Source: Phormidesmis priestleyi Ana
GTDB lineage: Bacteria > Cyanobacteriota > Cyanobacteriia > Phormidesmidales > Phormidesmidaceae
Length of the DNA: 64,000 nucleotides
Reading direction: 5' to 3'
NCBI GenBank assembly: GCA_001314865.1
Contig: LJZR01000006.1
Location: 62,001 to 126,000, forward strand
Position 1 is the first letter of the stretch, and every line of letters begins with the position of its first letter. This document shows, piece after piece, positions 1 to 64,000 of the stretch. The notes under the pieces were generated by a model. That model saw only the letters and a list, made by a program, of their open reading frames with translations, did no database searches and was not told the DNA's origin. The translations under genes and the position numbers were made by a program.

Positions 1-1806
1 CGTGCCTCTTCTCCAACCGGGTTAGATCAGGCCAGCCTTAATAGTGCGGTCGGTACGTTCGTTGTTGATAGCAGCGGCCAGGTAGAGATTGACTTCCTTT
101 TTGATGGCGGCGGCTATGCGGGCGAGTTGGCTCTTTTTAGCTTGGAAGGCATGGGCTCGCTGAGCAAAGAAGCGTTTATTCAAGAGGCATTTCAGCGCGT
201 GCTGAGCGGATCTCCTCGCGGTCAGGTAGTGATTGCTGACACGACAGAAGCGGCGCAGTTTTCAGGAGAGTTGGGAGAGCGCGATCGCAACCAAGGCACC
301 CCAACTTCTACAAAAGTATTGAACCTCGCCCCAGGTAGCCGGTTTGCGCTGATGCTCATTCCCAATGGCACCGTCGCTGAAGCCGCCACGAGCGATCAGT
401 CACCGCTATTTTCAATTGCCGCCTTTAATCCTAATGGCGGCACCCAAATAGCACAGGCCGCTAAAGGCGTCTTTGGGATAGAAGACCTGCCAGTTAACAC
501 AAGCGATGCTGACTTCAATGACATTATTTTTCGACTCAAGGGCGCGACCAGTGATATCGCCAGCCTTGAGGAAGTCATTAACCCCGCCAACAACTGGCGC
601 ACCAACCCAATCGCCCAACCCTTTTTCGCAGAGCCTCAGTTCCTCAAACCCGAAACTCCTGTTCCACCCCTTATAGAACCGCCCACTACAGAGCCGCCCA
701 CTATAGAGCCGCCCACTACAGAGCCGCCCACTATAGAGCCGCCAGTCGCCGAAGGGCCGCCAGTCGTTGAAAAGCCCCCTGTTTCTCAAGAGCCTCCTGT
801 TTCTGAAGAGCCGCCAGTCGTTAAAGGGCCCCCTGTTTCTGAAAAACCCCCTGTTCCTGAAAAACCTCCAGTCATTGAAAAAAAACCTGTTCCTGAAGAG
901 CCTCCTGTTTCTGAAAAACCCCCTGTTCCTGAAGAACCTCCAGTCATTGAAAAAAACCCTGTTCCTGAAGAGCCTCCTGTTTCTGAAAAACCCCCTGTTC
1001 CTGAAGAACCTCCAGTCATTGAAAAAAACCCTGTTCCTGAAGAGCCCCCTGTTGCTGAAAAACCCCCTGTTCCTGAAGAGCCTGTAACACCACCTATCGA
1101 AGAGCTTCCAGTGACGGAGGGTCCATCCTCATCCATTAGCAACATCTCCAATAGCGTCAGCAAGTTTACGCCTGGAACCAGCGTCGCTGAGCTAGCGGCA
1201 AGTGGGGCCCAGCGCATTACTCTTGGAACGCAAACCATCTACATTGGCACTCAGCAGGTGACGAGTATTAACCAAAACCCAATTATCCGCAGTGTTGACC
1301 CCGTGAACCCAGCGAACAACTGGCTACGCACTGATGTAGAAACGACGGGTACTGATGGACGAGGACTGGGCCTGTTTTGGTCTGGATCGGCGCTGTACGG
1401 CGTCTTTAGCGTAGATGGTACGCAGGGTAGCCCCAGTCAAGACTTCCGACGGGCAACCGGCGGCGCACAGCAAAACTGGCTCAAGAGCTTTGGCGCAGGG
1501 GGTGGAAAGAAAATTGCTGTGATTGGTGAAATTGATCCGGCGACAGGCGACTTGTTAAGAGCAGCTCATCTCTCCGCTGTTTTAAGTAGCGGCGCAACGA
1601 ATTCTTTGTCTGTTAACGATATATCGCTCAACGAGGCTGGAAATTTGGTTGTAAGCGCAAGTTCTTTCTCCAATCCACGCCGTCCTGACGGTAGCGCACT
1701 CAGCCGCAATCCGGGCAATACGGCAAGTTCTCCGTTTGACTACACCATAGAGCTGACTGCCGAGCTCAGTAGGGTTGTGAGTACGTCGGCACCAGGTTGG
1801 TCGTAG
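1..1806 (+). CDS. DUF4114-domain surface protein, 5'-truncated
   Basis: The frame is open from base 1, so the true start lies before the window; the TTG at 127 is only an internal codon. Three parts are visible. The first ~190 residues are beta-rich (FDGGGYAGELALF) and end in the acidic motif SDADFNDIIF, the hallmark of DUF4114, a domain of secreted or surface proteins. Next comes a Pro/Glu/Val linker of about 170 residues built from repeats such as PPVPEEPPV and PPVSEKPPV. The last ~180 residues are a second globular region. The tag NPANNW occurs both just after the DUF4114 part and at the start of the C-terminal region, as if two modules were joined by the linker. No membrane segment is seen in the visible part. 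Secretion and adhesion or matrix roles are inferred from the family and architecture; the ligand is unknown. Confidence 0.75.
   Translation, partial: RASSPTGLDQASLNSAVGTFVVDSSGQVEIDFLFDGGGYAGELALFSLEGMGSLSKEAFIQEAFQRVLSGSPRGQVVIADTTEAAQFSGELGERDRNQGTPTSTKVLNLAPGSRFALMLIPNGTVAEAATSDQSPLFSIAAFNPNGGTQIAQAAKGVFGIEDLPVNTSDADFNDIIFRLKGATSDIASLEEVINPANNWRTNPIAQPFFAEPQFLKPETPVPPLIEPPTTEPPTIEPPTTEPPTIEPPVAEGPPVVEKPPVSQEPPVSEEPPVVKGPPVSEKPPVPEKPPVIEKKPVPEEPPVSEKPPVPEEPPVIEKNPVPEEPPVSEKPPVPEEPPVIEKNPVPEEPPVAEKPPVPEEPVTPPIEELPVTEGPSSSISNISNSVSKFTPGTSVAELAASGAQRITLGTQTIYIGTQQVTSINQNPIIRSVDPVNPANNWLRTDVETTGTDGRGLGLFWSGSALYGVFSVDGTQGSPSQDFRRATGGAQQNWLKSFGAGGGKKIAVIGEIDPATGDLLRAAHLSAVLSSGATNSLSVNDISLNEAGNLVVSASSFSNPRRPDGSALSRNPGNTASSPFDYTIELTAELSRVVSTSAPGWS
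889..1104 (+). repeat. 72-nt coding tandem repeat
   Basis: Units start at 889, 961 and 1033, spaced exactly 72 nt. Each encodes a 24-residue block with the motifs PVPEEPPVSEK and PVPEEPPVIEK. The first two copies are nearly identical at the DNA level, so the array has expanded recently. It forms the core of the Pro-rich linker. Confidence 0.85.
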
Positions 1807-1857
1807 GCGTCTGCTCTTTTTAGGCGTCTGCTCTTTTTAGGCGTCTGCTCTGCTCTT
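1807..1857 (+). repeat. 17-nt tandem repeat in the 3' spacer
   Basis: The unit gcgtctgctctttttag starts at 1807 and 1824, with a partial third copy at 1841. The array begins directly after the stop codon of the DUF4114 gene. A second small repeat built on agtggaaaggtat follows at 1862-1900. Confidence 0.8.
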
Positions 1858-1919
1858 CCATAGTGGAAAGGTATAGTGAGTGGAAAGGTATAGTGGAAAG
1901 GGTCTTGCTTGCAGTAAAT

Positions 1920-2324
1920 ATGCCTGTGAATTCCCTTTCTACGCCTTGTCAGTTTAAAGTCGTTGAAGTTTTTGTGGCGATCGCTAGCCCTCGCCTTGAG
2001 CATCAAGTCAGCTTTTACCGCGATTTCCTAGCGATCGCCCCCCGCCTACACACTGCCACCTACGCAGAATTTCACCTACCGGGTCTTCGGTTGGCGCTTT
2101 TTTCACCCATGGCAGAACATGCACCCGAGTTTGCCAGCAGTCCCGGCAGTCCGGTCAGCCTGTGCTTAGAGGTCAAAGATCTAGAACAAGCGATCGCCTG
2201 CCTCAATGCGCTGGGCTATCCACCACCCGGCGAGATAATAATGGCCTCCCACGGCCAAGAAATTTACGCCTACGACCCCGACGGCAACCGACTCATTTTG
2301 CACCAGAGCAAACCCCTTGGTTGA
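1920..2324 (+). CDS. VOC-superfamily (glyoxalase-like) protein
   Basis: This is a 134-residue protein of the vicinal oxygen chelate fold, the fold of glyoxalase I, ring-cleavage dioxygenases and bleomycin-resistance proteins. It has one beta-alpha-beta-beta-beta pair: an N-terminal half with SFYRDFL and a C-terminal half ending in the typical YAYDPDGNRLIL strand. The length fits a single-domain member. I chose the ATG at 1920 because the longer frame from the GTG at 1863 would translate the spacer repeat; no strong ribosome site decides it. Its stop lies 4 bp from the stop of the convergent DUF3593 gene. The substrate cannot be told from sequence. Confidence 0.75.
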   Translation: MPVNSLSTPCQFKVVEVFVAIASPRLEHQVSFYRDFLAIAPRLHTATYAEFHLPGLRLALFSPMAEHAPEFASSPGSPVSLCLEVKDLEQAIACLNALGYPPPGEIIMASHGQEIYAYDPDGNRLILHQSKPLG

Positions 2325-2328
2325 TCAA

Positions 2329-2634
2329 TTAAGCCTTTGCCTTTTCGTCCTTGCCTCTTAAGTTCATCACCGCCTGCCGAAAACCCAAAACCACCAATAT
2401 GTTAGAGAAGGTTAAAAACAGCTCTGCACTGCCATGTAGCCAATCTACATTCGCCAGTTCCTCACCATATACCTGCTTTGCATAAATCCCGGCTGGGATA
2501 GTCACCGCCACAAAAATAAGCAGCACATAAAAACCAATCAAAGCCAGCCGAGGCGTTTGCTTTGACTTGGTTAAAAACCATAGAAAACCCAAGTAGGGAA
2601 ATAGCGAAATCGCAAACAATGATTCCTTATTCAT
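2329..2634 (-). CDS. DUF3593 family membrane protein
   Basis: This is a 101-residue protein with about three hydrophobic helices (roughly residues 5-20, 30-50 and 70-88) and a short charged C-terminus. The pattern ESLFAISLFPYLGFLWFL and the later SAELFLTFSNILVVLGF match DUF3593, a family of oxygenic phototrophs and plastids with no assigned function. Its start codon overlaps the end of the DUF2499 gene by 4 bp, so the two are probably translationally coupled. A thylakoid or plasma membrane location is inferred. Confidence 0.8.
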   Translation of the reverse strand: MNKESLFAISLFPYLGFLWFLTKSKQTPRLALIGFYVLLIFVAVTIPAGIYAKQVYGEELANVDWLHGSAELFLTFSNILVVLGFRQAVMNLRGKDEKAKA

Positions 2635-2948
2635 GCTTTTGAGTCTCCTTGAATTGCTTTAGCCTGTCGCCAAATCCACCAGGCAGCGGCGCAGGCGGTA
2701 CAGTTGCCTACCACGGTCATCGCCGCTTGCAGCGTAACCAACCAGTCCAAAGCCGGTGCGTTATCAAAAAAGTGCCAGGTGCAGGCACACATCGCACTGA
2801 TTAGGGAAGGCAACAGACCAAATGACAGCCATTTCCAAGCCTCCAATCCGCTCGCCTCGGCATACAGCCAAATAAACCAAATCGCGGCAATCCATTCCAC
2901 CACGCTAGAAACATGAACCATCCAGGTCGGAATTGAAAGCGCGTGCAT
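2631..2948 (-). CDS. DUF2499 (Ycf49-like) membrane protein
   Basis: This is a 105-residue protein with about three membrane helices. The start MHALSIPTWMVHVSSVVEW and the central CACTWHFFDN are characteristic of DUF2499, which I recall as the Ycf49-like family of cyanobacteria and algal plastids. It is the first gene of a two-gene operon with the DUF3593 gene (ATG/TGA overlap). The pair is divergent from the csaB-like gene with only 85 bp between start codons, so promoters for both directions must share that spacer. The function is unknown; strict pairing suggests a small membrane complex. Confidence 0.8.
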   Translation of the reverse strand: MHALSIPTWMVHVSSVVEWIAAIWFIWLYAEASGLEAWKWLSFGLLPSLISAMCACTWHFFDNAPALDWLVTLQAAMTVVGNCTACAAAWWIWRQAKAIQGDSKA

Positions 2949-3033
2949 AGGCCGTCCTAATAAAAAAAGTCATCTGCGTTCTTCTGTATTCTATAGAGAC
3001 ACTAAGGGCTGCTGACAAAACGGCAAGAAAACT

Positions 3034-4152
3034 ATGCGAGTAATACTGTGTGGCTACTATGGCATGGGCAACGGCGGCGACGAGGCACTGCTGGCTTCGC
3101 TTCTACAAATGCTGCCCGCCTCAGTAGAGCCCATTGTGTTATCGGGCAATCCGCAGGAAACTCGCGATCGCTATCAGGTAAACGCCGTGCCGCGCAAGTC
3201 ACTGGGCGCTGTACTGTCGGCCCTACGCGACGCCGATGCCTTTATTTGGGGCGGGGGCAGCCTCATGCAAGATGCCAGCAGTGCGCTCAATCCGGTGTAC
3301 TACGGCGGCCTCATGCTACTCGCGCAAATTATGGGGCTCAAAACAATCGCTTGGGCTCAGGGCATTGGGCCGCTAAACCGGCCATTGAGTCGGTGGCTAA
3401 CCCGCAGGGCCTTGGCTAACTGCAAAGGGGTGAGTGTGCGCGATCGCACCTCAGAAGCGCTGCTCAGCCGATGGCAACGTCATTGTTTACTCGCACCCGA
3501 TCCGGTGTGGGGCCTAAAGACAGTGCCAGTTGCTGGACTGTGGGATCTACCCGCCCCGCGTGTGGCCGTCGCCCTCAGGCCGCACAAGCATCTGAGTGAA
3601 CGCAGGCTAGAAGCCATTGCCCAGGCATTGGCGAGCTTTCAAAAAGCAACCGGCGTGTGTTTACTGTTAGTGCCCTTTCAGCCAGCCAAAGATTTAGCGA
3701 TCGCCCAGTTCATTGCCGACTATTTAGAGGCGCAGCAAAGCGGCCCATACGCCATTGAGTGTATTGAGCAGCCGCAGCAGCTCAAAGGACTGTTTCGCGG
3801 CGTTGAAATGACCATTGGCATGCGTTTTCATGCACTGGTGATGTCTGCCGCCGAAGGTTGCCGCAGTTTTGCAATCAGCTACGACCCCAAAGTAGATGCG
3901 ATCGCACAAGACCTCGACTTACCCGGTTGGAGCCTAACCCCCGAATCCAGCCTAAACCCTGAATCAACCGCGCCTGCGGGAGTGCTACCCTCGCTACCGC
4001 ACGACCCTCAGATCCTCTGTCAAACTTGGTTAAACTTCTACGTTAACGGCGATGCGCTAAATCCAGATCAGATTCAATCCCAAATAGACCGGGCGTTCAT
4101 GCATAAAGATTTGATCTCAGATGTGCTGCTGCCACCCGTCGCTAGCAGCTAA
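3034..4152 (+). CDS. csaB: polysaccharide pyruvyl transferase, CsaB-like
   Basis: The 372-residue product matches the polysaccharide pyruvyl transferase family, which adds ketal-linked pyruvate from phosphoenolpyruvate to cell-wall or surface glycans. The N-terminus has the family motif GYYGMGNGGDEA (residues 8-19), followed by an FIWGGGSLMQD loop. The C-terminal half has IGMRFHALVMSA, near the position of the conserved His in CsaB-type enzymes. The length is normal. In Gram-positives CsaB pyruvylates the polymer that anchors S-layer proteins; the cyanobacterial orthologue is commonly annotated the same way but its acceptor is not established. It sits at the edge of the surface-glycan region, which supports a role in envelope glycan modification. 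Confidence 0.85.
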   Translation: MRVILCGYYGMGNGGDEALLASLLQMLPASVEPIVLSGNPQETRDRYQVNAVPRKSLGAVLSALRDADAFIWGGGSLMQDASSALNPVYYGGLMLLAQIMGLKTIAWAQGIGPLNRPLSRWLTRRALANCKGVSVRDRTSEALLSRWQRHCLLAPDPVWGLKTVPVAGLWDLPAPRVAVALRPHKHLSERRLEAIAQALASFQKATGVCLLLVPFQPAKDLAIAQFIADYLEAQQSGPYAIECIEQPQQLKGLFRGVEMTIGMRFHALVMSAAEGCRSFAISYDPKVDAIAQDLDLPGWSLTPESSLNPESTAPAGVLPSLPHDPQILCQTWLNFYVNGDALNPDQIQSQIDRAFMHKDLISDVLLPPVASS

Positions 4153-4580
4153 GGCCAAACGGACTGACTGTTTGGCTAACTGCGAAAAATTGACAGCCAT
4201 CATCCATCCAACTTCTATGTATTAAACAACCGTCAAAAGTAGTCAATATTACGCCCTGTAACAAACACCCGGAGATTGTGTTCCTTATACAGAAGCCTTT
4301 ATCGTTATTTGTACGGAATTTATCAATGTTTTTTGTTTGGGACTATGGTTATTTGATTTTCTGTGCTACTACTTTAGGGAGCGATTTTATAACCGTTTTA
4401 TAGGGTTCCCACGTCTGGTTCGGATAACCTCTCTAAAATGCTCTCATTTCTCTCATTTATAGTGCGATGTGTAGTGAAATGTAATCCAGATATCACTACA
4501 TCAACCTGTGTTTGACTTCATTTTTTTCGCGCTGCTAGATTCGGCCCACTAAAAACTGTCTGCGATTAAATTTATTAGAT
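4153..4580. other. 428-bp AT-rich spacer with two inverted repeats
   Basis: No gene is seen. A 7-bp inverted repeat (gccaaac...gtttggc, 4154-4176) directly follows the csaB stop and may be a weak terminator; it has no T tract. An 8-bp inverted repeat tgtagtga/tcactaca (4470-4477 and 4493-4500) lies about 80 bp upstream of the next start and is a possible operator. Confidence 0.4.
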
Positions 4581-6536
4581 ATGAGCGAAAATCAGTCTCC
4601 TCAGAATTCGTCCGCTTCTCAGCCCAATGGTCACTTAGGCAGTCGTCACTCAGGCCATGATCATTTAGGCAATATGGAAGGCGTGAGTCAGCTGCTGAGT
4701 GAAAATAACCCCCAGCAAACGCTGCCCCTGCTAGGCAATGAGCCGATGGATATGTGGGAAGCTGTGAATATGGAAGAAGAAGTCGCAGCACAGACGACAG
4801 CAGAAGTAACAGCAGAAGTAAAACCAGAGGCGACAGCAGCAGTCCCAGAAGAGAGAGGAGAAGCGCCGACCCAATCTGCCCCGCGAGCCTCTCGTGAAAC
4901 AGAGCTTTTGGCGCTCATTCATGACCTCAACACCTGTAATGATGCGCTGCTAGGGCGCATTACAGGCCTGCAAAATGAATTGGACAGCGTGCAAGCAGCC
5001 CTCCGAACCGAGGCAGAAAAAGCCAGAACCGCTGAAGAAAGGATGCATAGGCAGGTATCTGCCGAACATGCTTCTGCTCAACAGCTCTCGCAAACGGCTC
5101 AGCAGCAAATTGCGAAGCTAGTGAGTCAGTTAGAGGTGGCCGAGCGATCGCTCAGCCGTCAGCAGCTGATTAATGAAAACTTAGAGACAGAGCAAAGCAA
5201 CGCTCAAGAAAGAATTTCTCAGCTAGAAAGAGAAAGTGCCCTCATCGCCCAGCAGTACGCCGAGCAAGCTCAAGCACTGGCAAAAACAGAAGCGACCAAT
5301 CGAGACTTGCGATCGCGGCTCCAGCGTCAACAGCGCTATACCCTACAGTTCAAAGCCGCCCTCGAAAAATCCCTTTCCGTCAGTGCCCGATCTGCTAGCA
5401 CTCAGTCATCAACTGCTGCATCTACGCAAGTAGCCGCTAGCCTCACGGCCCAGTCCGTTCGCCCCGCTTCCTACCAAGACCCCGCCACGCTGGCCATGCC
5501 CAAAGCCCAGCGCATTATGCCTTGGGCTTCAGGTGTCGCGGCCAAAGCCTTTCAAGACATTGACCCGCATTTAGAAACGCTCATTCGCAACGCTGGCAAG
5601 CCTCGCCCGCCTATTACATCCCAACCCACTGAGCCCACCCCAACCGACTCACCCGAAGCAGAAGCCAAACTATGGCAAGATCTAGCGCGCGTCATGAATA
5701 CAGATGCGAATACAGATGATTCGAGCCAATCGGAGCTAGCAGAATCGGCCCATTCCATCACAGCAGACTCCATTCCGGATCAAGCGATCACGCCTGAAAC
5801 CCTGGAAATGCCTAACATGCAGACAGCAGAAAATGCTGCCGGAAGTACTGCCGGAAGTACTGTCGAAAATACTATCGAAAATACTATCGAAAGTACTATT
5901 GAAAACACTGTCGCAGACATTCCGACTGCCAAGCGCGTGTCTCCACCCGTCTTAAACTGGCAGACCCAGCGAATGCAAGAGGCTACGCCCTCCACTCTCT
6001 CCTTCGAGGTTGAGTCACCTGCCGTCAGCGCTGAAAAGGCCACCGTAGAAGTCCAGGCAGAACTCCAGGCAGAACTCCAGACAGATTCACAGGTCCAGGC
6101 CACCGCTGAGCCAGTCAACTCACTCACCCAATCACCAACAGACGCTGCTAACCCTCAATCCACTACCCCCGAATCCGCCAATTCCAAAACAGAAAAGCTT
6201 GTAGAAATCGCCCAGTCATTGCCCAGCAATAGCGACCTGGCTGCCTCCTTTGCCGCCGCCGCCAACCGCCAGTCAGACCCGGCAGTTGCCTTTACCGAGC
6301 CCTCTCCCTGGGGCAGCCCGCTACCCAAAGCGCGCCCTCAAGCACCGTCTGAGCAGGGAGCTATGCCTGCTGCCGCGTCCGCAGTCACAAATCAAGATTA
6401 TCTGCCCGCCCTAGAGCCGATCTCCACGGTTTCCCCTCTGGTGAACCCGCTACGCACTCAAAAAAAGAGAGGCTCACTTGCCTCAGTTCAGCTACCGACT
6501 TTCCCCAACGCCAAGGTCGGCAGCTTCAGGCGCTAG
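4581..6536 (+). CDS. coiled-coil protein with disordered tail, unknown function
   Basis: The 651-residue product is not assigned to a named family. Residues ~1-105 are low-complexity and acidic. Residues ~110-275 form a long predicted coiled coil (heptads through TELLALIHDLNTCNDALLGR and the Gln/Glu/Arg-rich part that follows). The rest is a long Ser/Thr/Glu/Ala-rich region ending in a conserved-looking basic tail (KKRGSLASVQLPTF). There is no signal peptide or membrane segment. Tandem 12-nt duplications are visible at DNA level around 5840-5905 (GSTAGST, ENTIENT) and 6050-6080 (QAELQAEL). The coiled-coil core near LNTCNDALLGRI resembles proteins seen only in cyanobacteria, from memory. It may be a scaffold; I cannot assign more. 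Confidence 0.6.
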   Translation: MSENQSPQNSSASQPNGHLGSRHSGHDHLGNMEGVSQLLSENNPQQTLPLLGNEPMDMWEAVNMEEEVAAQTTAEVTAEVKPEATAAVPEERGEAPTQSAPRASRETELLALIHDLNTCNDALLGRITGLQNELDSVQAALRTEAEKARTAEERMHRQVSAEHASAQQLSQTAQQQIAKLVSQLEVAERSLSRQQLINENLETEQSNAQERISQLERESALIAQQYAEQAQALAKTEATNRDLRSRLQRQQRYTLQFKAALEKSLSVSARSASTQSSTAASTQVAASLTAQSVRPASYQDPATLAMPKAQRIMPWASGVAAKAFQDIDPHLETLIRNAGKPRPPITSQPTEPTPTDSPEAEAKLWQDLARVMNTDANTDDSSQSELAESAHSITADSIPDQAITPETLEMPNMQTAENAAGSTAGSTVENTIENTIESTIENTVADIPTAKRVSPPVLNWQTQRMQEATPSTLSFEVESPAVSAEKATVEVQAELQAELQTDSQVQATAEPVNSLTQSPTDAANPQSTTPESANSKTEKLVEIAQSLPSNSDLAASFAAAANRQSDPAVAFTEPSPWGSPLPKARPQAPSEQGAMPAAASAVTNQDYLPALEPISTVSPLVNPLRTQKKRGSLASVQLPTFPNAKVGSFRR

Positions 6537-6702
6537 CTTAAAACAACCGAAACCAAAGGGTTAAAAGAGTGTGCTATCAGGGCTAGCGATAATCGAGCTA
6601 GTTCAGATTTGTTTGGTGCGTTGATGTAGTCGCCCGTTTTCGAGTAGATTAAACAGTCAGCCTGTGCTGTTTGAAATATTGAGATTGCGCGTGGGGAGAA
6701 CA

Positions 6703-7650
6703 ATGAGCGAGCAGGCCAGGGAGCCAATCAGAGTGTTTGTTGGGGCAGATCGCTCACAACTCCTCGCGGTGAAGGTGCTTGAGCATTCTATCCGGCGGCA
6801 TACCCTCAGAAAGGTAGAAGTCCATCCGATGGTGGACTTGCCCGTGCGATCGCCCCAAGACCCACTCAACTGGCAACGCACCGGATTCTCATTTAGCCGA
6901 TTTTGCATTCCTGAGCTTGCAGGCTACCAAGGCAAGGCGCTGTATTTAGATGCCGACATGCTGGTGTTTGAAGACATTGCGTCGCTGTGGGATATTCCTT
7001 TTGACCATGGCGACAGCAAGACCAAGGTGATTATTCAAGCTGAGCTGCCCGAGGCCCACCAGCAAACCAACAAAAAGCCAGGTGCGCCTGCCAAGCGCGT
7101 GAAGCAGTGCGCGGTAATGCTGCTAGATTGCGATCGCCTCAATTGGGACATTAATCGCATTATTGACGGCTTTGATCAGGGCGAATACGACTACGAAAAG
7201 CTCCTATACGACCTGTGCATTTTAAACGAACAGGATATTAAATATGCGGTGCCCTTTTGCTGGAACAGCATGGAACACTATGCCCCTAGCGAAACCGCGC
7301 TGATTCACTATACCGACATGGCTACCCAGCCCTGGGTATATGCCCAAAATCAGCATGGCCATTTGTGGTTGGCAGAAGTAAGGCTGATGCTAAAAGATGG
7401 TTCCTTAACGCGATCGCAGCTACGAGAAGAAATTGCCTTAGGCCATTTTCGCCCTTCGCTGATGGTTGACTTGCAATGGGGCCACCGGCTACCCAGCTTT
7501 TTGCAAGGGCCCTTTCAAACGCTGATGCGCCTGCAAGACAGATCTTTCAAACCGCATAAAGAGGTCTATCGTCAGAAAAAAATTCGAGTCAATGCGGTAA
7601 AAGAACGTCAGGGGGCTGGATTATCTGCCAGCAGATTTGAGCATGGCTGA
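6703..7650 (+). CDS. GT8-like glycosyltransferase (paralogue 1)
   Basis: The 315-residue protein has the layout of family-8-like, retaining GT-A glycosyltransferases: an N-terminal Rossmann start (RVFVGADRSQLLAV), then ALYLDADMLVFEDI carrying the metal-binding DxD (DAD), and later the HYTDMATQPW motif containing the second metal-binding His. The ATG at 6703 is chosen because GGGAGAA stands just upstream; the longer frame from 6664 lacks a ribosome site. The gene overlaps the next epimerase gene by 8 bp, so they form an operon. A paralogue with the same motifs lies at 16879. The donor sugar and acceptor are unknown; surface glycan synthesis is inferred from the neighbours. Confidence 0.8.
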   Translation: MSEQAREPIRVFVGADRSQLLAVKVLEHSIRRHTLRKVEVHPMVDLPVRSPQDPLNWQRTGFSFSRFCIPELAGYQGKALYLDADMLVFEDIASLWDIPFDHGDSKTKVIIQAELPEAHQQTNKKPGAPAKRVKQCAVMLLDCDRLNWDINRIIDGFDQGEYDYEKLLYDLCILNEQDIKYAVPFCWNSMEHYAPSETALIHYTDMATQPWVYAQNQHGHLWLAEVRLMLKDGSLTRSQLREEIALGHFRPSLMVDLQWGHRLPSFLQGPFQTLMRLQDRSFKPHKEVYRQKKIRVNAVKERQGAGLSASRFEHG

Positions 7651-8785
7651 ACAACGAATTTTGATCACGGGCGGAGCCGGATTTATCGGTAGCCGCACGG
7701 TTCAACAGCTGATGCAGCACTCCTGTGCCGCAGCACCAGTCGCCATATGGGTGCTCGATAATTTGCATCCGCAGGTGCATGGCGCTGCCGCTACGTCGCC
7801 CGAATTCCCCAAAGGCGTCACCTTTGTAAAAGGGGATGTGTGCGATCGCCGCCTCATAACTGAACTGCTTGCTACCGCCCGCCCCAACGTCATCATCCAC
7901 ATGGCCGCCGAAACGGGCACTGGCCAGTCAATGGATGAAATCTATCGCTACTGTCAGATCAACGTGATGGGAACAGCGGTTTTACTAGAGGCGATTGCGC
8001 AAGTCAGCGCTCAGATAGATGGGCCAGTAAATGGGCCAGTAAATGAGCCAAACAAGCTGCCGCTTGAGCGCTTTATTCTCATGTCTTCTCGGGCGGTATA
8101 TGGTGAAGGGGCCTATTGGGATACGACGCATCGGCAAACAGTTGTGCCACCGCCTAGAAGCGTTGAAGACTTAAAAGCAGGTCGGTTTGACCCTATTGTG
8201 CCCGGTGCCCGCTTGCGAGCGGTTCCCACCTCAGAAACAATGCCACCTGCCCCCTCTTCTATTTACGCCTCGACCAAGCTCATGCAAGAACATTTGGTTC
8301 AGCAGGCCGGTGCGATCGCCCCGTGGCAAGCCACAATCTTTCGCTTTCAAAACGTTTACGGCCCTGGCCAATCCTTGAAAAATCCCTATACTGGCGTACT
8401 GTCTATCTTTTCCCGGCAAATCTTAGCCGGGAAAACGCTCAACATCTACGAAGACGGGCAAATTGGCCGAGACTTTGTCTTTATTGAGGATGTAGTTAAT
8501 GCGCTAGTACTTGCCTGCAACGCCAATATTCCTCATGGCAGCATTATTAACATTGGCAGCGGCAAAACCACCACGATTTTAGAAGCCGCGAAAACACTGC
8601 TGCGGCTGTACGGCAAGCCCACTGATGCCTACCAAATTACAGGAGATTTTAGAGCCGGTGATATTCGCCATGCGGTAGCAGATATTCAACTCGCACAGCA
8701 ACTGCTAAATTGGCAGCCAAACGTGAGTGTTGAAGATGGGCTCTCTAAGCTAGCCGCCTGGTGTGAAGAGTGTGTATTAACGTGA
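7643..8785 (+). CDS. NAD-dependent sugar epimerase/dehydratase
   Basis: This is an extended short-chain dehydrogenase/reductase acting on nucleotide sugars. Seen: the NAD-binding motif TGGAGFIGSR near the start, and the catalytic YxxxK as Tyr208 and Lys212 (IYASTK). The family-typical NVYGPGQ and DFVFIEDVVNA follow in the substrate-binding half. The length of ~380 residues is normal with a small insertion before the active-site Tyr. It starts inside the preceding GT8-like gene (ATG at 7643, upstream stop at 7648-7650), showing translational coupling. It could be a UDP-glucose/glucuronate 4-epimerase or a dTDP-sugar enzyme; sequence alone does not tell which. Confidence 0.8.
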   Translation: MAEQRILITGGAGFIGSRTVQQLMQHSCAAAPVAIWVLDNLHPQVHGAAATSPEFPKGVTFVKGDVCDRRLITELLATARPNVIIHMAAETGTGQSMDEIYRYCQINVMGTAVLLEAIAQVSAQIDGPVNGPVNEPNKLPLERFILMSSRAVYGEGAYWDTTHRQTVVPPPRSVEDLKAGRFDPIVPGARLRAVPTSETMPPAPSSIYASTKLMQEHLVQQAGAIAPWQATIFRFQNVYGPGQSLKNPYTGVLSIFSRQILAGKTLNIYEDGQIGRDFVFIEDVVNALVLACNANIPHGSIINIGSGKTTTILEAAKTLLRLYGKPTDAYQITGDFRAGDIRHAVADIQLAQQLLNWQPNVSVEDGLSKLAAWCEECVLT

Positions 8786-8900
8786 TTTCTGTCCGTCCTC
8801 TGTGATTTCTGTCCATACGGTAGGTGAAAAGGGACAGATGCCGCTAAGATAACCGCAGACTTTTTGTCTGCTTGCCTCTTTACTGCATCACTGCTTTTTT

Positions 8901-10109
8901 ATGAACCCGTTTAAATCTCTGTTCAAAAAAAATACGCCGCCCATCCCAGGGACAGAGCCTTTTAGACCGGGTTCAAACTCACCTCGCTACGCCTATGGTT
9001 TTCAATCTCCATATCAGCAGCCGCGCATTTTAATCTTGGTAGACAATGTAAGAGCGACGTACTTTTTGAGCTTTCACTATGTATTAAAGCAGCTGCATGA
9101 AACAGAGAGTCTGGCTTTTTTTGTAATTGATAGTGCTGAGATTGAGCGGTGGACGAACGCTTCATCAGGCCAATCATCAGACCAGTCTGAAAGCCAAGTA
9201 GCAGCGAATTTTGTCACGCAGGTCATTGCAGATGTACAGCCAACGCTGGTAATTTTTAGCCGCTATGGGTTGCCTTATGGCGATGTGCTGCCGGGTTTGT
9301 TCAAGCAGCAAAATATTTCAACGATATGTCACATAGATGACGACTTACTCAATATCAACTCAGATTTGGGAGCCGAAATTCAGCAGCGCCAGGGCGACCC
9401 AAGGGTGCAAAAGGCTCGCCAATTTTTGCTACAAGAAACAGATTTAATCTATGCTTCGACGCCTTTTTTGGGCGATCGCTTCGCCGCCCAGTTTCCACAG
9501 CAAACGGTGTTTTATGGGCTATACGCGCCGTACCTCGACTGTTTACTCTCTAACCCCTCAGCCCCTGCGAAAAATAAGCCTTTCACCATTGGTTATATGG
9601 GCTCAAAAGGGCATCAGTTAGACCTTGATATGATTGCCGATGATATTCGAGAGGTATTGAGCAATCATCCTAAAATTCGCTTTGAAACCTTTGGCACCAT
9701 TGAAATGCCCGAAGCGCTCAAGGCGTTTGGCGATCGCACTCAATCGTACAAAACAAACGCCGACTACGCAGGCTTTTTAAACCAACTGCATCAGCTCCGC
9801 TGGGATATTGGCCTAGCACCGCTAAAAGACACCGAATTCAACCGCTGTAAGGCCCCGACCAAATATATTGAATACACCACTTGCGGCATTCCAACCATTG
9901 CTAGCAGCGGCCATGTGTACAGTCAGTTTACGCCGCAAGAACAAATTATGATGGCCCAACCCGGTGAATGGGTTGATAAAATGCAGCAACTCATCGCCCA
10001 AGATTCACTCCGCGCGTCGCTGGTTAAAAACGGTCAGGCTCACTGCGCTCAAGCCTTTAGCCTAAAAGCACTAGAAGCACAGATTAAAGAGCTATTGGCA
10101 ATGGTATGA
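8901..10109 (+). CDS. GT1/GT4-type glycosyltransferase
   Basis: The 402-residue product has a GT-B fold pattern. The N-terminal half starts after a disordered 40-residue leader with ILILVDNVRATYFLSFHYVL. The C-terminal half has the glycosyltransferase group-1 core: TIGYMGSKGHQLDLDMI, DIGLAPLKDTEFNRCKAP and KYIEYTTCGIPTIAS, where the Lys and Glu of the nucleotide-sugar site sit. It follows the epimerase gene after 115 bp. A small hairpin, gcagac-ttttt-gtctgc at 8865-8881, ends about 20 nt before the start codon and could affect translation or terminate the upstream transcript. The sugar specificity is unknown. Confidence 0.75.
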   Translation: MNPFKSLFKKNTPPIPGTEPFRPGSNSPRYAYGFQSPYQQPRILILVDNVRATYFLSFHYVLKQLHETESLAFFVIDSAEIERWTNASSGQSSDQSESQVAANFVTQVIADVQPTLVIFSRYGLPYGDVLPGLFKQQNISTICHIDDDLLNINSDLGAEIQQRQGDPRVQKARQFLLQETDLIYASTPFLGDRFAAQFPQQTVFYGLYAPYLDCLLSNPSAPAKNKPFTIGYMGSKGHQLDLDMIADDIREVLSNHPKIRFETFGTIEMPEALKAFGDRTQSYKTNADYAGFLNQLHQLRWDIGLAPLKDTEFNRCKAPTKYIEYTTCGIPTIASSGHVYSQFTPQEQIMMAQPGEWVDKMQQLIAQDSLRASLVKNGQAHCAQAFSLKALEAQIKELLAMV

Positions 10110-10125
10110 AATAGGCGATCGCGCT

Positions 10126-11586
10126 ATGTTGTTCAACTCTATAGACTTTTTTTTGCTGCTGGCAATCACCCTTTTGCTTTACTGGCGAGCCACTACTGTA
10201 TTCTGGCGGCAAAACTGGCTCCTTGCCGCTAGCCTCATTTTTTACGCCTATTGGTTTCCCCCCTACCTTCTGTTGCTTTTAGCACTTAGCCTAGTGGCCT
10301 ACTTAGGCGGATTGCAAATTGCAGCCAGCCAGCGAGCTGCCCTTTCATTTACTGTTGTGTTGCTGCTGACAATTCTTGGTGTTTTTAAATACACTCAGTT
10401 TTCGGTCGAGCTATTCAACAGTGCGGCGAGTTACCTAACTATTGACCCCCTTTTACCCAATATCCCCATTCGCATTCCGCTAGGAATCTCTTTTATTTGC
10501 TTTCAGCTCATTGGCTATTTGGTAGATGTCGCTCGCCAAAAGATCCTCCCTGAACGAAGCTTCCGAGTTTTCACTTTGTTTATTAGCTTTTTTCCACAGC
10601 TGGTCGCTGGCCCTATTTGTCGGGCCCAGGAGCTAATTCCGCAGCTAACTCACAAGCAATCGTTTAATCTGGATCGTTTCACAGGCGGTCTTTTACTCGT
10701 GGCCATTGGCCTACTGCTTAAGGTCGGATTCGCCGATGGCCTAGCACCCTTTGTCGATAGCGTATTTAGCTCTGAAAATTACTCCAGCGGCTATGCAAAT
10801 CAGCCTGCAATGCTTGCGGCAGTTAGCTTTAGCATTCAAATTTTCTGTGACTTTTGGGGCTATTCCACCATGGCAGTCGGGGCAGCGCTGCTGTTTGGTA
10901 TTGAGGTGCCCATTAACTTTTACTTGCCCTACCTAGCCACTAGCCTCAAAGACTTTTGGCGACGCTGGCATATCACTCTCTCTTACTGGTTTCGCGATTA
11001 CCTATATTTTCCACTGGGCGGATCACGGCAAGGCTGGGCTATCACCGCTCGTAACCTAATAATTACAATGGGGCTGTGTGGACTGTGGCACGGAGCAAGC
11101 CTGACTTTTGTGATATGGGGCTTAATGCATGGCATTTATTTGGTAGGTGAGCGATGGGTTAGATCTGGGTTGTTAGCGCTTGGGCAGGCCGATACTGTTG
11201 ATCAAGTCGGGCCTTCTCCAGGCTGGGTTCAGAGAGTGCAACCCATGAGGCCGTTGGCTGGCTGGCTAGTAACGATGGCCTTTGTCACTACGAGTTGGAT
11301 CTTTTTTAGAATGACGAGCCTGAACGAAGCAGTGAGTTTTACACAGGCTGCGTGGAATTTACCGGCTGGTTTTACATCTGAGGCACGCGCTATGGTTAGT
11401 CCAGGGATTTGGCGGCTTTTGGCAACATTTGTAATTGTGCAGGTGCCGTTGCAACGGTTGATTGATGCCGTGCATCGCCATCAGCTGCATATTAGCTGGC
11501 GGTTGGTGCTATCAGGTTGGCTGCTGCTGCTAGGCGTCATTATGTCGGCAGGCGAGAGCTTTGATTTTATCTATTTCGAGTTTTAG
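10126..11586 (+). CDS. MBOAT family O-acyltransferase
   Basis: This is a 486-residue polytopic membrane protein of the MBOAT family in the AlgI/DltB branch, which moves acyl (usually acetyl) groups across the membrane onto surface polysaccharides. About ten hydrophobic segments are visible. Conserved signatures present: the FFPQLVAGPICRAQELIPQ loop, DFWRRWHITLSYWFRDYLY, and the catalytic His in GLWHGASLTF (His322). It begins 16 bp after the GT gene and is probably cotranscribed. AlgI-type enzymes need an SGNH-fold partner, and a candidate is the membrane protein at 12782-13939. O-acetylation of the local polysaccharide is inferred. Confidence 0.88.
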   Translation: MLFNSIDFFLLLAITLLLYWRATTVFWRQNWLLAASLIFYAYWFPPYLLLLLALSLVAYLGGLQIAASQRAALSFTVVLLLTILGVFKYTQFSVELFNSAASYLTIDPLLPNIPIRIPLGISFICFQLIGYLVDVARQKILPERSFRVFTLFISFFPQLVAGPICRAQELIPQLTHKQSFNLDRFTGGLLLVAIGLLLKVGFADGLAPFVDSVFSSENYSSGYANQPAMLAAVSFSIQIFCDFWGYSTMAVGAALLFGIEVPINFYLPYLATSLKDFWRRWHITLSYWFRDYLYFPLGGSRQGWAITARNLIITMGLCGLWHGASLTFVIWGLMHGIYLVGERWVRSGLLALGQADTVDQVGPSPGWVQRVQPMRPLAGWLVTMAFVTTSWIFFRMTSLNEAVSFTQAAWNLPAGFTSEARAMVSPGIWRLLATFVIVQVPLQRLIDAVHRHQLHISWRLVLSGWLLLLGVIMSAGESFDFIYFEF

Positions 11587-11723
11587 AGATTTGAGTTTTA
11601 GGGATCTGGCTAGAAATCTGGCTAGAAATCTGACTGATAAGTTCCACTGCAATAAGTCTCTCTCTTTGGAGAATATTAATTCTATGCACAAGCGAGATGT
11701 CAAACTTAAAAGCGTCAAGCAAA

Positions 11724-11755
11724 GCTGAACGGCTGCTATAAACAGCCGTTATCAG
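11724..11755. terminator. hairpin between convergent genes
   Basis: The stem aacggctg/cagccgtt (11728-11735 and 11743-11750) has a 7-nt loop and is extended by outer gctg/cagc pairs with a one-base bulge. It lies between the convergent MBOAT and stress-protein genes, so it could act in both directions. There is no strong T tract. Confidence 0.5.
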
Positions 11756-11830
11756 CTCACCTTCAGCCCACCTGAAGACTTGATTGCGTCACACTACGCA
11801 ATGGTTGCTTTATACTCCGACGAGGTTGCT

Positions 11831-12493
11831 CTATAGGATAGTTCTGCCACTAGCAGGTGAGGCAGGTGAATCCGAATAGACTCCCGTACCTGTAGTAGAT
11901 GTACCTCTAGCAGATGTACCTGCATTAGACGAAGCCGTGCTAGGCGCAGTATTTGTGGCTGAAAAAGTGCGCCAGTCATTGATGTGGTTATTTTGGAGAA
12001 TGTTTTCGGCAGTGCGAATAGAGGTCGCGTCACCTTCTACAATGACCAAATAGTCGCCTGACTTATCAACGCGATCGCTATAATACTGTGCCTGATCTTC
12101 GGGCAGTCCCCAACCAACCAAAGCACCTACTAAACCACTACCCGCTGCACCAATTGCACCTGCGAACACTGTGTTGGCAAGCAAAACGCCTAGCTCGGCA
12201 ACCGGCCCAACCCCAGGAATAGCTAAAATGCCCAAACTGCCAATCAGACCAATGGCACCGCCGCTAACGCCTCCTACAGCTGCCGCTCTACCAGCCGAGT
12301 CGGCAACCTGATTGTCATCCGAATCGCGATCGGCATTAACTTTCGCGCCTTGCATTTCACCCGTTTTAGAGTCTTTGTTGACGATCGATACTTTGTTCAT
12401 ATCAAAGCTGCTATCTCGTAGCTGCGCCAGTGCGGTTTCAGCACTTTGTCGATTGCGAAAGAGGCCGACGGCTCGTTGCATTTCAGTAGGCAT
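11831..12493 (-). CDS. general stress protein 17M-like protein with glycine-rich hydrophobic core
   Basis: The 220-residue product begins MPTEMQRAVGLFRNR and has the short alpha/beta N-terminal domain of GSP17M/YflT-like stress proteins (FRNRQSAETALAQLRDSSFD). A Gly/Ala-rich hydrophobic region (GGVSGGAIGLIGSLGILAI and onwards) follows, then the conserved WGLPEDQAQYYSDRV and a C-terminal part with GDYLVIVEG. This layout is common in cyanobacteria, where such proteins are linked to stress and desiccation; the mechanism is unknown. The ATG at 12493 is chosen because AAGGAG lies 7 nt upstream; the TTG at 12520 has none. The C-terminal tail is Ser/Thr/Gly-rich and repeat-like. It separates the two putative polysaccharide acylation genes and may be an unrelated insertion. 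Confidence 0.7.
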   Translation of the reverse strand: MPTEMQRAVGLFRNRQSAETALAQLRDSSFDMNKVSIVNKDSKTGEMQGAKVNADRDSDDNQVADSAGRAAAVGGVSGGAIGLIGSLGILAIPGVGPVAELGVLLANTVFAGAIGAAGSGLVGALVGWGLPEDQAQYYSDRVDKSGDYLVIVEGDATSIRTAENILQNNHINDWRTFSATNTAPSTASSNAGTSARGTSTTGTGVYSDSPASPASGRTIL

Positions 12494-12781
12494 GGATGTT
12501 CTCCTTAAAGTAATCTTCAATTGGCTTACTAACAGCAGTTCGAAAACAGCAAACAGTTGATAAACAGAAAACAGTTATAAACAACAAACTGTATTAAGCC
12601 ACACTTTTACTATCATTAAAGATTTGCCCGCAACCTTCATCCCTACTTAGGATGAATCCAACAGGCAGCACATCTGTATCGCGGGTTGGAGCATTAGGAA
12701 AGAAATATACCAAAGGTGAGATAAAATGCTTCAAATAACAACTCATGCTCAATTGTATCTATCTTTAGAAAGTCAGGAAAC

Positions 12782-13939
12782 GTGACGCACTCCAACAAAA
12801 TTTTTAAAAAAACGAGGCCTTGGCTGTGGGTAGGATTATTACTATTTTTACCTCTATTGCTATTAGAACTTTGGACAGGGAAATGGCGCAGCCTTCCGCT
12901 CGACAAATCGCTCTTTAATTATGTTTCTTACACCAACAGCCGCAATATGGACCCTCAGATCGCGTATTTTGAAGCGCGACAGGATTGGGAATTTGTGGCC
13001 ATAGGCAGCTCAGAAGTGCGTTGGGGAATTGATCCGAATCAAATAGAGGCTGCGATCGCCTCGCAATCAATCAACACTCACGGCTTTAATTTGGGCTTAG
13101 ATGGCTTCAACATCAGCCTATACAAAGCTATTCTACCAGGGCTGAACTTACCTCAACGTCTACCAAAGCTCAGGGTAGTTTTAATCGGCATAAATCTCAT
13201 AGAAACCCAAAGGCTGCTGCCTGAAAATTTTGATCAGGGCTTTTCTTGTGACGGTATACTGTCGCGATCTGTTTTGACCTCTGCCTTTGCCAAAGACTAC
13301 GGCCTATATCACTTGTGTAATACGCTGGCCTGGCCTACTCCCCTAGTCGCAGCAATTGAAAAAGTCAGTGCGACTATACGCTACCGGCAAGCGTTGCGAA
13401 CCTTATTGCTAGGCTACAGCCGTGACAGCGATATTATCCATGTCGCCAGCAATGGTATTGAACAGTTTGCCAACGGCTTTTTTGCCCATGCCTCCATTCA
13501 GGCCCAACCAGAAGAGGCCAACATTGACCAATTCCTAGCAGAAAAGAAAGAATCGCCTCAGAAATTCAAGCCTTTGCCACAGGAGGATTGGCCTGCGCTG
13601 CTTGCCAACAATGGCTTTTATAACCAGGTAGCCAGTTATTTTCATGCCAGAAAAGTTTTACCCGTGTTTTTTGCGCTGCCAACTAATCCGCTGATGATAG
13701 ATACCATGAACCGACGGCCTGACTATGAGCGCAACAGTCAGTTGTTTCAGGCCTGGGCGATCGCCCAGTCTCAACCCACCATATTTATTGACCAAGGCAT
13801 TCAAGATGACTACAACGGTTTGCTAGACTACTCAGACTACCGGCATCTCAGCCAATCAGGCGCACTCAAATTTTCTCGTGAATTGGGTGAGCAGCTATCT
13901 CGCAATTTTGAGGTCATCAAAGCGTTGAGCAATGCCTAG
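12782..13939 (+). CDS. membrane-anchored SGNH-like protein, probable acylation partner
   Basis: The 385-residue product starts at a GTG with AGGA just upstream. A single N-terminal hydrophobic anchor (residues ~13-31) precedes an extracytoplasmic domain. The block GSSEVRWGID (Ser76/77) stands where SGNH hydrolases have the nucleophile, and Asp352/His355 in SDYRHLSQSGALKFS form the DxxH pair near the C-terminus. NLGLDGFNIS resembles the Gly block. This is the layout of AlgJ/AlgX- or DltD-type proteins that transfer acyl groups together with an MBOAT protein. The MBOAT gene is just 1.2 kb upstream on the same strand. I assign it as SGNH-like by motif order, not by a confident family match. Confidence 0.6.
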   Translation: MTHSNKIFKKTRPWLWVGLLLFLPLLLLELWTGKWRSLPLDKSLFNYVSYTNSRNMDPQIAYFEARQDWEFVAIGSSEVRWGIDPNQIEAAIASQSINTHGFNLGLDGFNISLYKAILPGLNLPQRLPKLRVVLIGINLIETQRLLPENFDQGFSCDGILSRSVLTSAFAKDYGLYHLCNTLAWPTPLVAAIEKVSATIRYRQALRTLLLGYSRDSDIIHVASNGIEQFANGFFAHASIQAQPEEANIDQFLAEKKESPQKFKPLPQEDWPALLANNGFYNQVASYFHARKVLPVFFALPTNPLMIDTMNRRPDYERNSQLFQAWAIAQSQPTIFIDQGIQDDYNGLLDYSDYRHLSQSGALKFSRELGEQLSRNFEVIKALSNA

Positions 13940-14027
13940 CCAACCGCACACTTCACACAAGCTGGCCGATTCAAACACTATCGAACACTAGATCTAACCA
14001 CCATCTAAGCATCATCTAACCACCAAA

Positions 14028-14819
14028 CTAGCGACCAAACAGCCCGTGAAAGAAACTTTTTTGCTGAGGAAGCTCAAAAATAACGTTAAAAATGCGGCGA
14101 TAGGTCGCGGGCGGACAGTTGATAGTATCGACTGCATGCCACGCATCTGGCTTATTTTTGAATAAAAAGCTGCGATTGTTCATTATCTCAACGGCCTCTA
14201 CCTTGCTAAAGTCAGAGATTTCAGGATTCAGGCCTGGGTAGTTTTTGCCCTGTAGTACCAGGGTTGCCCCGCCCCACTGAGATCTCCAATCCTCAGAAGT
14301 ATTAAAGTAAAAAATATGAGTGCCCGCTTTGTCTCGGGCGTCTACATGAGGAGAAACCGATCGGCCAGCAGTGGCAACATGCCAGGCATAGCGAGCAGTA
14401 AATGTGCGAACACCGAGCAAATTACAGATAAACCGACGGTATATAGGGTCAGTTTGCAGCGATCTTATAAAGTGTTGCCAAGACTCAGGCAGCTGTTCAT
14501 GGTGAATGACACCTTTTTGAGGTTCACGCTCAAGATTGCGATAAATGGTTTCTTCGTAGGCTAAATAATAGCGATCGTGAGAGCGCTGGCCATACTTGCG
14601 AGCTATGCTCTGATGCGTTTCAAAAAAGTCTAAAGCAGGAAAGTCGGCATAGAGCTGTTGAAAGGTCGCGTCGGTGAGTAAAGACTGAAAGTTGTACCAG
14701 GGAAACGGCCGGCGACGAGTAAAATCTGACTTTTTGAAGGTTTTAAGGAGCGGATAATTAAAGCATTCAGCGGCGGTAGGCGTTTGAGTAGCTTGCTTGT
14801 AGGAAGAAAGCTGATTCAT
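14028..14819 (-). CDS. 2-oxoglutarate/Fe(II) oxygenase-like protein (paralogue A)
   Basis: The 263-residue protein has a double-stranded beta-helix oxygenase pattern. The iron ligands are visible as His158 and Asp160 in SPHVDARD and His228 in PDAWHAVD; Arg241/242 in YRRIFNVIFEL would bind 2-oxoglutarate. The order HxD...H...R matches the 2OG-Fe(II) dioxygenase superfamily. The substrate is unknown. It is followed upstream, on the same strand, by a second oxygenase gene with a different sequence but the same motif order. The surrounding genes are polysaccharide genes, so a glycan or glycoprotein substrate is a reasonable guess only. Confidence 0.7.
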   Translation of the reverse strand: MNQLSSYKQATQTPTAAECFNYPLLKTFKKSDFTRRRPFPWYNFQSLLTDATFQQLYADFPALDFFETHQSIARKYGQRSHDRYYLAYEETIYRNLEREPQKGVIHHEQLPESWQHFIRSLQTDPIYRRFICNLLGVRTFTARYAWHVATAGRSVSPHVDARDKAGTHIFYFNTSEDWRSQWGGATLVLQGKNYPGLNPEISDFSKVEAVEIMNNRSFLFKNKPDAWHAVDTINCPPATYRRIFNVIFELPQQKSFFHGLFGR

Positions 14820-14926
14820 GGCTTAAAAACGGTGACTAACTAATAGATTGAACGGATGGCTTGAGCTGATGATTTGACCTAATGGCTTAAACCAATAACT
14901 TGAACGAATGGAGATAACGAAAGTAT

Positions 14927-15946
14927 TTAGCCGCGGAGCGATCGCTTACCCGCTTTATAAAGTGCCAGGAGCGGCTTAGGCAATGACTTTTTGATCGTTT
15001 TTTTGACTTTCGCGGTCACCGTTCTTGCCGGTGTAACGATACTAGGGCCAATACTGGGTCTGGACTTTCTACCTTTTCTACCGCCTTCTTGTGCATAGCT
15101 TGCGGGCTGTCCTACCGATTGAGCCAACTTCTTCCCAGACTTTTGAGGCGGCAAAAAAACTTCGCCTGGGCGCTCCTGATAGTTCGTCCCCGTGCTGTGA
15201 TAAAACTGCACTTCATCTGCTGGGCGACCGTTGCTGTAGTAGTAAAAGGCAAGCGATCGCCTGCGCTGATCTTCTGGGCACGCCAACGGATTTGGCAGCC
15301 CATGGTACGAATAGTCGGTCGTCGAGAAAATGACCGTTTTATTAAACACAGGTGGCACTGTGACATATTGGCTTTTCATCTCGCTATCCCACAGTTCTAA
15401 ATGGCCACCCCAGCTATCTTGCCAATCGTGATTAAGATAAATCAGCATATTTAGCCGCCGATCTAGCTGAAGTTTTTTGTTCCAGTTAAAATCAGTGTGC
15501 ATTTTCAAAAAACCCTCCCGCCCCATTTCATGGACACCGCCACCTTCAAAATGTGGATCGGGAATGATGCCTTCAATACCGGTAAGCGCTTCTAAAAATA
15601 AGCAAAACCGGGCAGAGCACAGGTCTAGCAAAAAGCGCTGGGCAGTTGGCCCCATCGCCTGAGGGTCAGGCGTGGCGAATTTTTTGACCGAGCCAAAAAA
15701 GTTTTTAGCGATTGGATGTTCTAGGTTTTTAACGTCTTGCAAAACATCTTCTAACAAGGCGCTATCAAACAGGTTGTCAATAATGAGATGGGGAAAAGGA
15801 GCGCTATTAAGATACTTGTGTCGCTGGCCCTCGCCAAACGCAATCAGACACTCCATACCTGCTGGAGAAAGGTCAAGCGCTTTAACCGAAGGCAGTTGTC
15901 GGCATCGTGTGAGTGCTGAAGCAGGCGAAGAATTGGACACAGACAT
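14927..15946 (-). CDS. 2-oxoglutarate/Fe(II) oxygenase, prolyl-4-hydroxylase-like (paralogue B)
   Basis: The protein of 339 residues (from the ATG at 15946; a longer frame starts at 16009) has the prolyl 4-hydroxylase-type 2OG-Fe(II) fold. His150 and Asp152 are in MHTDFNWN, then LNMLIYLNHDW and WGGHLELWD, His215 in DYSYHGLPNP, and Arg230 in RRRSLAFYYY. All iron and co-substrate residues are intact. The C-terminal ~80 residues are basic and low-complexity. I prefer the start at MSVSNSS because the additional 21 residues look like spacer translation and GGGGTGG stands shortly before it. It lies upstream of paralogue A on the same strand with 107 bp between them. Confidence 0.75.
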   Translation of the reverse strand: MSVSNSSPASALTRCRQLPSVKALDLSPAGMECLIAFGEGQRHKYLNSAPFPHLIIDNLFDSALLEDVLQDVKNLEHPIAKNFFGSVKKFATPDPQAMGPTAQRFLLDLCSARFCLFLEALTGIEGIIPDPHFEGGGVHEMGREGFLKMHTDFNWNKKLQLDRRLNMLIYLNHDWQDSWGGHLELWDSEMKSQYVTVPPVFNKTVIFSTTDYSYHGLPNPLACPEDQRRRSLAFYYYSNGRPADEVQFYHSTGTNYQERPGEVFLPPQKSGKKLAQSVGQPASYAQEGGRKGRKSRPSIGPSIVTPARTVTAKVKKTIKKSLPKPLLALYKAGKRSLRG

Positions 15947-16285
15947 AAAACCACCCCACATCGTAAATTGATACACGTTGTACCTAGACAAGTCACAGTT
16001 TAAGAGCATAAGGCACCATAATGCGAGAATTTTAGCCAGTTTTCATATGGCCTCTCGTATTCCCCAGGGATGGACCACCCATAGACAATCCATAGAACCA
16101 CCCATAGGCCGACCAGCCGTAGGCCACCCATAGACCACCAAGGGATAGACAACAGTACAAATAACTTAGACAAACCCAACAAAGACCCAATCAAGACAGC
16201 TGCACTGTGACTGCTATCGCTAAACACCTTCATCCCTTACGCTGAAGGCTTGTAAAACGGTTTATATTTTCTTTTATTTTGGCTT
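15947..16285. other. 339-bp spacer with ccacccatag direct repeats
   Basis: The spacer lies between the divergent oxygenase and KdsC-like genes. The decamer ccacccatag occurs at 16075-16084, 16098-16107 and 16124-16133, with degenerate copies between. No gene or clear promoter is recognised. Confidence 0.4.
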
Positions 16286-16819
16286 ATGACACTTTCTCCC
16301 AATGCGCTCATTGCCCGACTCGCCAGCATTCGGCTGCTTGTACTTGATGTAGACGGCGTTTTGACTGATGGCGGACTGTACTACACCGAATCGGGTGAGA
16401 TTTTAAAAAAGTTCAACGTTAAAGACGGATTAGGCATCAAGCAGCTCATTAATTCGGGGGTTGAGGTGGCGATTATTTCAGCAAACTCTTCAGAAGCGAC
16501 GCTGCACCGAGCCCAACGGTTAAATGTAGAGCATGTATTTATTAACGCCAAAGACAAGCTAGGAACACTCAAGGCGCTGTGCGATCGCCTTGGCCTCGAT
16601 TTGCAGCAGGTCGCTAGTATGGGAGACGATCTTAGCGACTTGCCGGTAATGCAGGCAGTAGGATTACCGATGACCGTGGCTGATGCAATGCCAGCAAATA
16701 TTGCTTGCGCAGCTTATGTCACCCAAAAAGGAGGCGGCGAAGGCGCGGTCCGAGAAGTCTGCGATCGCCTAATCGCTGCTCAGCAAGCCGCTCAGCCAAT
16801 GATTCAAAAAGTGAAATGA
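16286..16819 (+). CDS. KdsC-like HAD phosphatase
   Basis: The 177-residue protein is a C0-type HAD phosphatase of the KdsC family, which releases phosphate from KDO-8-phosphate or related sugar acids. The catalytic motif is VLDVDGVLTDGGLYY (nucleophile and acid Asp). The second and third motifs are visible as IISANSSEATLHRA and MGDDLSDLPVM. The length is typical for a capless tetrameric KdsC. KDO is not a usual cyanobacterial LPS sugar and no kdsA/kdsB is in this window, so the substrate may be another nonulosonate or sugar phosphate. The gene is followed by a run of GTGAA-type short repeats, then a GT8-like gene. Confidence 0.8.
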   Translation: MTLSPNALIARLASIRLLVLDVDGVLTDGGLYYTESGEILKKFNVKDGLGIKQLINSGVEVAIISANSSEATLHRAQRLNVEHVFINAKDKLGTLKALCDRLGLDLQQVASMGDDLSDLPVMQAVGLPMTVADAMPANIACAAYVTQKGGGEGAVREVCDRLIAAQQAAQPMIQKVK

Positions 16820-16878
16820 AGTGAAATAATAGAGTGAAGTGACGTGACGTGAAATGACATGAAGTGAAATAAAGTGAA

Positions 16879-17805
16879 GTGATCCTTTCAACACCGATTA
16901 AAATTTATTTAGGCACTCAAATCGAGCAAAGCCTAGCGGTGGATGTGCTCACCTACTCAATTGTCCGGCGCACCCAAGCATCCATACAGATAACGCCGTT
17001 GTATCAAGCGGTTGCGACTGCTGGCATTGAAGTACCCATGCCGAGCAATCCCCAGCTGCGGCCCCAAACGCCCTTCACCTTTCAGCGGTTTGCCATTCCA
17101 GAGCTTTGCCAATATCGGGGCAGAGCAATTTATCTCGATTCAGACATGCTGGTTTTTCAAGACATCAACAGGCTTTGGCAGCAGTCCTTTGAACGAGCAA
17201 ATCATGAATCTGCCGATTTGCTGTCGGTGCCAGAGCTGCCAGATTCGGGGCGATCGCCTCAGTACAGCGTCATGCTTTTAAACTGCGACCAGCTCAAATG
17301 GCAGGTCGCTCAGTTAGTTGGTGAGCTAGATCGGGGAACATGGACATATAAACAATTTGTGATGGAAATGGCTCCTGCTGTGAACAAAGCCGCCATACTG
17401 CCTTTAGGTTGGAACGATTTAGAGCGCTATCGCCCCGGTAAAACAGCGCTGCTACACTACACTGATATGCCACGTCAGCCGTGGCTATCGGTCGCTAACC
17501 CACTGGCTAAGCTGTGGTGCGACATGCTCCTAAAGGCCGTCGCCGATGGTGCCATTACTCGCGATACCGTGTGCCATTCTATCGAACAAGGCTGGGTGCG
17601 GCCGTCTTTAATCGACCAAATAGACAGCGGTATTGCCGATCCGCAGCTGCTGCCTGAGCCCATTTTGCAGCGCGATCGCCACACCTTTACCCCACCTCAT
17701 ATCTGGCAAAAGTACCTGCGATTGCCTGCCTTACAAGGCGAGCGATCGCGCCGATGGTTCAGCCGAGCTTACGAAATCTATACTCGTTTAAAAGGAGCCA
17801 CCTAA
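16879..17805 (+). CDS. GT8-like glycosyltransferase (paralogue 2)
   Basis: The 308-residue product is a paralogue of the gene at 6703: both share the N-terminal sugar-nucleotide fold, FTFQRFAIPEL/FSFSRFCIPEL, AIYLDSDMLVFQDI with the metal-binding DxD (DSD), WNDLERY/WNSMEHY and HYTDMPRQPW. The start is GTG at 16879, embedded in a degenerate repeat of gtgaagtgac type; no good ribosome site is visible. It ends 3 bp before the GT2 gene, so the two are cotranscribed. The sugar is unknown. Its place just before GT2 and GT4 genes and the rhamnose pathway suggests a step in the same polymer. Confidence 0.8.
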   Translation: MILSTPIKIYLGTQIEQSLAVDVLTYSIVRRTQASIQITPLYQAVATAGIEVPMPSNPQLRPQTPFTFQRFAIPELCQYRGRAIYLDSDMLVFQDINRLWQQSFERANHESADLLSVPELPDSGRSPQYSVMLLNCDQLKWQVAQLVGELDRGTWTYKQFVMEMAPAVNKAAILPLGWNDLERYRPGKTALLHYTDMPRQPWLSVANPLAKLWCDMLLKAVADGAITRDTVCHSIEQGWVRPSLIDQIDSGIADPQLLPEPILQRDRHTFTPPHIWQKYLRLPALQGERSRRWFSRAYEIYTRLKGAT

Positions 17806-17808
17806 ACC

Positions 17809-19035
17809 ATGGCTAACCTCAACCTTTCTGACGAGCAACGCCAACGCGATAACTCACTCAAAGCCGATCTTAAAGCCGATCTTAAAGCCAGTTTGAACAC
17901 AGGTTTGAACACAGGTTTGAACACAGGTTTGAACACAGGTTTGAACACAGATAGTCAGGCCCCCCCCAACCCTGAAAGCGACCGATTAGCAGGTCAGTTG
18001 CAAACTTTGCAGCCGCTGTATTTTTTAAGCGTAAACTACTACAGCGCGGCGCTACTAAGTGACTTAATGCACACGCTAGAAGCCAACCAGGGCATTGTCA
18101 TCGTCAACAATTCGCCAGCCGATCAAGTCGTGCATGGTCTGGCAGGCAGAACCTACGGCGGCGGGCAGGTAACGGTCATAGATGCACCCCAAAATGATGG
18201 CTTTGGCGCAGGCTGCAACATTGGTTTGCAGTGGATTTATGCGCGATCGCCCCAAGCACTCGTCTGGCTCATCAACCCCGACACTCAGCTTCTACCCGCT
18301 GCTATCTCCACCGTGCGCAGCTGCTTTATCCAGCGCGAAATCGCGATTTTAGGCACACCTGTGTTAGATGCAACGGGTAAGTTGTGGTCAGGCGCGGGCC
18401 GATTCAACCGCTGGACGGGCTCTATCAGCGCTCGCCATTTGGCCACCGATGCATTAGGCAGACCTCAGCTCGTGAGATGGGTCAGCGGTTGTAGCATGGT
18501 ACTCAACCTAGCAGCGCTAAAGCATTGCCCCCAGTTTGATGAGGTTTACTTTTTGTACTACGAAGATAGTGACCTGTGCGAACGCTATTACCAGCAGGGC
18601 TATAGAATTGCGATCGCCCCCGAGCCACTGGTCGTCCATGCCGTTTCTAGCATCACAGCACGCCATACCCACGCTAAGTACATGCATGCGACCTTTAGCA
18701 AGCTCACCTTTTTGCGTCGCCACGCAACCCCCTTGGCCCTAGCGCTAAACCTCATCTACTTATTGGCTCAGTCACTGCTGCTCAGGCTCAACAATAAAAA
18801 GGCTGCTAAAGGTCGTTGGGACGGGTTCAAGCACTTTTTAAAATCCCCACGAACTCGCCCAGCTGCCGTTCCTGATTCAGCCACTGGTTACCCCATCAGC
18901 ATGACAGACCAGATGAATGACCAGATGAATGACCAGATGAATGACCAGATGAATGACCAGATGAACGACCAGATAAACAGCCAGATAAACAGCCAGGTTC
19001 ACAATTCCTCAGCTGTAGACCGAGATGATCGTTAA
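17809..19035 (+). CDS. GT2 glycosyltransferase with repeat tracts at both ends
   Basis: The catalytic core (residues ~60-320) is a GT-A family-2 enzyme of the rhamnosyltransferase-like group: IVIVNNSPAD, NDGFGAGCNIGL, LINPDTQL (the DxD equivalent), WVSGCSMVLN and FLYYEDSDLCER are all typical. AAGGAG stands upstream of the ATG at 17809. Outside the core the protein carries two low-complexity tails: an N-terminal LKAD/LNTG repeat and a C-terminal DQMN repeat, both made of 12-nt units and absent from ordinary GT2 enzymes. The gene overlaps the next GT4 gene by 11 bp. Given dTDP-rhamnose genes 2 kb downstream, transfer of rhamnose is plausible but unproven. Confidence 0.82.
   Translation: MANLNLSDEQRQRDNSLKADLKADLKASLNTGLNTGLNTGLNTGLNTDSQAPPNPESDRLAGQLQTLQPLYFLSVNYYSAALLSDLMHTLEANQGIVIVNNSPADQVVHGLAGRTYGGGQVTVIDAPQNDGFGAGCNIGLQWIYARSPQALVWLINPDTQLLPAAISTVRSCFIQREIAILGTPVLDATGKLWSGAGRFNRWTGSISARHLATDALGRPQLVRWVSGCSMVLNLAALKHCPQFDEVYFLYYEDSDLCERYYQQGYRIAIAPEPLVVHAVSSITARHTHAKYMHATFSKLTFLRRHATPLALALNLIYLLAQSLLLRLNNKKAAKGRWDGFKHFLKSPRTRPAAVPDSATGYPISMTDQMNDQMNDQMNDQMNDQMNDQINSQINSQVHNSSAVDRDDR
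17893..17952 (+). repeat. 12-nt coding repeat (LNTG) x5
   Basis: The unit ttgaacacaggt starts at 17893, 17905, 17917 and 17929, with a variant at 17941. It is preceded by shorter repeats of cttaaagccgat. The four full units are identical, showing recent slippage in frame. Confidence 0.9.
18907..18990 (+). repeat. 12-nt coding repeat (DQMN) x7
   Basis: The unit gaccagatgaat starts at 18907 and repeats every 12 nt. The first four copies are identical and the later ones diverge (gaccagataaac, agccagataaac). It encodes the C-terminal tail of the GT2 enzyme. Confidence 0.9.
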
Positions 19036-20119
19036 CCTGGCTTACCTGCTTGATCGGCCCACAGGCACCACTGCCTACGCGCTCAATCTACTGCCCCATC
19101 TACAATCGCTGCGGCCAACTTACCTCGCAACACCTGCCAGCAGGCTTGATCCAAGTCAGTATATCTCGGTGCCCAGCCACCTAACCCAGGGTACAAAGGG
19201 CCATCTACGACGGCTCTGGTGGACTCAGTTTCAGCTCGCCCAACTCTATCAGCAACAGCAAGCGCGCCTCCTCTTCTCGCCCATTCCTGAGGCTCCACTG
19301 TCAGTAGGTCGCGATCGCTGCCGCACGGTCGTTACCTGTCATGACCTCATTCCACTGCGCTTTCCTAAAATGTTTGGCGCAATTAAATACTACTACCGCT
19401 ATTACGTTCGACAGGTACTCACACAGGCCGAGCAGGTGATTTGTAACAGTGAGGCCACCGCCCGTGATATTGTCCAGTTTTACGGTATTTCAGCCAAAAA
19501 GCTGGCGCCTATTCCGCTCGCTCACGACGCCAATCACTTTCAGCCAACCACGGACACACCCCAACTACCCGACCACCCCAACCTGATTCAAAGACCCTAT
19601 TTTGTCATGCTGGGTAGACCCGTTCCCTACAAAAATATGCGCCCTGCCATCGCCGCCATGGCTCAAATTCCCGACTGCTCGCTGGTGATTGCAGGCCCAA
19701 GTGACCCTCGATACACGCCTGAACTCAAAGCATTTGCAACCGAGCGAGGTGTGCGATCGCGTGTTCACTTCCTCAGCTATGTGCCTTACGCCCAACTGCC
19801 TGCCCTGCTAAGCCATGCCCTAGCGCTGGTGTTTCCTAGTCGCTGGGAAGGCTTCGGCCTGCCAGTGCTAGAAGCCATGGCCTGTGGCACACCTGTGATT
19901 ACCGCCAATATTGCCTCGCTGCCAGAAGTCGCTGGGGATGCGGCTTACTTTATCGATGATCCGCTGAATGCTGACGCGCTAGGTAGAGCCATGTATGCGA
20001 TCGCGACCGATTCACAAATGCGATCGCAGCTCAGATCGGCTGGATTAAAACGCGCTAAGTTGTTTAGCTGGGACAAAACTGGCAAAGCCACTGTCGCAGT
20101 CCTACAGCGTTATCTATAA
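19025..20119 (+). CDS. GT4 glycosyltransferase (mannosyltransferase-like)
   Basis: The 364-residue GT-B protein has an N-terminal acceptor domain (NLAYLLDRPTGTTAYALN, CHDLIPLRFP, VICNSEATARDIV) and a C-terminal group-1 transferase domain. The EX7E motif is in RWEGFGLPVLEAMACGTPV; the motif VMLGRPVPYKNM also fits, with a Lys in the donor site. The start overlaps the end of the GT2 gene by 11 bp. It ends the operon of KdsC-like, GT8, GT2 and GT4 genes before a 667-bp spacer. It resembles mannosyl- or rhamnosyl-type GT4 enzymes; the exact sugar is unknown. Confidence 0.82.
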   Translation: MIVNLAYLLDRPTGTTAYALNLLPHLQSLRPTYLATPASRLDPSQYISVPSHLTQGTKGHLRRLWWTQFQLAQLYQQQQARLLFSPIPEAPLSVGRDRCRTVVTCHDLIPLRFPKMFGAIKYYYRYYVRQVLTQAEQVICNSEATARDIVQFYGISAKKLAPIPLAHDANHFQPTTDTPQLPDHPNLIQRPYFVMLGRPVPYKNMRPAIAAMAQIPDCSLVIAGPSDPRYTPELKAFATERGVRSRVHFLSYVPYAQLPALLSHALALVFPSRWEGFGLPVLEAMACGTPVITANIASLPEVAGDAAYFIDDPLNADALGRAMYAIATDSQMRSQLRSAGLKRAKLFSWDKTGKATVAVLQRYL

Positions 20120-20786
20120 GTATTTAAGCGCTACCGACAGTTTTCACTTATAACTGCTACCTTGATTCGCCCTTATCAAGATATAAGATGAAAATAAGCA
20201 AGTTTTGGGAATATTTACAGAAAATATACAACCTGTTGCTTATCTCGGCAACCATTCCCTATGCACTGCTCTAGTTACGATCACTCTTCAAGACCACTCA
20301 AAAATACTCAGTATAGAAAAATACTCAGTATAAAAAGATTATCACCATTAAGACAAGGTTGATATGCAGGAAAAGTTGATATTTCAGTAGATATCTTCAA
20401 AGCGATATAACCAGATAAAGCAAAAAAGAAAGATTTAAAATTGCCCCAAGCTTTATTATCACCTTTGGTTAAAAAGTTAGTTAAAAAGACAGTTAAACAG
20501 GTGCCAAAAAGACAATAAGAACAAGATGCGATAACTCTAACTTTATGTTTTCTCTAACTATCTCCAAATATCAGTATCGGATTTTTTCCACACGACCTCT
20601 TCTTGAAAGATTTATTAAGTTGTAGGCTCTGTACATTTTTTTAGTCCGATCATTTTACAGGCCAAAAATAAGGTAAATATTGATAGATTACACGAAGCCA
20701 TTGGGATCGGGTTAGTAGAACCTAACCTCTAGGACTGCGCCTGCTAACCCGATCGCTCAACACGCCTTTTCTGGAAAGAGCTCAAA
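20120..20786. other. 667-bp AT-rich spacer before the rhamnose operon
   Basis: No open frame of note is present. The middle part (about 20170-20690) is strongly AT-rich compared with the neighbouring genes and holds short duplications such as aaaaatactcagtata. It likely carries the promoter of rfbCDA, and the last 80 bp contain a strong hairpin listed separately. Confidence 0.5.
20705..20754 (+). promoter_or_regulatory. leader hairpin upstream of rfbC
   Basis: A perfect 11-bp inverted repeat gatcgggttag/ctaacccgatc (20705-20715 and 20744-20754) extends inward by one G-U and two further pairs. The loop itself holds a small cctaa...tagg hairpin. It ends 32 nt before the rfbC start. It could be an attenuator, a terminator of an upstream transcript, or a DNA operator; there is no T tract. 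Confidence 0.5.
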
Positions 20787-21365
20787 ATGCAGATTACGCA
20801 AACCAAAATTCCTGAGGTTTTAGTGATTGAACCTCGGGTTTTTCAAGATGAACGCGGTTTCTTTTTGGAAAGTTTCAATCAAAAAGCCTTTGATCAGGCG
20901 GTTGGCGCACACTACGCCTTTGTGCAAGACAACCATTCGTCCTCAGTCACGAACATTCTACGTGGGCTGCACTATCAAGTGCAAAACGCCCAAGGAAAAC
21001 TTGTCAGAGTCGCGATTGGCAGTATTTACGATGTTGCTGTAGATATCCGTCAGGGCTCACCCACCTTTGGCAAATCAGTCGGCAAAATTTTAAGCGCCGA
21101 GAATAAAAAACAGCTCTGGATTCCACCGGGCTTTGCCCATGGATTCTATGTGCTCTCCGAGACAGCAGATGTACTGTATAAAGCCACTGACTTTTACTCG
21201 CCAGAGCATGAGCGCAGCATTGTTTGGAACGATCCAGACCTTAATATTCAGTGGCCTACCGCAGGTAAAACGCCGATTTTGTCAGGGAAGGATGCGGCTG
21301 GTGCTACGCTCAAAGAGGCAGATTTGGTGGACTATGCCGACTTTTCGGCAGGGGTCGCAAAATGA
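20787..21365 (+). CDS. rfbC: dTDP-4-dehydrorhamnose 3,5-epimerase
   Basis: The 192-residue cupin-fold enzyme catalyses the third step of dTDP-L-rhamnose synthesis. Family motifs are clear: EPRVFQDERGFFLESFN, the catalytic region QDNHSSS and LRGLHYQ (active-site His), YDVAVDIR, and WIPPGFAHGFYVLS. The length is normal. GGAAAG stands 8-14 nt upstream of the ATG. Its stop overlaps the rfbD start (ATGA), so rfbC and rfbD are coupled, with rfbA following 45 bp later. Confidence 0.95.
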   Translation: MQITQTKIPEVLVIEPRVFQDERGFFLESFNQKAFDQAVGAHYAFVQDNHSSSVTNILRGLHYQVQNAQGKLVRVAIGSIYDVAVDIRQGSPTFGKSVGKILSAENKKQLWIPPGFAHGFYVLSETADVLYKATDFYSPEHERSIVWNDPDLNIQWPTAGKTPILSGKDAAGATLKEADLVDYADFSAGVAK

Positions 21366-22414
21366 GTGGTCCAACAAATAATTTAGCGAGCGATCGCACA
21401 GAAACCGCAAAAACAGAAACCCCAAAACGCGTGTTGCTAGTCGGCGCCCAAGGGCAGGTCGGACAGGAACTCGTCCAAACACTCTCCCGGCTGCCCAACT
21501 TAGGAACAGTCGTTGCCGTTGGTCGCAAGGAGCTGGACTTGACAGATCTGGATGCGATCGCCCAGCAGGTCGCCCAGGTTCAGCCCAGCCTCATCATTAA
21601 CGCCGCCGCCTACACCGCCGTAGACAAAGCCGAAAGCGAACCCGACCTAGCCCACTGCATCAATGCAGAAGCACCCAAAGCCCTAGCCCAATCAGCCGTA
21701 AAATGCGGCGCAGCCTTAGTTCATATTTCCACCGACTATGTATTTCCGGGTACAGAAGGCTCTCCCCGCACCGAAACCGACCCCACCGGCCCACTGAGCG
21801 TGTACGGCAAAACCAAGCTAGCCGGAGAAGAAGCCATTCGCGCCACACTCGATCAGCATATTATTTTGCGCACGGCTTGGGTTTATGGCAGCCAAGGCAA
21901 GGGCAACTTTTTAAAGACCATGCTGCGTTTGGGCAAAGACCGCAGCACAATCAGCGTCGTAGCCGATCAGGTCGGATCGCCTACATGGGCTCAAGATATT
22001 TCCGAAACGATTGGGCAGCTAAGCCTTCGACTCCTGAACGAGGCCACCAGTGATTCGGCCAGTGATTCGGCCAGTGATTCGGCCAGTGATTCGGCCAGTG
22101 ACTCGGCCAATGACTCTGCTGGCGATGTGGCCGGAACCTATCACTTCACCAACAGCGGTGTAGCCAGCTGGTATGACTTTGCCCTAGCCATTTTTGAAGA
22201 AGCCCAAGCGCTCGGCATACCGCTCAAAATCCAGACAGTTAACCCCATTACCACTGCCGACTATCCCACCCCAGCGGCCAGACCGGCCTATTCTGTCCTG
22301 AGTGGCCAAAAGATCGCTAGAACGTTAGGACATAGCGCGCCTTACTGGCGGCAAAGCCTACGCACTATGCTCGTAGAATTTGCTCAAGCTGAGCGGGCTC
22401 CGGCAGCCCGCTGA
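21362..22414 (+). CDS. rfbD: dTDP-4-dehydrorhamnose reductase
   Basis: This short-chain dehydrogenase makes dTDP-L-rhamnose in the last step of the pathway. Seen: LLVGAQGQVGQEL (NADPH site), INAAAYTAVDKAE, STDYVFPG and the catalytic Tyr148/Lys152 in YGKTKLAGE; the C-terminal half has WYDFALAIFEEA. It starts inside rfbC by 4 bp. At 350 residues it is longer than the usual ~290-300 because of an N-terminal extension of about 22 residues and an inserted SDSA repeat (residues ~230-253) just before the GTYHFTNSG strand. The core motifs are intact, so the enzyme should be active unless the insert interferes. Confidence 0.93.
   Translation: MSGPTNNLASDRTETAKTETPKRVLLVGAQGQVGQELVQTLSRLPNLGTVVAVGRKELDLTDLDAIAQQVAQVQPSLIINAAAYTAVDKAESEPDLAHCINAEAPKALAQSAVKCGAALVHISTDYVFPGTEGSPRTETDPTGPLSVYGKTKLAGEEAIRATLDQHIILRTAWVYGSQGKGNFLKTMLRLGKDRSTISVVADQVGSPTWAQDISETIGQLSLRLLNEATSDSASDSASDSASDSASDSANDSAGDVAGTYHFTNSGVASWYDFALAIFEEAQALGIPLKIQTVNPITTADYPTPAARPAYSVLSGQKIARTLGHSAPYWRQSLRTMLVEFAQAERAPAAR
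22049..22120 (+). repeat. 12-nt coding repeat (SDSA) inside rfbD
   Basis: The unit agtgattcggcc starts at 22049, 22061, 22073 and 22085 as identical copies, with variants at 22097 and 22109. The six units add 24 residues of an acidic Ser/Asp/Ala spacer within a conserved enzyme. Confidence 0.9.
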
Positions 22415-22459
22415 GTACTGATTGAGTACTTATTTTATTATCCTTTTACAGGTATTCAC

Positions 22460-23536
22460 ATGAAAGCATTAATTCTCTCAGGCGGTAAAGGAACTCGGCT
22501 AAGACCGCTAACCTACACCGGTGCCAAGCAGCTAGTACCGGTCGCAAATAAGCCGATTCTATGGTACGGCATTGAAAGCTTGGTAGCGGCGGGCATCACG
22601 GAAATTGGCATTGTTGTCAGCCCCGAAACAGGGCCAGAAATTGAACTTAAGACGGGTCCGGGCGATCGCTTTGGCGCAAGCATTACATACATTCATCAAC
22701 AGAGCCCCGACGGCCTTGCACATGCGGTCAAAATCGCTCAGCCTTTTTTGGGCGACTCGCCCTTTGTAATGTACCTAGGCGATAACCTAATCCAAGATCA
22801 GCTCCTAGAATTTGTTTTAGACTTTCAAAAAAAACCGTTGAGCGCCATTATCATGCTCAAACAGGTCAAAAATCCGACGGCTTTTGGAGTCGCCCAAATT
22901 TCCCCAACTGGCAGCGTCATTAATCTAGTAGAAAAGCCCAAAAACCCGCCTTCTAACCTAGCATTGGTAGGTGTGTATTTGTTCTCTGCGGCCATTCATG
23001 ATGCGATCGCCCAAATCCGGCCCTCAGCCCGTGGCGAACTTGAAATTACCGATGCTATTCAGCAACTCATTACCAACAAGCAAGCTGTAGAAGCCAAAGA
23101 GCTTAGCGGCTGGTGGCTAGACACCGGAAAAAAAGACGACCTACTCGAAGCCAACCGCATCATTTTAGATGAGTACCTCACCGAGCCGCAGATCCTAGGC
23201 GATGTCAAAGAAGGCAGTAAAATCAGCGGTCGGGTAGTCGTTGGCAAAGGCTCACAGCTGATTAACTGCACCGTTCGCGGCCCTGTCATCATCGGCGAAA
23301 ACTGCGTTTTAGAAAATTGCTTTGTCGGTTCGTACACCAGCATCGCCAACGATGTAACCATGAGCGATATTGAAATCGATCATAGCGTCGTGCTCAAAGG
23401 TGCTAACATCTCGGGGATTCAGCGCCGCATTGTTGATAGTTTGGTCGGCGAAAGAGCCAAGCTAACCGTCACCAACCATCGCCCCAAAGCACTCAGATTC
23501 ATGATTGGAGATGACTCCACTATTGAACTCACTTAA
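22460..23536 (+). CDS. rfbA: glucose-1-phosphate thymidylyltransferase, long form
   Basis: The 358-residue enzyme makes dTDP-glucose from dTTP and glucose-1-phosphate. The N-terminal nucleotidyltransferase domain has LSGGKGTRLRPLTY, KQLVPVANKPILWYGIE and MYLGDNLI (metal-binding Asp). The C-terminal ~110 residues are hexapeptide left-handed beta-helix repeats (GRVVVGKGSQLINCTVRGP and onwards). The two-domain length marks the 'long' RmlA type common in cyanobacteria and archaea, not the 290-residue enterobacterial form. It follows rfbD after 45 bp in the same operon. Confidence 0.93.
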   Translation: MKALILSGGKGTRLRPLTYTGAKQLVPVANKPILWYGIESLVAAGITEIGIVVSPETGPEIELKTGPGDRFGASITYIHQQSPDGLAHAVKIAQPFLGDSPFVMYLGDNLIQDQLLEFVLDFQKKPLSAIIMLKQVKNPTAFGVAQISPTGSVINLVEKPKNPPSNLALVGVYLFSAAIHDAIAQIRPSARGELEITDAIQQLITNKQAVEAKELSGWWLDTGKKDDLLEANRIILDEYLTEPQILGDVKEGSKISGRVVVGKGSQLINCTVRGPVIIGENCVLENCFVGSYTSIANDVTMSDIEIDHSVVLKGANISGIQRRIVDSLVGERAKLTVTNHRPKALRFMIGDDSTIELT

Positions 23537-23954
23537 CTCACTCAGCCTTAACTCATCTCAACCTTAACTCACTCAGCCTGGCTCAACTGAATCTTAGAAT
23601 CACAAATTTAATAAGATGCATTGTTATTTAGCTCTCAAGCCCTACCCTTCTCTCATAAGAAAAAGGCACAAGAAAAAGGCACAAGAAAAAGGCATGAGAG
23701 AAAGGTGTTAGAACAAACACCCTCTCGCAGCCCTATCAGCAGTCCTATCCGTGAAAGAAAGCAACCATAAATAAGTATATAGCCCACTTATTTAATTCTC
23801 GATTCTTCAAGTTAAACGAGCCAGTTGAACGAGCAGTTAAACGAGCAGTTAAGCAAACTCAAAAATCTGTTGCTGTTACCAGTGTTTCCTGAAGCGCCCA
23901 AAAATAGAGGCGTGGATAAACTCAATTTCCTATTCCAAATATTTCATACAAACC
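23537..23954. other. 418-bp spacer with a 13-nt tandem repeat
   Basis: No gene is seen. Three copies of aagaaaaaggcac-type units occupy 23657-23695. Degenerate duplications of ttaactcactcagcc (about 23530-23580) and cagttaaacgag (about 23823-23855) flank it. The spacer separates rfbB from rfbCDA, so rfbB may have its own promoter. Confidence 0.5.
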
Positions 23955-25028
23955 ATGTCAAATTCTGTTCTTATTACCGGCGGTGCCGGATTTATCGGTT
24001 CTAACTTCGTTCATCATTGGTGCAGTAAATACGACACGCGAGTCGTCGTTCTCGATATTTTAGGCTACGCCGGAAATGAATCTAGCCTAGCTGACCTCAA
24101 AGACCAAGATGGATTTCAGCTAGTAAAAGGGGATATTTGCGATCGCGAACTTGTAACCTCACTCCTAGCCAAAGAAGAGATCAGCACGGTCATCCATTTC
24201 GCCGCCGAATCTCATGTGGATCGATCTATCCTAGGGCCAGCGGCTTTCGTGCAAACCAATGTGGTTGGAACCTTTACCCTCTTAGAAGCCTTCCGTCAGC
24301 ACTGGCAGAACCAAGGCAAGCCTGAAGACTACCGCTTTTTGCATGTCTCAACCGACGAAGTATATGGCAGCCTAGAAGCAGACGATCCCGCCTTTACCGA
24401 AACCACTCCCTACGCACCCAACAGTCCCTACTCCGCGTCCAAAGCAGGCAGCGACCACTTAGCCAGAGCTTACTTTCACACCTATGGCATGCCCACGCTC
24501 ATCACTAACTGCTCTAACAACTATGGCCCCTATCAATTCCCCGAAAAGCTCATTCCGCTGATGTGTCTCAACATTTTGCTAGGCAAGCCACTGCCGGTAT
24601 ATGGGGACGGGCAAAACGTGCGAGATTGGCTACATGTGAGCGATCACTGCTCAGCAATTGATACCGTGCTTCACAAGGCCAATCCAGGCGATGTGTACAA
24701 TATCGGCGGCAATAATCAGGTTAAAAATTTGGATATTGTTCATCAGCTGTGCGACTTAATGAGCGAGCTAGCAGCAGGTTCCTCGGTTAACCTGCCGACA
24801 TCGCCACGCGATTTAATTACATTTGTCACCGACCGCCCTGGGCATGATCGCCGCTACGCCATGGACATCTCCAAAATTGAAAAAGACTTAGGCTGGACAC
24901 CGGCCTACAACTTTGAAACGGGCCTAAGGCAAACCGTTGAATGGTATTTGTCTAACCGCGATTGGTGGCAGCCTTTGCTCTCAGCAGAATACAAGGGCTA
25001 TTACGAAAATCTGTATGGAGATCGCTAG
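23955..25028 (+). CDS. rfbB: dTDP-glucose 4,6-dehydratase
   Basis: The 357-residue extended SDR enzyme catalyses the second step of dTDP-L-rhamnose synthesis. Motifs: ITGGAGFIGSNFVHHW, HFAAESHVDRSI, STDEVYGSL with the TDE catalytic triplet, and Tyr159/Lys163 in YSASKAGSDHL. NNYGPYQFPEKLIPL and YGDGQNVRDWLHVSDHC follow in the substrate domain. The length and all active-site residues are normal. It completes the four-gene rhamnose set in the window. Confidence 0.95.
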   Translation: MSNSVLITGGAGFIGSNFVHHWCSKYDTRVVVLDILGYAGNESSLADLKDQDGFQLVKGDICDRELVTSLLAKEEISTVIHFAAESHVDRSILGPAAFVQTNVVGTFTLLEAFRQHWQNQGKPEDYRFLHVSTDEVYGSLEADDPAFTETTPYAPNSPYSASKAGSDHLARAYFHTYGMPTLITNCSNNYGPYQFPEKLIPLMCLNILLGKPLPVYGDGQNVRDWLHVSDHCSAIDTVLHKANPGDVYNIGGNNQVKNLDIVHQLCDLMSELAAGSSVNLPTSPRDLITFVTDRPGHDRRYAMDISKIEKDLGWTPAYNFETGLRQTVEWYLSNRDWWQPLLSAEYKGYYENLYGDR

Positions 25029-25068
25029 TAACAGCGGGTGACTAACGGGTGTGATGATTAGCTAGTCA

Positions 25069-26448
25069 TTACACCACTTGTGGTAAAGGCTCAAGCGTAG
25101 CGACTCTTATCTGCTCCGCTTGAGCGGGATCTTCCAACTGAAGATCCTCTATATTCAAGACCACTGAATTGAGTCCAACCGGATGACGACGGACTTTGCG
25201 GCCAACGTCTGGGAGAACGCTGTCTGGACTGGCTGTGGACTTATCGCTCACCGAGTGGCGTCTATTGGCTGCTGGGCTGGCGCTTGCAGCTAAATCAGCC
25301 TGCAAAAATTTTTTGGCGCTCAGCTCTGCTAGCCTTGTGTTGAGATACTCTATTTCTTGGCTAAGCTGAGAAATTTGCTTAGTTAAATCACCTAGCTCAG
25401 AGTTTTCACCATTGATACCGTCAATCGTGACTGCTCTAGATTCAGCCAGTTCCGCAAGGGCTTCTTCAGCAAGGGCTTCTTCAGCGAGGGCTTCTTCGGT
25501 TAGGCCACTAAGATTAAAGGCTGTGGCATCCAAAACAGTGCACAGGTCACTTTGAGAAGAATCGCTATACAGATGCGCAGTGGGGTGAAACCCGCCTTTG
25601 ATCGGAGAGGCGGTAAAGTCTTCTAAGGGCTCGCTCAGATAACTTTCATAATCAAAGGCTTTGGGCGCTTTATCACGAGAATTTACACCTCGGCCTGCTG
25701 TAGGCCCCTTGCGGTTAGTATCGCTATCAATACCGCCAAAAAGCAACGCGTCGTCAAGGTTAACTAAGCCTCCTTCTGCCGCTTTGGACTGAAGCGCTTT
25801 GTAGTCATACCCTCCATACACCCGACTAGGCAGAGTAGTCGGACGGATTTGTCCCTTGTTGCTAACGGGCAGACGCGCAGAGTCAGTAGCTGGGCCAGTT
25901 TGACTGGGCGCTGGGCCAGTTTGAGAAACTTGCACTGAAGACTGAGCTGAAGGCCGAACTGAAGGCCGAACTGAAGGCTGAACTGAGGAAGATCGCGAAG
26001 CTGCCTTAAGGGATGCGATTTTTGCTTTGAGTTGTCTGCTTACTCCGGCTTTGGTAGACGATTCTATGTTGGCCTGAGAGAGGGGGGCCTGAGGAGCAGG
26101 GCTGTTTTTTTCGGATGAGACCTGCGCTTCTACCGGTAGAGAAGCTGGTGGCAAGGGGGCATTTGGCGTTGAAAATGTGTAGGGAAAGGAGACCTGCCTA
26201 AGAACAGCAACAGGCACCAGCGTATCGAATGGCTGGGGTTCTTTTTGGGGTTCTTTTTTAAATGAGTCGAGCAGGTCGCTACCGGTTAGCAGCTGAGACA
26301 TTGGATGGGGTTGGTCTGTGACAGACGAGGCCGCTGCCGCCAAAATGCTAGCCAAATGAGTGTTCGAGCGCTTTCCCAGTCCGCCTGGCTGAGCGTCATC
26401 CGAATTATGAGCCGAACTATAAATGGGGCGATTCCGGGGTTTACTCAT
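25069..26448 (-). CDS. low-complexity protein with C-terminal coiled coil, unknown function
   Basis: The 459-residue product (from the ATG at 26448, MSKPRNRPIYSS) is not recognised. It is largely disordered: Ser/Pro/Ala-rich, with tandem repeats visible at the DNA level. These are SVRPSVRPSAQSSVQ near 25925-25990, and EALAEEALAEEALAE from 15-nt units near 25452-25500. A short coiled coil (DLTKQISQLSQEIEYLNTRL) lies about 100 residues from the C-terminus, and the tail ends in an acidic NIEDLQLEDPAQ. The motif SRVYGGYDYKALQ looks structured and may be a conserved segment. No signal peptide or membrane helix is seen. A longer frame from a TTG at 26535 is less likely. Confidence 0.55.
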   Translation of the reverse strand: MSKPRNRPIYSSAHNSDDAQPGGLGKRSNTHLASILAAAASSVTDQPHPMSQLLTGSDLLDSFKKEPQKEPQPFDTLVPVAVLRQVSFPYTFSTPNAPLPPASLPVEAQVSSEKNSPAPQAPLSQANIESSTKAGVSRQLKAKIASLKAASRSSSVQPSVRPSVRPSAQSSVQVSQTGPAPSQTGPATDSARLPVSNKGQIRPTTLPSRVYGGYDYKALQSKAAEGGLVNLDDALLFGGIDSDTNRKGPTAGRGVNSRDKAPKAFDYESYLSEPLEDFTASPIKGGFHPTAHLYSDSSQSDLCTVLDATAFNLSGLTEEALAEEALAEEALAELAESRAVTIDGINGENSELGDLTKQISQLSQEIEYLNTRLAELSAKKFLQADLAASASPAANRRHSVSDKSTASPDSVLPDVGRKVRRHPVGLNSVVLNIEDLQLEDPAQAEQIRVATLEPLPQVV

Positions 26449-26843
26449 TAGGCTTGTTACTAGCGAAGGTAAAGTGCTTTGCTCAAAAGATCTACGATCT
26501 GCGCCAATGCAATATGGCCGAGGAGATATGGCCAATACAAGTAAAATACGGTTGGCTATGAACTTAGACGCAAGGTTGGCTTAATTTTCTCCCAAAATTG
26601 CAAAAACTAAGCCAATAGTTAGAACCACAATCAGGCTCAGACATATATTAATCTCCGTGGCCAAGGCTATCGCTATTTTTATTCAGTTGTTTGCATAATG
26701 TTTGCGTAATGTCCGGTAGGTCAGCAGAATCTGTCTTGGCGCTATTTTTAACAACAGACTAACTTGTTTAAAGGCTTACTTTGTATACCCTTAATATGCG
26801 CTGGCATCTCCAATTGACGCGCTAGTAATAGGTTCTGAATGCG
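26449..26843. other. 395-bp spacer, nothing recognised
   Basis: The spacer lies between the coiled-coil gene and the end of the response-regulator gene, both on the minus strand. It probably holds the promoter of the former. Only a short tttgcataatg/tttgcgtaatg duplication near 26690-26710 is notable. Confidence 0.35.
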
Positions 26844-27521
26844 TTAGCAAGGAGCGCCAAAACGGTAGCCTTTGCCATATATGGTGTGAATTAGTACGGG
26901 CTGACCAGACTGCTCAATTTTTTTTCGCAGTAGGCGCATTTGAGCCGCAAGCGTGTTGCTGCTTGGAATGACACCTTTGCCCCATACTGCGTCGTAAATT
27001 TGTGCGTGGGTAAGCAGCTGATGGGGCGATCGCATCAAATACGCCAGTAGCTGCACTTCTTTTTCGGACAGCTCAACGGCGCGATCGCCCCGGCTAGCAA
27101 ACTGATTTTCAATATCCAGTGTGAGATCGTCAAACCGCAGGATGCCTTTGGGGGTCAACGCAGGGGGACGACGCAGCAGCGCCCGAACGCGAGCGAGCAG
27201 TTCACGAAGCTCAAAAGGCTTTACGAGGTAGTCATCAGCCCCCGCGTCTAGGCCATCTACCCGATCATCTAGGGTGTCTTTAGCGGTGAGGAATAGAACA
27301 GGGGTTGTTTGCGCGTGCGATCGCACTTCCCGGCAAATTTCTAGCCCGGTTTTACCGGGCAGCATCCAGTCTAAAATCAGCAGATCGTAAGGATTGACAA
27401 TGGCCATATCGCAGCCCTTTTGGCCATTGTCTGCAACTTCTACCTCATAGCCTTGACGCTGTAGCAGACGGCTCAGAGGGTCAGTGAGCTCTACTTCGTC
27501 ATCTACTAGCAAAATTCGCAC
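26844..27521 (-). CDS. OmpR/PhoB-family response regulator
   Basis: The 225-residue two-domain regulator has an N-terminal receiver (ILLVDDE acidic pocket, phospho-acceptor Asp in LLILDWMLPGKTG, FLTAKD, DYLVKPF) and a C-terminal winged helix of OmpR type (ELSEKEVQLLAYLM, LLTHAQIYDAVW, MRLLRKKIE, IHTIYGKGYRFG). The N-terminal sequence is close to the RppA/ManR-like regulators of cyanobacteria as I remember them. It starts at a GTG only 3 bp after the tldE stop, so it is the third gene of a tldD-tldE-regulator operon. No histidine kinase gene is adjacent on the same strand; the hybrid kinase upstream is separate. The targets are unknown. Confidence 0.85.
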   Translation of the reverse strand: MRILLVDDEVELTDPLSRLLQRQGYEVEVADNGQKGCDMAIVNPYDLLILDWMLPGKTGLEICREVRSHAQTTPVLFLTAKDTLDDRVDGLDAGADDYLVKPFELRELLARVRALLRRPPALTPKGILRFDDLTLDIENQFASRGDRAVELSEKEVQLLAYLMRSPHQLLTHAQIYDAVWGKGVIPSSNTLAAQMRLLRKKIEQSGQPVLIHTIYGKGYRFGAPC

Positions 27522-27524
27522 AGC

Positions 27525-28880
27525 CTATGCTTCGCCTGTAATCGACAACTCACTCACCCACACCCGCGGACAAATGCCGCCTGCAGTCACTTCTGCCACT
27601 GGCTCAATATGCTGAATGCCCTTGAGCACTTCGCGAAAATCTCCCGCAACCGTAGCAGACTCCACGCTGATGCGCTTGCCATCCTTCACTAACCAGCCGT
27701 CAAACGGTAAAGAAAATGAGCCTTGAAGCGCGTTGACGCCTGCATGAAGCGCCTGTAAGTCATCAATTAAAACCACACCATCAGCGCTATCGATCTGATA
27801 CGCCTCGTCTGCCTGGTCTCCGGCTTCCACGACCAAATAGTTCAGGCCAACGCTCACCTTTGCGCCGATGCTGGCATGCCCCGTCGGCTCTGCATTCATT
27901 CGCTTAGCCGTGCCTGCACTGTGTAAAAAGTTCTTTAAAATGCCTTTTTCAATGAGCGGTAAACGCCGCGTGGGCGTACCTTCACCGTCAAAAGTTTCAG
28001 ACGCCACGTTTTCAGGATGCAGCTCGTCGTCGTACACCGAAAGCAGCGGACTAGCGACCTGGGTACCCAGCGAGTCGGCGGTCGAAAGCGAGCGATTGTC
28101 CAAAATGTTCTGCGCGTTGTACATATTAGAAAATGCACTCAGCAGACTCAAAAAAGCCTCTGCCGAAAAAACCACCGGATATTTGCCGGAGGCAATTTTT
28201 TCGTAGTCTAGGTGGCTAATGGTCTTATCAGCGGCTTCCTGAGTGCAGCCTTCTACATCAAGCTGCGAGAGACCGCTTTTGATTCTCATCGCTCCGGCAG
28301 CGCGAGGCTTGCGCCCTTCTTGATCGGTTTTGCCATACAGATAAATCGAAGCGTAGGTGCGCTCTTCGCTGCGCTGTGCGCCATCGCTGTTGAGATAAAA
28401 GCGTTCAATTTCTCGCTGGGCAATGCCGTTGTAGGGTACAGAGGTAATCGCCTCATGCGCTTGTAATACGCCTTTTTCTGCCTTCACCAAAGTCTCTACG
28501 AGCGTCGGCACAGAAGCTGGCTCTGCTTTTTCAATCTTGACCTCAGCGGCGGGCGCAGTTGCCTGGGGGCTAAAGTCGGGGGCGTTTTCTTTTACCCCAA
28601 AGGCGCTGGCTTCATAGGCCGTTTTCAGCGCTAGCGCAAGGCCGGTTTCGTCTACATTGGTGGTCGAAGTTACGCCGATTTGATTCTGGTCATTCCACAC
28701 TCGCACAATCACGCTAGAACGGTTGGAGGCTTTGACCTGCTTGGGCTCGCCTTTGTCTACCTGGGCGCTGGTTTCATCTACTGAGGAGCCGTAAATGTCG
28801 TATTTGGTAATGTTGAGCTTTTGGGCGATCGCCTCAGCCTGCTGTGCAATCGTTTGAACTTTAGCCGTTTTTATCGTCAT
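27525..28880 (-). CDS. TldE/PmbA-like protease subunit
   Basis: The 451-residue product belongs to the TldD/PmbA (U62) family and is the non-metal-binding TldE-like partner: it has the family's general fold but no HExxxH. In Escherichia coli TldD and TldE form a heterodimeric metalloprotease that trims peptides such as microcin B17 and the CcdA antitoxin. Visible family signatures are the N-terminal YGSSVDETSAQVDKG and the C-terminal FSLPFDGWLVKDGKR. It lies 2 bp after tldD and is clearly cotranscribed. The length is normal. Confidence 0.85.
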   Translation of the reverse strand: MTIKTAKVQTIAQQAEAIAQKLNITKYDIYGSSVDETSAQVDKGEPKQVKASNRSSVIVRVWNDQNQIGVTSTTNVDETGLALALKTAYEASAFGVKENAPDFSPQATAPAAEVKIEKAEPASVPTLVETLVKAEKGVLQAHEAITSVPYNGIAQREIERFYLNSDGAQRSEERTYASIYLYGKTDQEGRKPRAAGAMRIKSGLSQLDVEGCTQEAADKTISHLDYEKIASGKYPVVFSAEAFLSLLSAFSNMYNAQNILDNRSLSTADSLGTQVASPLLSVYDDELHPENVASETFDGEGTPTRRLPLIEKGILKNFLHSAGTAKRMNAEPTGHASIGAKVSVGLNYLVVEAGDQADEAYQIDSADGVVLIDDLQALHAGVNALQGSFSLPFDGWLVKDGKRISVESATVAGDFREVLKGIQHIEPVAEVTAGGICPRVWVSELSITGEA

Positions 28881-28882
28881 AC

Positions 28883-30364
28883 TTACCGTCCACCCACTGT
28901 AATATTGTCTACCTTAATGTGGGGCTGACCCACCGTGACATACACACTGCCACTTACCGACCCACAAAACCCCGGTGCCAAACTAATATCGTCTGAGCAC
29001 ATCGAAATTTTGTTCATAATTTCAGTTGCTTCGCCAATCAGCGTCGCGCCCTTTAACGGCTTAGTGATCTTGCCGTTTTCAATCAGGTAGGCTTCATCTA
29101 CCGCAAAGTTAAACTGCCCAGTCGGCCCAACGCTGCCACCGCCCATTTTTTTGCAGTAAATGCCCTTATCTACCGAGGCAAAGAGTTCTTCAACCGTATG
29201 CTCACCCGGCGCGATGTAGGTATTGCGCATGCGGGAAGCCGCTGCATGGGTGTAGCCCTGCCGCCGACCGCTGCCTGTGCGGGGATGCCCCGTGCGCATT
29301 TCACCCGCTCTATCAGAAATAAAGTTTTTGAGAATGCCGTTTTCAATCAGCAGCGTCCGCTGAACGGGCATGCCCTCATCGTCCATATCAAAGGTGCCAA
29401 ACGCCTCCGCAGAAAGGCCTTCATCCCAGGCAGTCAGGCTTTCGTGAGCGACCTTTTGCCCCTTTTTGTTCATAAAGGGCGTGGTCTCTTTTTCAATTTG
29501 AGTGGTCTCTAACAGGTGACCACAGGCCTCATGAAAAATCACACCGCCAAAGTGGTTCGCCATAATCACCGGATAGTTGCCTGACTCTACATAGTCGGCA
29601 TACAGCATTTTGCCAGCGGCCTCAGCGACTTTTTCAGCTGTTTCGGTATAGTCCCAAGCCGTCAGGAAGCTTGGATCGCCCGTATTGCCCAGCCGCTCTC
29701 CAATGGAAGATCGATGCTCACCGTCTGCACAGAGTAAATTAAAGCCAACTGACTGGGTTAGCCGAACATCGCGAGCAAAAGTACCATCGCTAGAGGCCAC
29801 TAGCACTTCCTGCCAATCGCGGAAGTAAGCCGCCCGACGAGCCTGAACATGGTCAGCTTTTTTGGCCAAAGCCCCATTCGCTTCTAAGAGCACGTCACCC
29901 ATGGTTTGCATAGAAGGGCAGCTCGCCAGCCAGTTGTCTTTACCTCGCCTAGTACCATAGTCGCGCAGCGGTTCTAAGTTAATTTCAGAAATGCTTGCCT
30001 GGGGCCCTGGAATCTGTAGGCCCATAATAGCCAGTCCTTTTTCTAGCGCGTCTTTTAGCCCGCTAAAGGAAAGGTCATTAGTGCTGACATAGCAGTCTGA
30101 TCCGCCTTTGAACACGCGCACGCCTGCACCCGATACCAAGCTGGGCGAAATGCTGGTAATTGCGTCGTCTTCCGCCAAACAGCTAATGTAGTTTTTACGC
30201 TCTAAGAAAAATTCTACAAAGTCGGCGCCAACTGCGCGACCTAAGCCCAACAGGGTTGCCAAGGGCGCTTGCCAAGTTTCATCAAACTTGTCAGTAGTAG
30301 CAGTGTAGTTGAGTGAGGGAATCTGCGCTAAGCGTAAAGGCTGTTCAAAAATGGCGGCTGTCAT
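28883..30364 (-). CDS. tldD: TldD-like metalloprotease subunit
   Basis: The 493-residue product carries the zinc motif HEACGH (HExxxH) in [15 protein letters not shown], which marks the catalytic TldD subunit. Other family blocks: [16 protein letters not shown], the Gly-rich [16 protein letters not shown] and [17 protein letters not shown]. The ATG at 30364 is chosen because AAAGGA is 10 nt upstream; the TTG at 30373 would be too close. It is the first gene of the operon with tldE and the response regulator. The natural substrate in cyanobacteria is unknown; no precursor peptide gene was recognised next to it. Confidence 0.88.
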
Positions 30365-30526
30365 ACCGGGCAAGTCCTTTTGATATGTCTGTCTTTCAGT
30401 TTACCAAATGTGACAATGCATGGTGCTGCCACTCGCCTGGCGGTTTCCTCTACTTCAACAAACGGTATTCAGTCCATGATGCAGTCCATAATGAGGGTGA
30501 ACCGATCTGGATGTTGATCTCCCTAA

Positions 30527-33500
30527 TCATTCATTCAAAACCTGCTTGATCATCGCCACTAGTGCATCAGGGGCAACTGGCTTAGTGATATGCCGCTGAA
30601 ACCCAGCCTTAAGTGCCTGCTTGAAGTCGAGTTCGCCTGCATAGGCGGTTAGCGCGATCGCTTTGACATTGCCTCCCGCTTCAGCCGGGAGTGCGCGAAG
30701 CTGCTGCATCAGCGTATAGCCATCCATATTAGGCATGCCAATATCGCTAATGATAAGGTTGGGCACCTGCTCAGCAACAATCGTCAGAGCCATCGCACCC
30801 GACGAAGCGACAATCACGGTTGCACCCGCCTGAACCAAGGCAAAGCGAGTAATCTCCAAAGAATCTGCGTCATCATCCACGATCAGAATCCGACGCCCAC
30901 TCAAGTCAGCGGGTAAATCCTCAGCGGGTAAATTAAGGGATGGCTTGTCGGATACAGACTCTACTAGCGGGGCTGCCAGCGGAATCAGAACGGTAAAAGT
31001 AGCGCCCTGATTTTCACCTGGGCTGTCTACACTAATGCTACCGCCATGAAGTTCAACAATTTGGCGAGAGATGGCTAATCCTAGGCCCAAGCCGCCGAAC
31101 TTGCGGGTGGTGGAATAGTCTTCTTGCCTAAAATGCTCGAACATATAGGGTAGAAATTCGGCGCTAATGCCTTTGCCAGTATCTGTCACGGTAAGCCGAG
31201 CACTGTTCTTTTGAAGAGGCGGTTGAAAAGGCGGTTGAAGAGACTGTTGGAGAGGCTCTAGGTTGTCCTTTTGGGCGCGCAGATCAACATGAACAGTACC
31301 GCCTGCTGGCGTAAACTTAACGGCATTAGAGAGTAGGTTCCAAACGATTTGCTGTAAGCGGCCCTCATCCCCAATCACCGGGCAAAGCTCGTGGGTGACA
31401 ATCATATTAAGAGACTTTGCCTCAGCCGCTAAGCGCATGGTTTCTACAGCTGCAACCACCACTTTGCTCAGGTCGAGCGACTGACGTTGGAGATTCATTT
31501 TGCCGCGCAATATGCGAGAAATATCGAGCAAATCATCAATTAGCTGTACCTGTGAACGGGCGTTGCGATCAATGGTCTCGGCGGCTTTAGCCATTTTTTC
31601 GGAACTGAGATTCCCTCGCTTAATGAGCTGCGACCAGCCTAAGATCGGGTTCATGGGCGTCCGTAGTTCATGCGAAACCACCGCCAAAAATTCATCTTTA
31701 ATCCGGTTGGCTCGTTCGGCGGCCTCACGCGCTGCTTTCTCTCTGCTCAGGAGCTTTTCCTTTTCGGCTTCGGCGCGTTTGTGATCGCTTACATCGCTAA
31801 TCATCGCGATAAATCCATCAACCTCACCTACGGCCCCCATCCGAGGCACATAGGTGGCGCTAAAATAACGCCATTCTTTGTCTGACTGAATGGGGGGCAT
31901 GAGGGTTTTGCCTTCAGTTTTGCCTTCAGTTTTGCCTTCAATTGCGCCTTCAAAGGTGACTTGCTCTCCTTTGAGCACTCTTTGAATGTAGGGCAGCGCT
32001 TGTTGATAGGTGGCTTCTCCAATCAGGTCTCGGATATGTTTGCCGTATATTTCTGAAGCGCTTAGCCCAAACCATTCCTCATACCCACGATTAGCAAAGC
32101 GGTAGCGCTGATCGCGCCCAACGATAGAAATGAGGGCAGGGAGCGCATCGGTAACCAGCTGAAGTTCTATTTCTCTTTGCTGTAAAGACTCTTCTATGCG
32201 CTTGCGATCGCTCAAATCAACAATAAACGCCGCCGACTCATCTCTCTTATCACCCATTAGGGTATAGCCCACTAATACAGTCACCCGGCTACCATCCTGA
32301 CGAATGTACTCTTTTTCGTAAGGCGTGCAAGATCCGTTTGCTTTGGCTTCTGCAATTCCTTGGGCATCTGCCGACAAGTACTCAGGCGGGGTGATTTCTG
32401 TCCAGCTGAGCCTTCCTGCTTGCAGGTCTTCTCTGGAGTAGCCCACGATTCTTAAAAACTCATCATTGGCTTCATTCACAGCGCCATCTATATTGCCAAA
32501 CAAAATACCAACAACATCTGACTCTAAAAAGCGTTTGAACTTGTCTTCACTTACCTCAAGCGCATGTTGTATCCGTTGAGAATCGACGCTAGCGAACCGA
32601 CTCGCAATATTACTGGCCAGCAAATCGCAAAATAGGACATAGTCCGTGTCTATCGGTCGCGCCGGATTGAGGCCCATCACCAGCAGCCCGGCAACGCTAT
32701 TGAGGCTAGCAGCACGAATGGGTAGCACCCGTACCTGCATCACAGGTAAGCCAAACAAGCCACTAGGTACTGATCCACACATATCAGGCAGGTTTTGAAT
32801 GGTAATGGCCTGCTGAGCATGCAGCACTGTCTCAAACTGCCAGGGGTCAGTTTGATCAAAATCAATAACCGGTAGCAGCGGAACATTGCCAATTTCGGCG
32901 CCAATTTCGGCAGCGGCGACTTGCCCGCACAGGATGGCCTTGGTTTTCGCAGGATTGAGCCGGTATAGGGCGGCAAATGGAATGTCGGTCGGGTTGTCTG
33001 AAAGGATGTCGATAATGGCCCGATACATTTCCTCTGAGGTTTGGGCCTGAGGTGCTTGGGCCGCTAGCCGGGTTGAGGTCATTAGCCTGCGATCGCCAAT
33101 CACCTGCTTAGTCGTCTCATTGATAATGGTAAAAACGCCCTTTACCGTACCGGCTTTGGTCAATAGCGGGCTGTAAGAATAGGTATAGTAAGACTCTTCT
33201 AAGTAGCCTGATCGCAACACCGGAATGAGTAAATTATCAGCCCGATTGGCTTTTTTCGTTTCAAAAACGCTATTGAGCTGTGGGCCAATAATATGCCAGC
33301 TTTCACTAAAAACTGACTGAGCCGGTTGACCTAGCGCCTGCGGGTGGCGATCGCCCAAAATAGGGATAAAAGCATCATTGTAAAGCAGCCGAAAGTCCTT
33401 GCCCCACCATACGACCATCGGAAAATGGGAATTGATGCAAATACTAAGCGCTGTTTTTAGACTCGCTGGCCAGCTAGGGACTGGGCCAAAGGGTGTGTCA

Positions 33501-33721
33501 GGCCAGCGCTCTACGCTATTCTCAAGACTGCTTTCAGGCTCACTTTCAGAGCCGTTCTCGGGCCCATTCTCGGGCTCATTTTTAGGCGGACTATCATTAG
33601 GCGGACTATCAGAAGAGGAAGGAGGACAAAAGGTAGCGCGCATCAGTACGCCCATTTCGCCACCTTCTGCAAAAATATTTTCAGCCGCTATTTCACTCAT
33701 CTCAGCACTCGCGCTTTTCAA
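30527..33721 (-). CDS. hybrid sensor histidine kinase (PAS-GAF-PAS-PAS-HisKA-HATPase-REC)
   Basis: The ~1060-residue cytoplasmic kinase has no clear membrane segments. In order: a disordered Ser/Pro/Glu-rich leader (~1-65), a PAS-like domain (FPMVVWWGKDFRLLYND), a GAF-like region, two PAS domains (EANDEFLRIVGYSREDL; RYRFANRGYEEWFGLSASEI), and the HisKA dimerisation domain with His684 in VSHELRTPMNP. Then come an HATPase (NLLSNAVKFTPAGG, DTGKGI, GGLGLGLAI) and a C-terminal receiver with Asp993 in ISDIGMPNMDG. The start is uncertain: a TTG at 33721 is only 3 nt from AAGGAG, the next ATG is at 33700. An EGKT repeat (12-nt units, 31899-31946) is inserted in the second PAS. The ligand and output partner are unknown. 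Confidence 0.88.
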   Translation of the reverse strand: MKSASAEMSEIAAENIFAEGGEMGVLMRATFCPPSSSDSPPNDSPPKNEPENGPENGSESEPESSLENSVERWPDTPFGPVPSWPASLKTALSICINSHFPMVVWWGKDFRLLYNDAFIPILGDRHPQALGQPAQSVFSESWHIIGPQLNSVFETKKANRADNLLIPVLRSGYLEESYYTYSYSPLLTKAGTVKGVFTIINETTKQVIGDRRLMTSTRLAAQAPQAQTSEEMYRAIIDILSDNPTDIPFAALYRLNPAKTKAILCGQVAAAEIGAEIGNVPLLPVIDFDQTDPWQFETVLHAQQAITIQNLPDMCGSVPSGLFGLPVMQVRVLPIRAASLNSVAGLLVMGLNPARPIDTDYVLFCDLLASNIASRFASVDSQRIQHALEVSEDKFKRFLESDVVGILFGNIDGAVNEANDEFLRIVGYSREDLQAGRLSWTEITPPEYLSADAQGIAEAKANGSCTPYEKEYIRQDGSRVTVLVGYTLMGDKRDESAAFIVDLSDRKRIEESLQQREIELQLVTDALPALISIVGRDQRYRFANRGYEEWFGLSASEIYGKHIRDLIGEATYQQALPYIQRVLKGEQVTFEGAIEGKTEGKTEGKTLMPPIQSDKEWRYFSATYVPRMGAVGEVDGFIAMISDVSDHKRAEAEKEKLLSREKAAREAAERANRIKDEFLAVVSHELRTPMNPILGWSQLIKRGNLSSEKMAKAAETIDRNARSQVQLIDDLLDISRILRGKMNLQRQSLDLSKVVVAAVETMRLAAEAKSLNMIVTHELCPVIGDEGRLQQIVWNLLSNAVKFTPAGGTVHVDLRAQKDNLEPLQQSLQPPFQPPLQKNSARLTVTDTGKGISAEFLPYMFEHFRQEDYSTTRKFGGLGLGLAISRQIVELHGGSISVDSPGENQGATFTVLIPLAAPLVESVSDKPSLNLPAEDLPADLSGRRILIVDDDADSLEITRFALVQAGATVIVASSGAMALTIVAEQVPNLIISDIGMPNMDGYTLMQQLRALPAEAGGNVKAIALTAYAGELDFKQALKAGFQRHITKPVAPDALVAMIKQVLNE

Positions 33722-34075
33722 TATCTCCTTATCAGCAATTTTTGTGCTGGCAATTATGAATGAAGTTATCCATGCTTATATGCTTACTTTAAAGCAGCTT
33801 ACAAGCCAAAAGATAGAGACTTCCTATACCTTTTGACAGATTTATCACCCACCAATGCATATGCCCTTAAAGTAATGCAATTTTCACTCTAAGTCGGCCT
33901 TATGCTTTGCCTTATCTGGTCTTATCCTATTTTACTCAGTCTTACTTTAGTTTTACGGAAGCCTCAGATAGACTTTAGATAGAGGCAATATATCAAAGCC
34001 CCGTATTAAAGTTCAGCAATCGATTCCAAACCGAAAGATTAAAGACTTTTGTATCACCTGACTTTTGTATCACCT
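33722..34075. other. 354-bp divergent spacer with 16-nt tandem duplication
   Basis: The spacer lies between the hybrid kinase (minus) and GH13 gene (plus). A perfect 16-nt tandem duplication gacttttgtatcacct (34044-34059 and 34060-34075) directly abuts the GH13 ATG, so it fills the ribosome-binding region. No Shine-Dalgarno sequence remains visible there. Confidence 0.7.
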
Positions 34076-35758
34076 ATGGTTAGCGCTGTCGAATTCAGGC
34101 TGTGGGCTCCGTATAACGCTGAGGCGGCCCTAATGGGTGATTTTTTACCAGAGTCGTCAATAGAAATGAAAAAGGATGACAAAGGCTACTTTCGTGTCCA
34201 GATTGACTTAGAAGATGGCTGCTACCCTTACAAGTTTAAGGTGCGATCTAAAAGTTTTTTTTTGACAGACGACTCAGCCAACGACGAATGGGTAGAGGTA
34301 ATTGACCCCTATGCAACTGAAGTAGATGAAGCGGCTCAGATGGCGATCGCCCGTGTCCAAAAAGGCGCTAAAATCGCTTTCCTGGGAGAAAACCGAATCA
34401 TTGACGACTATGTTTGGCAGCATGACGACGCTGAGCGTCCGGCCTCCAATAAGCTAGTCATTTATGAAATGCTAGTTCAAGACTTTGCCCCAGCCGAAGA
34501 CAGCCAAAAGGGCACCTTCCAAAGCATTATTGACAAACTTGACTACCTCCAAAGTCTGGGCGTTAACGCGCTAGAACTCATGCCCATTCAGTCCTGCCCT
34601 ATGGAAATAGGTTGGGGTTATAACCTACGTCACTACTTTGCACTCCGCTCCAGCTATGGCAAACCCACTGATCTCAAACAGCTCATTGATCAATGTCATG
34701 AGCGCAACATCAGCGTACTGCTAGATATCGTACTCAACCACTCTGAAGCTGAAAGTCCGCTGACCAAAATCGACTACGACTACTGGTATCGCCGCGAGGC
34801 TAAAGACCCAGACAATAGCTGGGGCCCCGAGTTTGATTACAATCATTACGACGACAACTACAATCGCTATCCGGCTCGCGACTTCATGCGAGACATGGTC
34901 AACTTTTGGATTACCGAATACCATTTTGACGGACTGCGTTTTGATGCAGTAAAGCAGCTCGATCATCCCGATTTTTTAGGATGGATTGTAGACGAAGCCG
35001 GACTCGCCGCTCAGCCCAAGTCTCTTTTTACTGCCGCTGAACATATTCCTGAAAAGCCAGAACTCTCAGGGTTAGAAGGGCCTGTAGACAGTAGCTGGCG
35101 AGTGAGCTTTCACTACAATTTTTTAGATTTATTGCTTAAACCAGATCCTCATTTAGATTTAGTCAAACAGCTCATAGATCCGACCCAGCAAGGGTTTCAG
35201 TCTACACCCAATATAATCAACTACCTGACCAGTCACGATCAAAATCGGCTGATGGCCAACTTAGCCGATGCTGATATCTTCGATGAAGCGGCCTTTAAAA
35301 GATCTAAGCTAGGCGCGGCACTGGTGATGACCGCAATGGGCATCCCGATGATTTGGATGGGTGAAGAATTTGGCGCATACAAACACAAAACGCTCGACCC
35401 CGCCCCGTTAGATTGGAGACTGTTAGACAACGGCACCAATTCTGGATTGCTCAAGTACTATCAGGGATTGATTGCGCTTCGCAAAGAGAACGCAGCCCTT
35501 TGCAGTGACAATATTTCTGTATTTCACGAAAATCCGCAAGACAATGTGATTGGCTACCTGCGTTGGCATGAAATGGGCACACAGGTTGCGGTTATCGTTA
35601 ACTGCTCCAATAACTATATTGCAGACTATACCGTGAGCAACCTAGCCGAAGACGGCACCTGGCATGAGTGGACAAAAAACTATGACATTCAGGTCGAAGG
35701 CGGCAACCTGACGATGGATTTACCCGAATATGAGGCTCAAGTGCTGGTCTGGCAATAG
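34076..35758 (+). CDS. GH13 alpha-glucan enzyme with N-terminal CBM48-like domain
   Basis: The 560-residue product has an N-terminal early-set/CBM48-like domain (VEFRLWAPYNAEAALMGDF, residues ~1-95) and a GH13 (beta/alpha)8 barrel. The four conserved regions are DIVLNH (Asp217), FDGLRFDAVKQL (nucleophile Asp290), AAEHIPEKP (acid/base Glu322) and TSHDQNR (Asp388), so the catalytic triad is intact. The C-terminal beta domain ends QVLVWQ. The domain order fits glycogen branching enzymes, maltooligosyl-trehalose-type enzymes or an alpha-amylase; the short length and the HY-rich linker between regions I and II resemble uncharacterised 'alpha-amylase family' proteins. The exact reaction cannot be decided. 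The start is the ATG at 34076, after the 16-nt repeat. Confidence 0.8.
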   Translation: MVSAVEFRLWAPYNAEAALMGDFLPESSIEMKKDDKGYFRVQIDLEDGCYPYKFKVRSKSFFLTDDSANDEWVEVIDPYATEVDEAAQMAIARVQKGAKIAFLGENRIIDDYVWQHDDAERPASNKLVIYEMLVQDFAPAEDSQKGTFQSIIDKLDYLQSLGVNALELMPIQSCPMEIGWGYNLRHYFALRSSYGKPTDLKQLIDQCHERNISVLLDIVLNHSEAESPLTKIDYDYWYRREAKDPDNSWGPEFDYNHYDDNYNRYPARDFMRDMVNFWITEYHFDGLRFDAVKQLDHPDFLGWIVDEAGLAAQPKSLFTAAEHIPEKPELSGLEGPVDSSWRVSFHYNFLDLLLKPDPHLDLVKQLIDPTQQGFQSTPNIINYLTSHDQNRLMANLADADIFDEAAFKRSKLGAALVMTAMGIPMIWMGEEFGAYKHKTLDPAPLDWRLLDNGTNSGLLKYYQGLIALRKENAALCSDNISVFHENPQDNVIGYLRWHEMGTQVAVIVNCSNNYIADYTVSNLAEDGTWHEWTKNYDIQVEGGNLTMDLPEYEAQVLVWQ

Positions 35759-35780
35759 TAATTGGGTATTTATCATTGGT

Positions 35781-35850
35781 GTTTCTAGTTTATTGTTTCT
35801 AGTTTGTTGCTTCTAGTTTATTGTTTCTAGTTTGTTGTTTCTAGTTTGTT
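35781..35850 (+). repeat. 14-nt tandem repeat x5 in spacer
   Basis: Five units of gtttctagtttgtt (variants with a single base change) start at 35781, 35795, 35809, 35823 and 35837. The array fills most of the 112-bp spacer between the GH13 and P450 genes and ends 20 bp before the P450 start. Confidence 0.92.
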
Positions 35851-35870
35851 GTATTTAACAGAGTATTGTC

Positions 35871-37202
35871 ATGGTAAAAATTCCTAGCGATCGCAGTTTA
35901 GATAGCACGGTAGGCCTACTGCGCCATGGCTACCAGTTCATATCTAAAAAATGCGATCAGCTTCAAACCGACATATTTGAAACTCGGCTCATGTTTGAAA
36001 AAACCATCTGCATGAGAGGCGTAGAGGCCGCTAAAGTCTTTTACGACACGGACAAATTTACTCGAAAAAACTCTGCCCCTAAGCGAATTCAAAAAACGCT
36101 GTTTGGCCAGGGGGGCGTTCAAGGATTAGACGACAAAGCCCACCGGCACCGCAAGCAAATGTTCATGACGCTGATGTCCCCAGCGCGAATAGATGACCTA
36201 GTAACCCTGACCCGTCAGCAGTGGCGAAACTACGCCCAGCGGTGGACGCAGGCAGATCGCATCGTGCTGTTTACCGAAGCAAGAGAAGTGCTATGTCGGG
36301 CAGTTTGTGAGTGGGCAGGCGTGCCGCTGCCTGAGGCAGAAGTTAAACTAAGAACCCTTCAACTTGCGGCCATGATCGATAGCTCAGGTGCGATAGGCCC
36401 CAAGCACTGGCAGGGCAGGCTGGCCCGTCAGCAAGCCGAAAGCTGGATCAAAGACTTGATTGAAAGCGTACGTGCAGGTCAGCTCACAGCCTCTGCCAAC
36501 CGACCCTCCAACAGTGCGCTCTTAGTCATTGCCGAACATAAAAATTTAGATGGAACCCTACTAGATCCTCAAATCGCAGCGGTAGAGCTAATCAACGTTT
36601 TGCGACCAACCCTGGCAATTGGCCGATACATTACTTTTGCGGCTCTTGCCCTTCATGAACATCCTGAGATAGCCCAACGAATTAAAGCAAATAGCTTGCA
36701 CGCCGACAGTCCCAGCGTAGAATGGTTTGTCCAAGAAGTGCGGCGATTTTATCCCTTTTTTCCATTTGCCGCAGCGCGTGTTAAGCAATCTTTCAACTGG
36801 CAAGGATACACTTTTCCTCAAGGCGAAAGAGTATTATTAGATCTATATGGCACTAACCACGATGCCAGACTGTGGGAGAATCCAAACACCTTTTGGCCAG
36901 AGAGATTTCGTCAGTGGGATGAGGGCCGCTTTAATTTGATTCCGCAAGGCGGCGGCGACTTTTATCTCAACCACCGCTGCCCTGGCGAATGGATTACTAT
37001 CGCACTGATGAAAACCACCGTAGAGTTTCTCACCCAAGAGATTACCTACCGCGTACCAGAGCAAAATTTAACAGTCGATCTCTCCGATTTGCCAGCATTA
37101 CCCAAAAGCCGGTTTGTCATGAGCCAGGTTAAAAGCCAGGCTGAAGGTCAGGTTGAAAGCCAGTTTGAAGGTCAGGTTGAAAACCAGATCGCTCAAACCT
37201 AG
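35871..37202 (+). CDS. CYP152-type cytochrome P450 (fatty-acid peroxygenase-like)
   Basis: The 443-residue P450 has the CYP152 hallmarks: the haem-ligand Cys370 in HRCPGEW, and, in the I helix, Arg245-Pro246 (NVLRPTLAIGR) replacing the usual acid-alcohol pair. In P450-BSbeta and OleT the equivalent Arg binds the fatty-acid carboxylate and the enzyme uses H2O2. EVRRFYP provides the ExxR motif. At the position that is His85 in OleT (decarboxylase) and Gln85 in P450-BSbeta (hydroxylase) this protein has Gln84 (GGVQGLDD). By analogy it should hydroxylate fatty acids at the alpha or beta carbon; this is inferred. The C-terminus carries a dispensable-looking QVESQFEGQVENQ repeat. The gene is monocistronic, with a convergent neighbour. 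Confidence 0.88.
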   Translation: MVKIPSDRSLDSTVGLLRHGYQFISKKCDQLQTDIFETRLMFEKTICMRGVEAAKVFYDTDKFTRKNSAPKRIQKTLFGQGGVQGLDDKAHRHRKQMFMTLMSPARIDDLVTLTRQQWRNYAQRWTQADRIVLFTEAREVLCRAVCEWAGVPLPEAEVKLRTLQLAAMIDSSGAIGPKHWQGRLARQQAESWIKDLIESVRAGQLTASANRPSNSALLVIAEHKNLDGTLLDPQIAAVELINVLRPTLAIGRYITFAALALHEHPEIAQRIKANSLHADSPSVEWFVQEVRRFYPFFPFAAARVKQSFNWQGYTFPQGERVLLDLYGTNHDARLWENPNTFWPERFRQWDEGRFNLIPQGGGDFYLNHRCPGEWITIALMKTTVEFLTQEITYRVPEQNLTVDLSDLPALPKSRFVMSQVKSQAEGQVESQFEGQVENQIAQT

Positions 37203-37226
37203 TTTTGGGATATTCCTTATTGCCTT

Positions 37227-38063
37227 TCAAGATTGCCTTTCAAGCGTTTGTAGTGCGTGCTCTTCCCATTCTTGCACTGTCCAAGTTAGGCTTTGGCCAT
37301 TTGCCGTTTGCACAACCTGCCTGCTCGCCCCCCGTAGCAGCGCTAAACACTTGCCTTCCCATAGGCTTTTGCCTTCTCTCCAAGGCAGCGTAGACAGCTG
37401 TATATTCCAAGGGTGATCCCCCTTCTGAATTCGTCCAAAAGAAATCTCGCAGTTTAAATACTGGTTGCTGGCTGTAGGCGATGAACTTATCAGCGAAGTC
37501 AAGGATTTGGCGGCGGGCAGCAATTTACGCTCATCCCACATGTATATAAAGTAATCGCCACAAATGACGAGCCACCCTTTCCACCTCCCCTCGTGAGTGA
37601 GCGTCAGCGTTGCTGTCGGGCCGGTTTCAACGCGCTGCCACTCCTCTTTATATCTGCCATCGGGCGCTATTTCAATGAGGATGTCATCTTGCCAGTGCAA
37701 TAAACCCACATCTGTGTGTCCATTAAAGGGGCGATAGTCCATGGCATGGTGCCACTCGCATCGGTTTCGACCTAAGTTATCACAACTTAGGTGAGTGATC
37801 CCCGCAAAGCCATCTTGCTTCGCTAGTGCGATCGCCTGATGCGGTTTTAGCGCCGCCCAAGACGCCAGGCTAGGGCGCTCAGCGGGAATGCGAATATCGG
37901 CAAAGCCGCAGGTTGTTTGTAGCCAAAAAACCTGTGTGGTGACGTCCCGCTCTCCGTTTTCTTCAATCGACAGTCTGCGCCATAGTCCGACTAAGCGCTT
38001 TGGCATACTTGATTGAAACTGGCCTCCTTGAAACCCAGCACTCACCTGACTTATGGCCATCAT
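37227..38063 (-). CDS. lipocalin-like protein, possibly HRI1-related
   Basis: The 278-residue protein is beta-rich without a signal peptide. Recurrent Trp- and Gly-containing strands are seen, and the segment LVGLWRRLSIEENGERD followed by TQVFWLQTTCGFADIRIP resembles the HRI1 domain known from yeast and some bacteria, a lipocalin-like double barrel. The later GWLVICGDYFIYMWDER fits the second barrel. I recognise the pattern only from memory, so the family call is tentative. It starts 6 bp after the stop of the gene at 38070 on the same strand, so the two are probably cotranscribed. The function is unknown. Confidence 0.5.
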   Translation of the reverse strand: MMAISQVSAGFQGGQFQSSMPKRLVGLWRRLSIEENGERDVTTQVFWLQTTCGFADIRIPAERPSLASWAALKPHQAIALAKQDGFAGITHLSCDNLGRNRCEWHHAMDYRPFNGHTDVGLLHWQDDILIEIAPDGRYKEEWQRVETGPTATLTLTHEGRWKGWLVICGDYFIYMWDERKLLPAAKSLTSLISSSPTASNQYLNCEISFGRIQKGDHPWNIQLSTLPWREGKSLWEGKCLALLRGASRQVVQTANGQSLTWTVQEWEEHALQTLERQS

Positions 38064-38069
38064 TTTGCT

Positions 38070-38774
38070 TTACCGTTTTTGCACCCATACTTGCGAAATA
38101 GAGGCGTTTTCAAAGAAGGCAGGGGTTTGGTTAAGGCTGTCGTTTCGCGTCGCGTCGGGGACAGAATAGTCGCCTGCAAAGCTGTGAGTAAGCGCCTCTG
38201 CTCTAAAGGTAAGCCCTGATGGCTGCCGCGCAAACTGCACAAACTCACGCGACTCATTCTCAAAATTAACGCTCAGTAGCGCTTTGCCATAGTCTCTGAC
38301 GGCTTCGCTCAGCAGCGTGCCTGGGCCAGTACCTTCTAAGGTTTGGTATTTAGGATTGGCTGTAATGATGAGATTAATCGGTGTGCTGTCGGTAAGTTCA
38401 GTGCTTTCTGGATAGGTTAGGTAAAAGGCGATCGCACGACCCGGAAAAAAGCCAGAAATGCCCTCCCGTAAAACTGCGATCGCCGAGAGATCCACCATAA
38501 AAGGATTGACCTCACTATAGGTATACTCACTGCCCAGCGCCTGCTTAATCTGCCCATAGGTATTGCCGACCCTGGCCGGGCCAATGCCCTCAGCGCTAAT
38601 CAAAAAATCATTTTGTACAGTTGTTTGGTTTCGCCACAGCCGTACAAAGTCAGAATCATCAGCAAGCAAGGCCGGATTGCTCGCCTCTATTTGCTGCTGT
38701 AACCGCTGTAGCGCTTGAGTTTGATAAATAAACCCAGAATAGTACTTGGCTACGTCAACCAGATTAATTGGCAT
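38070..38774 (-). CDS. conserved hypothetical protein, unknown function
   Basis: The 234-residue product has no signal peptide. The N-terminal INLVDVAKYYSGFIYQTQAL is like a short motif found at the ends of several cyanobacterial cell-wall proteins (from memory). The body has the ordered blocks GIGPARVGNTYGQIKQALG, NPFMVDLSAIAV, LEGTGPGTLLSEAVRDYGKA and NFENESREFVQFAR. The regular strand pattern suggests a compact extracellular-like beta domain, but I cannot name the family. It starts 127 bp after the stop of hetR, on the same strand, and precedes the HRI1-like gene, so it could be cotranscribed with hetR; no terminator is visible between them. Confidence 0.5.
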   Translation of the reverse strand: MPINLVDVAKYYSGFIYQTQALQRLQQQIEASNPALLADDSDFVRLWRNQTTVQNDFLISAEGIGPARVGNTYGQIKQALGSEYTYSEVNPFMVDLSAIAVLREGISGFFPGRAIAFYLTYPESTELTDSTPINLIITANPKYQTLEGTGPGTLLSEAVRDYGKALLSVNFENESREFVQFARQPSGLTFRAEALTHSFAGDYSVPDATRNDSLNQTPAFFENASISQVWVQKR

Positions 38775-38901
38775 GAGATGAGTAAACTTAAGTATCGACG
38801 CTTCCTAGTTTGGCTTAGCATTGGCAGTCACAGCAGTACCCTTTAGGGTTCTTCAAATTCCAAACGGCCATCCAGCCTTCATGCCAGCCTTAGAGCCGAC
38901 T

Positions 38902-40125
<1,224 letters not shown>

Positions 40126-40503
40126 TCAGAGAGAAATACTGAGCGTCACTGGCAGCACTCGACCACTGCCTCGATGGGCAACCTGTGCCTGCTTATGTTC
40201 AGAGGTTTGATCCGTAGGCTCACCCTCCACTCGACCGCTACCCCGATAGGCGACATCAAAGGCATCGCTCTGCTGAGTCGCAAAGTGCATGACAGAGGCG
40301 GCTGATTGATCCGGCGTTTGGGGTAAGCCGGACTGAATGCCGCTGTTGAACATGGCCAGATTCATAGCCGTTGAGGAAATAGCCGTTGAGGAAATAGCCG
40401 TTGAGGTGGAAGGGGTCGAAGGGGCGTAGACACAAGGCGCTGTACTGGTGGTGCAAAAAACGGCAAAGAGGCTGCCGAGCAAGTAATGATGAGAAGTCAG
40501 CAT
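40126..40503 (-). CDS. patX: PatX-like protein with two RGSGR peptides
   Basis: The 125-residue protein has a signal-like hydrophobic N-terminus (YLLGSLFAVFCTT; possible cleavage near VYA at 25-27). A low-complexity Ser/Thr linker follows, with a 15-nt-unit STAIS repeat (about 40360-40400). Two copies of the HetR-inhibiting pentapeptide come next: RGSGR at residues 87-91 (bases 40231-40245) and 111-115 (40159-40173). Each is framed as VAYRGSGRV or VAHRGSGRV. RGSGR is the active core of PatS, and PatX proteins combine an export signal with such a motif and lie near hetR in many filamentous cyanobacteria. This gene is on the same strand, immediately upstream of hetR. The second copy is followed by ten more residues (VLPVTLSISL), so the motif is not C-terminal. 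No ribosome site is obvious. Confidence 0.88.
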   Translation of the reverse strand: MLTSHHYLLGSLFAVFCTTSTAPCVYAPSTPSTSTAISSTAISSTAMNLAMFNSGIQSGLPQTPDQSAASVMHFATQQSDAFDVAYRGSGRVEGEPTDQTSEHKQAQVAHRGSGRVLPVTLSISL

Positions 40504-40586
40504 GGTTGCTAAGTGATTTCCAAGTCGTTACTTAGAGCTACGTTAATTCCGCGTAAGGTCAGGAAGGTCTATATGAAGAATTGACC

Positions 40587-42533
40587 TTATTTCAATACGT
40601 TAACTTGCTCACAAAGTAGCCATTTTCCAGCTGAATTCCAAATACCTAGAATATTTACTTGGGGTGTATTTGTTAGCTTTTCAAAAAGCTCAGTAATATC
40701 CGCTTTAACAGTTAGCAAAACAATACAATTAGGCAGCGTTTCTACTGTGTTTTGATGCAGTTCGTACCGTCCTTCGGCTTTACAATACAATTTACCTTCG
40801 ACAAAAGTTAAGTGTTTTTCACTAGATAAATGAATCGAAAGTGGGGAGACCTTTAATTTTTCAATTGTTGTGTCTAATGGCTTTAAATTAGGGTGATAGC
40901 CATCAATTGGATAGTTTTCAGGATGATTAAGATAGTGCGTCTGAATATATCGCCACTCAGGATGATCGGGCGCAACGTTCAGTAATGGGATAACGGCTGC
41001 TGGTGCCAGCTTGTCACTAATCAGCGCGATTTGCAGTCGCCGTACACCCTCTTCTTGCGCTATCAGCTCTCTCGGTTCTATACCTGCTTCTACACACAGC
41101 GCGGCTGCCATGCCTGCGGCCTGCCCAATGCCTAGCACTAATGGCTGCAGCCGAGTCGCCCCATTGGCAATATGGGAAACCGAAATATTTTTTTCGCAGA
41201 CCAGTAGCCCATCGACTGTAGCGGGTACGAGCGATTCGTACGGAATCGTAAAGGGGGTGCCCGTCCAGCGCCCGCCCCAGCGAATAGCCTTTGGCGCTAG
41301 CGGCATTTCAAAACCGGGATAGTGATGGTCGTTGGGGTAGTTGCCCAAGGCAACAGCACTCATATGCCCCTGCGCATTGATGGGCAACGCCGCTACCCGT
41401 CCGCCTGCGACAGGCAAAATATCGCCTTCACAAACGGTCGTGATGCCTTTCAACCGCCGACTTTCGCGGTAGTAAGGCATCAGCGCAAAGCCTCTACCGG
41501 GCGATCGCACTCCCACACCTTCAACCCCCATGCCTTCATAGGATTGCGCCAGTTTAGGAAAAGCATCGTCAGCTAGGCCGTAGCGATCGCCTAACTGCTG
41601 CTGAATGTAGTAAGCAAACGCCTGAGAGTGCCACTGCGCTTCTTGCTCGTACTGCGATCGCGCCTCATCCGATTCAATTAAGCGGTGAAGCCCCACCCCA
41701 TAGTCGTTCCCCTGGTGCGGCCAGTTGATCATAAAGTGATCGCAAGGCAGCCGACCATAGCCTAAAAACATCTGAGAAGCGGGTGTTTGATCATCTCCGT
41801 AGTTTGCCCAAGTGCCCTCAAACAAACGATTTAACTCATCATGGGGATCGCTCACCGAAGCAAGGCTAGGCGGCAGCTCAATTTTGGGCGCGCGCGATTG
41901 ACTAGAGAAGTAGTCACGCATGATCACAACCCAGGTGGGTGACTGCACTGGGTAGCGCTGGGTAATGGCATAAAGCGGATCACTCGGATCGCTCAACGAA
42001 ACCGGGGCACTAGGCTCCTGCCACAAGTCTTGAGTTTCCCAGCCCCAGCGATGGGGGACTTCCGCCAAAGCCAGCAGGTCGCCTAGCTCAGTGGCATCTA
42101 ACGTGATTTTAGCCTGGACAGTGACCTGGTCAAATCTGACGCCCGTGATTCGGTTGCCCTGATGGAACACCTCTCTCGGTCGCTGCCCTGCAATCCATTG
42201 CAAGTTAGGCAGCTGGGCTACCCAGTCTGCAAAAATTTGCGCTCCCACGGCTGGGTGATAGGTAAAAAAGCTCACCCACCCATTGTCTAGCCCCTCGGGA
42301 TGCCGACGCCTGAGTTCTTTGAGAAACTCGCCCCAAATTCCCGTTTGAAACGCGGCCAGTTCGTTACCATCGGGCGCCGATACGCCAGCCGAGGTCAACA
42401 TTCCGCCTAGCCAGGGCAGCGCTGAAACGAGTACAACGCTAATATTGTTGCTGCGTCTGGCCGACTGAAGCGCAGCGGCTACGCCGCCGGTTCCGCCACC
42501 GACAATTAAAATGTCGGCTGTGATCCGATCCAT
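40587..42533 (-). CDS. FAD-dependent oxidoreductase
   Basis: The 648-residue protein opens with the dinucleotide-binding motif ADILIVGGGTGGVAAALQSA and belongs to the FAD-dependent oxidoreductase family PF12831. Further blocks: LDATELGDLLALA, ITTVCEGDILPVAGGRVAALPI (interdomain) and ATRLQPLVLGIGQAAGMAAALC near residue 470, which closes the FAD site. The C-terminal ~130 residues are an extra beta domain. The substrate is unknown; such enzymes in bacteria act on sugars, steroids or other small molecules. It is upstream of patX on the same strand with 83 bp between, and read-through into patX is possible. Short aaggtc/gacctt inverted repeats lie at its 3' end (40555-40588). Confidence 0.82.
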   Translation of the reverse strand: MDRITADILIVGGGTGGVAAALQSARRSNNISVVLVSALPWLGGMLTSAGVSAPDGNELAAFQTGIWGEFLKELRRRHPEGLDNGWVSFFTYHPAVGAQIFADWVAQLPNLQWIAGQRPREVFHQGNRITGVRFDQVTVQAKITLDATELGDLLALAEVPHRWGWETQDLWQEPSAPVSLSDPSDPLYAITQRYPVQSPTWVVIMRDYFSSQSRAPKIELPPSLASVSDPHDELNRLFEGTWANYGDDQTPASQMFLGYGRLPCDHFMINWPHQGNDYGVGLHRLIESDEARSQYEQEAQWHSQAFAYYIQQQLGDRYGLADDAFPKLAQSYEGMGVEGVGVRSPGRGFALMPYYRESRRLKGITTVCEGDILPVAGGRVAALPINAQGHMSAVALGNYPNDHHYPGFEMPLAPKAIRWGGRWTGTPFTIPYESLVPATVDGLLVCEKNISVSHIANGATRLQPLVLGIGQAAGMAAALCVEAGIEPRELIAQEEGVRRLQIALISDKLAPAAVIPLLNVAPDHPEWRYIQTHYLNHPENYPIDGYHPNLKPLDTTIEKLKVSPLSIHLSSEKHLTFVEGKLYCKAEGRYELHQNTVETLPNCIVLLTVKADITELFEKLTNTPQVNILGIWNSAGKWLLCEQVNVLK

Positions 42534-42562
42534 ACTTAAACAGCCCTATCAACAAAACAACC

Positions 42563-43351
42563 TTAAATATAAGGCGAGATGTCTTCAGCACAGTCGTCAG
42601 CTAAGTAAGAGAGTGCTCTAAATCGCAGCCCAACGAGCTGATCATAGAGGGGATTGATTTTGCACATGGGTGGAATATGCACAACCTTATGGCCAAACAG
42701 CTTTACATCGCGCTCGAACGGACATTGGGGTGGAACCAGCTTACAGATAAATCTCGCAAAGCGAGGATCTTCTACACTCAGCTGATCGAGCCATTCACGC
42801 GCGGGTTTAAGCGGCTCTACCTCCCGAAGGGCTTTGCCAATGCCAGGGCGCTTAGGACTAAGTATGGGTAAAGCGTCTTCTGCGGAGGAACGCGCGTTTT
42901 TTTGGCTGTCCAAGGTTCGCATTTTTTGAAGCATGTCCTTCAGTGAGGCCAATGCTTCTGGCTCTATGCACAGGGCTTCGGCAAAGGCCATTACCTGTGT
43001 GTTTTCGGCTTCAGAATACATGCCGTTGGCCAGTGCCACCATCACCGCCATGCGTAAAAAGTTTTGTGCAGCAGCGGCATCGAGGTGCAGCTCGTCGGCT
43101 AGGGCCTGGGGTTCAATCGGCTCTAGCGTATCGAAGTCTAAGTTAGGTGCAAATTCAGACTCCACCATGGCGTGGATCATCTGCTTTTCAGAGGCTTCAA
43201 ACTGGCCATCGGCCCAGGCTATTGTAAGCAAACCGCGTAGCCATACCTTGATTTGCGAGTGGCTGTATCGTTTGGAGTAAGGAACGCTTTGCGCGGCTGA
43301 TGTCTGCGCAGCGGGTGTCTGCGCGGCTGATGTCTGTGTAACGGATGTCAT
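42563..43351 (-). CDS. TerB-like/Mo-dependent nitrogenase C-terminus family protein
   Basis: The 262-residue protein has an N-terminal TQTSAAQTPAAQ low-complexity repeat, then a TerB-like helical domain (residues ~30-145; GLLTIAWADGQFEASEKQM) and a C-terminal ~90-residue block. That block (ARFICKLVPPQCPFERDVKLFG, HIPPMCKINPLYDQLVGLRFRAL and DDCAED) matches the family named 'Mo-dependent nitrogenase C-terminus'. Despite the name, members are common in non-fixing cyanobacteria and are not nitrogenase subunits; three Cys and a His could bind metal. The gene ends 29 bp before the FAD oxidoreductase start, so they may be an operon. The function is unknown. Confidence 0.75.
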   Translation of the reverse strand: MTSVTQTSAAQTPAAQTSAAQSVPYSKRYSHSQIKVWLRGLLTIAWADGQFEASEKQMIHAMVESEFAPNLDFDTLEPIEPQALADELHLDAAAAQNFLRMAVMVALANGMYSEAENTQVMAFAEALCIEPEALASLKDMLQKMRTLDSQKNARSSAEDALPILSPKRPGIGKALREVEPLKPAREWLDQLSVEDPRFARFICKLVPPQCPFERDVKLFGHKVVHIPPMCKINPLYDQLVGLRFRALSYLADDCAEDISPYI

Positions 43352-43505
43352 AGATGTATCAATTGACTAGATGACTAGATGACTAGATGACAAGTAGGTT
43401 TATGACTTTGATATCGCTTCAAAGCAATTCTGTCTGTTGTCGAGCGTACTCTTTTGAGTCAGAACTGTTTTTGATCTCGCGCTATTTCTCAATCTATAAC
43501 CATGG

Positions 43506-43547
43506 GGTTATGACTATAGGATTATGACTATGGGGTTATGACTATGG
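43506..43547. repeat. 14-nt tandem repeat x3
   Basis: The unit ggttatgactatgg starts at 43506, 43520 and 43534 with one to two changes per copy. A separate 8-nt repeat (tgactaga, 43364-43391) lies 110 bp away in the same spacer. Confidence 0.88.
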
Positions 43548-43568
43548 GACACTATGTTTGGCTCAAAA

Positions 43569-44240
43569 CTATTTGGAACCCGCCCTGGGCTGCCACTCTA
43601 AGCCGGTTTTACCGGTGACCACCCACAGGAGCGATCGCACCCCATCGCGAACTTCTCTAGCTAAGCTTTCAGGGTGCTCAGGCACTTGCTCCGTTGGGAT
43701 TTCAATCGGCTTAAAGTTAATACCTCGGCTCCCCAGCACAATTAAAGCGATCGTGCTTGCTCTTTGCATATGGTAATCAGACGTGATTAGGTACACCTGA
43801 TTGATTTGCCGATCTTCGAGTTTATTGATGAGGGTCGTAAAATTGGTTACCGTGTCAACCGCTTCATAGTTTAGCGCCCACTGCTCATTCGGTACCTGCG
43901 CCTCATCAAAAACCCACCGCGCGTACTCAGGATTACTGCCCGAAGATACCCAAATTCTGACATGGGGATGCGCCTTGGCAAACTGCGCAGCAAACTGTTC
44001 GCGTTCAGGTGCTCCGCCTAGTACCAGGGCCACCGGAGGATCTAAAAACGGCTGCTGCGATCGCAAATAAAGCACGCCAGCCAGCGGCACCGCCACCACC
44101 AGTGCGCCAGTCCATAGGCCCAGCTGAATGGCTTTGACGCCAATCGCACGTCCAATCGCCTTACCCTGCCGCTTTCTCGGCTGGGTATGTCCGTATTGAA
44201 GCGCTGCCGACTGGGGAGCTTGCCTTCTTTTTATCTGCAT
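43569..44240 (-). CDS. DUF218 (YdcF/SanA-like) membrane protein
   Basis: The 223-residue product has a basic N-terminus, one membrane anchor (residues ~43-63, GLWTGALVVAVPLAGVLYL), then a DUF218 domain facing the periplasm. Family blocks: ALVLGGAPERE, VWVSSGS-like IWVSSGSNPEYA, NYEAVDTVTNFTTL and YLITSDYHMQRA. In E. coli SanA and YdcF relatives are linked to envelope barrier function, but the reaction is unknown. The length is typical. No operon partner is adjacent. Confidence 0.85.
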   Translation of the reverse strand: MQIKRRQAPQSAALQYGHTQPRKRQGKAIGRAIGVKAIQLGLWTGALVVAVPLAGVLYLRSQQPFLDPPVALVLGGAPEREQFAAQFAKAHPHVRIWVSSGSNPEYARWVFDEAQVPNEQWALNYEAVDTVTNFTTLINKLEDRQINQVYLITSDYHMQRASTIALIVLGSRGINFKPIEIPTEQVPEHPESLAREVRDGVRSLLWVVTGKTGLEWQPRAGSK

Positions 44241-44652
44241 TTTGTTATCGGATAAGCGCTTAAGAAGACAAAAGTAAAAGGCAGAAACGGTATTACCACT
44301 AGAAAAAAGTTTTGCACCAAGCTTTGCAATAAAACAAAGTTACCTACTGTAATGATCATAAAGCAGTTTTTCCCACCCAACGCCCCATTGACAGATGTAA
44401 TTATTAAACAAATCAAAAATATTTTTCAAATCATTACGGGGTGCCAAAAAAAATCGAAATGGGCGTGATTTTCGCGGTTATATGTATCAAAAAGAACTCA
44501 ATAAAAAGCAGCGAATACTCGTGTAAGAATATCCGCTGCACTATCATCTACAGCACTATTTTGGCTAGCCAACCTGATTAAATACGGACTAGCTTGATAC
44601 AAACGGCCAGCTTATCTGCCGACTTATCTACCGGCGTATCTAAAAGCTACGC
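44241..44652. other. 412-bp spacer between DUF218 gene and ftsH
   Basis: The spacer contains the ftsH terminator (separate entry) and AT-rich DNA that should hold the promoter of the DUF218 gene. No further gene or RNA is recognised. Confidence 0.5.
44502..44539 (-). terminator. Rho-independent-like terminator of ftsH
   Basis: On the minus strand a hairpin gcagcggata/tattcgctgc (44539-44530 and 44517-44508, one mismatch, 12-nt loop) is followed directly by tttttat. It lies about 115 nt after the ftsH stop codon. Confidence 0.75.
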
Positions 44653-46563
44653 CTATACTTCTACCGGTTGCTTATCGGCCTCTATATGAGCCTCTTTTAA
44701 TTGAGCGACCGATTCAGCAGAGTCCTTGAGCTGTACCTGCGATAGCATGGCTCTGAGCGCATCGCCTTCCATGACTTCTTCTTCTAGCAGCTGTTTAGAA
44801 ATTTGCACTAGCAGATCCCGATTGTCTCGCAAAATAGTCAGCGCTCGCTGATGCGCTGATTCCACGATGTTTTTTACTTCAGCATCAATCGCTTTAGCAG
44901 TTTCATCGCTCACCATCCGGCGGGCATTCGGCGCGGCACCGTTGTCCAAAAAGTTATTTTGCTTGCTGCGGTCATAGGCCAGCGGGCCAAGGACTTGGCT
45001 CATGCCGTAGCTGGTCACCATTTGCTCGGCAACATCAGTGGCGCGTTGAAGATCATTCGCTGCGCCTGTGGTAATCGAACCAAAGATGACTTCTTCGGCA
45101 GAGCGACCGCCCAGCATCGTAGCAATTTGGCCTTTGAGCTCGGCTTCGTCTCGCAAAAAGCGATCTTCAGTGGGGAGCTGCAAGGTATAGCCCAGCGCGG
45201 CCATGCCGCGAGGCACAATCGAGATTTTTTCAACCTGGTCGGTTCCGGGCATGGCCGCGCCAACCAGCGCATGACCGACTTCGTGGTAGGCCACAATTTC
45301 CTTTTCTTTGTCGTTGAGGACGCGGCTGCGCTTTTCAAGACCCGCGACGACGCGCTCAATGGCTTCGGCAAAGTCCTGTTGCTCAACAGCCTCGCGATGG
45401 TTGCGGGCAGCCAGTAGGGCCGCTTCATTCACCAAGTTGGCAAGGTCAGCGCCTGCAAAACCCGGTGTGCGGGTCGCGATCGCCCTCAAATCGACCTCAT
45501 CAGCCAGCTTCACTTCCTTGGCATGAATATTCAAAATCGCATCCCGTCCCTTTAAATCAGGCCGGTCTACCAACACCTGCCGGTCAAACCGTCCCGGACG
45601 CAGCAGGGCAGGATCTAAAATTTCGGGCCGGTTCGTGGCGGCTAGCACAATAATCGTTGAATCTTCAACGCCAAAGCCATCCATCTCAGCCAGCAGCTGA
45701 TTGAGCGTTTGCTCGCGCTCATCATTGCCGCCATAAAAGCCACCCGAAGATCGCGACTTACCAATCGCATCTAGCTCGTCAATAAAGATGATGCAAGGAG
45801 CCTGCTTTTTGGCCTGCTCAAACAGATCACGTACCCGAGAAGATCCGACCCCAACAAACATTTCAATAAACTCAGAACCCGAAATGCTAAAAAAGGGCAC
45901 GCCTGCTTCACCGGCAACCGCTTTAGCCAGCAGCGTTTTACCAGTGCCTGGTGGCCCTACTAGCAACACGCCCTTCGGAATGCGAGCGCCCAGTTCGGTA
46001 AACCGTTTGGAATTCTGTAAAAAATCTACAATCTCAACCAGCTCCGTCTTGGCTTCATCTACGCCTGCGACATCGGTAAATTTAATCTTAGTGTCTTCGT
46101 CTTCAACATATATTTTGGCGCGGCTTTTGCCAATTGAAAAAACGCCGCCTTGCCCGCCACCCTGACCGCGCATTAAGAAAAAACGCCATACCGCTACAAA
46201 AATCAGCGGCGGAATTACCCAGCTCAGGAGGCTCCCAAACCAGGCATTGCCTGAAGCAGGCTGAGCCGAAAACTCAACACCGTTTTCTTGCAAAAGGGTG
46301 GGAAGGTTGAGGTCGAACACGGGCATGGTTTCATACACTGCGCCGCCTGGTTCTAACTGATATTGAATTTGCTTTTCGCCGACGCTGGCGCTAGCGACTT
46401 TATGCTCTTTCACCTGTGTGATGAAGGCACTGTAGGGAACTTTCTCGGCAGCTTGGCTAAAGGAACTGGGTAAAAACGTGCTAATCACTAGCACGGCGCT
46501 AATGACGAGAAATATCCAGTTGGCCGTCCTCCGCTGCTGCGGCTTTTTATCCTTAATGGGCAT
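44653..46563 (-). CDS. ftsH: ATP-dependent zinc metalloprotease FtsH
   Basis: The 636-residue membrane AAA protease degrades damaged membrane proteins; in cyanobacteria FtsH complexes act in photosystem II repair and other quality control. Two membrane helices (residues ~17-33 and ~111-131) flank the periplasmic/lumenal domain. The AAA part has Walker A GPPGTGKT (203-210), Walker [12 protein letters not shown] and the arginine-finger region RPGRFDRQ. The zinc site is HEVGH (His427). The length is normal. Cyanobacteria carry about four FtsH paralogues; which one this is I cannot tell. It is monocistronic with its own terminator. Confidence 0.96.
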
Positions 46564-46718
46564 AAGAAGGGCTCTCTTGTTTTTAATTCAGATACGCATT
46601 TTTTGATACCCCTATCGTAACAAGCGCACCAATTGGACGCGATCGCCTAAAGGGAGTGATTTCCGTAACGGCCTGCTCGATTCAAGGGGTTGTAATAGCT
46701 GAGTTTGCACTGGATCTT

Positions 46719-49247
46719 CTATAGCTTGGCGATAGTCACACCTTTGCCGCCGTCAGCCTGATCGGCGGCTTCAAAGCTCTGCACTTGCGGATGCAGCTTT
46801 AAGTATTCCTGCACGCCGCGCCGTAGCTTGCCGGTCCCATGCCCGTGAACAATCCACAGCGGGCCGTTGGCACGAGCGATCGCCTCCTCGATCACGCTCT
46901 CAGCCTCGGATACCCGCATTCCTCGCAAATCCACCGTATTGCGCTCCGTTTTCATCATGAGCGGTTGGGAGGATGCTTCAAGAGGTGCTTTGGAGGCTTC
47001 TTTGGCAGGTGATTTAGCCCCAGTCTGGCCAGTCTGGGGAGATTTTGCCTTTTTCTCAATCGGCTCGGCCTTTTCTCCTTTAAGCGATTCAATGTCAGAG
47101 AGATCCGCCGTCATTTTCATCATGCCAAAGCGCACCACGACTTTGCCGTCGTCGTCCGCTTCTTCTAACACATCGGCTAGCTGCCCGCCCAAGCTCAACA
47201 AACGAATGCGATCGCCCTCTTTGGGCCGATAGCCCTGCCCCGTAGATTTTACCTTAGCCGGATGTTTGCCAGTCGGCAGACGTTTTTCCTCAATGGCATT
47301 CAAGGCTTCCGTGGCCTTTTGGGCGTCTTGCCCCGTTTTGCTCCCCTTTTGCAAGTCGCGAATTACCTTAGCCACTTCAGCACGGGCATGGAGCAGGGCG
47401 GTTTCGACGTCTTTTTCCTGCTGCCGCTTCATTTTTTGCTCGCGATCTCGCAGGCTTTGAGCCCGCGCTTCTACTTCTTTGTAAAAGTTTTCTGCTTTGG
47501 CTACTAGCTTTTCAGCTTCTGCGGCTCTCTTTTCCTGGCGTCTGCGCTGGGCCTCTAGGCCTTCAATGATCTGATTGACATCTTCATTGGCGCTGCTCAT
47601 CTGTCGCTTGGCTTGGGCCAGTACGCTTTCTTTCATGCCCAACCGCCGCGCAATCGAAAGCGCATTCGACCGCCCCGGAATGCCCCACAGCAAGCGGTAT
47701 GTGGGCGCTAGTTTCACATCGTCAAATTCTACAGAGGCGTTTTCAAAGCGGTCGTCTTCGTATTTGAGGGCTTTGAGTTCGCCGTAGTGCGTGGTGGCGA
47801 CTGTGAGGCGGGTGTGATCGGCAAGGTGCTTTAATAGCGCGATCGCCAGCGCACTCCCTTCAGAAGGATCAGTGCCTGCGCCCACTTCATCTAGCAGCAC
47901 CAAAGAATTTGCACTGGAATTTGCACTAGAATTTGCACCAGAATTTGCACCAGAATTTTCACCAGAATTTTCGCTCTCCTGACCGAGTTGCTCGCGGCTG
48001 CGATCTAGCTCATCTAATATGCGCCCAATCCGCTTAACATGACCCGAAAAAGTTGAAAGAGACTGTTCAATTGACTGCTCATCGCCAATGTCCGCAAGCA
48101 CCGAGTCAAACCAGGGTAGCTCTACGGGTTCGCGAGCAGGGACAAACATGCCCACCTTAGCCATCAGGGCAGTTAGGCCTAACGTTTTTAGGGTGACGGT
48201 TTTACCACCTGTGTTGGGGCCAGTAATCGCGATCACGCGCAGGTCGGGGCGCATGACCAAGTCGGTGGGTACAACCGGGCTGCTCTGCTCTTTTTTCTGT
48301 TGCCATAGCAGCAAAGGATGCTTGAGCTGACGCAGCGTAATCTGCTCATTGTCTACAAATCGAGGGGCGTTGCCATCCATCCACAAGCCATAGCGCGCGC
48401 GCGCAGAGGCCAAGTCTAGCCGAATCACCGTCACCATTAAATGCTCTAGCTCAGGCAAAACCTCTGCGACCTGATAGGTGAGCTGTTCGCGAATGGCTTC
48501 TTCTTCGACCTCTTCTTCTTTTCGCAGAGCGCGGCGCTTGTTACCGTTTTCCACCACGCTATGCGGCTCTACATACAGGGTAGATCCGCTGGTCGATACA
48601 TCGTGCACGATGCCGGGAATGGCATCTTTACGATCTGCTTTAACTGGAATCACGAAGCGATCGCTTCTTTGGGTGATCAAGTTTTCCTGCACTGCACCGC
48701 TCTGCCGCTGCAAAATGCTTTGCAATTTGGTGTAAATGCGATCGCGCACCACTTTCAATTGTCGCCGCACACCGCCGAGCTTTTCGCTCGCACTATCAGC
48801 GACCTTACCTCGATCATCTATGCAGCGATGAATTTCTTGCTCTAGCTCCGGAAAGGTTCGCAGATTTTCCACCAATGCTTGCAGCACGGGCAAATCATCC
48901 CGAGAATCTATCTGTCTGCGCAGTCGCCGCGTGCCCGCCAAGGTCGTGGCAATCTCTAGCAGCTCATCGCCCGATAAAATAGCCTGCACCTTGGCTCGCT
49001 CTAAAGCAACGCCAATATCTCGAATGCCGCCAAACTGAAGTCCACCCACCGTAGATTCAAGCTGAGCAACTTCTACAGTTTGGGCCAGCAAGACTTCGCT
49101 TTCTGCGCGGGTTTTGGGAATGGGCAGTCGCTTAGCAGCGGTAGTTCCCAAGCTCGTGGCGGTAAAGGTTGCTAGATGACGACATAGCCGAGGCCACTCT
49201 AGCAGGTTCAGCGTTTCGGGTTGAATAGAGGGAGTAGCTTGGGGCAA
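46719..49247 (-). CDS. mutS2: MutS2 (RqcU-type) ATPase with Smr nuclease domain
   Basis: The 842-residue protein has the MutS2 layout: core/lever helices, an ABC-type ATPase (Walker A GPNTGGKT at 343-350; Walker B LVLLDEVGAGTDPSEGS), a long coiled coil (ANEDVNQIIEGLEAQRRRQE onwards), a KOW-like region (RPKEGDRIRLLSLGGQLADV) and a C-terminal Smr domain (VDLRGMRVSEAE; HGHGTGKLRRGVQEYL). MutS2 suppresses recombination and in Bacillus rescues collided ribosomes. A 24-residue Asn/Ser/Ala-rich insert of 12-nt repeats lies at residues ~424-448, right before Walker B. It is divergent from the DUF790 gene. Confidence 0.93.
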   Translation of the reverse strand: MPQATPSIQPETLNLLEWPRLCRHLATFTATSLGTTAAKRLPIPKTRAESEVLLAQTVEVAQLESTVGGLQFGGIRDIGVALERAKVQAILSGDELLEIATTLAGTRRLRRQIDSRDDLPVLQALVENLRTFPELEQEIHRCIDDRGKVADSASEKLGGVRRQLKVVRDRIYTKLQSILQRQSGAVQENLITQRSDRFVIPVKADRKDAIPGIVHDVSTSGSTLYVEPHSVVENGNKRRALRKEEEVEEEAIREQLTYQVAEVLPELEHLMVTVIRLDLASARARYGLWMDGNAPRFVDNEQITLRQLKHPLLLWQQKKEQSSPVVPTDLVMRPDLRVIAITGPNTGGKTVTLKTLGLTALMAKVGMFVPAREPVELPWFDSVLADIGDEQSIEQSLSTFSGHVKRIGRILDELDRSREQLGQESENSGENSGANSGANSSANSSANSLVLLDEVGAGTDPSEGSALAIALLKHLADHTRLTVATTHYGELKALKYEDDRFENASVEFDDVKLAPTYRLLWGIPGRSNALSIARRLGMKESVLAQAKRQMSSANEDVNQIIEGLEAQRRRQEKRAAEAEKLVAKAENFYKEVEARAQSLRDREQKMKRQQEKDVETALLHARAEVAKVIRDLQKGSKTGQDAQKATEALNAIEEKRLPTGKHPAKVKSTGQGYRPKEGDRIRLLSLGGQLADVLEEADDDGKVVVRFGMMKMTADLSDIESLKGEKAEPIEKKAKSPQTGQTGAKSPAKEASKAPLEASSQPLMMKTERNTVDLRGMRVSEAESVIEEAIARANGPLWIVHGHGTGKLRRGVQEYLKLHPQVQSFEAADQADGGKGVTIAKL
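47905..47976 (-). repeat. 12-nt coding repeat (NSAN/NSGA) inside mutS2
   Basis: Six 12-nt units of gaatttgcacca type (plus strand) start at 47905 and run to 47976, with one or two changes between copies. They encode the Asn-Ser-Gly/Ala-rich spacer before the Walker B strand. Confidence 0.88.
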
Positions 49248-49261
49248 AGGATTCTGGGTCT

Positions 49262-50548
49262 ATGATCAGTTTCTGTTCTGCTCTTATTATAAGGAGGAGA
49301 TTCCGTAAATTAGTAGGAGAAACGGCCACGCTACCGTCACCTTTACTCATTCATCACTACAGCGGCGACTCTTTAGTGCCCAAACAGCTGGCGATTAAGC
49401 CCGCCAATTTGGCCACTGCGCAAACTGCGATCAATCTATTTCAAGCTGCCGTGGGTAAACCCCAGGGCGATTTAGACCAACAGCTGCAAACGCTGGAAGG
49501 CGAAGGCACAGACTACCGCATCAAGCGCGGTTTGGCGCATATTTTGCGCAATAGCTTCAGTACGTTTGAAATTGTTAGCCCGTTAGAGCCAGAGGTTTTG
49601 CGCGATCGCATCTTCACCCTAGCAGCTAGCCAAGCCCACACACCCCACGCCGCCCAGCAGCACCTAGCCACCCTATCCGCCCAGCTCAGCCAAGAACTTA
49701 ACCGCGATGTAGAACCCATCCATATCCAGCAAGGTCTCTACGCTGACCTTAAAGAAAATCGTATTCTGACCGCCTTCGAAGCACCCACCCCAGAAGCCCT
49801 GCTGCATCGCTACAACCTCTCCCAAGTTCAGGGCATTTTCTATAAAGCCAGCCATGTCGTCATGCACCTACACCGCAACGACCCCGGTGAGTACAAGCTA
49901 ATGTTCAAATACCTCAAGCTCTTTCGCCTAATGACCTACATCGAAGGCGAAGCCGATCAGGGCTTTACCATCACCATCGACGGGCCTGCCAGTCTGTTTA
50001 AGGCGAGTACCCGCTACGGCGTTGACATTGCCAAGCTAGTGCCCGCCATTTTGCATGTCACCCGGTGGCAGCTCACCGCCCAGCTCCAGTGGAAAAATCC
50101 CTACACCAAAGTCTCCCAGCAAAAAAGCTACAGCCTCAGCGATACCTGCAATTTGGTCAGTCACTATCCACCGGGAAAACCCTACGACAGCATGCTAGAG
50201 CAAGCATTTGCCGAAAAATGGGCTAAAACCAAAACCGACTGGGTGCTAGAGCGAGAGGTAGACCTCGTACCCATTCCTGGCAGCGTAATGATTCCAGACT
50301 TTCGGCTGGTTCATCCGGACGGGCGCGTATACCTTTTAGAAATCGTAGGATACTGGCGGCCAGAGTATCTGCGCAAAAAATTTTATCAGGTTCGTCAGGC
50401 CAGCAATGAAAATTTAATTTTGGCCGTATCGGAGCGTCTGAACCTGGAAAAAGCAGGGGTTGATGTTCGTAACACACCTGCCAAAGTAATTTGGTTCAAA
50501 GATAAATTGCAGCCTAAAACTATTTTGGCAGCTCTAGAACCAGCTTAG
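49262..50548 (+). CDS. DUF790 (Bax1-like) nuclease-fold protein
   Basis: The product matches DUF790; archaeal members, called Bax1, are nucleases that work with the XPB helicase. The C-terminal region has a PD-(D/E)xK-like core: MIPDFRLVHPDGRVYLLEIVGYW, with Asp, Glu and the following Lys-containing segment (RKKFYQVRQ). Earlier blocks: YRIKRGLAHIL, RYNLSQVQGIFYKAS and GPASLFKASTRYG. The start is doubtful. The ATG at 49262 is 14 bp from the divergent mutS2 start. Family members begin near LPSxLL, and here that is TLPSPLL, whose Thr codon ACG (49328) stands 8 nt after AGGAG (49315-49319). No helicase gene is near. Confidence 0.8.
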   Translation: MISFCSALIIRRRFRKLVGETATLPSPLLIHHYSGDSLVPKQLAIKPANLATAQTAINLFQAAVGKPQGDLDQQLQTLEGEGTDYRIKRGLAHILRNSFSTFEIVSPLEPEVLRDRIFTLAASQAHTPHAAQQHLATLSAQLSQELNRDVEPIHIQQGLYADLKENRILTAFEAPTPEALLHRYNLSQVQGIFYKASHVVMHLHRNDPGEYKLMFKYLKLFRLMTYIEGEADQGFTITIDGPASLFKASTRYGVDIAKLVPAILHVTRWQLTAQLQWKNPYTKVSQQKSYSLSDTCNLVSHYPPGKPYDSMLEQAFAEKWAKTKTDWVLEREVDLVPIPGSVMIPDFRLVHPDGRVYLLEIVGYWRPEYLRKKFYQVRQASNENLILAVSERLNLEKAGVDVRNTPAKVIWFKDKLQPKTILAALEPA

Positions 50549-50724
50549 GCGGGAATGCTGAATTCATATCCTATATTATCCCCTAATCTATTACACCTAC
50601 TTTTTAACTACTTTTTAATAGGTCAGATTTTTAATAGGTCAGATTCTACCAGCAGGTATCAGCAGGTAAAGGGAACTTTAGATATACCGAGCATCGCACC
50701 CAGCCATTGAATCTACATCAAACT

Positions 50725-51099
50725 ATGAGCACAATACTAGTCGTAGATGATAGCCCCATGCTCCGAGAGATGATTTCTGGTCTCTTAGACAAATCGGGCT
50801 TGACCATTTCAGTCGCCAAAGATGGCCAAGAAGCTAAAGAAAAAATTTCCACTGCTCCACCAGACTTGGTCGTGCTTGATGTAGTCATGCCCAATATGAA
50901 CGGCTACGAGCTGTGTCGCTGGGTAAAAACAAATCCTTCTACGCAGCATGTGCTGGTCATTTTATGCTCATCTAAAAGTGAAGAATTTGACCGCTACTGG
51001 GGCATTAAGCAAGGCGCAGATGCCTATGTCATCAAACCCTTTAGGCCAGGTGAGCTGCTCAATACCGTCAAAACCTTGCTGGCAAGCAAATGTGCATAG
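50725..51099 (+). CDS. CheY-like single-domain response regulator
   Basis: The 124-residue product is a lone receiver domain: TILVVDDSPMLREM (acidic pair), phospho-acceptor Asp in LVVLDVVMPNMNG, the conserved Ser in ILCSSKSEEFD and Lys in YVIKPFRPGEL. It resembles the PilH/PixH/TaxP-type regulators that work with chemotaxis-like systems in cyanobacteria. The ATG at 50725 (MSTILVVDD) is preferred to the TTG at 50707. No partner genes are adjacent, and it is flanked by short tandem repeats (16-nt tttttaataggtcaga at 50612-50643). Confidence 0.88.
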   Translation: MSTILVVDDSPMLREMISGLLDKSGLTISVAKDGQEAKEKISTAPPDLVVLDVVMPNMNGYELCRWVKTNPSTQHVLVILCSSKSEEFDRYWGIKQGADAYVIKPFRPGELLNTVKTLLASKCA

Positions 51100-51176
51100 A
51101 TCTATTTGAATCGGCCATAGCTCTTTAAATTGACTTTCGTTGACTTTCGTTGACTACAGTTAGCTAATCTATAGGT

Positions 51177-51258
51177 TGATCAGATTAGGGTGATCAGATT
51201 AGAGTGATCAGATTGATCGGCCATAGACATGTTTCACCTCATAGACATGTTTCACCTC
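51177..51258. repeat. 14-nt x3 and 18-nt x2 tandem repeats
   Basis: Three units of tgatcagattaggg (14 nt) start at 51177, 51191 and 51205. They are followed by a perfect 18-nt duplication atagacatgtttcacctc at 51223-51240 and 51241-51258. Both lie in the spacer upstream of the hydroquinone reductase gene. Confidence 0.9.
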
Positions 51259-51316
51259 ATAACGAACAACCACGGTCTACCATTTAGGCTGTGGATTTTT
51301 CTTTTTAAGGTGGGTG

Positions 51317-52324
51317 ATGCTCATGGTGACCAAGCGAACTGCGCTGCCTCCTGGCTTAATTGTGCGTACGGGAAAATTCGTTTGGAATACAATGTGGCAC
51401 ACCATGATGTCGCAAATGGCCCCGCGCAGTCAGTCGGGTGCCTATACCCGTCCACCCAGCGAATTTCGCAGCAGAAAAATCTATCCCGAGCCCGACCGCT
51501 ATTTTTTGATTGTTGGAATGAGCTGTCCTTGGGCACATAGAACGCTGGTGACGCGGGTTTTAAAAGGGTTAGAAGCATCAGTGGGCCTAATCCAGGTCTA
51601 TCCTTCTACCGATGAGGGCCGTTGGTTGTTCGAGCTGGGACAATCTGCACTGCCCTTTACCGACTGTCGCTCGCTGCCCGACTTTTACCGTCGTTGCCAT
51701 TCAGGCTATACAGGTAGGGCAACAGTCCCTGTACTGTGGGATAGCCAAACCCAAACCATTGTTAATAACGAAAGCGCTGAGATTATCGAACTGCTCAACA
51801 GCGAGTTTGGCGAGTTAGCCAATGGGTTAGACCTTTATCCTGAGGCTTTGCGAGCGGACATCGACAAGCTCAATGACGAAATATATGCAGCTATCAACAA
51901 CGGTGTATACCGCTGCGGCTTTGCGCAGACTCAATTGGCTTACGACCAAGCCGTTGGTGAACTTTTTGACCAGCTAGATGAGCTAGATAGCAGGCTTAGC
52001 CGCCAAAGATATCTCTGTGGTAGCGCTGGTGGCAGCGAGCTTACGCTGGCTGACGTTCGTCTGTTTACCACGCTGATTCGCTTTGATGTGTCTTACCACG
52101 GCATTTTTAAGTGCAACCGCCGTCGCATTGCTGACTATGCGCATCTTAGTGGCTATCTTCGTGACTTGTATCAAATACCCGGCATCGCTGAAACCTGTGA
52201 TATTGAAGCGGTCAAACGTGACTATTATGGCAATTTGTTTCCGCTCAATCCCGGTGGCATTGTCCCTGTAGGGCCTGGCTGGGAAAGTCTTCAAGCGTCG
52301 CACGACCGAGCCCTTCTGAGCTAG
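51317..52324 (+). CDS. glutathionyl-hydroquinone reductase (Xi-class GST)
   Basis: The ~335-residue protein has the Xi-class glutathione transferase layout. An N-terminal extension precedes the thioredoxin-fold active site FLIVGMSCPWAHRTLVTR, whose Cys70 is the catalytic Cys of the CPWA motif. TVPVLWDSQTQTIVNNESAEII binds glutathione, and a C-terminal all-helical domain has the RYLCGSAGGSELTLADVRLF block. These enzymes (YqjG, ECM4, PcpF) reduce glutathionyl-hydroquinones. AAGG stands 6 nt before the ATG at 51317; an ATG at 51323 is also possible. The length is normal. The physiological quinone is unknown. Confidence 0.9.
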   Translation: MLMVTKRTALPPGLIVRTGKFVWNTMWHTMMSQMAPRSQSGAYTRPPSEFRSRKIYPEPDRYFLIVGMSCPWAHRTLVTRVLKGLEASVGLIQVYPSTDEGRWLFELGQSALPFTDCRSLPDFYRRCHSGYTGRATVPVLWDSQTQTIVNNESAEIIELLNSEFGELANGLDLYPEALRADIDKLNDEIYAAINNGVYRCGFAQTQLAYDQAVGELFDQLDELDSRLSRQRYLCGSAGGSELTLADVRLFTTLIRFDVSYHGIFKCNRRRIADYAHLSGYLRDLYQIPGIAETCDIEAVKRDYYGNLFPLNPGGIVPVGPGWESLQASHDRALLS

Positions 52325-52425
52325 GCAATGGCACAACCACAAGGGTAACTGTTCGCCTAGACGGGTTTGCCTAGACGGGTACAAATTTGGGACAGCACGC
52401 ATTTGGGCAGTACACCTGCTGTTCC

Positions 52426-52466
52426 AGTCTGGTTGGCCTAGTCTGGTTGGCCTAATCTGGTTGGCA
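52426..52466. repeat. 14-nt tandem repeat x3 at the end of the FIST gene
   Basis: The unit agtctggttggcct starts at 52426, 52440 and 52454. The repeat runs into the last codons and the stop of the FIST-domain gene (stop at 52452-52454), so the C-terminal CQPD tail lies within a repeat copy. A two-copy 14-nt repeat gcctagacgggttt precedes it at 52355. Confidence 0.88.
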
Positions 52467-53696
52467 GCATATGCCGAACACTGAGGTAAAGCCATGCAAA
52501 AATGTGGTGCTCCCCACTGGTCCAATTTCGCCGTTGCAAAAGACTCCACCAATCGGCAGCGGGCCTAAATACTGCTCAAAGAGGTCTGAGTCAAAATTGG
52601 GTTCGTCGTACAGGGCCTCGCCTCGTCCCGTGCAGGCAAACATCAGCGCCCCAACTGGCGAAGCGCCCTGGCTTCCTACTTTGTTTTCTAAACTTTCTAC
52701 GCGGTAGCGCCGGAGCAGATTCTCTAAGTCTTCCGCAGAGGTTTGCGCATCGCGCATATGAAACTGAATTCTCATGCCGGGGCGAATTTTATCGGCGACG
52801 GCAATGGAGCCGTTGCGAGGGTCTACACCGACGAGGTTGCGAATTAAAAAGTCTCGGCGGGTGAGGCTGGGTTTGAAGCCGCTTTGGGCCACGCCGATAA
52901 AGAGGGCGTTTTGAGCAAGTTCGCGATCTTCTTCATTTAGGTTTTGAAAGATGTTTTGCAAAACTTCTAGCGGCGTTTGGGCGCCGACGGCTGAGTTGTC
53001 GTCGTCTTGCTCTAGTTTGAGCATGATGTTGCGATCGCCCTCACTCACCCGATACAGTTCACCAATGGGCCGACAGCCCTGCGCCACAATCGACTCCATG
53101 ATAATTTCGCCAGAGAGCGCCACGCCGACAATGCCCTCACCATGCACTTTATCGCCGCAAAACAGCCCGCTGCTCCGGTTAAAGCTCTCAATAGCAGCGA
53201 GTCCGCCCACCTTGACGCAACCTGGATAAGCAAAGTCTATGCCCTGTAGTAGCTCGCTCGTACCCGAAGAAAACGGATCGGCCATCAGCACAAAGCTGGG
53301 TCTTGCTTCGGAAGTGACGCCAATTAGCTTGCTCCACTGTTCCGGCGGACTGTCTAAATCAGGCAAATCAGTAGCAATGAAATGAAAGCTTTTAATGTCT
53401 ACATTAGGCAAGTGGGCAAGCGTTAGGCTGAGGGCGGGGCCTTCTTCTACTTCTTCGGGGAACTCATCGGCCATGCCAATGACGCCGCTGCCGCTACAGC
53501 CTACAATATGCTCTACATCAAGATGCGCTTTGAGCAGGGGCAACAGTCGGGCATACTCGCTGGCAAACGCGACCGAAATAAAGACCAACGCCAGATCAGG
53601 TTTCTGTGCACCTAGCTGCTCAGTTGCCTTTTGAGTGACTTCTGTAACCGCTGCTTCTAACGAAGCCTGGGTCGAAATCGCGCTAGCCCACTTCAT
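52452..53696 (-). CDS. FIST-domain sensory protein
   Basis: The 414-residue soluble protein has the FIST_N domain (VFISVAFASEYARLLPLL, GCSGSGVIGMADE) and FIST_C domain (RLVGVDPRNGSIAVAD-like NLVGVDPRNGSIAVADKI; GALMFACTGRGEALY; IGGVFCNGEIGPVG). FIST proteins are proposed to bind small ligands, perhaps amino acids, and often sit in signalling proteins, but here the domain stands alone. The length fits a stand-alone FIST protein. No kinase is linked. Confidence 0.88.
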   Translation of the reverse strand: MKWASAISTQASLEAAVTEVTQKATEQLGAQKPDLALVFISVAFASEYARLLPLLKAHLDVEHIVGCSGSGVIGMADEFPEEVEEGPALSLTLAHLPNVDIKSFHFIATDLPDLDSPPEQWSKLIGVTSEARPSFVLMADPFSSGTSELLQGIDFAYPGCVKVGGLAAIESFNRSSGLFCGDKVHGEGIVGVALSGEIIMESIVAQGCRPIGELYRVSEGDRNIMLKLEQDDDNSAVGAQTPLEVLQNIFQNLNEEDRELAQNALFIGVAQSGFKPSLTRRDFLIRNLVGVDPRNGSIAVADKIRPGMRIQFHMRDAQTSAEDLENLLRRYRVESLENKVGSQGASPVGALMFACTGRGEALYDEPNFDSDLFEQYLGPLPIGGVFCNGEIGPVGSTTFLHGFTSVFGICCQPD

Positions 53697-54020
53697 AAGT
53701 GCAGATTCCTTAAGATAATTCTACGGATAGACTATTTCTTATAAATGTACTGACATACTGCTTGTTGAGTTTGAATCGTTGAGCTTGAATCTATTTGCCA
53801 CAAGCCTGTTGCTTAGGCTATTCCGCTGGGCTTGTCCTGGCCTTGGCTTTGCCCCTAGCTATTGCCTCTGGCCTTTACCTCTGGACCTGCCTCTGACGGT
53901 GCGAGTAGCATGACTTTAGACGGCTTTCAAACTGCCATCCATGATACGGCAGTTTGGCAGTCGGCCAAGCTAGAATAAACAAGAATCATACTTTATTAAA
54001 TCCATTCAACCCGGTTTGCC
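53697..54020. other. 324-bp spacer upstream of cp12 with a 9-bp dyad
   Basis: No gene is present. A perfect 9-bp inverted repeat caaactgcc/ggcagtttg (53928-53936 and 53948-53956, 11-nt loop) lies about 65 bp before the cp12 start, and TAGAAT at 53971-53976 could be the -10 element. The dyad may be an operator for redox or light control of cp12; this is inferred. Confidence 0.5.
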
Positions 54021-54245
54021 ATGAGCGATATCCAAGAAAAAATCAAGACTGAGATCGAAGCAGCTCGGGAAGCGTGCGCTACTGATGGCAGCAATTCTGA
54101 CACCTGCGCTTCTGCCTGGGACGCCGTTGAAGAGCTTCAGGCTGAGGCTTCTCATCAGCGTGAGAAAAAGGAAGAAAAGTCTTCATTTGACCAGTATTGC
54201 GACGATAATCCAGAGGCGGATGAGTGCCGCGTCTACGATAACTAG
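54021..54245 (+). CDS. cp12: CP12 Calvin-cycle regulator
   Basis: The 74-residue intrinsically disordered protein has both redox Cys pairs: Cys19/Cys29 and Cys60/Cys69. The conserved core is SAWDAVEELQAEASHQ and the C-terminus DQYCDDNPEADECRVYDN. In the dark, oxidised CP12 links GAPDH and phosphoribulokinase into an inactive complex. All residues needed for both disulphides are present, so this is the full-length canonical form without a fused CBS domain. A strong terminator follows. Confidence 0.96.
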   Translation: MSDIQEKIKTEIEAAREACATDGSNSDTCASAWDAVEELQAEASHQREKKEEKSSFDQYCDDNPEADECRVYDN

Positions 54246-54268
54246 ACTCCGGACAATTCATCTGCTGG

Positions 54269-54313
54269 GGCAAGCATACCTAATTCATCAGGTATGCTTG
54301 CCTTATTTATTTT
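54269..54313 (+). terminator. strong Rho-independent terminator after cp12
   Basis: A perfect 13-bp stem ggcaagcatacct/aggtatgcttgcc (54269-54281 and 54290-54302) has an 8-nt loop and is followed by ttatttattttt. It begins 24 nt after the cp12 stop. Confidence 0.9.
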
Positions 54314-54515
54314 TAAATGCGATCGCAAACTTAAGGCTGCGCCCGCTTGTGTTCTTTTGACTTCAGCCTCTACGCTATTCCACGCAAAATATAAGCGAAT
54401 TTGAGCGAAATTAGGCTCAAGCTTAGGCTTAAATGGTGCACTAGGTTGACAAACTGGCTTGGAATTGCGCAGTAGGTGCTACATTAATGACTGCTCGTTT
54501 ACCCCTGTTACTCGC

Positions 54516-55112
54516 GTGCTAGATCCCTCGACAGTTCGTTCTTTGGTTTGGATCGACTATCGGTTAGCGCTGCTATTCACCGTTTTTATTCCGCTGACGC
54601 TGTTGATCTGGTCTTGGGTAGAAAAATCTGAGGCGATTAGTCTGCTGCTAACGATTTACTGGCGGGTGGCTAGCCTGCTGGCGATTACGGTCTATTTAAT
54701 GATTGGCGGCTGGCCTTTTAGCTTTATTACTGCATTTTTATCAAAGTTATTAATTCCATTGAGCCTTTGGTTTTGGGCCGACCTCAATGAAGAAATTCGA
54801 GAGCAGCCTAAAAAGTCAATTAACCTCGGCTTTAATGCTTGGCGCTGGGCTGTGAGCATTTATTGCGCGGTTGGAGCGATCGCCCAACTCCTCTTCGTCT
54901 CTTGCGCTTTCTCATCGGCTGCTTTTAGTAGTGGAACATGCCAAATTTGGCTGGAACCCTCACTCCTTTTTAAGTCCTACATTCACGGTGGATTGACCAA
55001 CGGATTTTTAGGATTTTGGGGGCTTATGGGGCTCGCTATTTACGCAACATACCTGGGTTATTTTTTGCTAGTCAGGCTCGGTCGGCAAGGGCGATCGGCG
55101 CTGAATCAATAG
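54516..55112 (+). CDS. DUF3177 family membrane protein
   Basis: The ~198-residue protein has five or so hydrophobic helices. The sequence LDPSTVRSLVWIDYRLALLF at the N-terminus and GGWPFSFITAFLSKLLIPLS place it in DUF3177, a family of oxygenic phototrophs. A GTG at 54516 gives a start at LDPSTV that fits the family; the TTG at 54459 adds 19 unlikely residues. No clear ribosome site is seen for either. The function is unknown; the charged loop DLNEEIREQPKKS would face one side of the membrane. Confidence 0.75.
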   Translation: MLDPSTVRSLVWIDYRLALLFTVFIPLTLLIWSWVEKSEAISLLLTIYWRVASLLAITVYLMIGGWPFSFITAFLSKLLIPLSLWFWADLNEEIREQPKKSINLGFNAWRWAVSIYCAVGAIAQLLFVSCAFSSAAFSSGTCQIWLEPSLLFKSYIHGGLTNGFLGFWGLMGLAIYATYLGYFLLVRLGRQGRSALNQ

Positions 55113-55171
55113 CCCTGTATGGCCCTTTTTAGAGCAGTCTGCGATCGCGAAAGCGATGGCGTGCTAAAGCT

Positions 55172-55477
55172 ATGACCAATTTACCGTCGTTAGCCGCTCG
55201 GCTTGAGAACTACACACTCAAATATCCCCAAGAGATCCTGCTGGTTCATACCCTGATTGATGGTGAAGAGGACATGGTGCTGGTATTTAAGGGATTCTCA
55301 AGCTCTTTAATACGACCCACTGCCTACGATCCTGAAGTACCCGTATTGCCTGAAACGGCGGTTGTCACCTCTATTGATCAGCTAAAAAGCCCTTACCAAC
55401 CACAATCGCCCCAGTATATAGCGCAAAACATTTCTCTAGAATCGTTTATCGCTAAGATAACTGCATTAGGCCTGTAA
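55172..55477 (+). CDS. small conserved cyanobacterial protein (DUF7734-like)
   Basis: The 101-residue soluble protein has the sequence RLENYTLKYPQEILLVHTLIDGEEDMVLVFKGF-type core, which looks like a small conserved family of cyanobacteria and plastids that I recall as DUF7734; this name is uncertain. It begins 59 bp after the DUF3177 gene on the same strand and could be cotranscribed. It has no membrane helix and no recognisable catalytic motif. Confidence 0.55.
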   Translation: MTNLPSLAARLENYTLKYPQEILLVHTLIDGEEDMVLVFKGFSSSLIRPTAYDPEVPVLPETAVVTSIDQLKSPYQPQSPQYIAQNISLESFIAKITALGL

Positions 55478-55650
55478 GTTTTGCCTTTGATTTGATCACC
55501 TTTGGCGCGTTACACATTTCGTCAGCGACCTGTCACAATGATGAGGTCATTGCCTGTATTTAGTGCCTTTTTTGCATCGTTTTTCTCAGTAGATTTTCTC
55601 AGTAGAACCGATCGGTAGACACCATAAACAACTCCATAGACACCTTTGTT

Positions 55651-56724
55651 ATGTACAAAACCCAAGACCTTCACGTGGTCGAAAACCGCCCATTGCTACC
55701 CCCTGATCAGCTCCTTGAGAAACTCCCGCTTACTGAAAAGGCCGCCGCCTTAGTAACCGAGACTCGCGATCGCATTCGCAATATTATGCACAACGAGGAT
55801 CGCCGTCTACTGGTAGTAGTAGGCCCTTGTTCGGTTCACGATGTCAATGCGGCTTACGAATACGGCCAAAAGCTGGTCAAGCTCAGAGAGCGATTTTCAG
55901 ACCAGCTAGAGGTAGTAATGCGGGTGTACTTTGAAAAACCGCGCACAAATATTGGCTGGAAAGGGCTAATCAACGATCCCCATTTAGACGGTAGCTACGA
56001 TATCAACGAAGGCTTGCGCCTAGCTCGTAAGCTATTGCTCGATTTAGCCGAGTTAAACTTGCCAGCAGGAACCGAGTTATTAGACCCAATTACCCCTCAA
56101 TACATTGCCGATGTAATCACTTGGACCGCCATTGGTGCACGGACAACCGAAAGTCAAACTCACCGCGAAATGGCTTCTGGCCTATCCATGCCAATCGGCT
56201 TTAAAAACAATACCAACGGCAGCTTAGATGCAGCGGCAAATGCAATGCTTGCGGCCAGTCAGCCGCATCATTTTCTAGGCATCAATCAAACGGGTCATGC
56301 CAGTATTGTATCCACCACCGGAAACGCCGATGGTCACCTGGTGCTCAGGGGGGGTAAAGAAGGGCCAAACTACGACGCAGCAAGTGTAGAAAGTGCCGCC
56401 GCCGCACTCACGAAGCAAAATCTTAATCCTCGGGTAATGGTGGACTGTAGCCACGCCAACGCCAACAAAGACCACAACCGCCAGGTGAGTGTATTAAAAA
56501 GCCTAGCTGAGCAGGTGGCCGATGGGTCTCAACACCTTATGGGCGCGATGATTGAGAGCCATTTAGTAGCGGGCAAGCAGCCGATTCAAAAGAACTTAAA
56601 CGATTTAGTCTATGGTCAAAGCATTACAGATGCCTGTGTGAATATTGACACCACCGCTCAAATGCTGGAACAGCTAGCCGTCGCCGTCAAACAGTCGGTC
56701 GCTGACAAAGTCAGCCGCTTATAG
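55651..56724 (+). CDS. aroG: 3-deoxy-7-phosphoheptulonate (DAHP) synthase, type I
   Basis: The 357-residue enzyme condenses phosphoenolpyruvate and erythrose-4-phosphate in the first step of the shikimate pathway. Family blocks of the AroF/G/H type: LLVVVGPCSVHDVNAAYEYG, VMRVYFEKPRTNIGWKGLINDP, GARTTESQTHREMASGLSMP, GFKNNTNGS and VDCSHANANKDH. All metal and substrate residues are present. The length is normal. Feedback type (Phe or Tyr) cannot be read from sequence here. It is monocistronic, with a hairpin downstream. Confidence 0.94.
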   Translation: MYKTQDLHVVENRPLLPPDQLLEKLPLTEKAAALVTETRDRIRNIMHNEDRRLLVVVGPCSVHDVNAAYEYGQKLVKLRERFSDQLEVVMRVYFEKPRTNIGWKGLINDPHLDGSYDINEGLRLARKLLLDLAELNLPAGTELLDPITPQYIADVITWTAIGARTTESQTHREMASGLSMPIGFKNNTNGSLDAAANAMLAASQPHHFLGINQTGHASIVSTTGNADGHLVLRGGKEGPNYDAASVESAAAALTKQNLNPRVMVDCSHANANKDHNRQVSVLKSLAEQVADGSQHLMGAMIESHLVAGKQPIQKNLNDLVYGQSITDACVNIDTTAQMLEQLAVAVKQSVADKVSRL

Positions 56725-56793
56725 AGCGACAAGATCAGCCGCTTCTTATAGAGTTGAACCACAGCTAGCATCGCCGTAGCATCAACGGAGACA

Positions 56794-56820
56794 AAAGGGC
56801 GTCATCTGTATACGCCCTTT
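56794..56820 (+). terminator. hairpin after aroG
   Basis: A perfect 9-bp stem aaagggcgt/acgcccttt (56794-56802 and 56812-56820) with a 9-nt loop begins about 70 nt after the stop. The T run is part of the stem; the following bases are mixed. Confidence 0.65.
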
Positions 56821-56903
56821 GTTGCAGCATTTGTTGCAGCGAGTGTGCAACCTACTTTTTGATTTTCCGGAAGAAAGTGGCTTAAGTGAATGCCGATAAA
56901 GGC

Positions 56904-58679
56904 TCAGAACAACGGCACGTTGACATTGATTCCTGCCCCATAGAAAGTATCGTCTAAATTAACCTCTAGGCCAGAAGAACGGCCAGATCGGGTGCCTCCA
57001 AACACACTGAATCTGCTCTCAGGTGTGAGATTGTAGCTGACAAGGGCCAGTAACTGCTGAGAAATATCGAACCGATCTTGCTGCGTGTAGTCTTCAACAT
57101 TTAGCTGATAAAGCAGGCTAGTGCGCAAGTCACGGGTAACGCCGTAGTTGAGCGAGAGAGTCAATGACTGACGAAATCGACTAGATCTACCTGGATTGGC
57201 AAATCCTAGCCGTGCCTGATAAAAGCTATCTAGCCAAGTTTTAGAGCTTAAAATGCTGCGGTGAGTTAGCTGCGCTTCTATATAATTCGCTTCAAATTTT
57301 TTCTCTCTGTAGCCTTCTGAATACAGGCGCTGGTTTCGCCAGCCTATCTGAGCATAGGTGCGAGGCAACAAGCGCTGCCGTAGACCTAGCTGCAGCTGTA
57401 TTTGGTTGTAGCTGGTATTTACTAAATTATCTCCAAACCGCTCTTCTAAATTGGTGCCATTAAAATCTAGATCTTCTAGCTGGTTGTAACGGGCCAAACT
57501 GGTTTCAGCGATCGCATACAAGCTAGTATCGTCTGAAAGTTTAGGAAACAGGTAAATCGCTAGACCCGACTGAAAGACTTGATTACTGCGGCGGCCCAGC
57601 TCAACCAGTTCTTCAGTTTTTGGGATGTCATTTCCCTCTCTGAGCACATCATTAGAGCGAAACGCATTATCGGTATCGAAAAATCCTAGCCGACCAGAGA
57701 TAAAGGCAATTGGTTCTCTGGGTGGCGGTGGCGGCGCTTGGGCTGTTTGCAATAGCCGTAAAATGCCTAATTCTTCATCACCGCGCGTACGCTGCACCTC
57801 TACCCTCAAGTTGCCGAGTTCATCATCAATTACTGGGCTGGGGCTATTAGATAGCGTTTCAGAGGATATCTCAGGAGTTATCTCAGGAGTTATCCCGGCG
57901 GGTATTTCAGAAGGGACTTCTGAAGATATTTCAGTGGTGCTAGTACCGTTAGGAGTAGCATTATTGGTCTGACGAGGCGGACTAGAACTGTTCGCGCTAG
58001 AGGGCGCAGCATTGGCAGTTCTTACATCTAGGCGGCTCTGAGTAACCAGCTCATCATTACCCACATGCCCAAGCGCCGGATGACTCAGCAGCTTGAGCAG
58101 TTCAACCGAAGCGTCTAAAGACAAAGAGGTATCTGCAAATAAGGCGTCTGGCGCTGGTGAAAACTGAGGGCGATGATTGTCTTCTACTGCGATCGCCTGC
58201 CCACCCTGCTGACTAGAGTGCTGTGTGTGAGGTGTCAAGCGAAGCTGGCTTTTAGTCAGCGCCAAAGGACTCCCGCTAGGACTGTTCAATGGGGGATGTA
58301 CGGTGCTGATTGTCGTTAGCGTTTGCGTAAGCGGCAGTATCGTTGACTCTGGCAAAAGTACAGAGATCGGCGTCAGGGCGTTAGCATTGTTGCCTCTGTT
58401 CATACCTTCTGGATAGCGCACGGTCGCTGTACTTACCCAGCTTTGTGACCTGATGACTGGACTACTGGCCAGCACTGGCGCACAGGCCAGGTTAAACAGT
58501 CCGCCTAAACCCAGCCCAAGCCGGAGCATGCATTGATACCCCCCAAAAGCCTGTCGTTGCCTATCGGAAGCGGTCTGATTAGGAACGATTTTAATAAAAG
58601 TTTTATTAAAAGTTCCATCAGAGGAGGCGCCTAACTGCGCTTTTTCGCTAGATGAGAACAAAGACATGAAAAATCGCAT
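56904..58679 (-). CDS. outer-membrane beta-barrel-like protein, unknown function
   Basis: The 591-residue product ends in alternating amphipathic beta strands with aromatic termini (FYGAGINVNVPLF at the very C-terminus), the pattern of an outer-membrane beta barrel; about 14-18 strands can be guessed from residue ~330 on. The middle part (residues ~90-330) is low-complexity and Pro/Ser/Thr-rich with an EITPEIT-type repeat. The signal-like hydrophobic stretch MLRLGLGLGGLFNLACAP begins only at residue 51, so the true start may be the ATG at 58529; the upstream 50 residues then would be leader. No named family is recognised. It neighbours FecR and CHASE2-kinase genes, in line with an envelope role. 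Confidence 0.6.
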   Translation of the reverse strand: MRFFMSLFSSSEKAQLGASSDGTFNKTFIKIVPNQTASDRQRQAFGGYQCMLRLGLGLGGLFNLACAPVLASSPVIRSQSWVSTATVRYPEGMNRGNNANALTPISVLLPESTILPLTQTLTTISTVHPPLNSPSGSPLALTKSQLRLTPHTQHSSQQGGQAIAVEDNHRPQFSPAPDALFADTSLSLDASVELLKLLSHPALGHVGNDELVTQSRLDVRTANAAPSSANSSSPPRQTNNATPNGTSTTEISSEVPSEIPAGITPEITPEISSETLSNSPSPVIDDELGNLRVEVQRTRGDEELGILRLLQTAQAPPPPPREPIAFISGRLGFFDTDNAFRSNDVLREGNDIPKTEELVELGRRSNQVFQSGLAIYLFPKLSDDTSLYAIAETSLARYNQLEDLDFNGTNLEERFGDNLVNTSYNQIQLQLGLRQRLLPRTYAQIGWRNQRLYSEGYREKKFEANYIEAQLTHRSILSSKTWLDSFYQARLGFANPGRSSRFRQSLTLSLNYGVTRDLRTSLLYQLNVEDYTQQDRFDISQQLLALVSYNLTPESRFSVFGGTRSGRSSGLEVNLDDTFYGAGINVNVPLF

Positions 58680-59373
58680 GGGTTAATGCTATCTATAATC
58701 AAGTTATTTAGAAGAAATCAGGCAAGATGCTAAAAGATTGCGAAATCGAGATCTGCTGTGCGATTTTCAAATTTCTTTGAATGAGAGGGAAATGACGAGG
58801 CATATTGAAAAATCTCCCATCACGTTGTAAAACCTCTAAGCGTAAGCAAATTTAATCTATTTTGGGAGGCTTTGGAAATCTTTGTGCCTGCAATGGCTAA
58901 CAGTATGGACTTATCGTAGCTTTCCGATTCGCCAGTAGCCAACTACATCCATCAAAGTTGTTTGGTAGGTTGAAGTTGTATTCCCGCCTAGACGGGCTAG
59001 AATAATGGCGAGAAACATCCGTACAAACCGGTGATGTTTGGGCGCATCAAACCATTCTGCATTGCATTTACCCCTTCAGTGTAAGCAAATAGGCATAAGT
59101 AGTTTCCTCATGATTCGTTTGGTCCCAAAGCTTTTTTATCAAGCGAACTTGGGGCGATCTTCAGGATTTTTAGGATTTCCAGATAGAAGACCTAGTAGAA
59201 CATCAGACTAAATCAATCAGGATGAGATGCATTCGAACCGTGCAAGTACAGTAACTGCACAATCATAGAAAATGGCAGGGTATCACTTTTTCAGAGGTCG
59301 TTATCCTTTCTGATAAGTCGCTATCCTACTGATAATGTAGACCGCTTTGGCTAGTTTTTTACGTATAAAATTT
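58680..59373. other. 694-bp divergent spacer
   Basis: The spacer separates the barrel-like gene (minus) and the FecR gene (plus) and must hold both promoters. No open frame, RNA or strong dyad was recognised. A duplicated tcctttctgataagtcgctatcctactgataa-like pattern lies at about 59304-59335. Confidence 0.4.
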
Positions 59374-61107
59374 ATGACTGGGTATCATTCCAAACGCAGA
59401 CGCGCTTCTCGGGCGCTATCGGTAGCCGTTGGCTTAGCAGGAGGCTTAGTAGGTCTTCTTTTGTTGCCTCTTCCCGTTCGCGCTGATGACGCAGGTGCCA
59501 TTGAGCCCGAACCACTTGAATGGGCAAGGGTCGATTATCTGCGCAATCGTGTTCAGCTACTGCCTGAGAATGATCAGGCTCGCCGTGCCCAAATTTCAGA
59601 CATGCTGGGAATTGGTGATTCTTTAAGAACGCTACGGCGAGCGCGGGCAGAGCTGCGTTTTAATGACGATTCGCTGGCCAGAATTGGGGAGAGAGCAACG
59701 TTTCGCTTTACGCCCAATACACGCAACTTTCAGCTAACCAATGGAACCGCACTACTACTCATCCCACCCGCTAGAGGTCGCAGCACCATCCAGACGCCCA
59801 ACGCGGTGACGGGCATTCAGGGTTCGGCGCTTTTTGTGCGATACATTCCCGAAACCGATACCACTATTGTGGGTGCCCTCACGAATAATCCCAACGGTCC
59901 GATGGTGGTGTTTAACCGGGATGGCAGCGAGCAGCAGGCGCTTAGAGCCAACGAAATTGGCGTCATTCAGGGCAATCGCATTACGCAGCTCTATCGGTTT
60001 GAAAGCGAGGTGTTTTGGCAGAGCAGTGGCCTAGCTGAGGGTTTTGACTATTTAGAAGACTCCCCTGAGGGTGGAACTGATCCGCTCAATCCGGTACGTC
60101 AAGAAATCAGGGATGCGATCGCCAATCAGGAGCCATTACCTAGCAATGGTGGCGTGATTGAAAACCCACCGTCCTTTAGGCGGCCAGATTCACCTGAGTC
60201 CGCACCGAGCAACGGCTCACAGGGGACGCCAGGTACTCCTAGACCCTCGGCACCCGGTTCATCCGGGAGTGGTAGTAGCGGTAGCAGCGGCACCGGGACA
60301 AGTTCCACAGGCAGCGGGACTAGCAGCAGCGGGACTACAGGAGAGTCACCAATCAGTAGTGGCACTGCCAATGGTGGCAGCAGTGGTGGCAGCAGCAGTG
60401 GTGGTGGCGGCACAACCCCCATTGGCAGTGGTATTAGTGGAGCCGCCAATGGAACTAGTACTAATAGTTCAGCCGATGACACCATTAGTACGCCTAGTAC
60501 GCCGCCGACTTCTTCTACCACACCGACTATAGAAAACAGCGGCCAACCAACATCACCCGCCGTCCCCTCAGTTAGCGTAGATTCGTCGGTTGAAGAGATA
60601 GAAGTAGTAGACGAACCTATTGTAGACCTCAAGTTTGAGGGTACGCCTGCTGAGGCTTATCTTTCAGCACCCGAGACACCTATCATTACAGAAGACCCAT
60701 CAACTGGTGGAAACGTACTAGAACCGAGTACTTCCGACAACGAAGACAATAGCAATAGCAACGGTGACCTGTCCGGCACAGCGACTGAGGAGTCCAACAG
60801 CGAAGCAGTCACAACGCCTGAAGGTGATAACCAACCCGTTCTGCCTGTTGACGAAAGTAATGGCAGTACAATTGCCATTCAAGATGGGCCCAATGCGTTG
60901 ACCGATGAAGATTCAGCAGATCAGGAAAACCCAGAAGATTTAGAGGATTTAGAGGATTTAGAGGATTTAGAGGATTTAGAGGATTTAGAGGATTTAGAGG
61001 ATTTAGAGGATTTAGAGGATTTAGAGGATTTAGAGTTTAGAGGATTTAGAGGATTTAGAGGATTTAGAGGATTTAGAGAATTTAGAGAATCCACAGAACT
61101 CAGATAA
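59374..61107 (+). CDS. FecR-domain secreted protein, frameshifted in a DLE repeat
   Basis: The product starts MTGYHSKRR at the ATG 59374, with a signal peptide (GLAGGLVGLLLLPLPVRA). A FecR-type domain follows (about residues 30-200; SLRTLRRARAELRFNDDSLARIG-like core, TPNAVTGIQGSALFVRY, NEIGVIQGNRITQLY). Such domains in cyanobacteria occur in secreted proteins next to CHASE2 kinases. Beyond it lies a long Ser/Gly/Thr-rich, then acidic tail. At 60937 an in-frame 9-nt repeat encodes DLE eleven times. At 61036 a unit lacks two bases, shifting to frame FRGFRG and ending at 61107. Up to the shift the protein reads normally, so this is a recent lesion or a sequencing error. Confidence 0.82.
   Translation: MTGYHSKRRRASRALSVAVGLAGGLVGLLLLPLPVRADDAGAIEPEPLEWARVDYLRNRVQLLPENDQARRAQISDMLGIGDSLRTLRRARAELRFNDDSLARIGERATFRFTPNTRNFQLTNGTALLLIPPARGRSTIQTPNAVTGIQGSALFVRYIPETDTTIVGALTNNPNGPMVVFNRDGSEQQALRANEIGVIQGNRITQLYRFESEVFWQSSGLAEGFDYLEDSPEGGTDPLNPVRQEIRDAIANQEPLPSNGGVIENPPSFRRPDSPESAPSNGSQGTPGTPRPSAPGSSGSGSSGSSGTGTSSTGSGTSSSGTTGESPISSGTANGGSSGGSSSGGGGTTPIGSGISGAANGTSTNSSADDTISTPSTPPTSSTTPTIENSGQPTSPAVPSVSVDSSVEEIEVVDEPIVDLKFEGTPAEAYLSAPETPIITEDPSTGGNVLEPSTSDNEDNSNSNGDLSGTATEESNSEAVTTPEGDNQPVLPVDESNGSTIAIQDGPNALTDEDSADQENPEDLEDLEDLEDLEDLEDLEDLEDLEDLEDLEDLEFRGFRGFRGFRGFREFRESTELR
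60937..61087 (+). repeat. 9-nt tandem repeat (DLE) with a 2-nt deletion
   Basis: Eleven perfect copies of gatttagag run from 60937 to 61035. The next unit, 61036-61042, is tttagag, lacking its first two bases. Four perfect copies and one aatttagag variant follow to 61087. Before the short unit the frame reads DLE; after it, DLE is read only in the +1-shifted frame. Confidence 0.95.
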
Positions 61108-61678
61108 CATATCCCCTGAAGATGCATCTACCGAAGGTAGCGATGTCAGCACAGGTGACATGGATTCAAGCGATTTGCTGCTCATCCCCGAAGATAGCAC
61201 TACACCTGATGCAGCAGAACCTATAGAACCTGTTGAGAGCGTGGACGCACCTGCATTAGACCCCTCTAATTCCCTAGTTCCGGTCGAACCCAATCCTATA
61301 ATCGAAGAAGAAGTCATTCCAATTGAGGAATCTAGTGAAACGAATCCGGTAGACACAGCAGATTTAGAAACCGTCAGGGATAACAACGAACTTGAATCTG
61401 AAGCCTCGGAGGCGATTGTAGAGCCTGAAACAGTTATTCCCGATGGAGAGATCCCTGAAACAGTAGAACCCATAGAATCTTCGACAGGAGATGACTTTGA
61501 ACTTGAAGATGACCTTGAACTTGAAGTTGATACCGGAGTTCCTTTTGAACCTGACCTCGGTGGGACACCTTTAGAAGATGTACTTGATCCAGGAGATGAG
61601 CCTATTTCGCCTGAAAACGGTGCTTCAGACGGAGAGGCAATTGATTCAGAGAATGGGGAGGATCCAGCTCTTCTATAG
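61036..61678 (+). pseudogene. out-of-frame 3' part of the FecR gene
   Basis: In the second frame, the sequence from the short repeat unit continues DLEDLEDLE, then LENLENPQNSDNISPEDAS and a Glu/Asp/Pro/Ser-rich tail to the stop at 61676-61678, without interruption. Composition matches the acidic tail before the repeat, so this is the original C-terminus of the FecR protein. An internal ATG at 61160 gives a 172-residue frame but has no ribosome site, so an independent gene is unlikely. Other short duplications (ELEDDLELE, about 61500-61530) continue the style. Restoring two bases would give a protein of roughly 768 residues. Confidence 0.8.
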
Positions 61679-61792
61679 TTCTTTTATAAATGCGGATGAC
61701 CGAGTTTTTCTGAAAATGCGGATATAAAGGCTGGCAAGTATTTAGCAGCTTTTACATCCGCATCTATTTTGAACTGTCTGTAGTTTGGTCTT

Positions 61793-64000
61793 TCACTTGC
61801 TAGAGTCAGTGTCTTCCGGTTCTGCCTCCGACTCTGTTTGAGATTCATTTGGCCAGTCAGTCGGCCAAATTTTTGTGGCCTCTAGGGCTTCGTCGGTATC
61901 AATGACACCGGGGCGAGAGCCCTGGTTGAATGTAGCATCAGATGCGGGTGAAAAGCGACTGCTGTTGGCCAATGAATCATCTGCGAGCTGCGTTTCATCT
62001 AGCTGCGCAAGGTCTTCCATAACGCTTTGAGCTGAATGATAACGGTTATTAAAATCGTAGCGCACCATTTTATTGATGATGCCAGAGAGTGCTGGAGAAA
62101 TATCTGCAATAGTATGAGACCAGATAATTTCTCCGTTGTCGCTGCGCTTGAGCGCATGGGGTGGGCGACCTGTAAGGGCTTCAATAGCGGTAATGCCCAA
62201 TGCGTAAATATCGCTGCGAACGGTTGGCATGCCCGCCGACTGTTCGCTAGGCATGTATCCCTGGGTGCCAATGCCAACGGTCGCGGTAACTTGCGTGTTG
62301 GAATCGGCCAGTTTGTTAGTAATCGTTTTGACCGCGCCAAAATCGATCAGTACGTACCGACTATCGACACTACGCAGAATGATGTTAGAAGGCTTAATAT
62401 CTCGGTGAATAACGCCGTGGGAATGGACAAAGCTGATCACTGGCAAGAGATCTTTTAAGAGTCTAACAACGGCGCGCTGGGAAAGTGGTCGACCGCGGGA
62501 GATCAAGTTGCGCAGCAAGCTTCCCTCGATCATTTCTTGCACAAGATAAAAGGATTCTCGGACTTCAAAATAGGCGAGCAGACGGGGAATCTGATAGTGC
62601 TCTCCAAGTTGGCCGAGTACCACAGCCTCAGCTTCAAACAGGCGTCGGGCGAGACGGTGCGCTTTGGGATTGTCGCTAACAATTTTGAGCTGTTTAACCA
62701 CGCATACTGGGTTGCCTGGACGAAGGGTGTCTTGAGCTAAGTAGGTTTCGCCAAAGCCGCCTGCGCCCAATACTTTGGTAATACGGTAGCGATCGCACAG
62801 CAGCGTTCCAATCAAATCTGCGCGATTAATATCTAGCAAATCTTGAAAGTCATCCTGCTGACTAATAATTTCTTGCACGAGTGGAGAGGTCGCATAGCGT
62901 GCCAGCGTTGTCCGCAGCCGCTTACGTTTAAATCGATCTACTGTAAACCCAGCGCCAAAGTCTAAAAAACCAATACTCAACAGCGCCAAGATAGGAGTAC
63001 CTGAGATCAAAACAATTTGCCCCCCGACAAACGCAGCGTAGCTCACCACTGCCCACAGACCCACGCTACCGCAAGCAACTAGCGCCCGAATCAGCGGCTT
63101 TTGAGTACGATTCATTAGGCCCGCCACGGTCAGCCCCATAGCCAATATAATCAAGGCATTGAGCAGCGGGCTTTTTACAAGCTGTTGGGGCGATAGGTCA
63201 TTTTCCAAGGTAGCGACTGTGTTTGCCAGGATCTCAACACCTGACATAGGCGTCGGATATAGACGGCTATCGGAAAAAGGTGACGCGTGAAAATCTCGAT
63301 GCACGGCGGCTGTCGTCCCAATCAAAACCATTTTGTCCTGAAATAAATCACTGCCTTCTAACTTGTTCTTCCAGGGATCGTCGTCAAGAACATGCCAAAA
63401 CGGAATATGCTTAAACGTTTTATGCGGACCGTAGAAAAAGATGTTTTCTTTGGGCGAGGTGTTGTACGTTGTATCGGCAGCATTGAGAGTTGCCTGGGCA
63501 AAACTCAACAGCGGTGGCTCTGGTACATCCTTAACAGTAGCTGCAGCATCCCATAGATGCGCTTCGTTCTCGATTTGATCGCGAATGTAGGCTTGGCCTA
63601 GCCGGTGAATCTGCTGATTATGTTCTTTATGAAAGTTAATTAAACCGACCTGGGCTCCAGCGTCTCGAAACTTAGCTAGCGGTAAAGATGGCCTCGATAA
63701 ACTGCCCTGCGCAATTTCCTGACTGCTGTAGTCAGCGGCCAGAACAATTCTATCGCCATACTTCTCAATCACCTCAGCTAGCGCGTCATCGTCCTCATCG
63801 CCGTAGTAGCTAGGTGAGGGAAAAGTCACATCTATCGCAACGGCCCGCGCGCCCGATTCCATCAGTCGAGTGATGGCCTTAGCATAAGCCTGCCGCTGCC
63901 AGGGCCAAGACTCAATCAGCTGAAGCGACTCATATCTTTCAGGATCTTCTGAGTAGTACTGCCCCTGCGAGAGCGAATCTTCATCAATCGCTAAGATAAC
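61793..64000 (-). CDS. CHASE2-domain serine/threonine protein kinase, N-terminus cut
   Basis: The frame is open to the window end (VILAIDEDSLS at 64000 onward), so the N-terminus is missing. The visible part opens with a CHASE2 sensor domain (RAVAIDVTFPSPSY; LIGTTAAVHRDFHASPFS), then three to four membrane helices (around 63200-62950), then a cytoplasmic kinase. The kinase has a Gly loop VLGAGGFGETYLAQ, catalytic HRDIKPSNIILR, LIDFGAVK, the APE-like MPSEQSAG segment and DIYALGITAIEALTGR. All catalytic residues are present. The C-terminal tail is acidic and disordered. CHASE2-Ser/Thr kinases beside FecR genes are frequent in cyanobacteria; the ligand and target are unknown. It is convergent with the FecR gene. 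Confidence 0.92.
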   Translation of the reverse strand, partial: VILAIDEDSLSQGQYYSEDPERYESLQLIESWPWQRQAYAKAITRLMESGARAVAIDVTFPSPSYYGDEDDDALAEVIEKYGDRIVLAADYSSQEIAQGSLSRPSLPLAKFRDAGAQVGLINFHKEHNQQIHRLGQAYIRDQIENEAHLWDAAATVKDVPEPPLLSFAQATLNAADTTYNTSPKENIFFYGPHKTFKHIPFWHVLDDDPWKNKLEGSDLFQDKMVLIGTTAAVHRDFHASPFSDSRLYPTPMSGVEILANTVATLENDLSPQQLVKSPLLNALIILAMGLTVAGLMNRTQKPLIRALVACGSVGLWAVVSYAAFVGGQIVLISGTPILALLSIGFLDFGAGFTVDRFKRKRLRTTLARYATSPLVQEIISQQDDFQDLLDINRADLIGTLLCDRYRITKVLGAGGFGETYLAQDTLRPGNPVCVVKQLKIVSDNPKAHRLARRLFEAEAVVLGQLGEHYQIPRLLAYFEVRESFYLVQEMIEGSLLRNLISRGRPLSQRAVVRLLKDLLPVISFVHSHGVIHRDIKPSNIILRSVDSRYVLIDFGAVKTITNKLADSNTQVTATVGIGTQGYMPSEQSAGMPTVRSDIYALGITAIEALTGRPPHALKRSDNGEIIWSHTIADISPALSGIINKMVRYDFNNRYHSAQSVMEDLAQLDETQLADDSLANSSRFSPASDATFNQGSRPGVIDTDEALEATKIWPTDWPNESQTESEAEPEDTDSSK

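Follow-up and report, generated by a model that had tools for sequence, protein, structure and literature searches.

A probable multi-unit PatX precursor upstream of hetR in Phormidesmis priestleyi Ana, and the variation of its motif number among relatives

Introduction

Why would a small gene next to hetR carry the pentapeptide RGSGR twice? The question is raised by the window analysed here, a stretch of 64,000 nt from Phormidesmis priestleyi Ana. PatX and HetR have been described as a pair that predates heterocysts in filamentous cyanobacteria (PMC7761841). No description of a PatX with several motifs was found in the literature searched; the founding paper (Elhai and Khudyakov 2018) lies outside that search, and an earlier mention is possible. 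Multi-unit precursors provide a natural copy-number series for how the output of a cell-to-cell signal evolves, and they reveal the units and flanks that selection maintains.

The patX gene and its locus

The features of the locus are collected in Table 1. An earlier note, made from the sequence alone, had described a PatX-like protein with an export-signal-like N-terminus, a Ser/Thr linker and two RGSGR motifs, encoded directly upstream of hetR, and this description held. Translation returned both motifs where the note had placed them, each in the frame VA[YH]RGSGRV. A hydrophobic stretch is present at the N-terminus, as judged by hydropathy alone (best 12-residue mean 1.91), and the linker is partly made of a 15-nt tandem repeat. 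The patX stop codon and the hetR ATG are separated by 300 nt, with both genes on the minus strand, a point absent from the note. Comparing the 27-nt blocks around the two motifs also reproduced its count: 5 of the 27 bases differ, 4 of them synonymously, and TAT/CAT is the sole residue change. Since the expected count of RGSGR is only 8e-5 in a random protein of PatX composition, the two copies are not due to chance. By its position, hydrophobic N-terminus, RGSGR motifs and putative upstream element we identify the gene as patX, and its product is probably a small, exported protein.

Table 1. Features of the patX-hetR locus, in coordinates of the window.
Feature	Position	Strand	Basis
patX, two-motif RGSGR precursor, 125 aa	40126..40503	minus	Open reading frame and translation; hetR-linked genes of like kind
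RGSGR copy 1, residues 87-91, Tyr before, Val after (VAYRGSGRV)	40231..40245	minus	Translation
RGSGR copy 2, residues 111-115, His before, Val after (VAHRGSGRV)	40159..40173	minus	Translation
Hydrophobic, export-like N-terminus, residues 1-27, ending VYA (putative cleavage site, placed by eye)	40423..40503	minus	Hydropathy
15-nt tandem repeat, 2.9 copies, encoding part of the Ser/Thr/Ala linker	40364..40406	minus	Tandem Repeats Finder
TCCTGA element, 55 nt ahead of the ATG of patX	40559..40564	minus	Sequence
hetR, 307 aa; peptide cleft with the substitutions D256N and D278N (numbered as in Anabaena)	38902..39825	minus	Pfam PF03574 and PF18460, PDB alignment, contact residues
Strong RNA hairpin spanning the stop codon of patX	40105..40143	minus	13-nt perfect arms; fold z -6.5

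The hairpin over the stop codon may limit read-through into hetR. The pattern of its arms is unique within this genome, and inspection of four congeners by eye did not reveal the hairpin. The HetR protein passes the cut-offs of both Pfam models in Table 1, and scores 462 bits against the NCBIfam equivalog NF009718, below the cut-off of 489.

Number of motifs across patX loci

Searching for relatives with the PatX protein gave mostly noise outside the motif, and relatives were therefore located by their hetR neighbourhoods, counting open reading frames with RG[ST]GR upstream. The genomes, 388 of the window's class, were sampled from a larger group, and hetR was found in 191 of them. The 165 hetR loci examined are among the better matches listed and lean towards HetRs like that of the window. 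The window's family, as grouped in the genome search, is called f1 below; for f1, the matches to hetR in G009 and G023 did not enter the set, and L219 was counted although its hetR piece contains a stop. A locus was regarded as cut when less than 1 kb upstream was available and no motif was seen (L004, L024, L105, L161, L208).

It was found that 40 of the 47 f1 hetR loci have an RG[ST]GR reading frame upstream, with one motif in 4 loci, two in 4, three in 18, four in 11, five in 1 and nine in 2 (G008 is one genome with nine). The other 7 comprise two second-copy hetR genes (G022, G012), four hetR paralogues and the cut locus of G006, whose two-motif patX (L032) lies on a separate contig end. 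Twelve additional f1 loci have 2, 3 or 5 motifs. Altogether, 49 of 53 f1 patX loci carry 2-9 motifs, and so do all 47 outside the window's genus. Within that genus, two motifs are found in 2 of 6 genomes (G000, G006) and one in the other 4, which hold all the single-motif genes of f1; in G005 the place of the second motif reads RGGGR. A seventh genome of the genus, G004, gave no hetR match.

Outside f1, 73 of the 74 loci with a motif have exactly one, and 44 further loci have no motif or are cut. These include families f32 and f22, in which no RG[ST]GR reading frame occurs within 1.5-1.7 kb upstream of hetR (25/25 and 4/4 loci, e.g. L074 and L019); their patX is presumably located elsewhere, and they were counted neither for nor against. 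The single exception, L176 (G196, another family), has eight RGSGR units in which YRGSGR and HRGSGR are mixed, an array that apparently expanded independently.

The earlier note had proposed counting RGSGR copies across relatives, and these counts bear on three of its statements. That PatX usually carries a single motif is true of the other sampled families and fails for f1. That two motifs are special to this gene, or a gain here, was not borne out, the window gene standing at the low end of its family. The note had also named an absent or decayed second motif in homologues as evidence against its proposal, and this is what we observe within the genus, with one motif in G001, G002 and G003 and RGGGR in G005.

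A HetR tree was built by a quick method from 89 of the 165 loci, taking every f1 locus, at most four from each other family, and L176. The canonical f1 HetRs cluster with an SH-aLRT of 89, which is under the star mark, and two rows of another family fall inside the cluster. Four changes between one and several motifs suffice on this tree.

The upstream element

The DIF1 element of PatX lies less than 70 nt upstream of the gene. We scanned the 200 nt upstream and the first 30 nt of each patX gene, and TCCTGA was found near 37 of 39 f1 genes and 73 of 74 others (110/113 in total), compared with 2.1 and 3.6 in shuffles. The window's genus has it in 5 of 6 genomes, with CCCTGA in G001. The DIF1 core reported for Anabaena is TCCGGA (PMC7761841), and that hexamer is not enriched in the same zone (2/39 and 3/74 vs 1.6 and 2.8 in shuffles). 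We infer that TCCTGA is the same promoter element as DIF1 with one base different.

Coverage by the PatX family model

The window gene scores 18.9 bits on the NCBIfam PatX model NF047413, below its cut-off of 30. Two sets of proteins were compared with the model. Set A1 has 40 proteins (35 multi-motif and 4 single-motif proteins of f1, and L176; L157, L032 and L206-L219 are not in it), and set A2 has 51 from the 73 one-motif loci outside f1. A score of E 9e-7, or about 30 bits, was attained by no protein of A1 and by 3 of A2. Because so few proteins of either set come to that score, NF047413 is a narrow model; and since it misses one-motif forms too, a score below the cut-off does not demonstrate a distinct family. 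The existing PatX family model misses the multi-unit precursors.

The HetR receptor in the window's genus

The reported contacts of HetR with ERGSGR are E253, E254, D256, D270 and D278, with R223 near the C-terminus of the peptide (PMC4649674). All six HetRs of the window's genus have Asn at D256 and D278 and keep the other four residues. Among other canonical HetRs, D278 is kept in 155/155 and D256 in 152/155, and twelve further f1 HetRs keep both; N278 also appears in 1 of 14 more distant HetR paralogues. Of 120 columns that are otherwise conserved, nine are changed in the genus HetR, all six genomes sharing these changes; ten other f1 genera, a number of them represented by a single genome, have 0-2. 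Two of the nine changed sites are contacts, a marginal over-representation (p 0.045). The substitutions D256A and D278A in HetR of Anabaena increase the Kd for PatS6 from 12 nM to 427 and 1626 nM, about 35- and 135-fold (PMC4649674). Asn at these two sites may keep hydrogen bonds that are lost with Ala.

These changes could mean that PatX of this genus no longer acts mainly via HetR, the pair decaying or serving another role. The nine shared changes, two of them at peptide contacts, and the loss of PatX units in the genus would fit such an account. In addition, transcriptomes of Leptolyngbya BL0902 were interpreted as HetR-independent effects of PatX, the effects of PatX on gene expression being judged basically independent of hetR (PMC11298460), a report that also counts against the explanation we prefer. 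Nevertheless, all six patX genes of the genus have at least one exact motif, R223, E253, E254 and D270 are intact throughout, and TCCTGA is kept in all but G001. On balance we consider this account unlikely.

The second canonical hetR copies, L118 in G022 and L128 in G012, have no RG[ST]GR reading frame in 1.7 kb upstream. Many f1 members also possess a second HetR of 40-50% identity (L202-L205, L218, L220-L232). No multi-motif precursor adjoins these genes, one RGSGR reading frame upstream of L220 is probably there by chance, and position E254 holds Val in 17 of 18. The second HetR was considered as the cause of several units and was rejected: the g3 genomes with 4-9 units have one HetR match each. 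Genome G000 holds a nifH over the curated cut-off (G000:C5:77121-77942, L233) and may fix nitrogen.

Conservation of the motif copies

In 37 multi-motif genes we counted 137 exact motifs and no motif with one mismatch. The 77 one-motif loci gave 77 exact and three one-mismatch motifs, one of which is the RGGGR of the window's genus. Within genes, 231 motif pairs differ on average by 2.7 synonymous and 0.2 non-synonymous changes, and 18 pairs are identical in DNA. Conservation between genomes was evaluated in three orthologue sets, namely 11 of the 25 g13 loci, 7 loci of g2, g9 and g12, and 4 of g3 with 4-9 motifs; L157, L159 and L177 (other or cut arrays), L173 and the g13 loci fetched later were left out. 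The core pN is 0, 0.013 and 0 in these sets, values that are partly due to the choice of sets with comparable arrays, and the core pS is 0.40, 0.67 and 0.53, while the spacer pN/pS is 0.57, 0.77 and 0.74.

How the units arise can be seen in part from their likeness. Because the units are alike in protein in L013, L076, L157, L177 and L211, we suggest that they multiply by tandem duplication. Some arrays have ragged ends, with YRGRS in L177 and YRGSP in L211, and L159 and L215, outside the window's genus, have two units compared to three in most of their genus.

The same observations could be accounted for by repeat slippage that made the extra motifs, with one unit working and the others dispensable. 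Besides the likeness of the units in these five loci, which in L013, L076 and L157 nearly extends to the DNA around the motif, there is the 15-nt linker repeat of the window gene; the second unit is gone or reads RGGGR within the genus, and L159 and L215 have fewer units than most of their genus. Dispensable copies are hard to reconcile with 137 exact motifs and no one-mismatch copy, or with core codons that change no amino acid (S/T aside) amid diverged spacers, even for sets chosen for comparable arrays. We regard slippage of this kind as rather unlikely.

The residues next to the motif were also compared. Those before it follow the order D, F, Y in 19 of 25 g13 loci and H, Y, H, Y in all 8 loci of g2, g9 and g12. 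In multi-motif proteins, 124 of 136 motifs are followed by I, V or L; in the one-motif loci, R (26), I (17) and the chain end (17) lead. The earlier note had considered that two different peptides might be released, and the order of the residues, conserved across species in other genera, speaks for this part of it. Two signals, YRGSGR and HRGSGR, for different receptors or steps would also be in keeping with the flank pN/pS of 0.06 for g13 (but the other two sets have 0.35 and 0.46), with the mixture of Y and H in L176 and with the second HetR of many f1 genomes, but the residue before RGSGR is reported to be irrelevant to the affinity of Anabaena HetR (PMC4649674), and the window's genome, like those of g3 with 4-9 units, has one HetR match, which makes this the least probable of the alternatives and a quite improbable one. 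Since residue X reportedly leaves that affinity unchanged, two doses of one message are likelier than two messages.

Discussion

We prefer, with a probability of roughly 0.7, the explanation that the window gene is patX and encodes a multi-copy ('polyprotein') precursor of a HetR inhibitor, that patX of f1 gained extra signal units early and has since changed in unit number (1-9) by tandem duplication and loss, and that the PatX-HetR couple has probably been retuned towards weaker binding in the window's genus. The multiplicity, the conservation of the motifs, the shared upstream element, the linkage to hetR and the changes in the cleft are directly visible in the sequences; the remaining steps are proposed as follows.

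Transcription of patX would start from the TCCTGA-type element just upstream. By likeness to Nostoc PatX, the protein would then be exported and cut, releasing XRGSGR units, and these would bind the hood cleft of HetR, which would thereupon leave DNA. In Nostoc, HRGTGR of PatX is reported to bind HetR at 88 nM, and a reporter is exported in E. coli by the PatX signal sequence, which inhibition in Nostoc requires (PMC12756182). An assay based on E. coli showed PatP cutting Nostoc PatX at a site 27 residues ahead of the motif (PMC12756182); as the reported cleavage is this far from the motif, we infer rather than observe the release of internal units.

In the window's genus, a reduction of the array to one or two units would have gone along with the loss of two acidic contacts from the peptide cleft of HetR. 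Fewer units together with D256N and D278N suggest a retuned couple rather than a doubled dose, and the altered cleft argues against simply stronger inhibition. On the other hand, the loss of copies and the change of the cleft amount to few events on one branch, and their link may be coincidental; the genus HetR is divergent overall, and units were lost outside the genus as well (L159, L215).

A wider version of this explanation is tentative, and we hold it at short of even odds: for f1, a family of filamentous cyanobacteria, a polyprotein morphogen precursor in which the number (1-9) and identity of the units evolve against cleft affinity in HetR, with many units and an intact cleft in most genera, and one or two units and a cleft neutralised by D256N and D278N in the window's genus. 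If true, this would be a lateral-inhibition circuit with inhibitor dose and receptor affinity co-evolving. Existing strains allow the question of dose to be tested, since PatX of Leptolyngbya BL0902 (L217, the gene ending 113 nt before hetR) has three units, and patX and hetR deletion strains of it are published (PMC11298460).

Comparison with known systems

The window gene resembles PatX of Nostoc/Anabaena (NF047413) in its small size, hydrophobic N-terminus, RG(S/T)GR motif, linkage to hetR and, putatively, TCC-GA-type upstream element. It differs in having two motifs instead of one, each followed by Val, and in its score below the NCBIfam cut-off. A secreted multi-copy peptide precursor is also known in the yeast alpha-factor, whose sequence, processing and host are unrelated to those of PatX. 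In the Rap-Phr systems (RRNPPA) a TPR-type receptor lies beside the propeptide, whereas the HetR neighbour of patX gave no TPR family match at E 0.1.

With PatS and HetN, compared by the pentapeptide alone, the window PatX shares the RGSGR core that binds the HetR hood cleft; both are described as likely cut in the cytoplasm, unlike PatX (PMC12756182). Tandemly duplicated Phr propeptides, with up to 8 copies, have been reported for Rap systems of Bacillota (PMC11343458), and therefore multi-copy bacterial signal precursors are not new in principle. Like the proposed PatX precursor, Phr is exported and has several units, identical or varied, which are matured by extracellular proteases (PMC11343458). 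Unlike PatX, it belongs to Bacillota and their phages and acts on the Rap receptor through an unrelated peptide, in quorum sensing rather than in the control of HetR.
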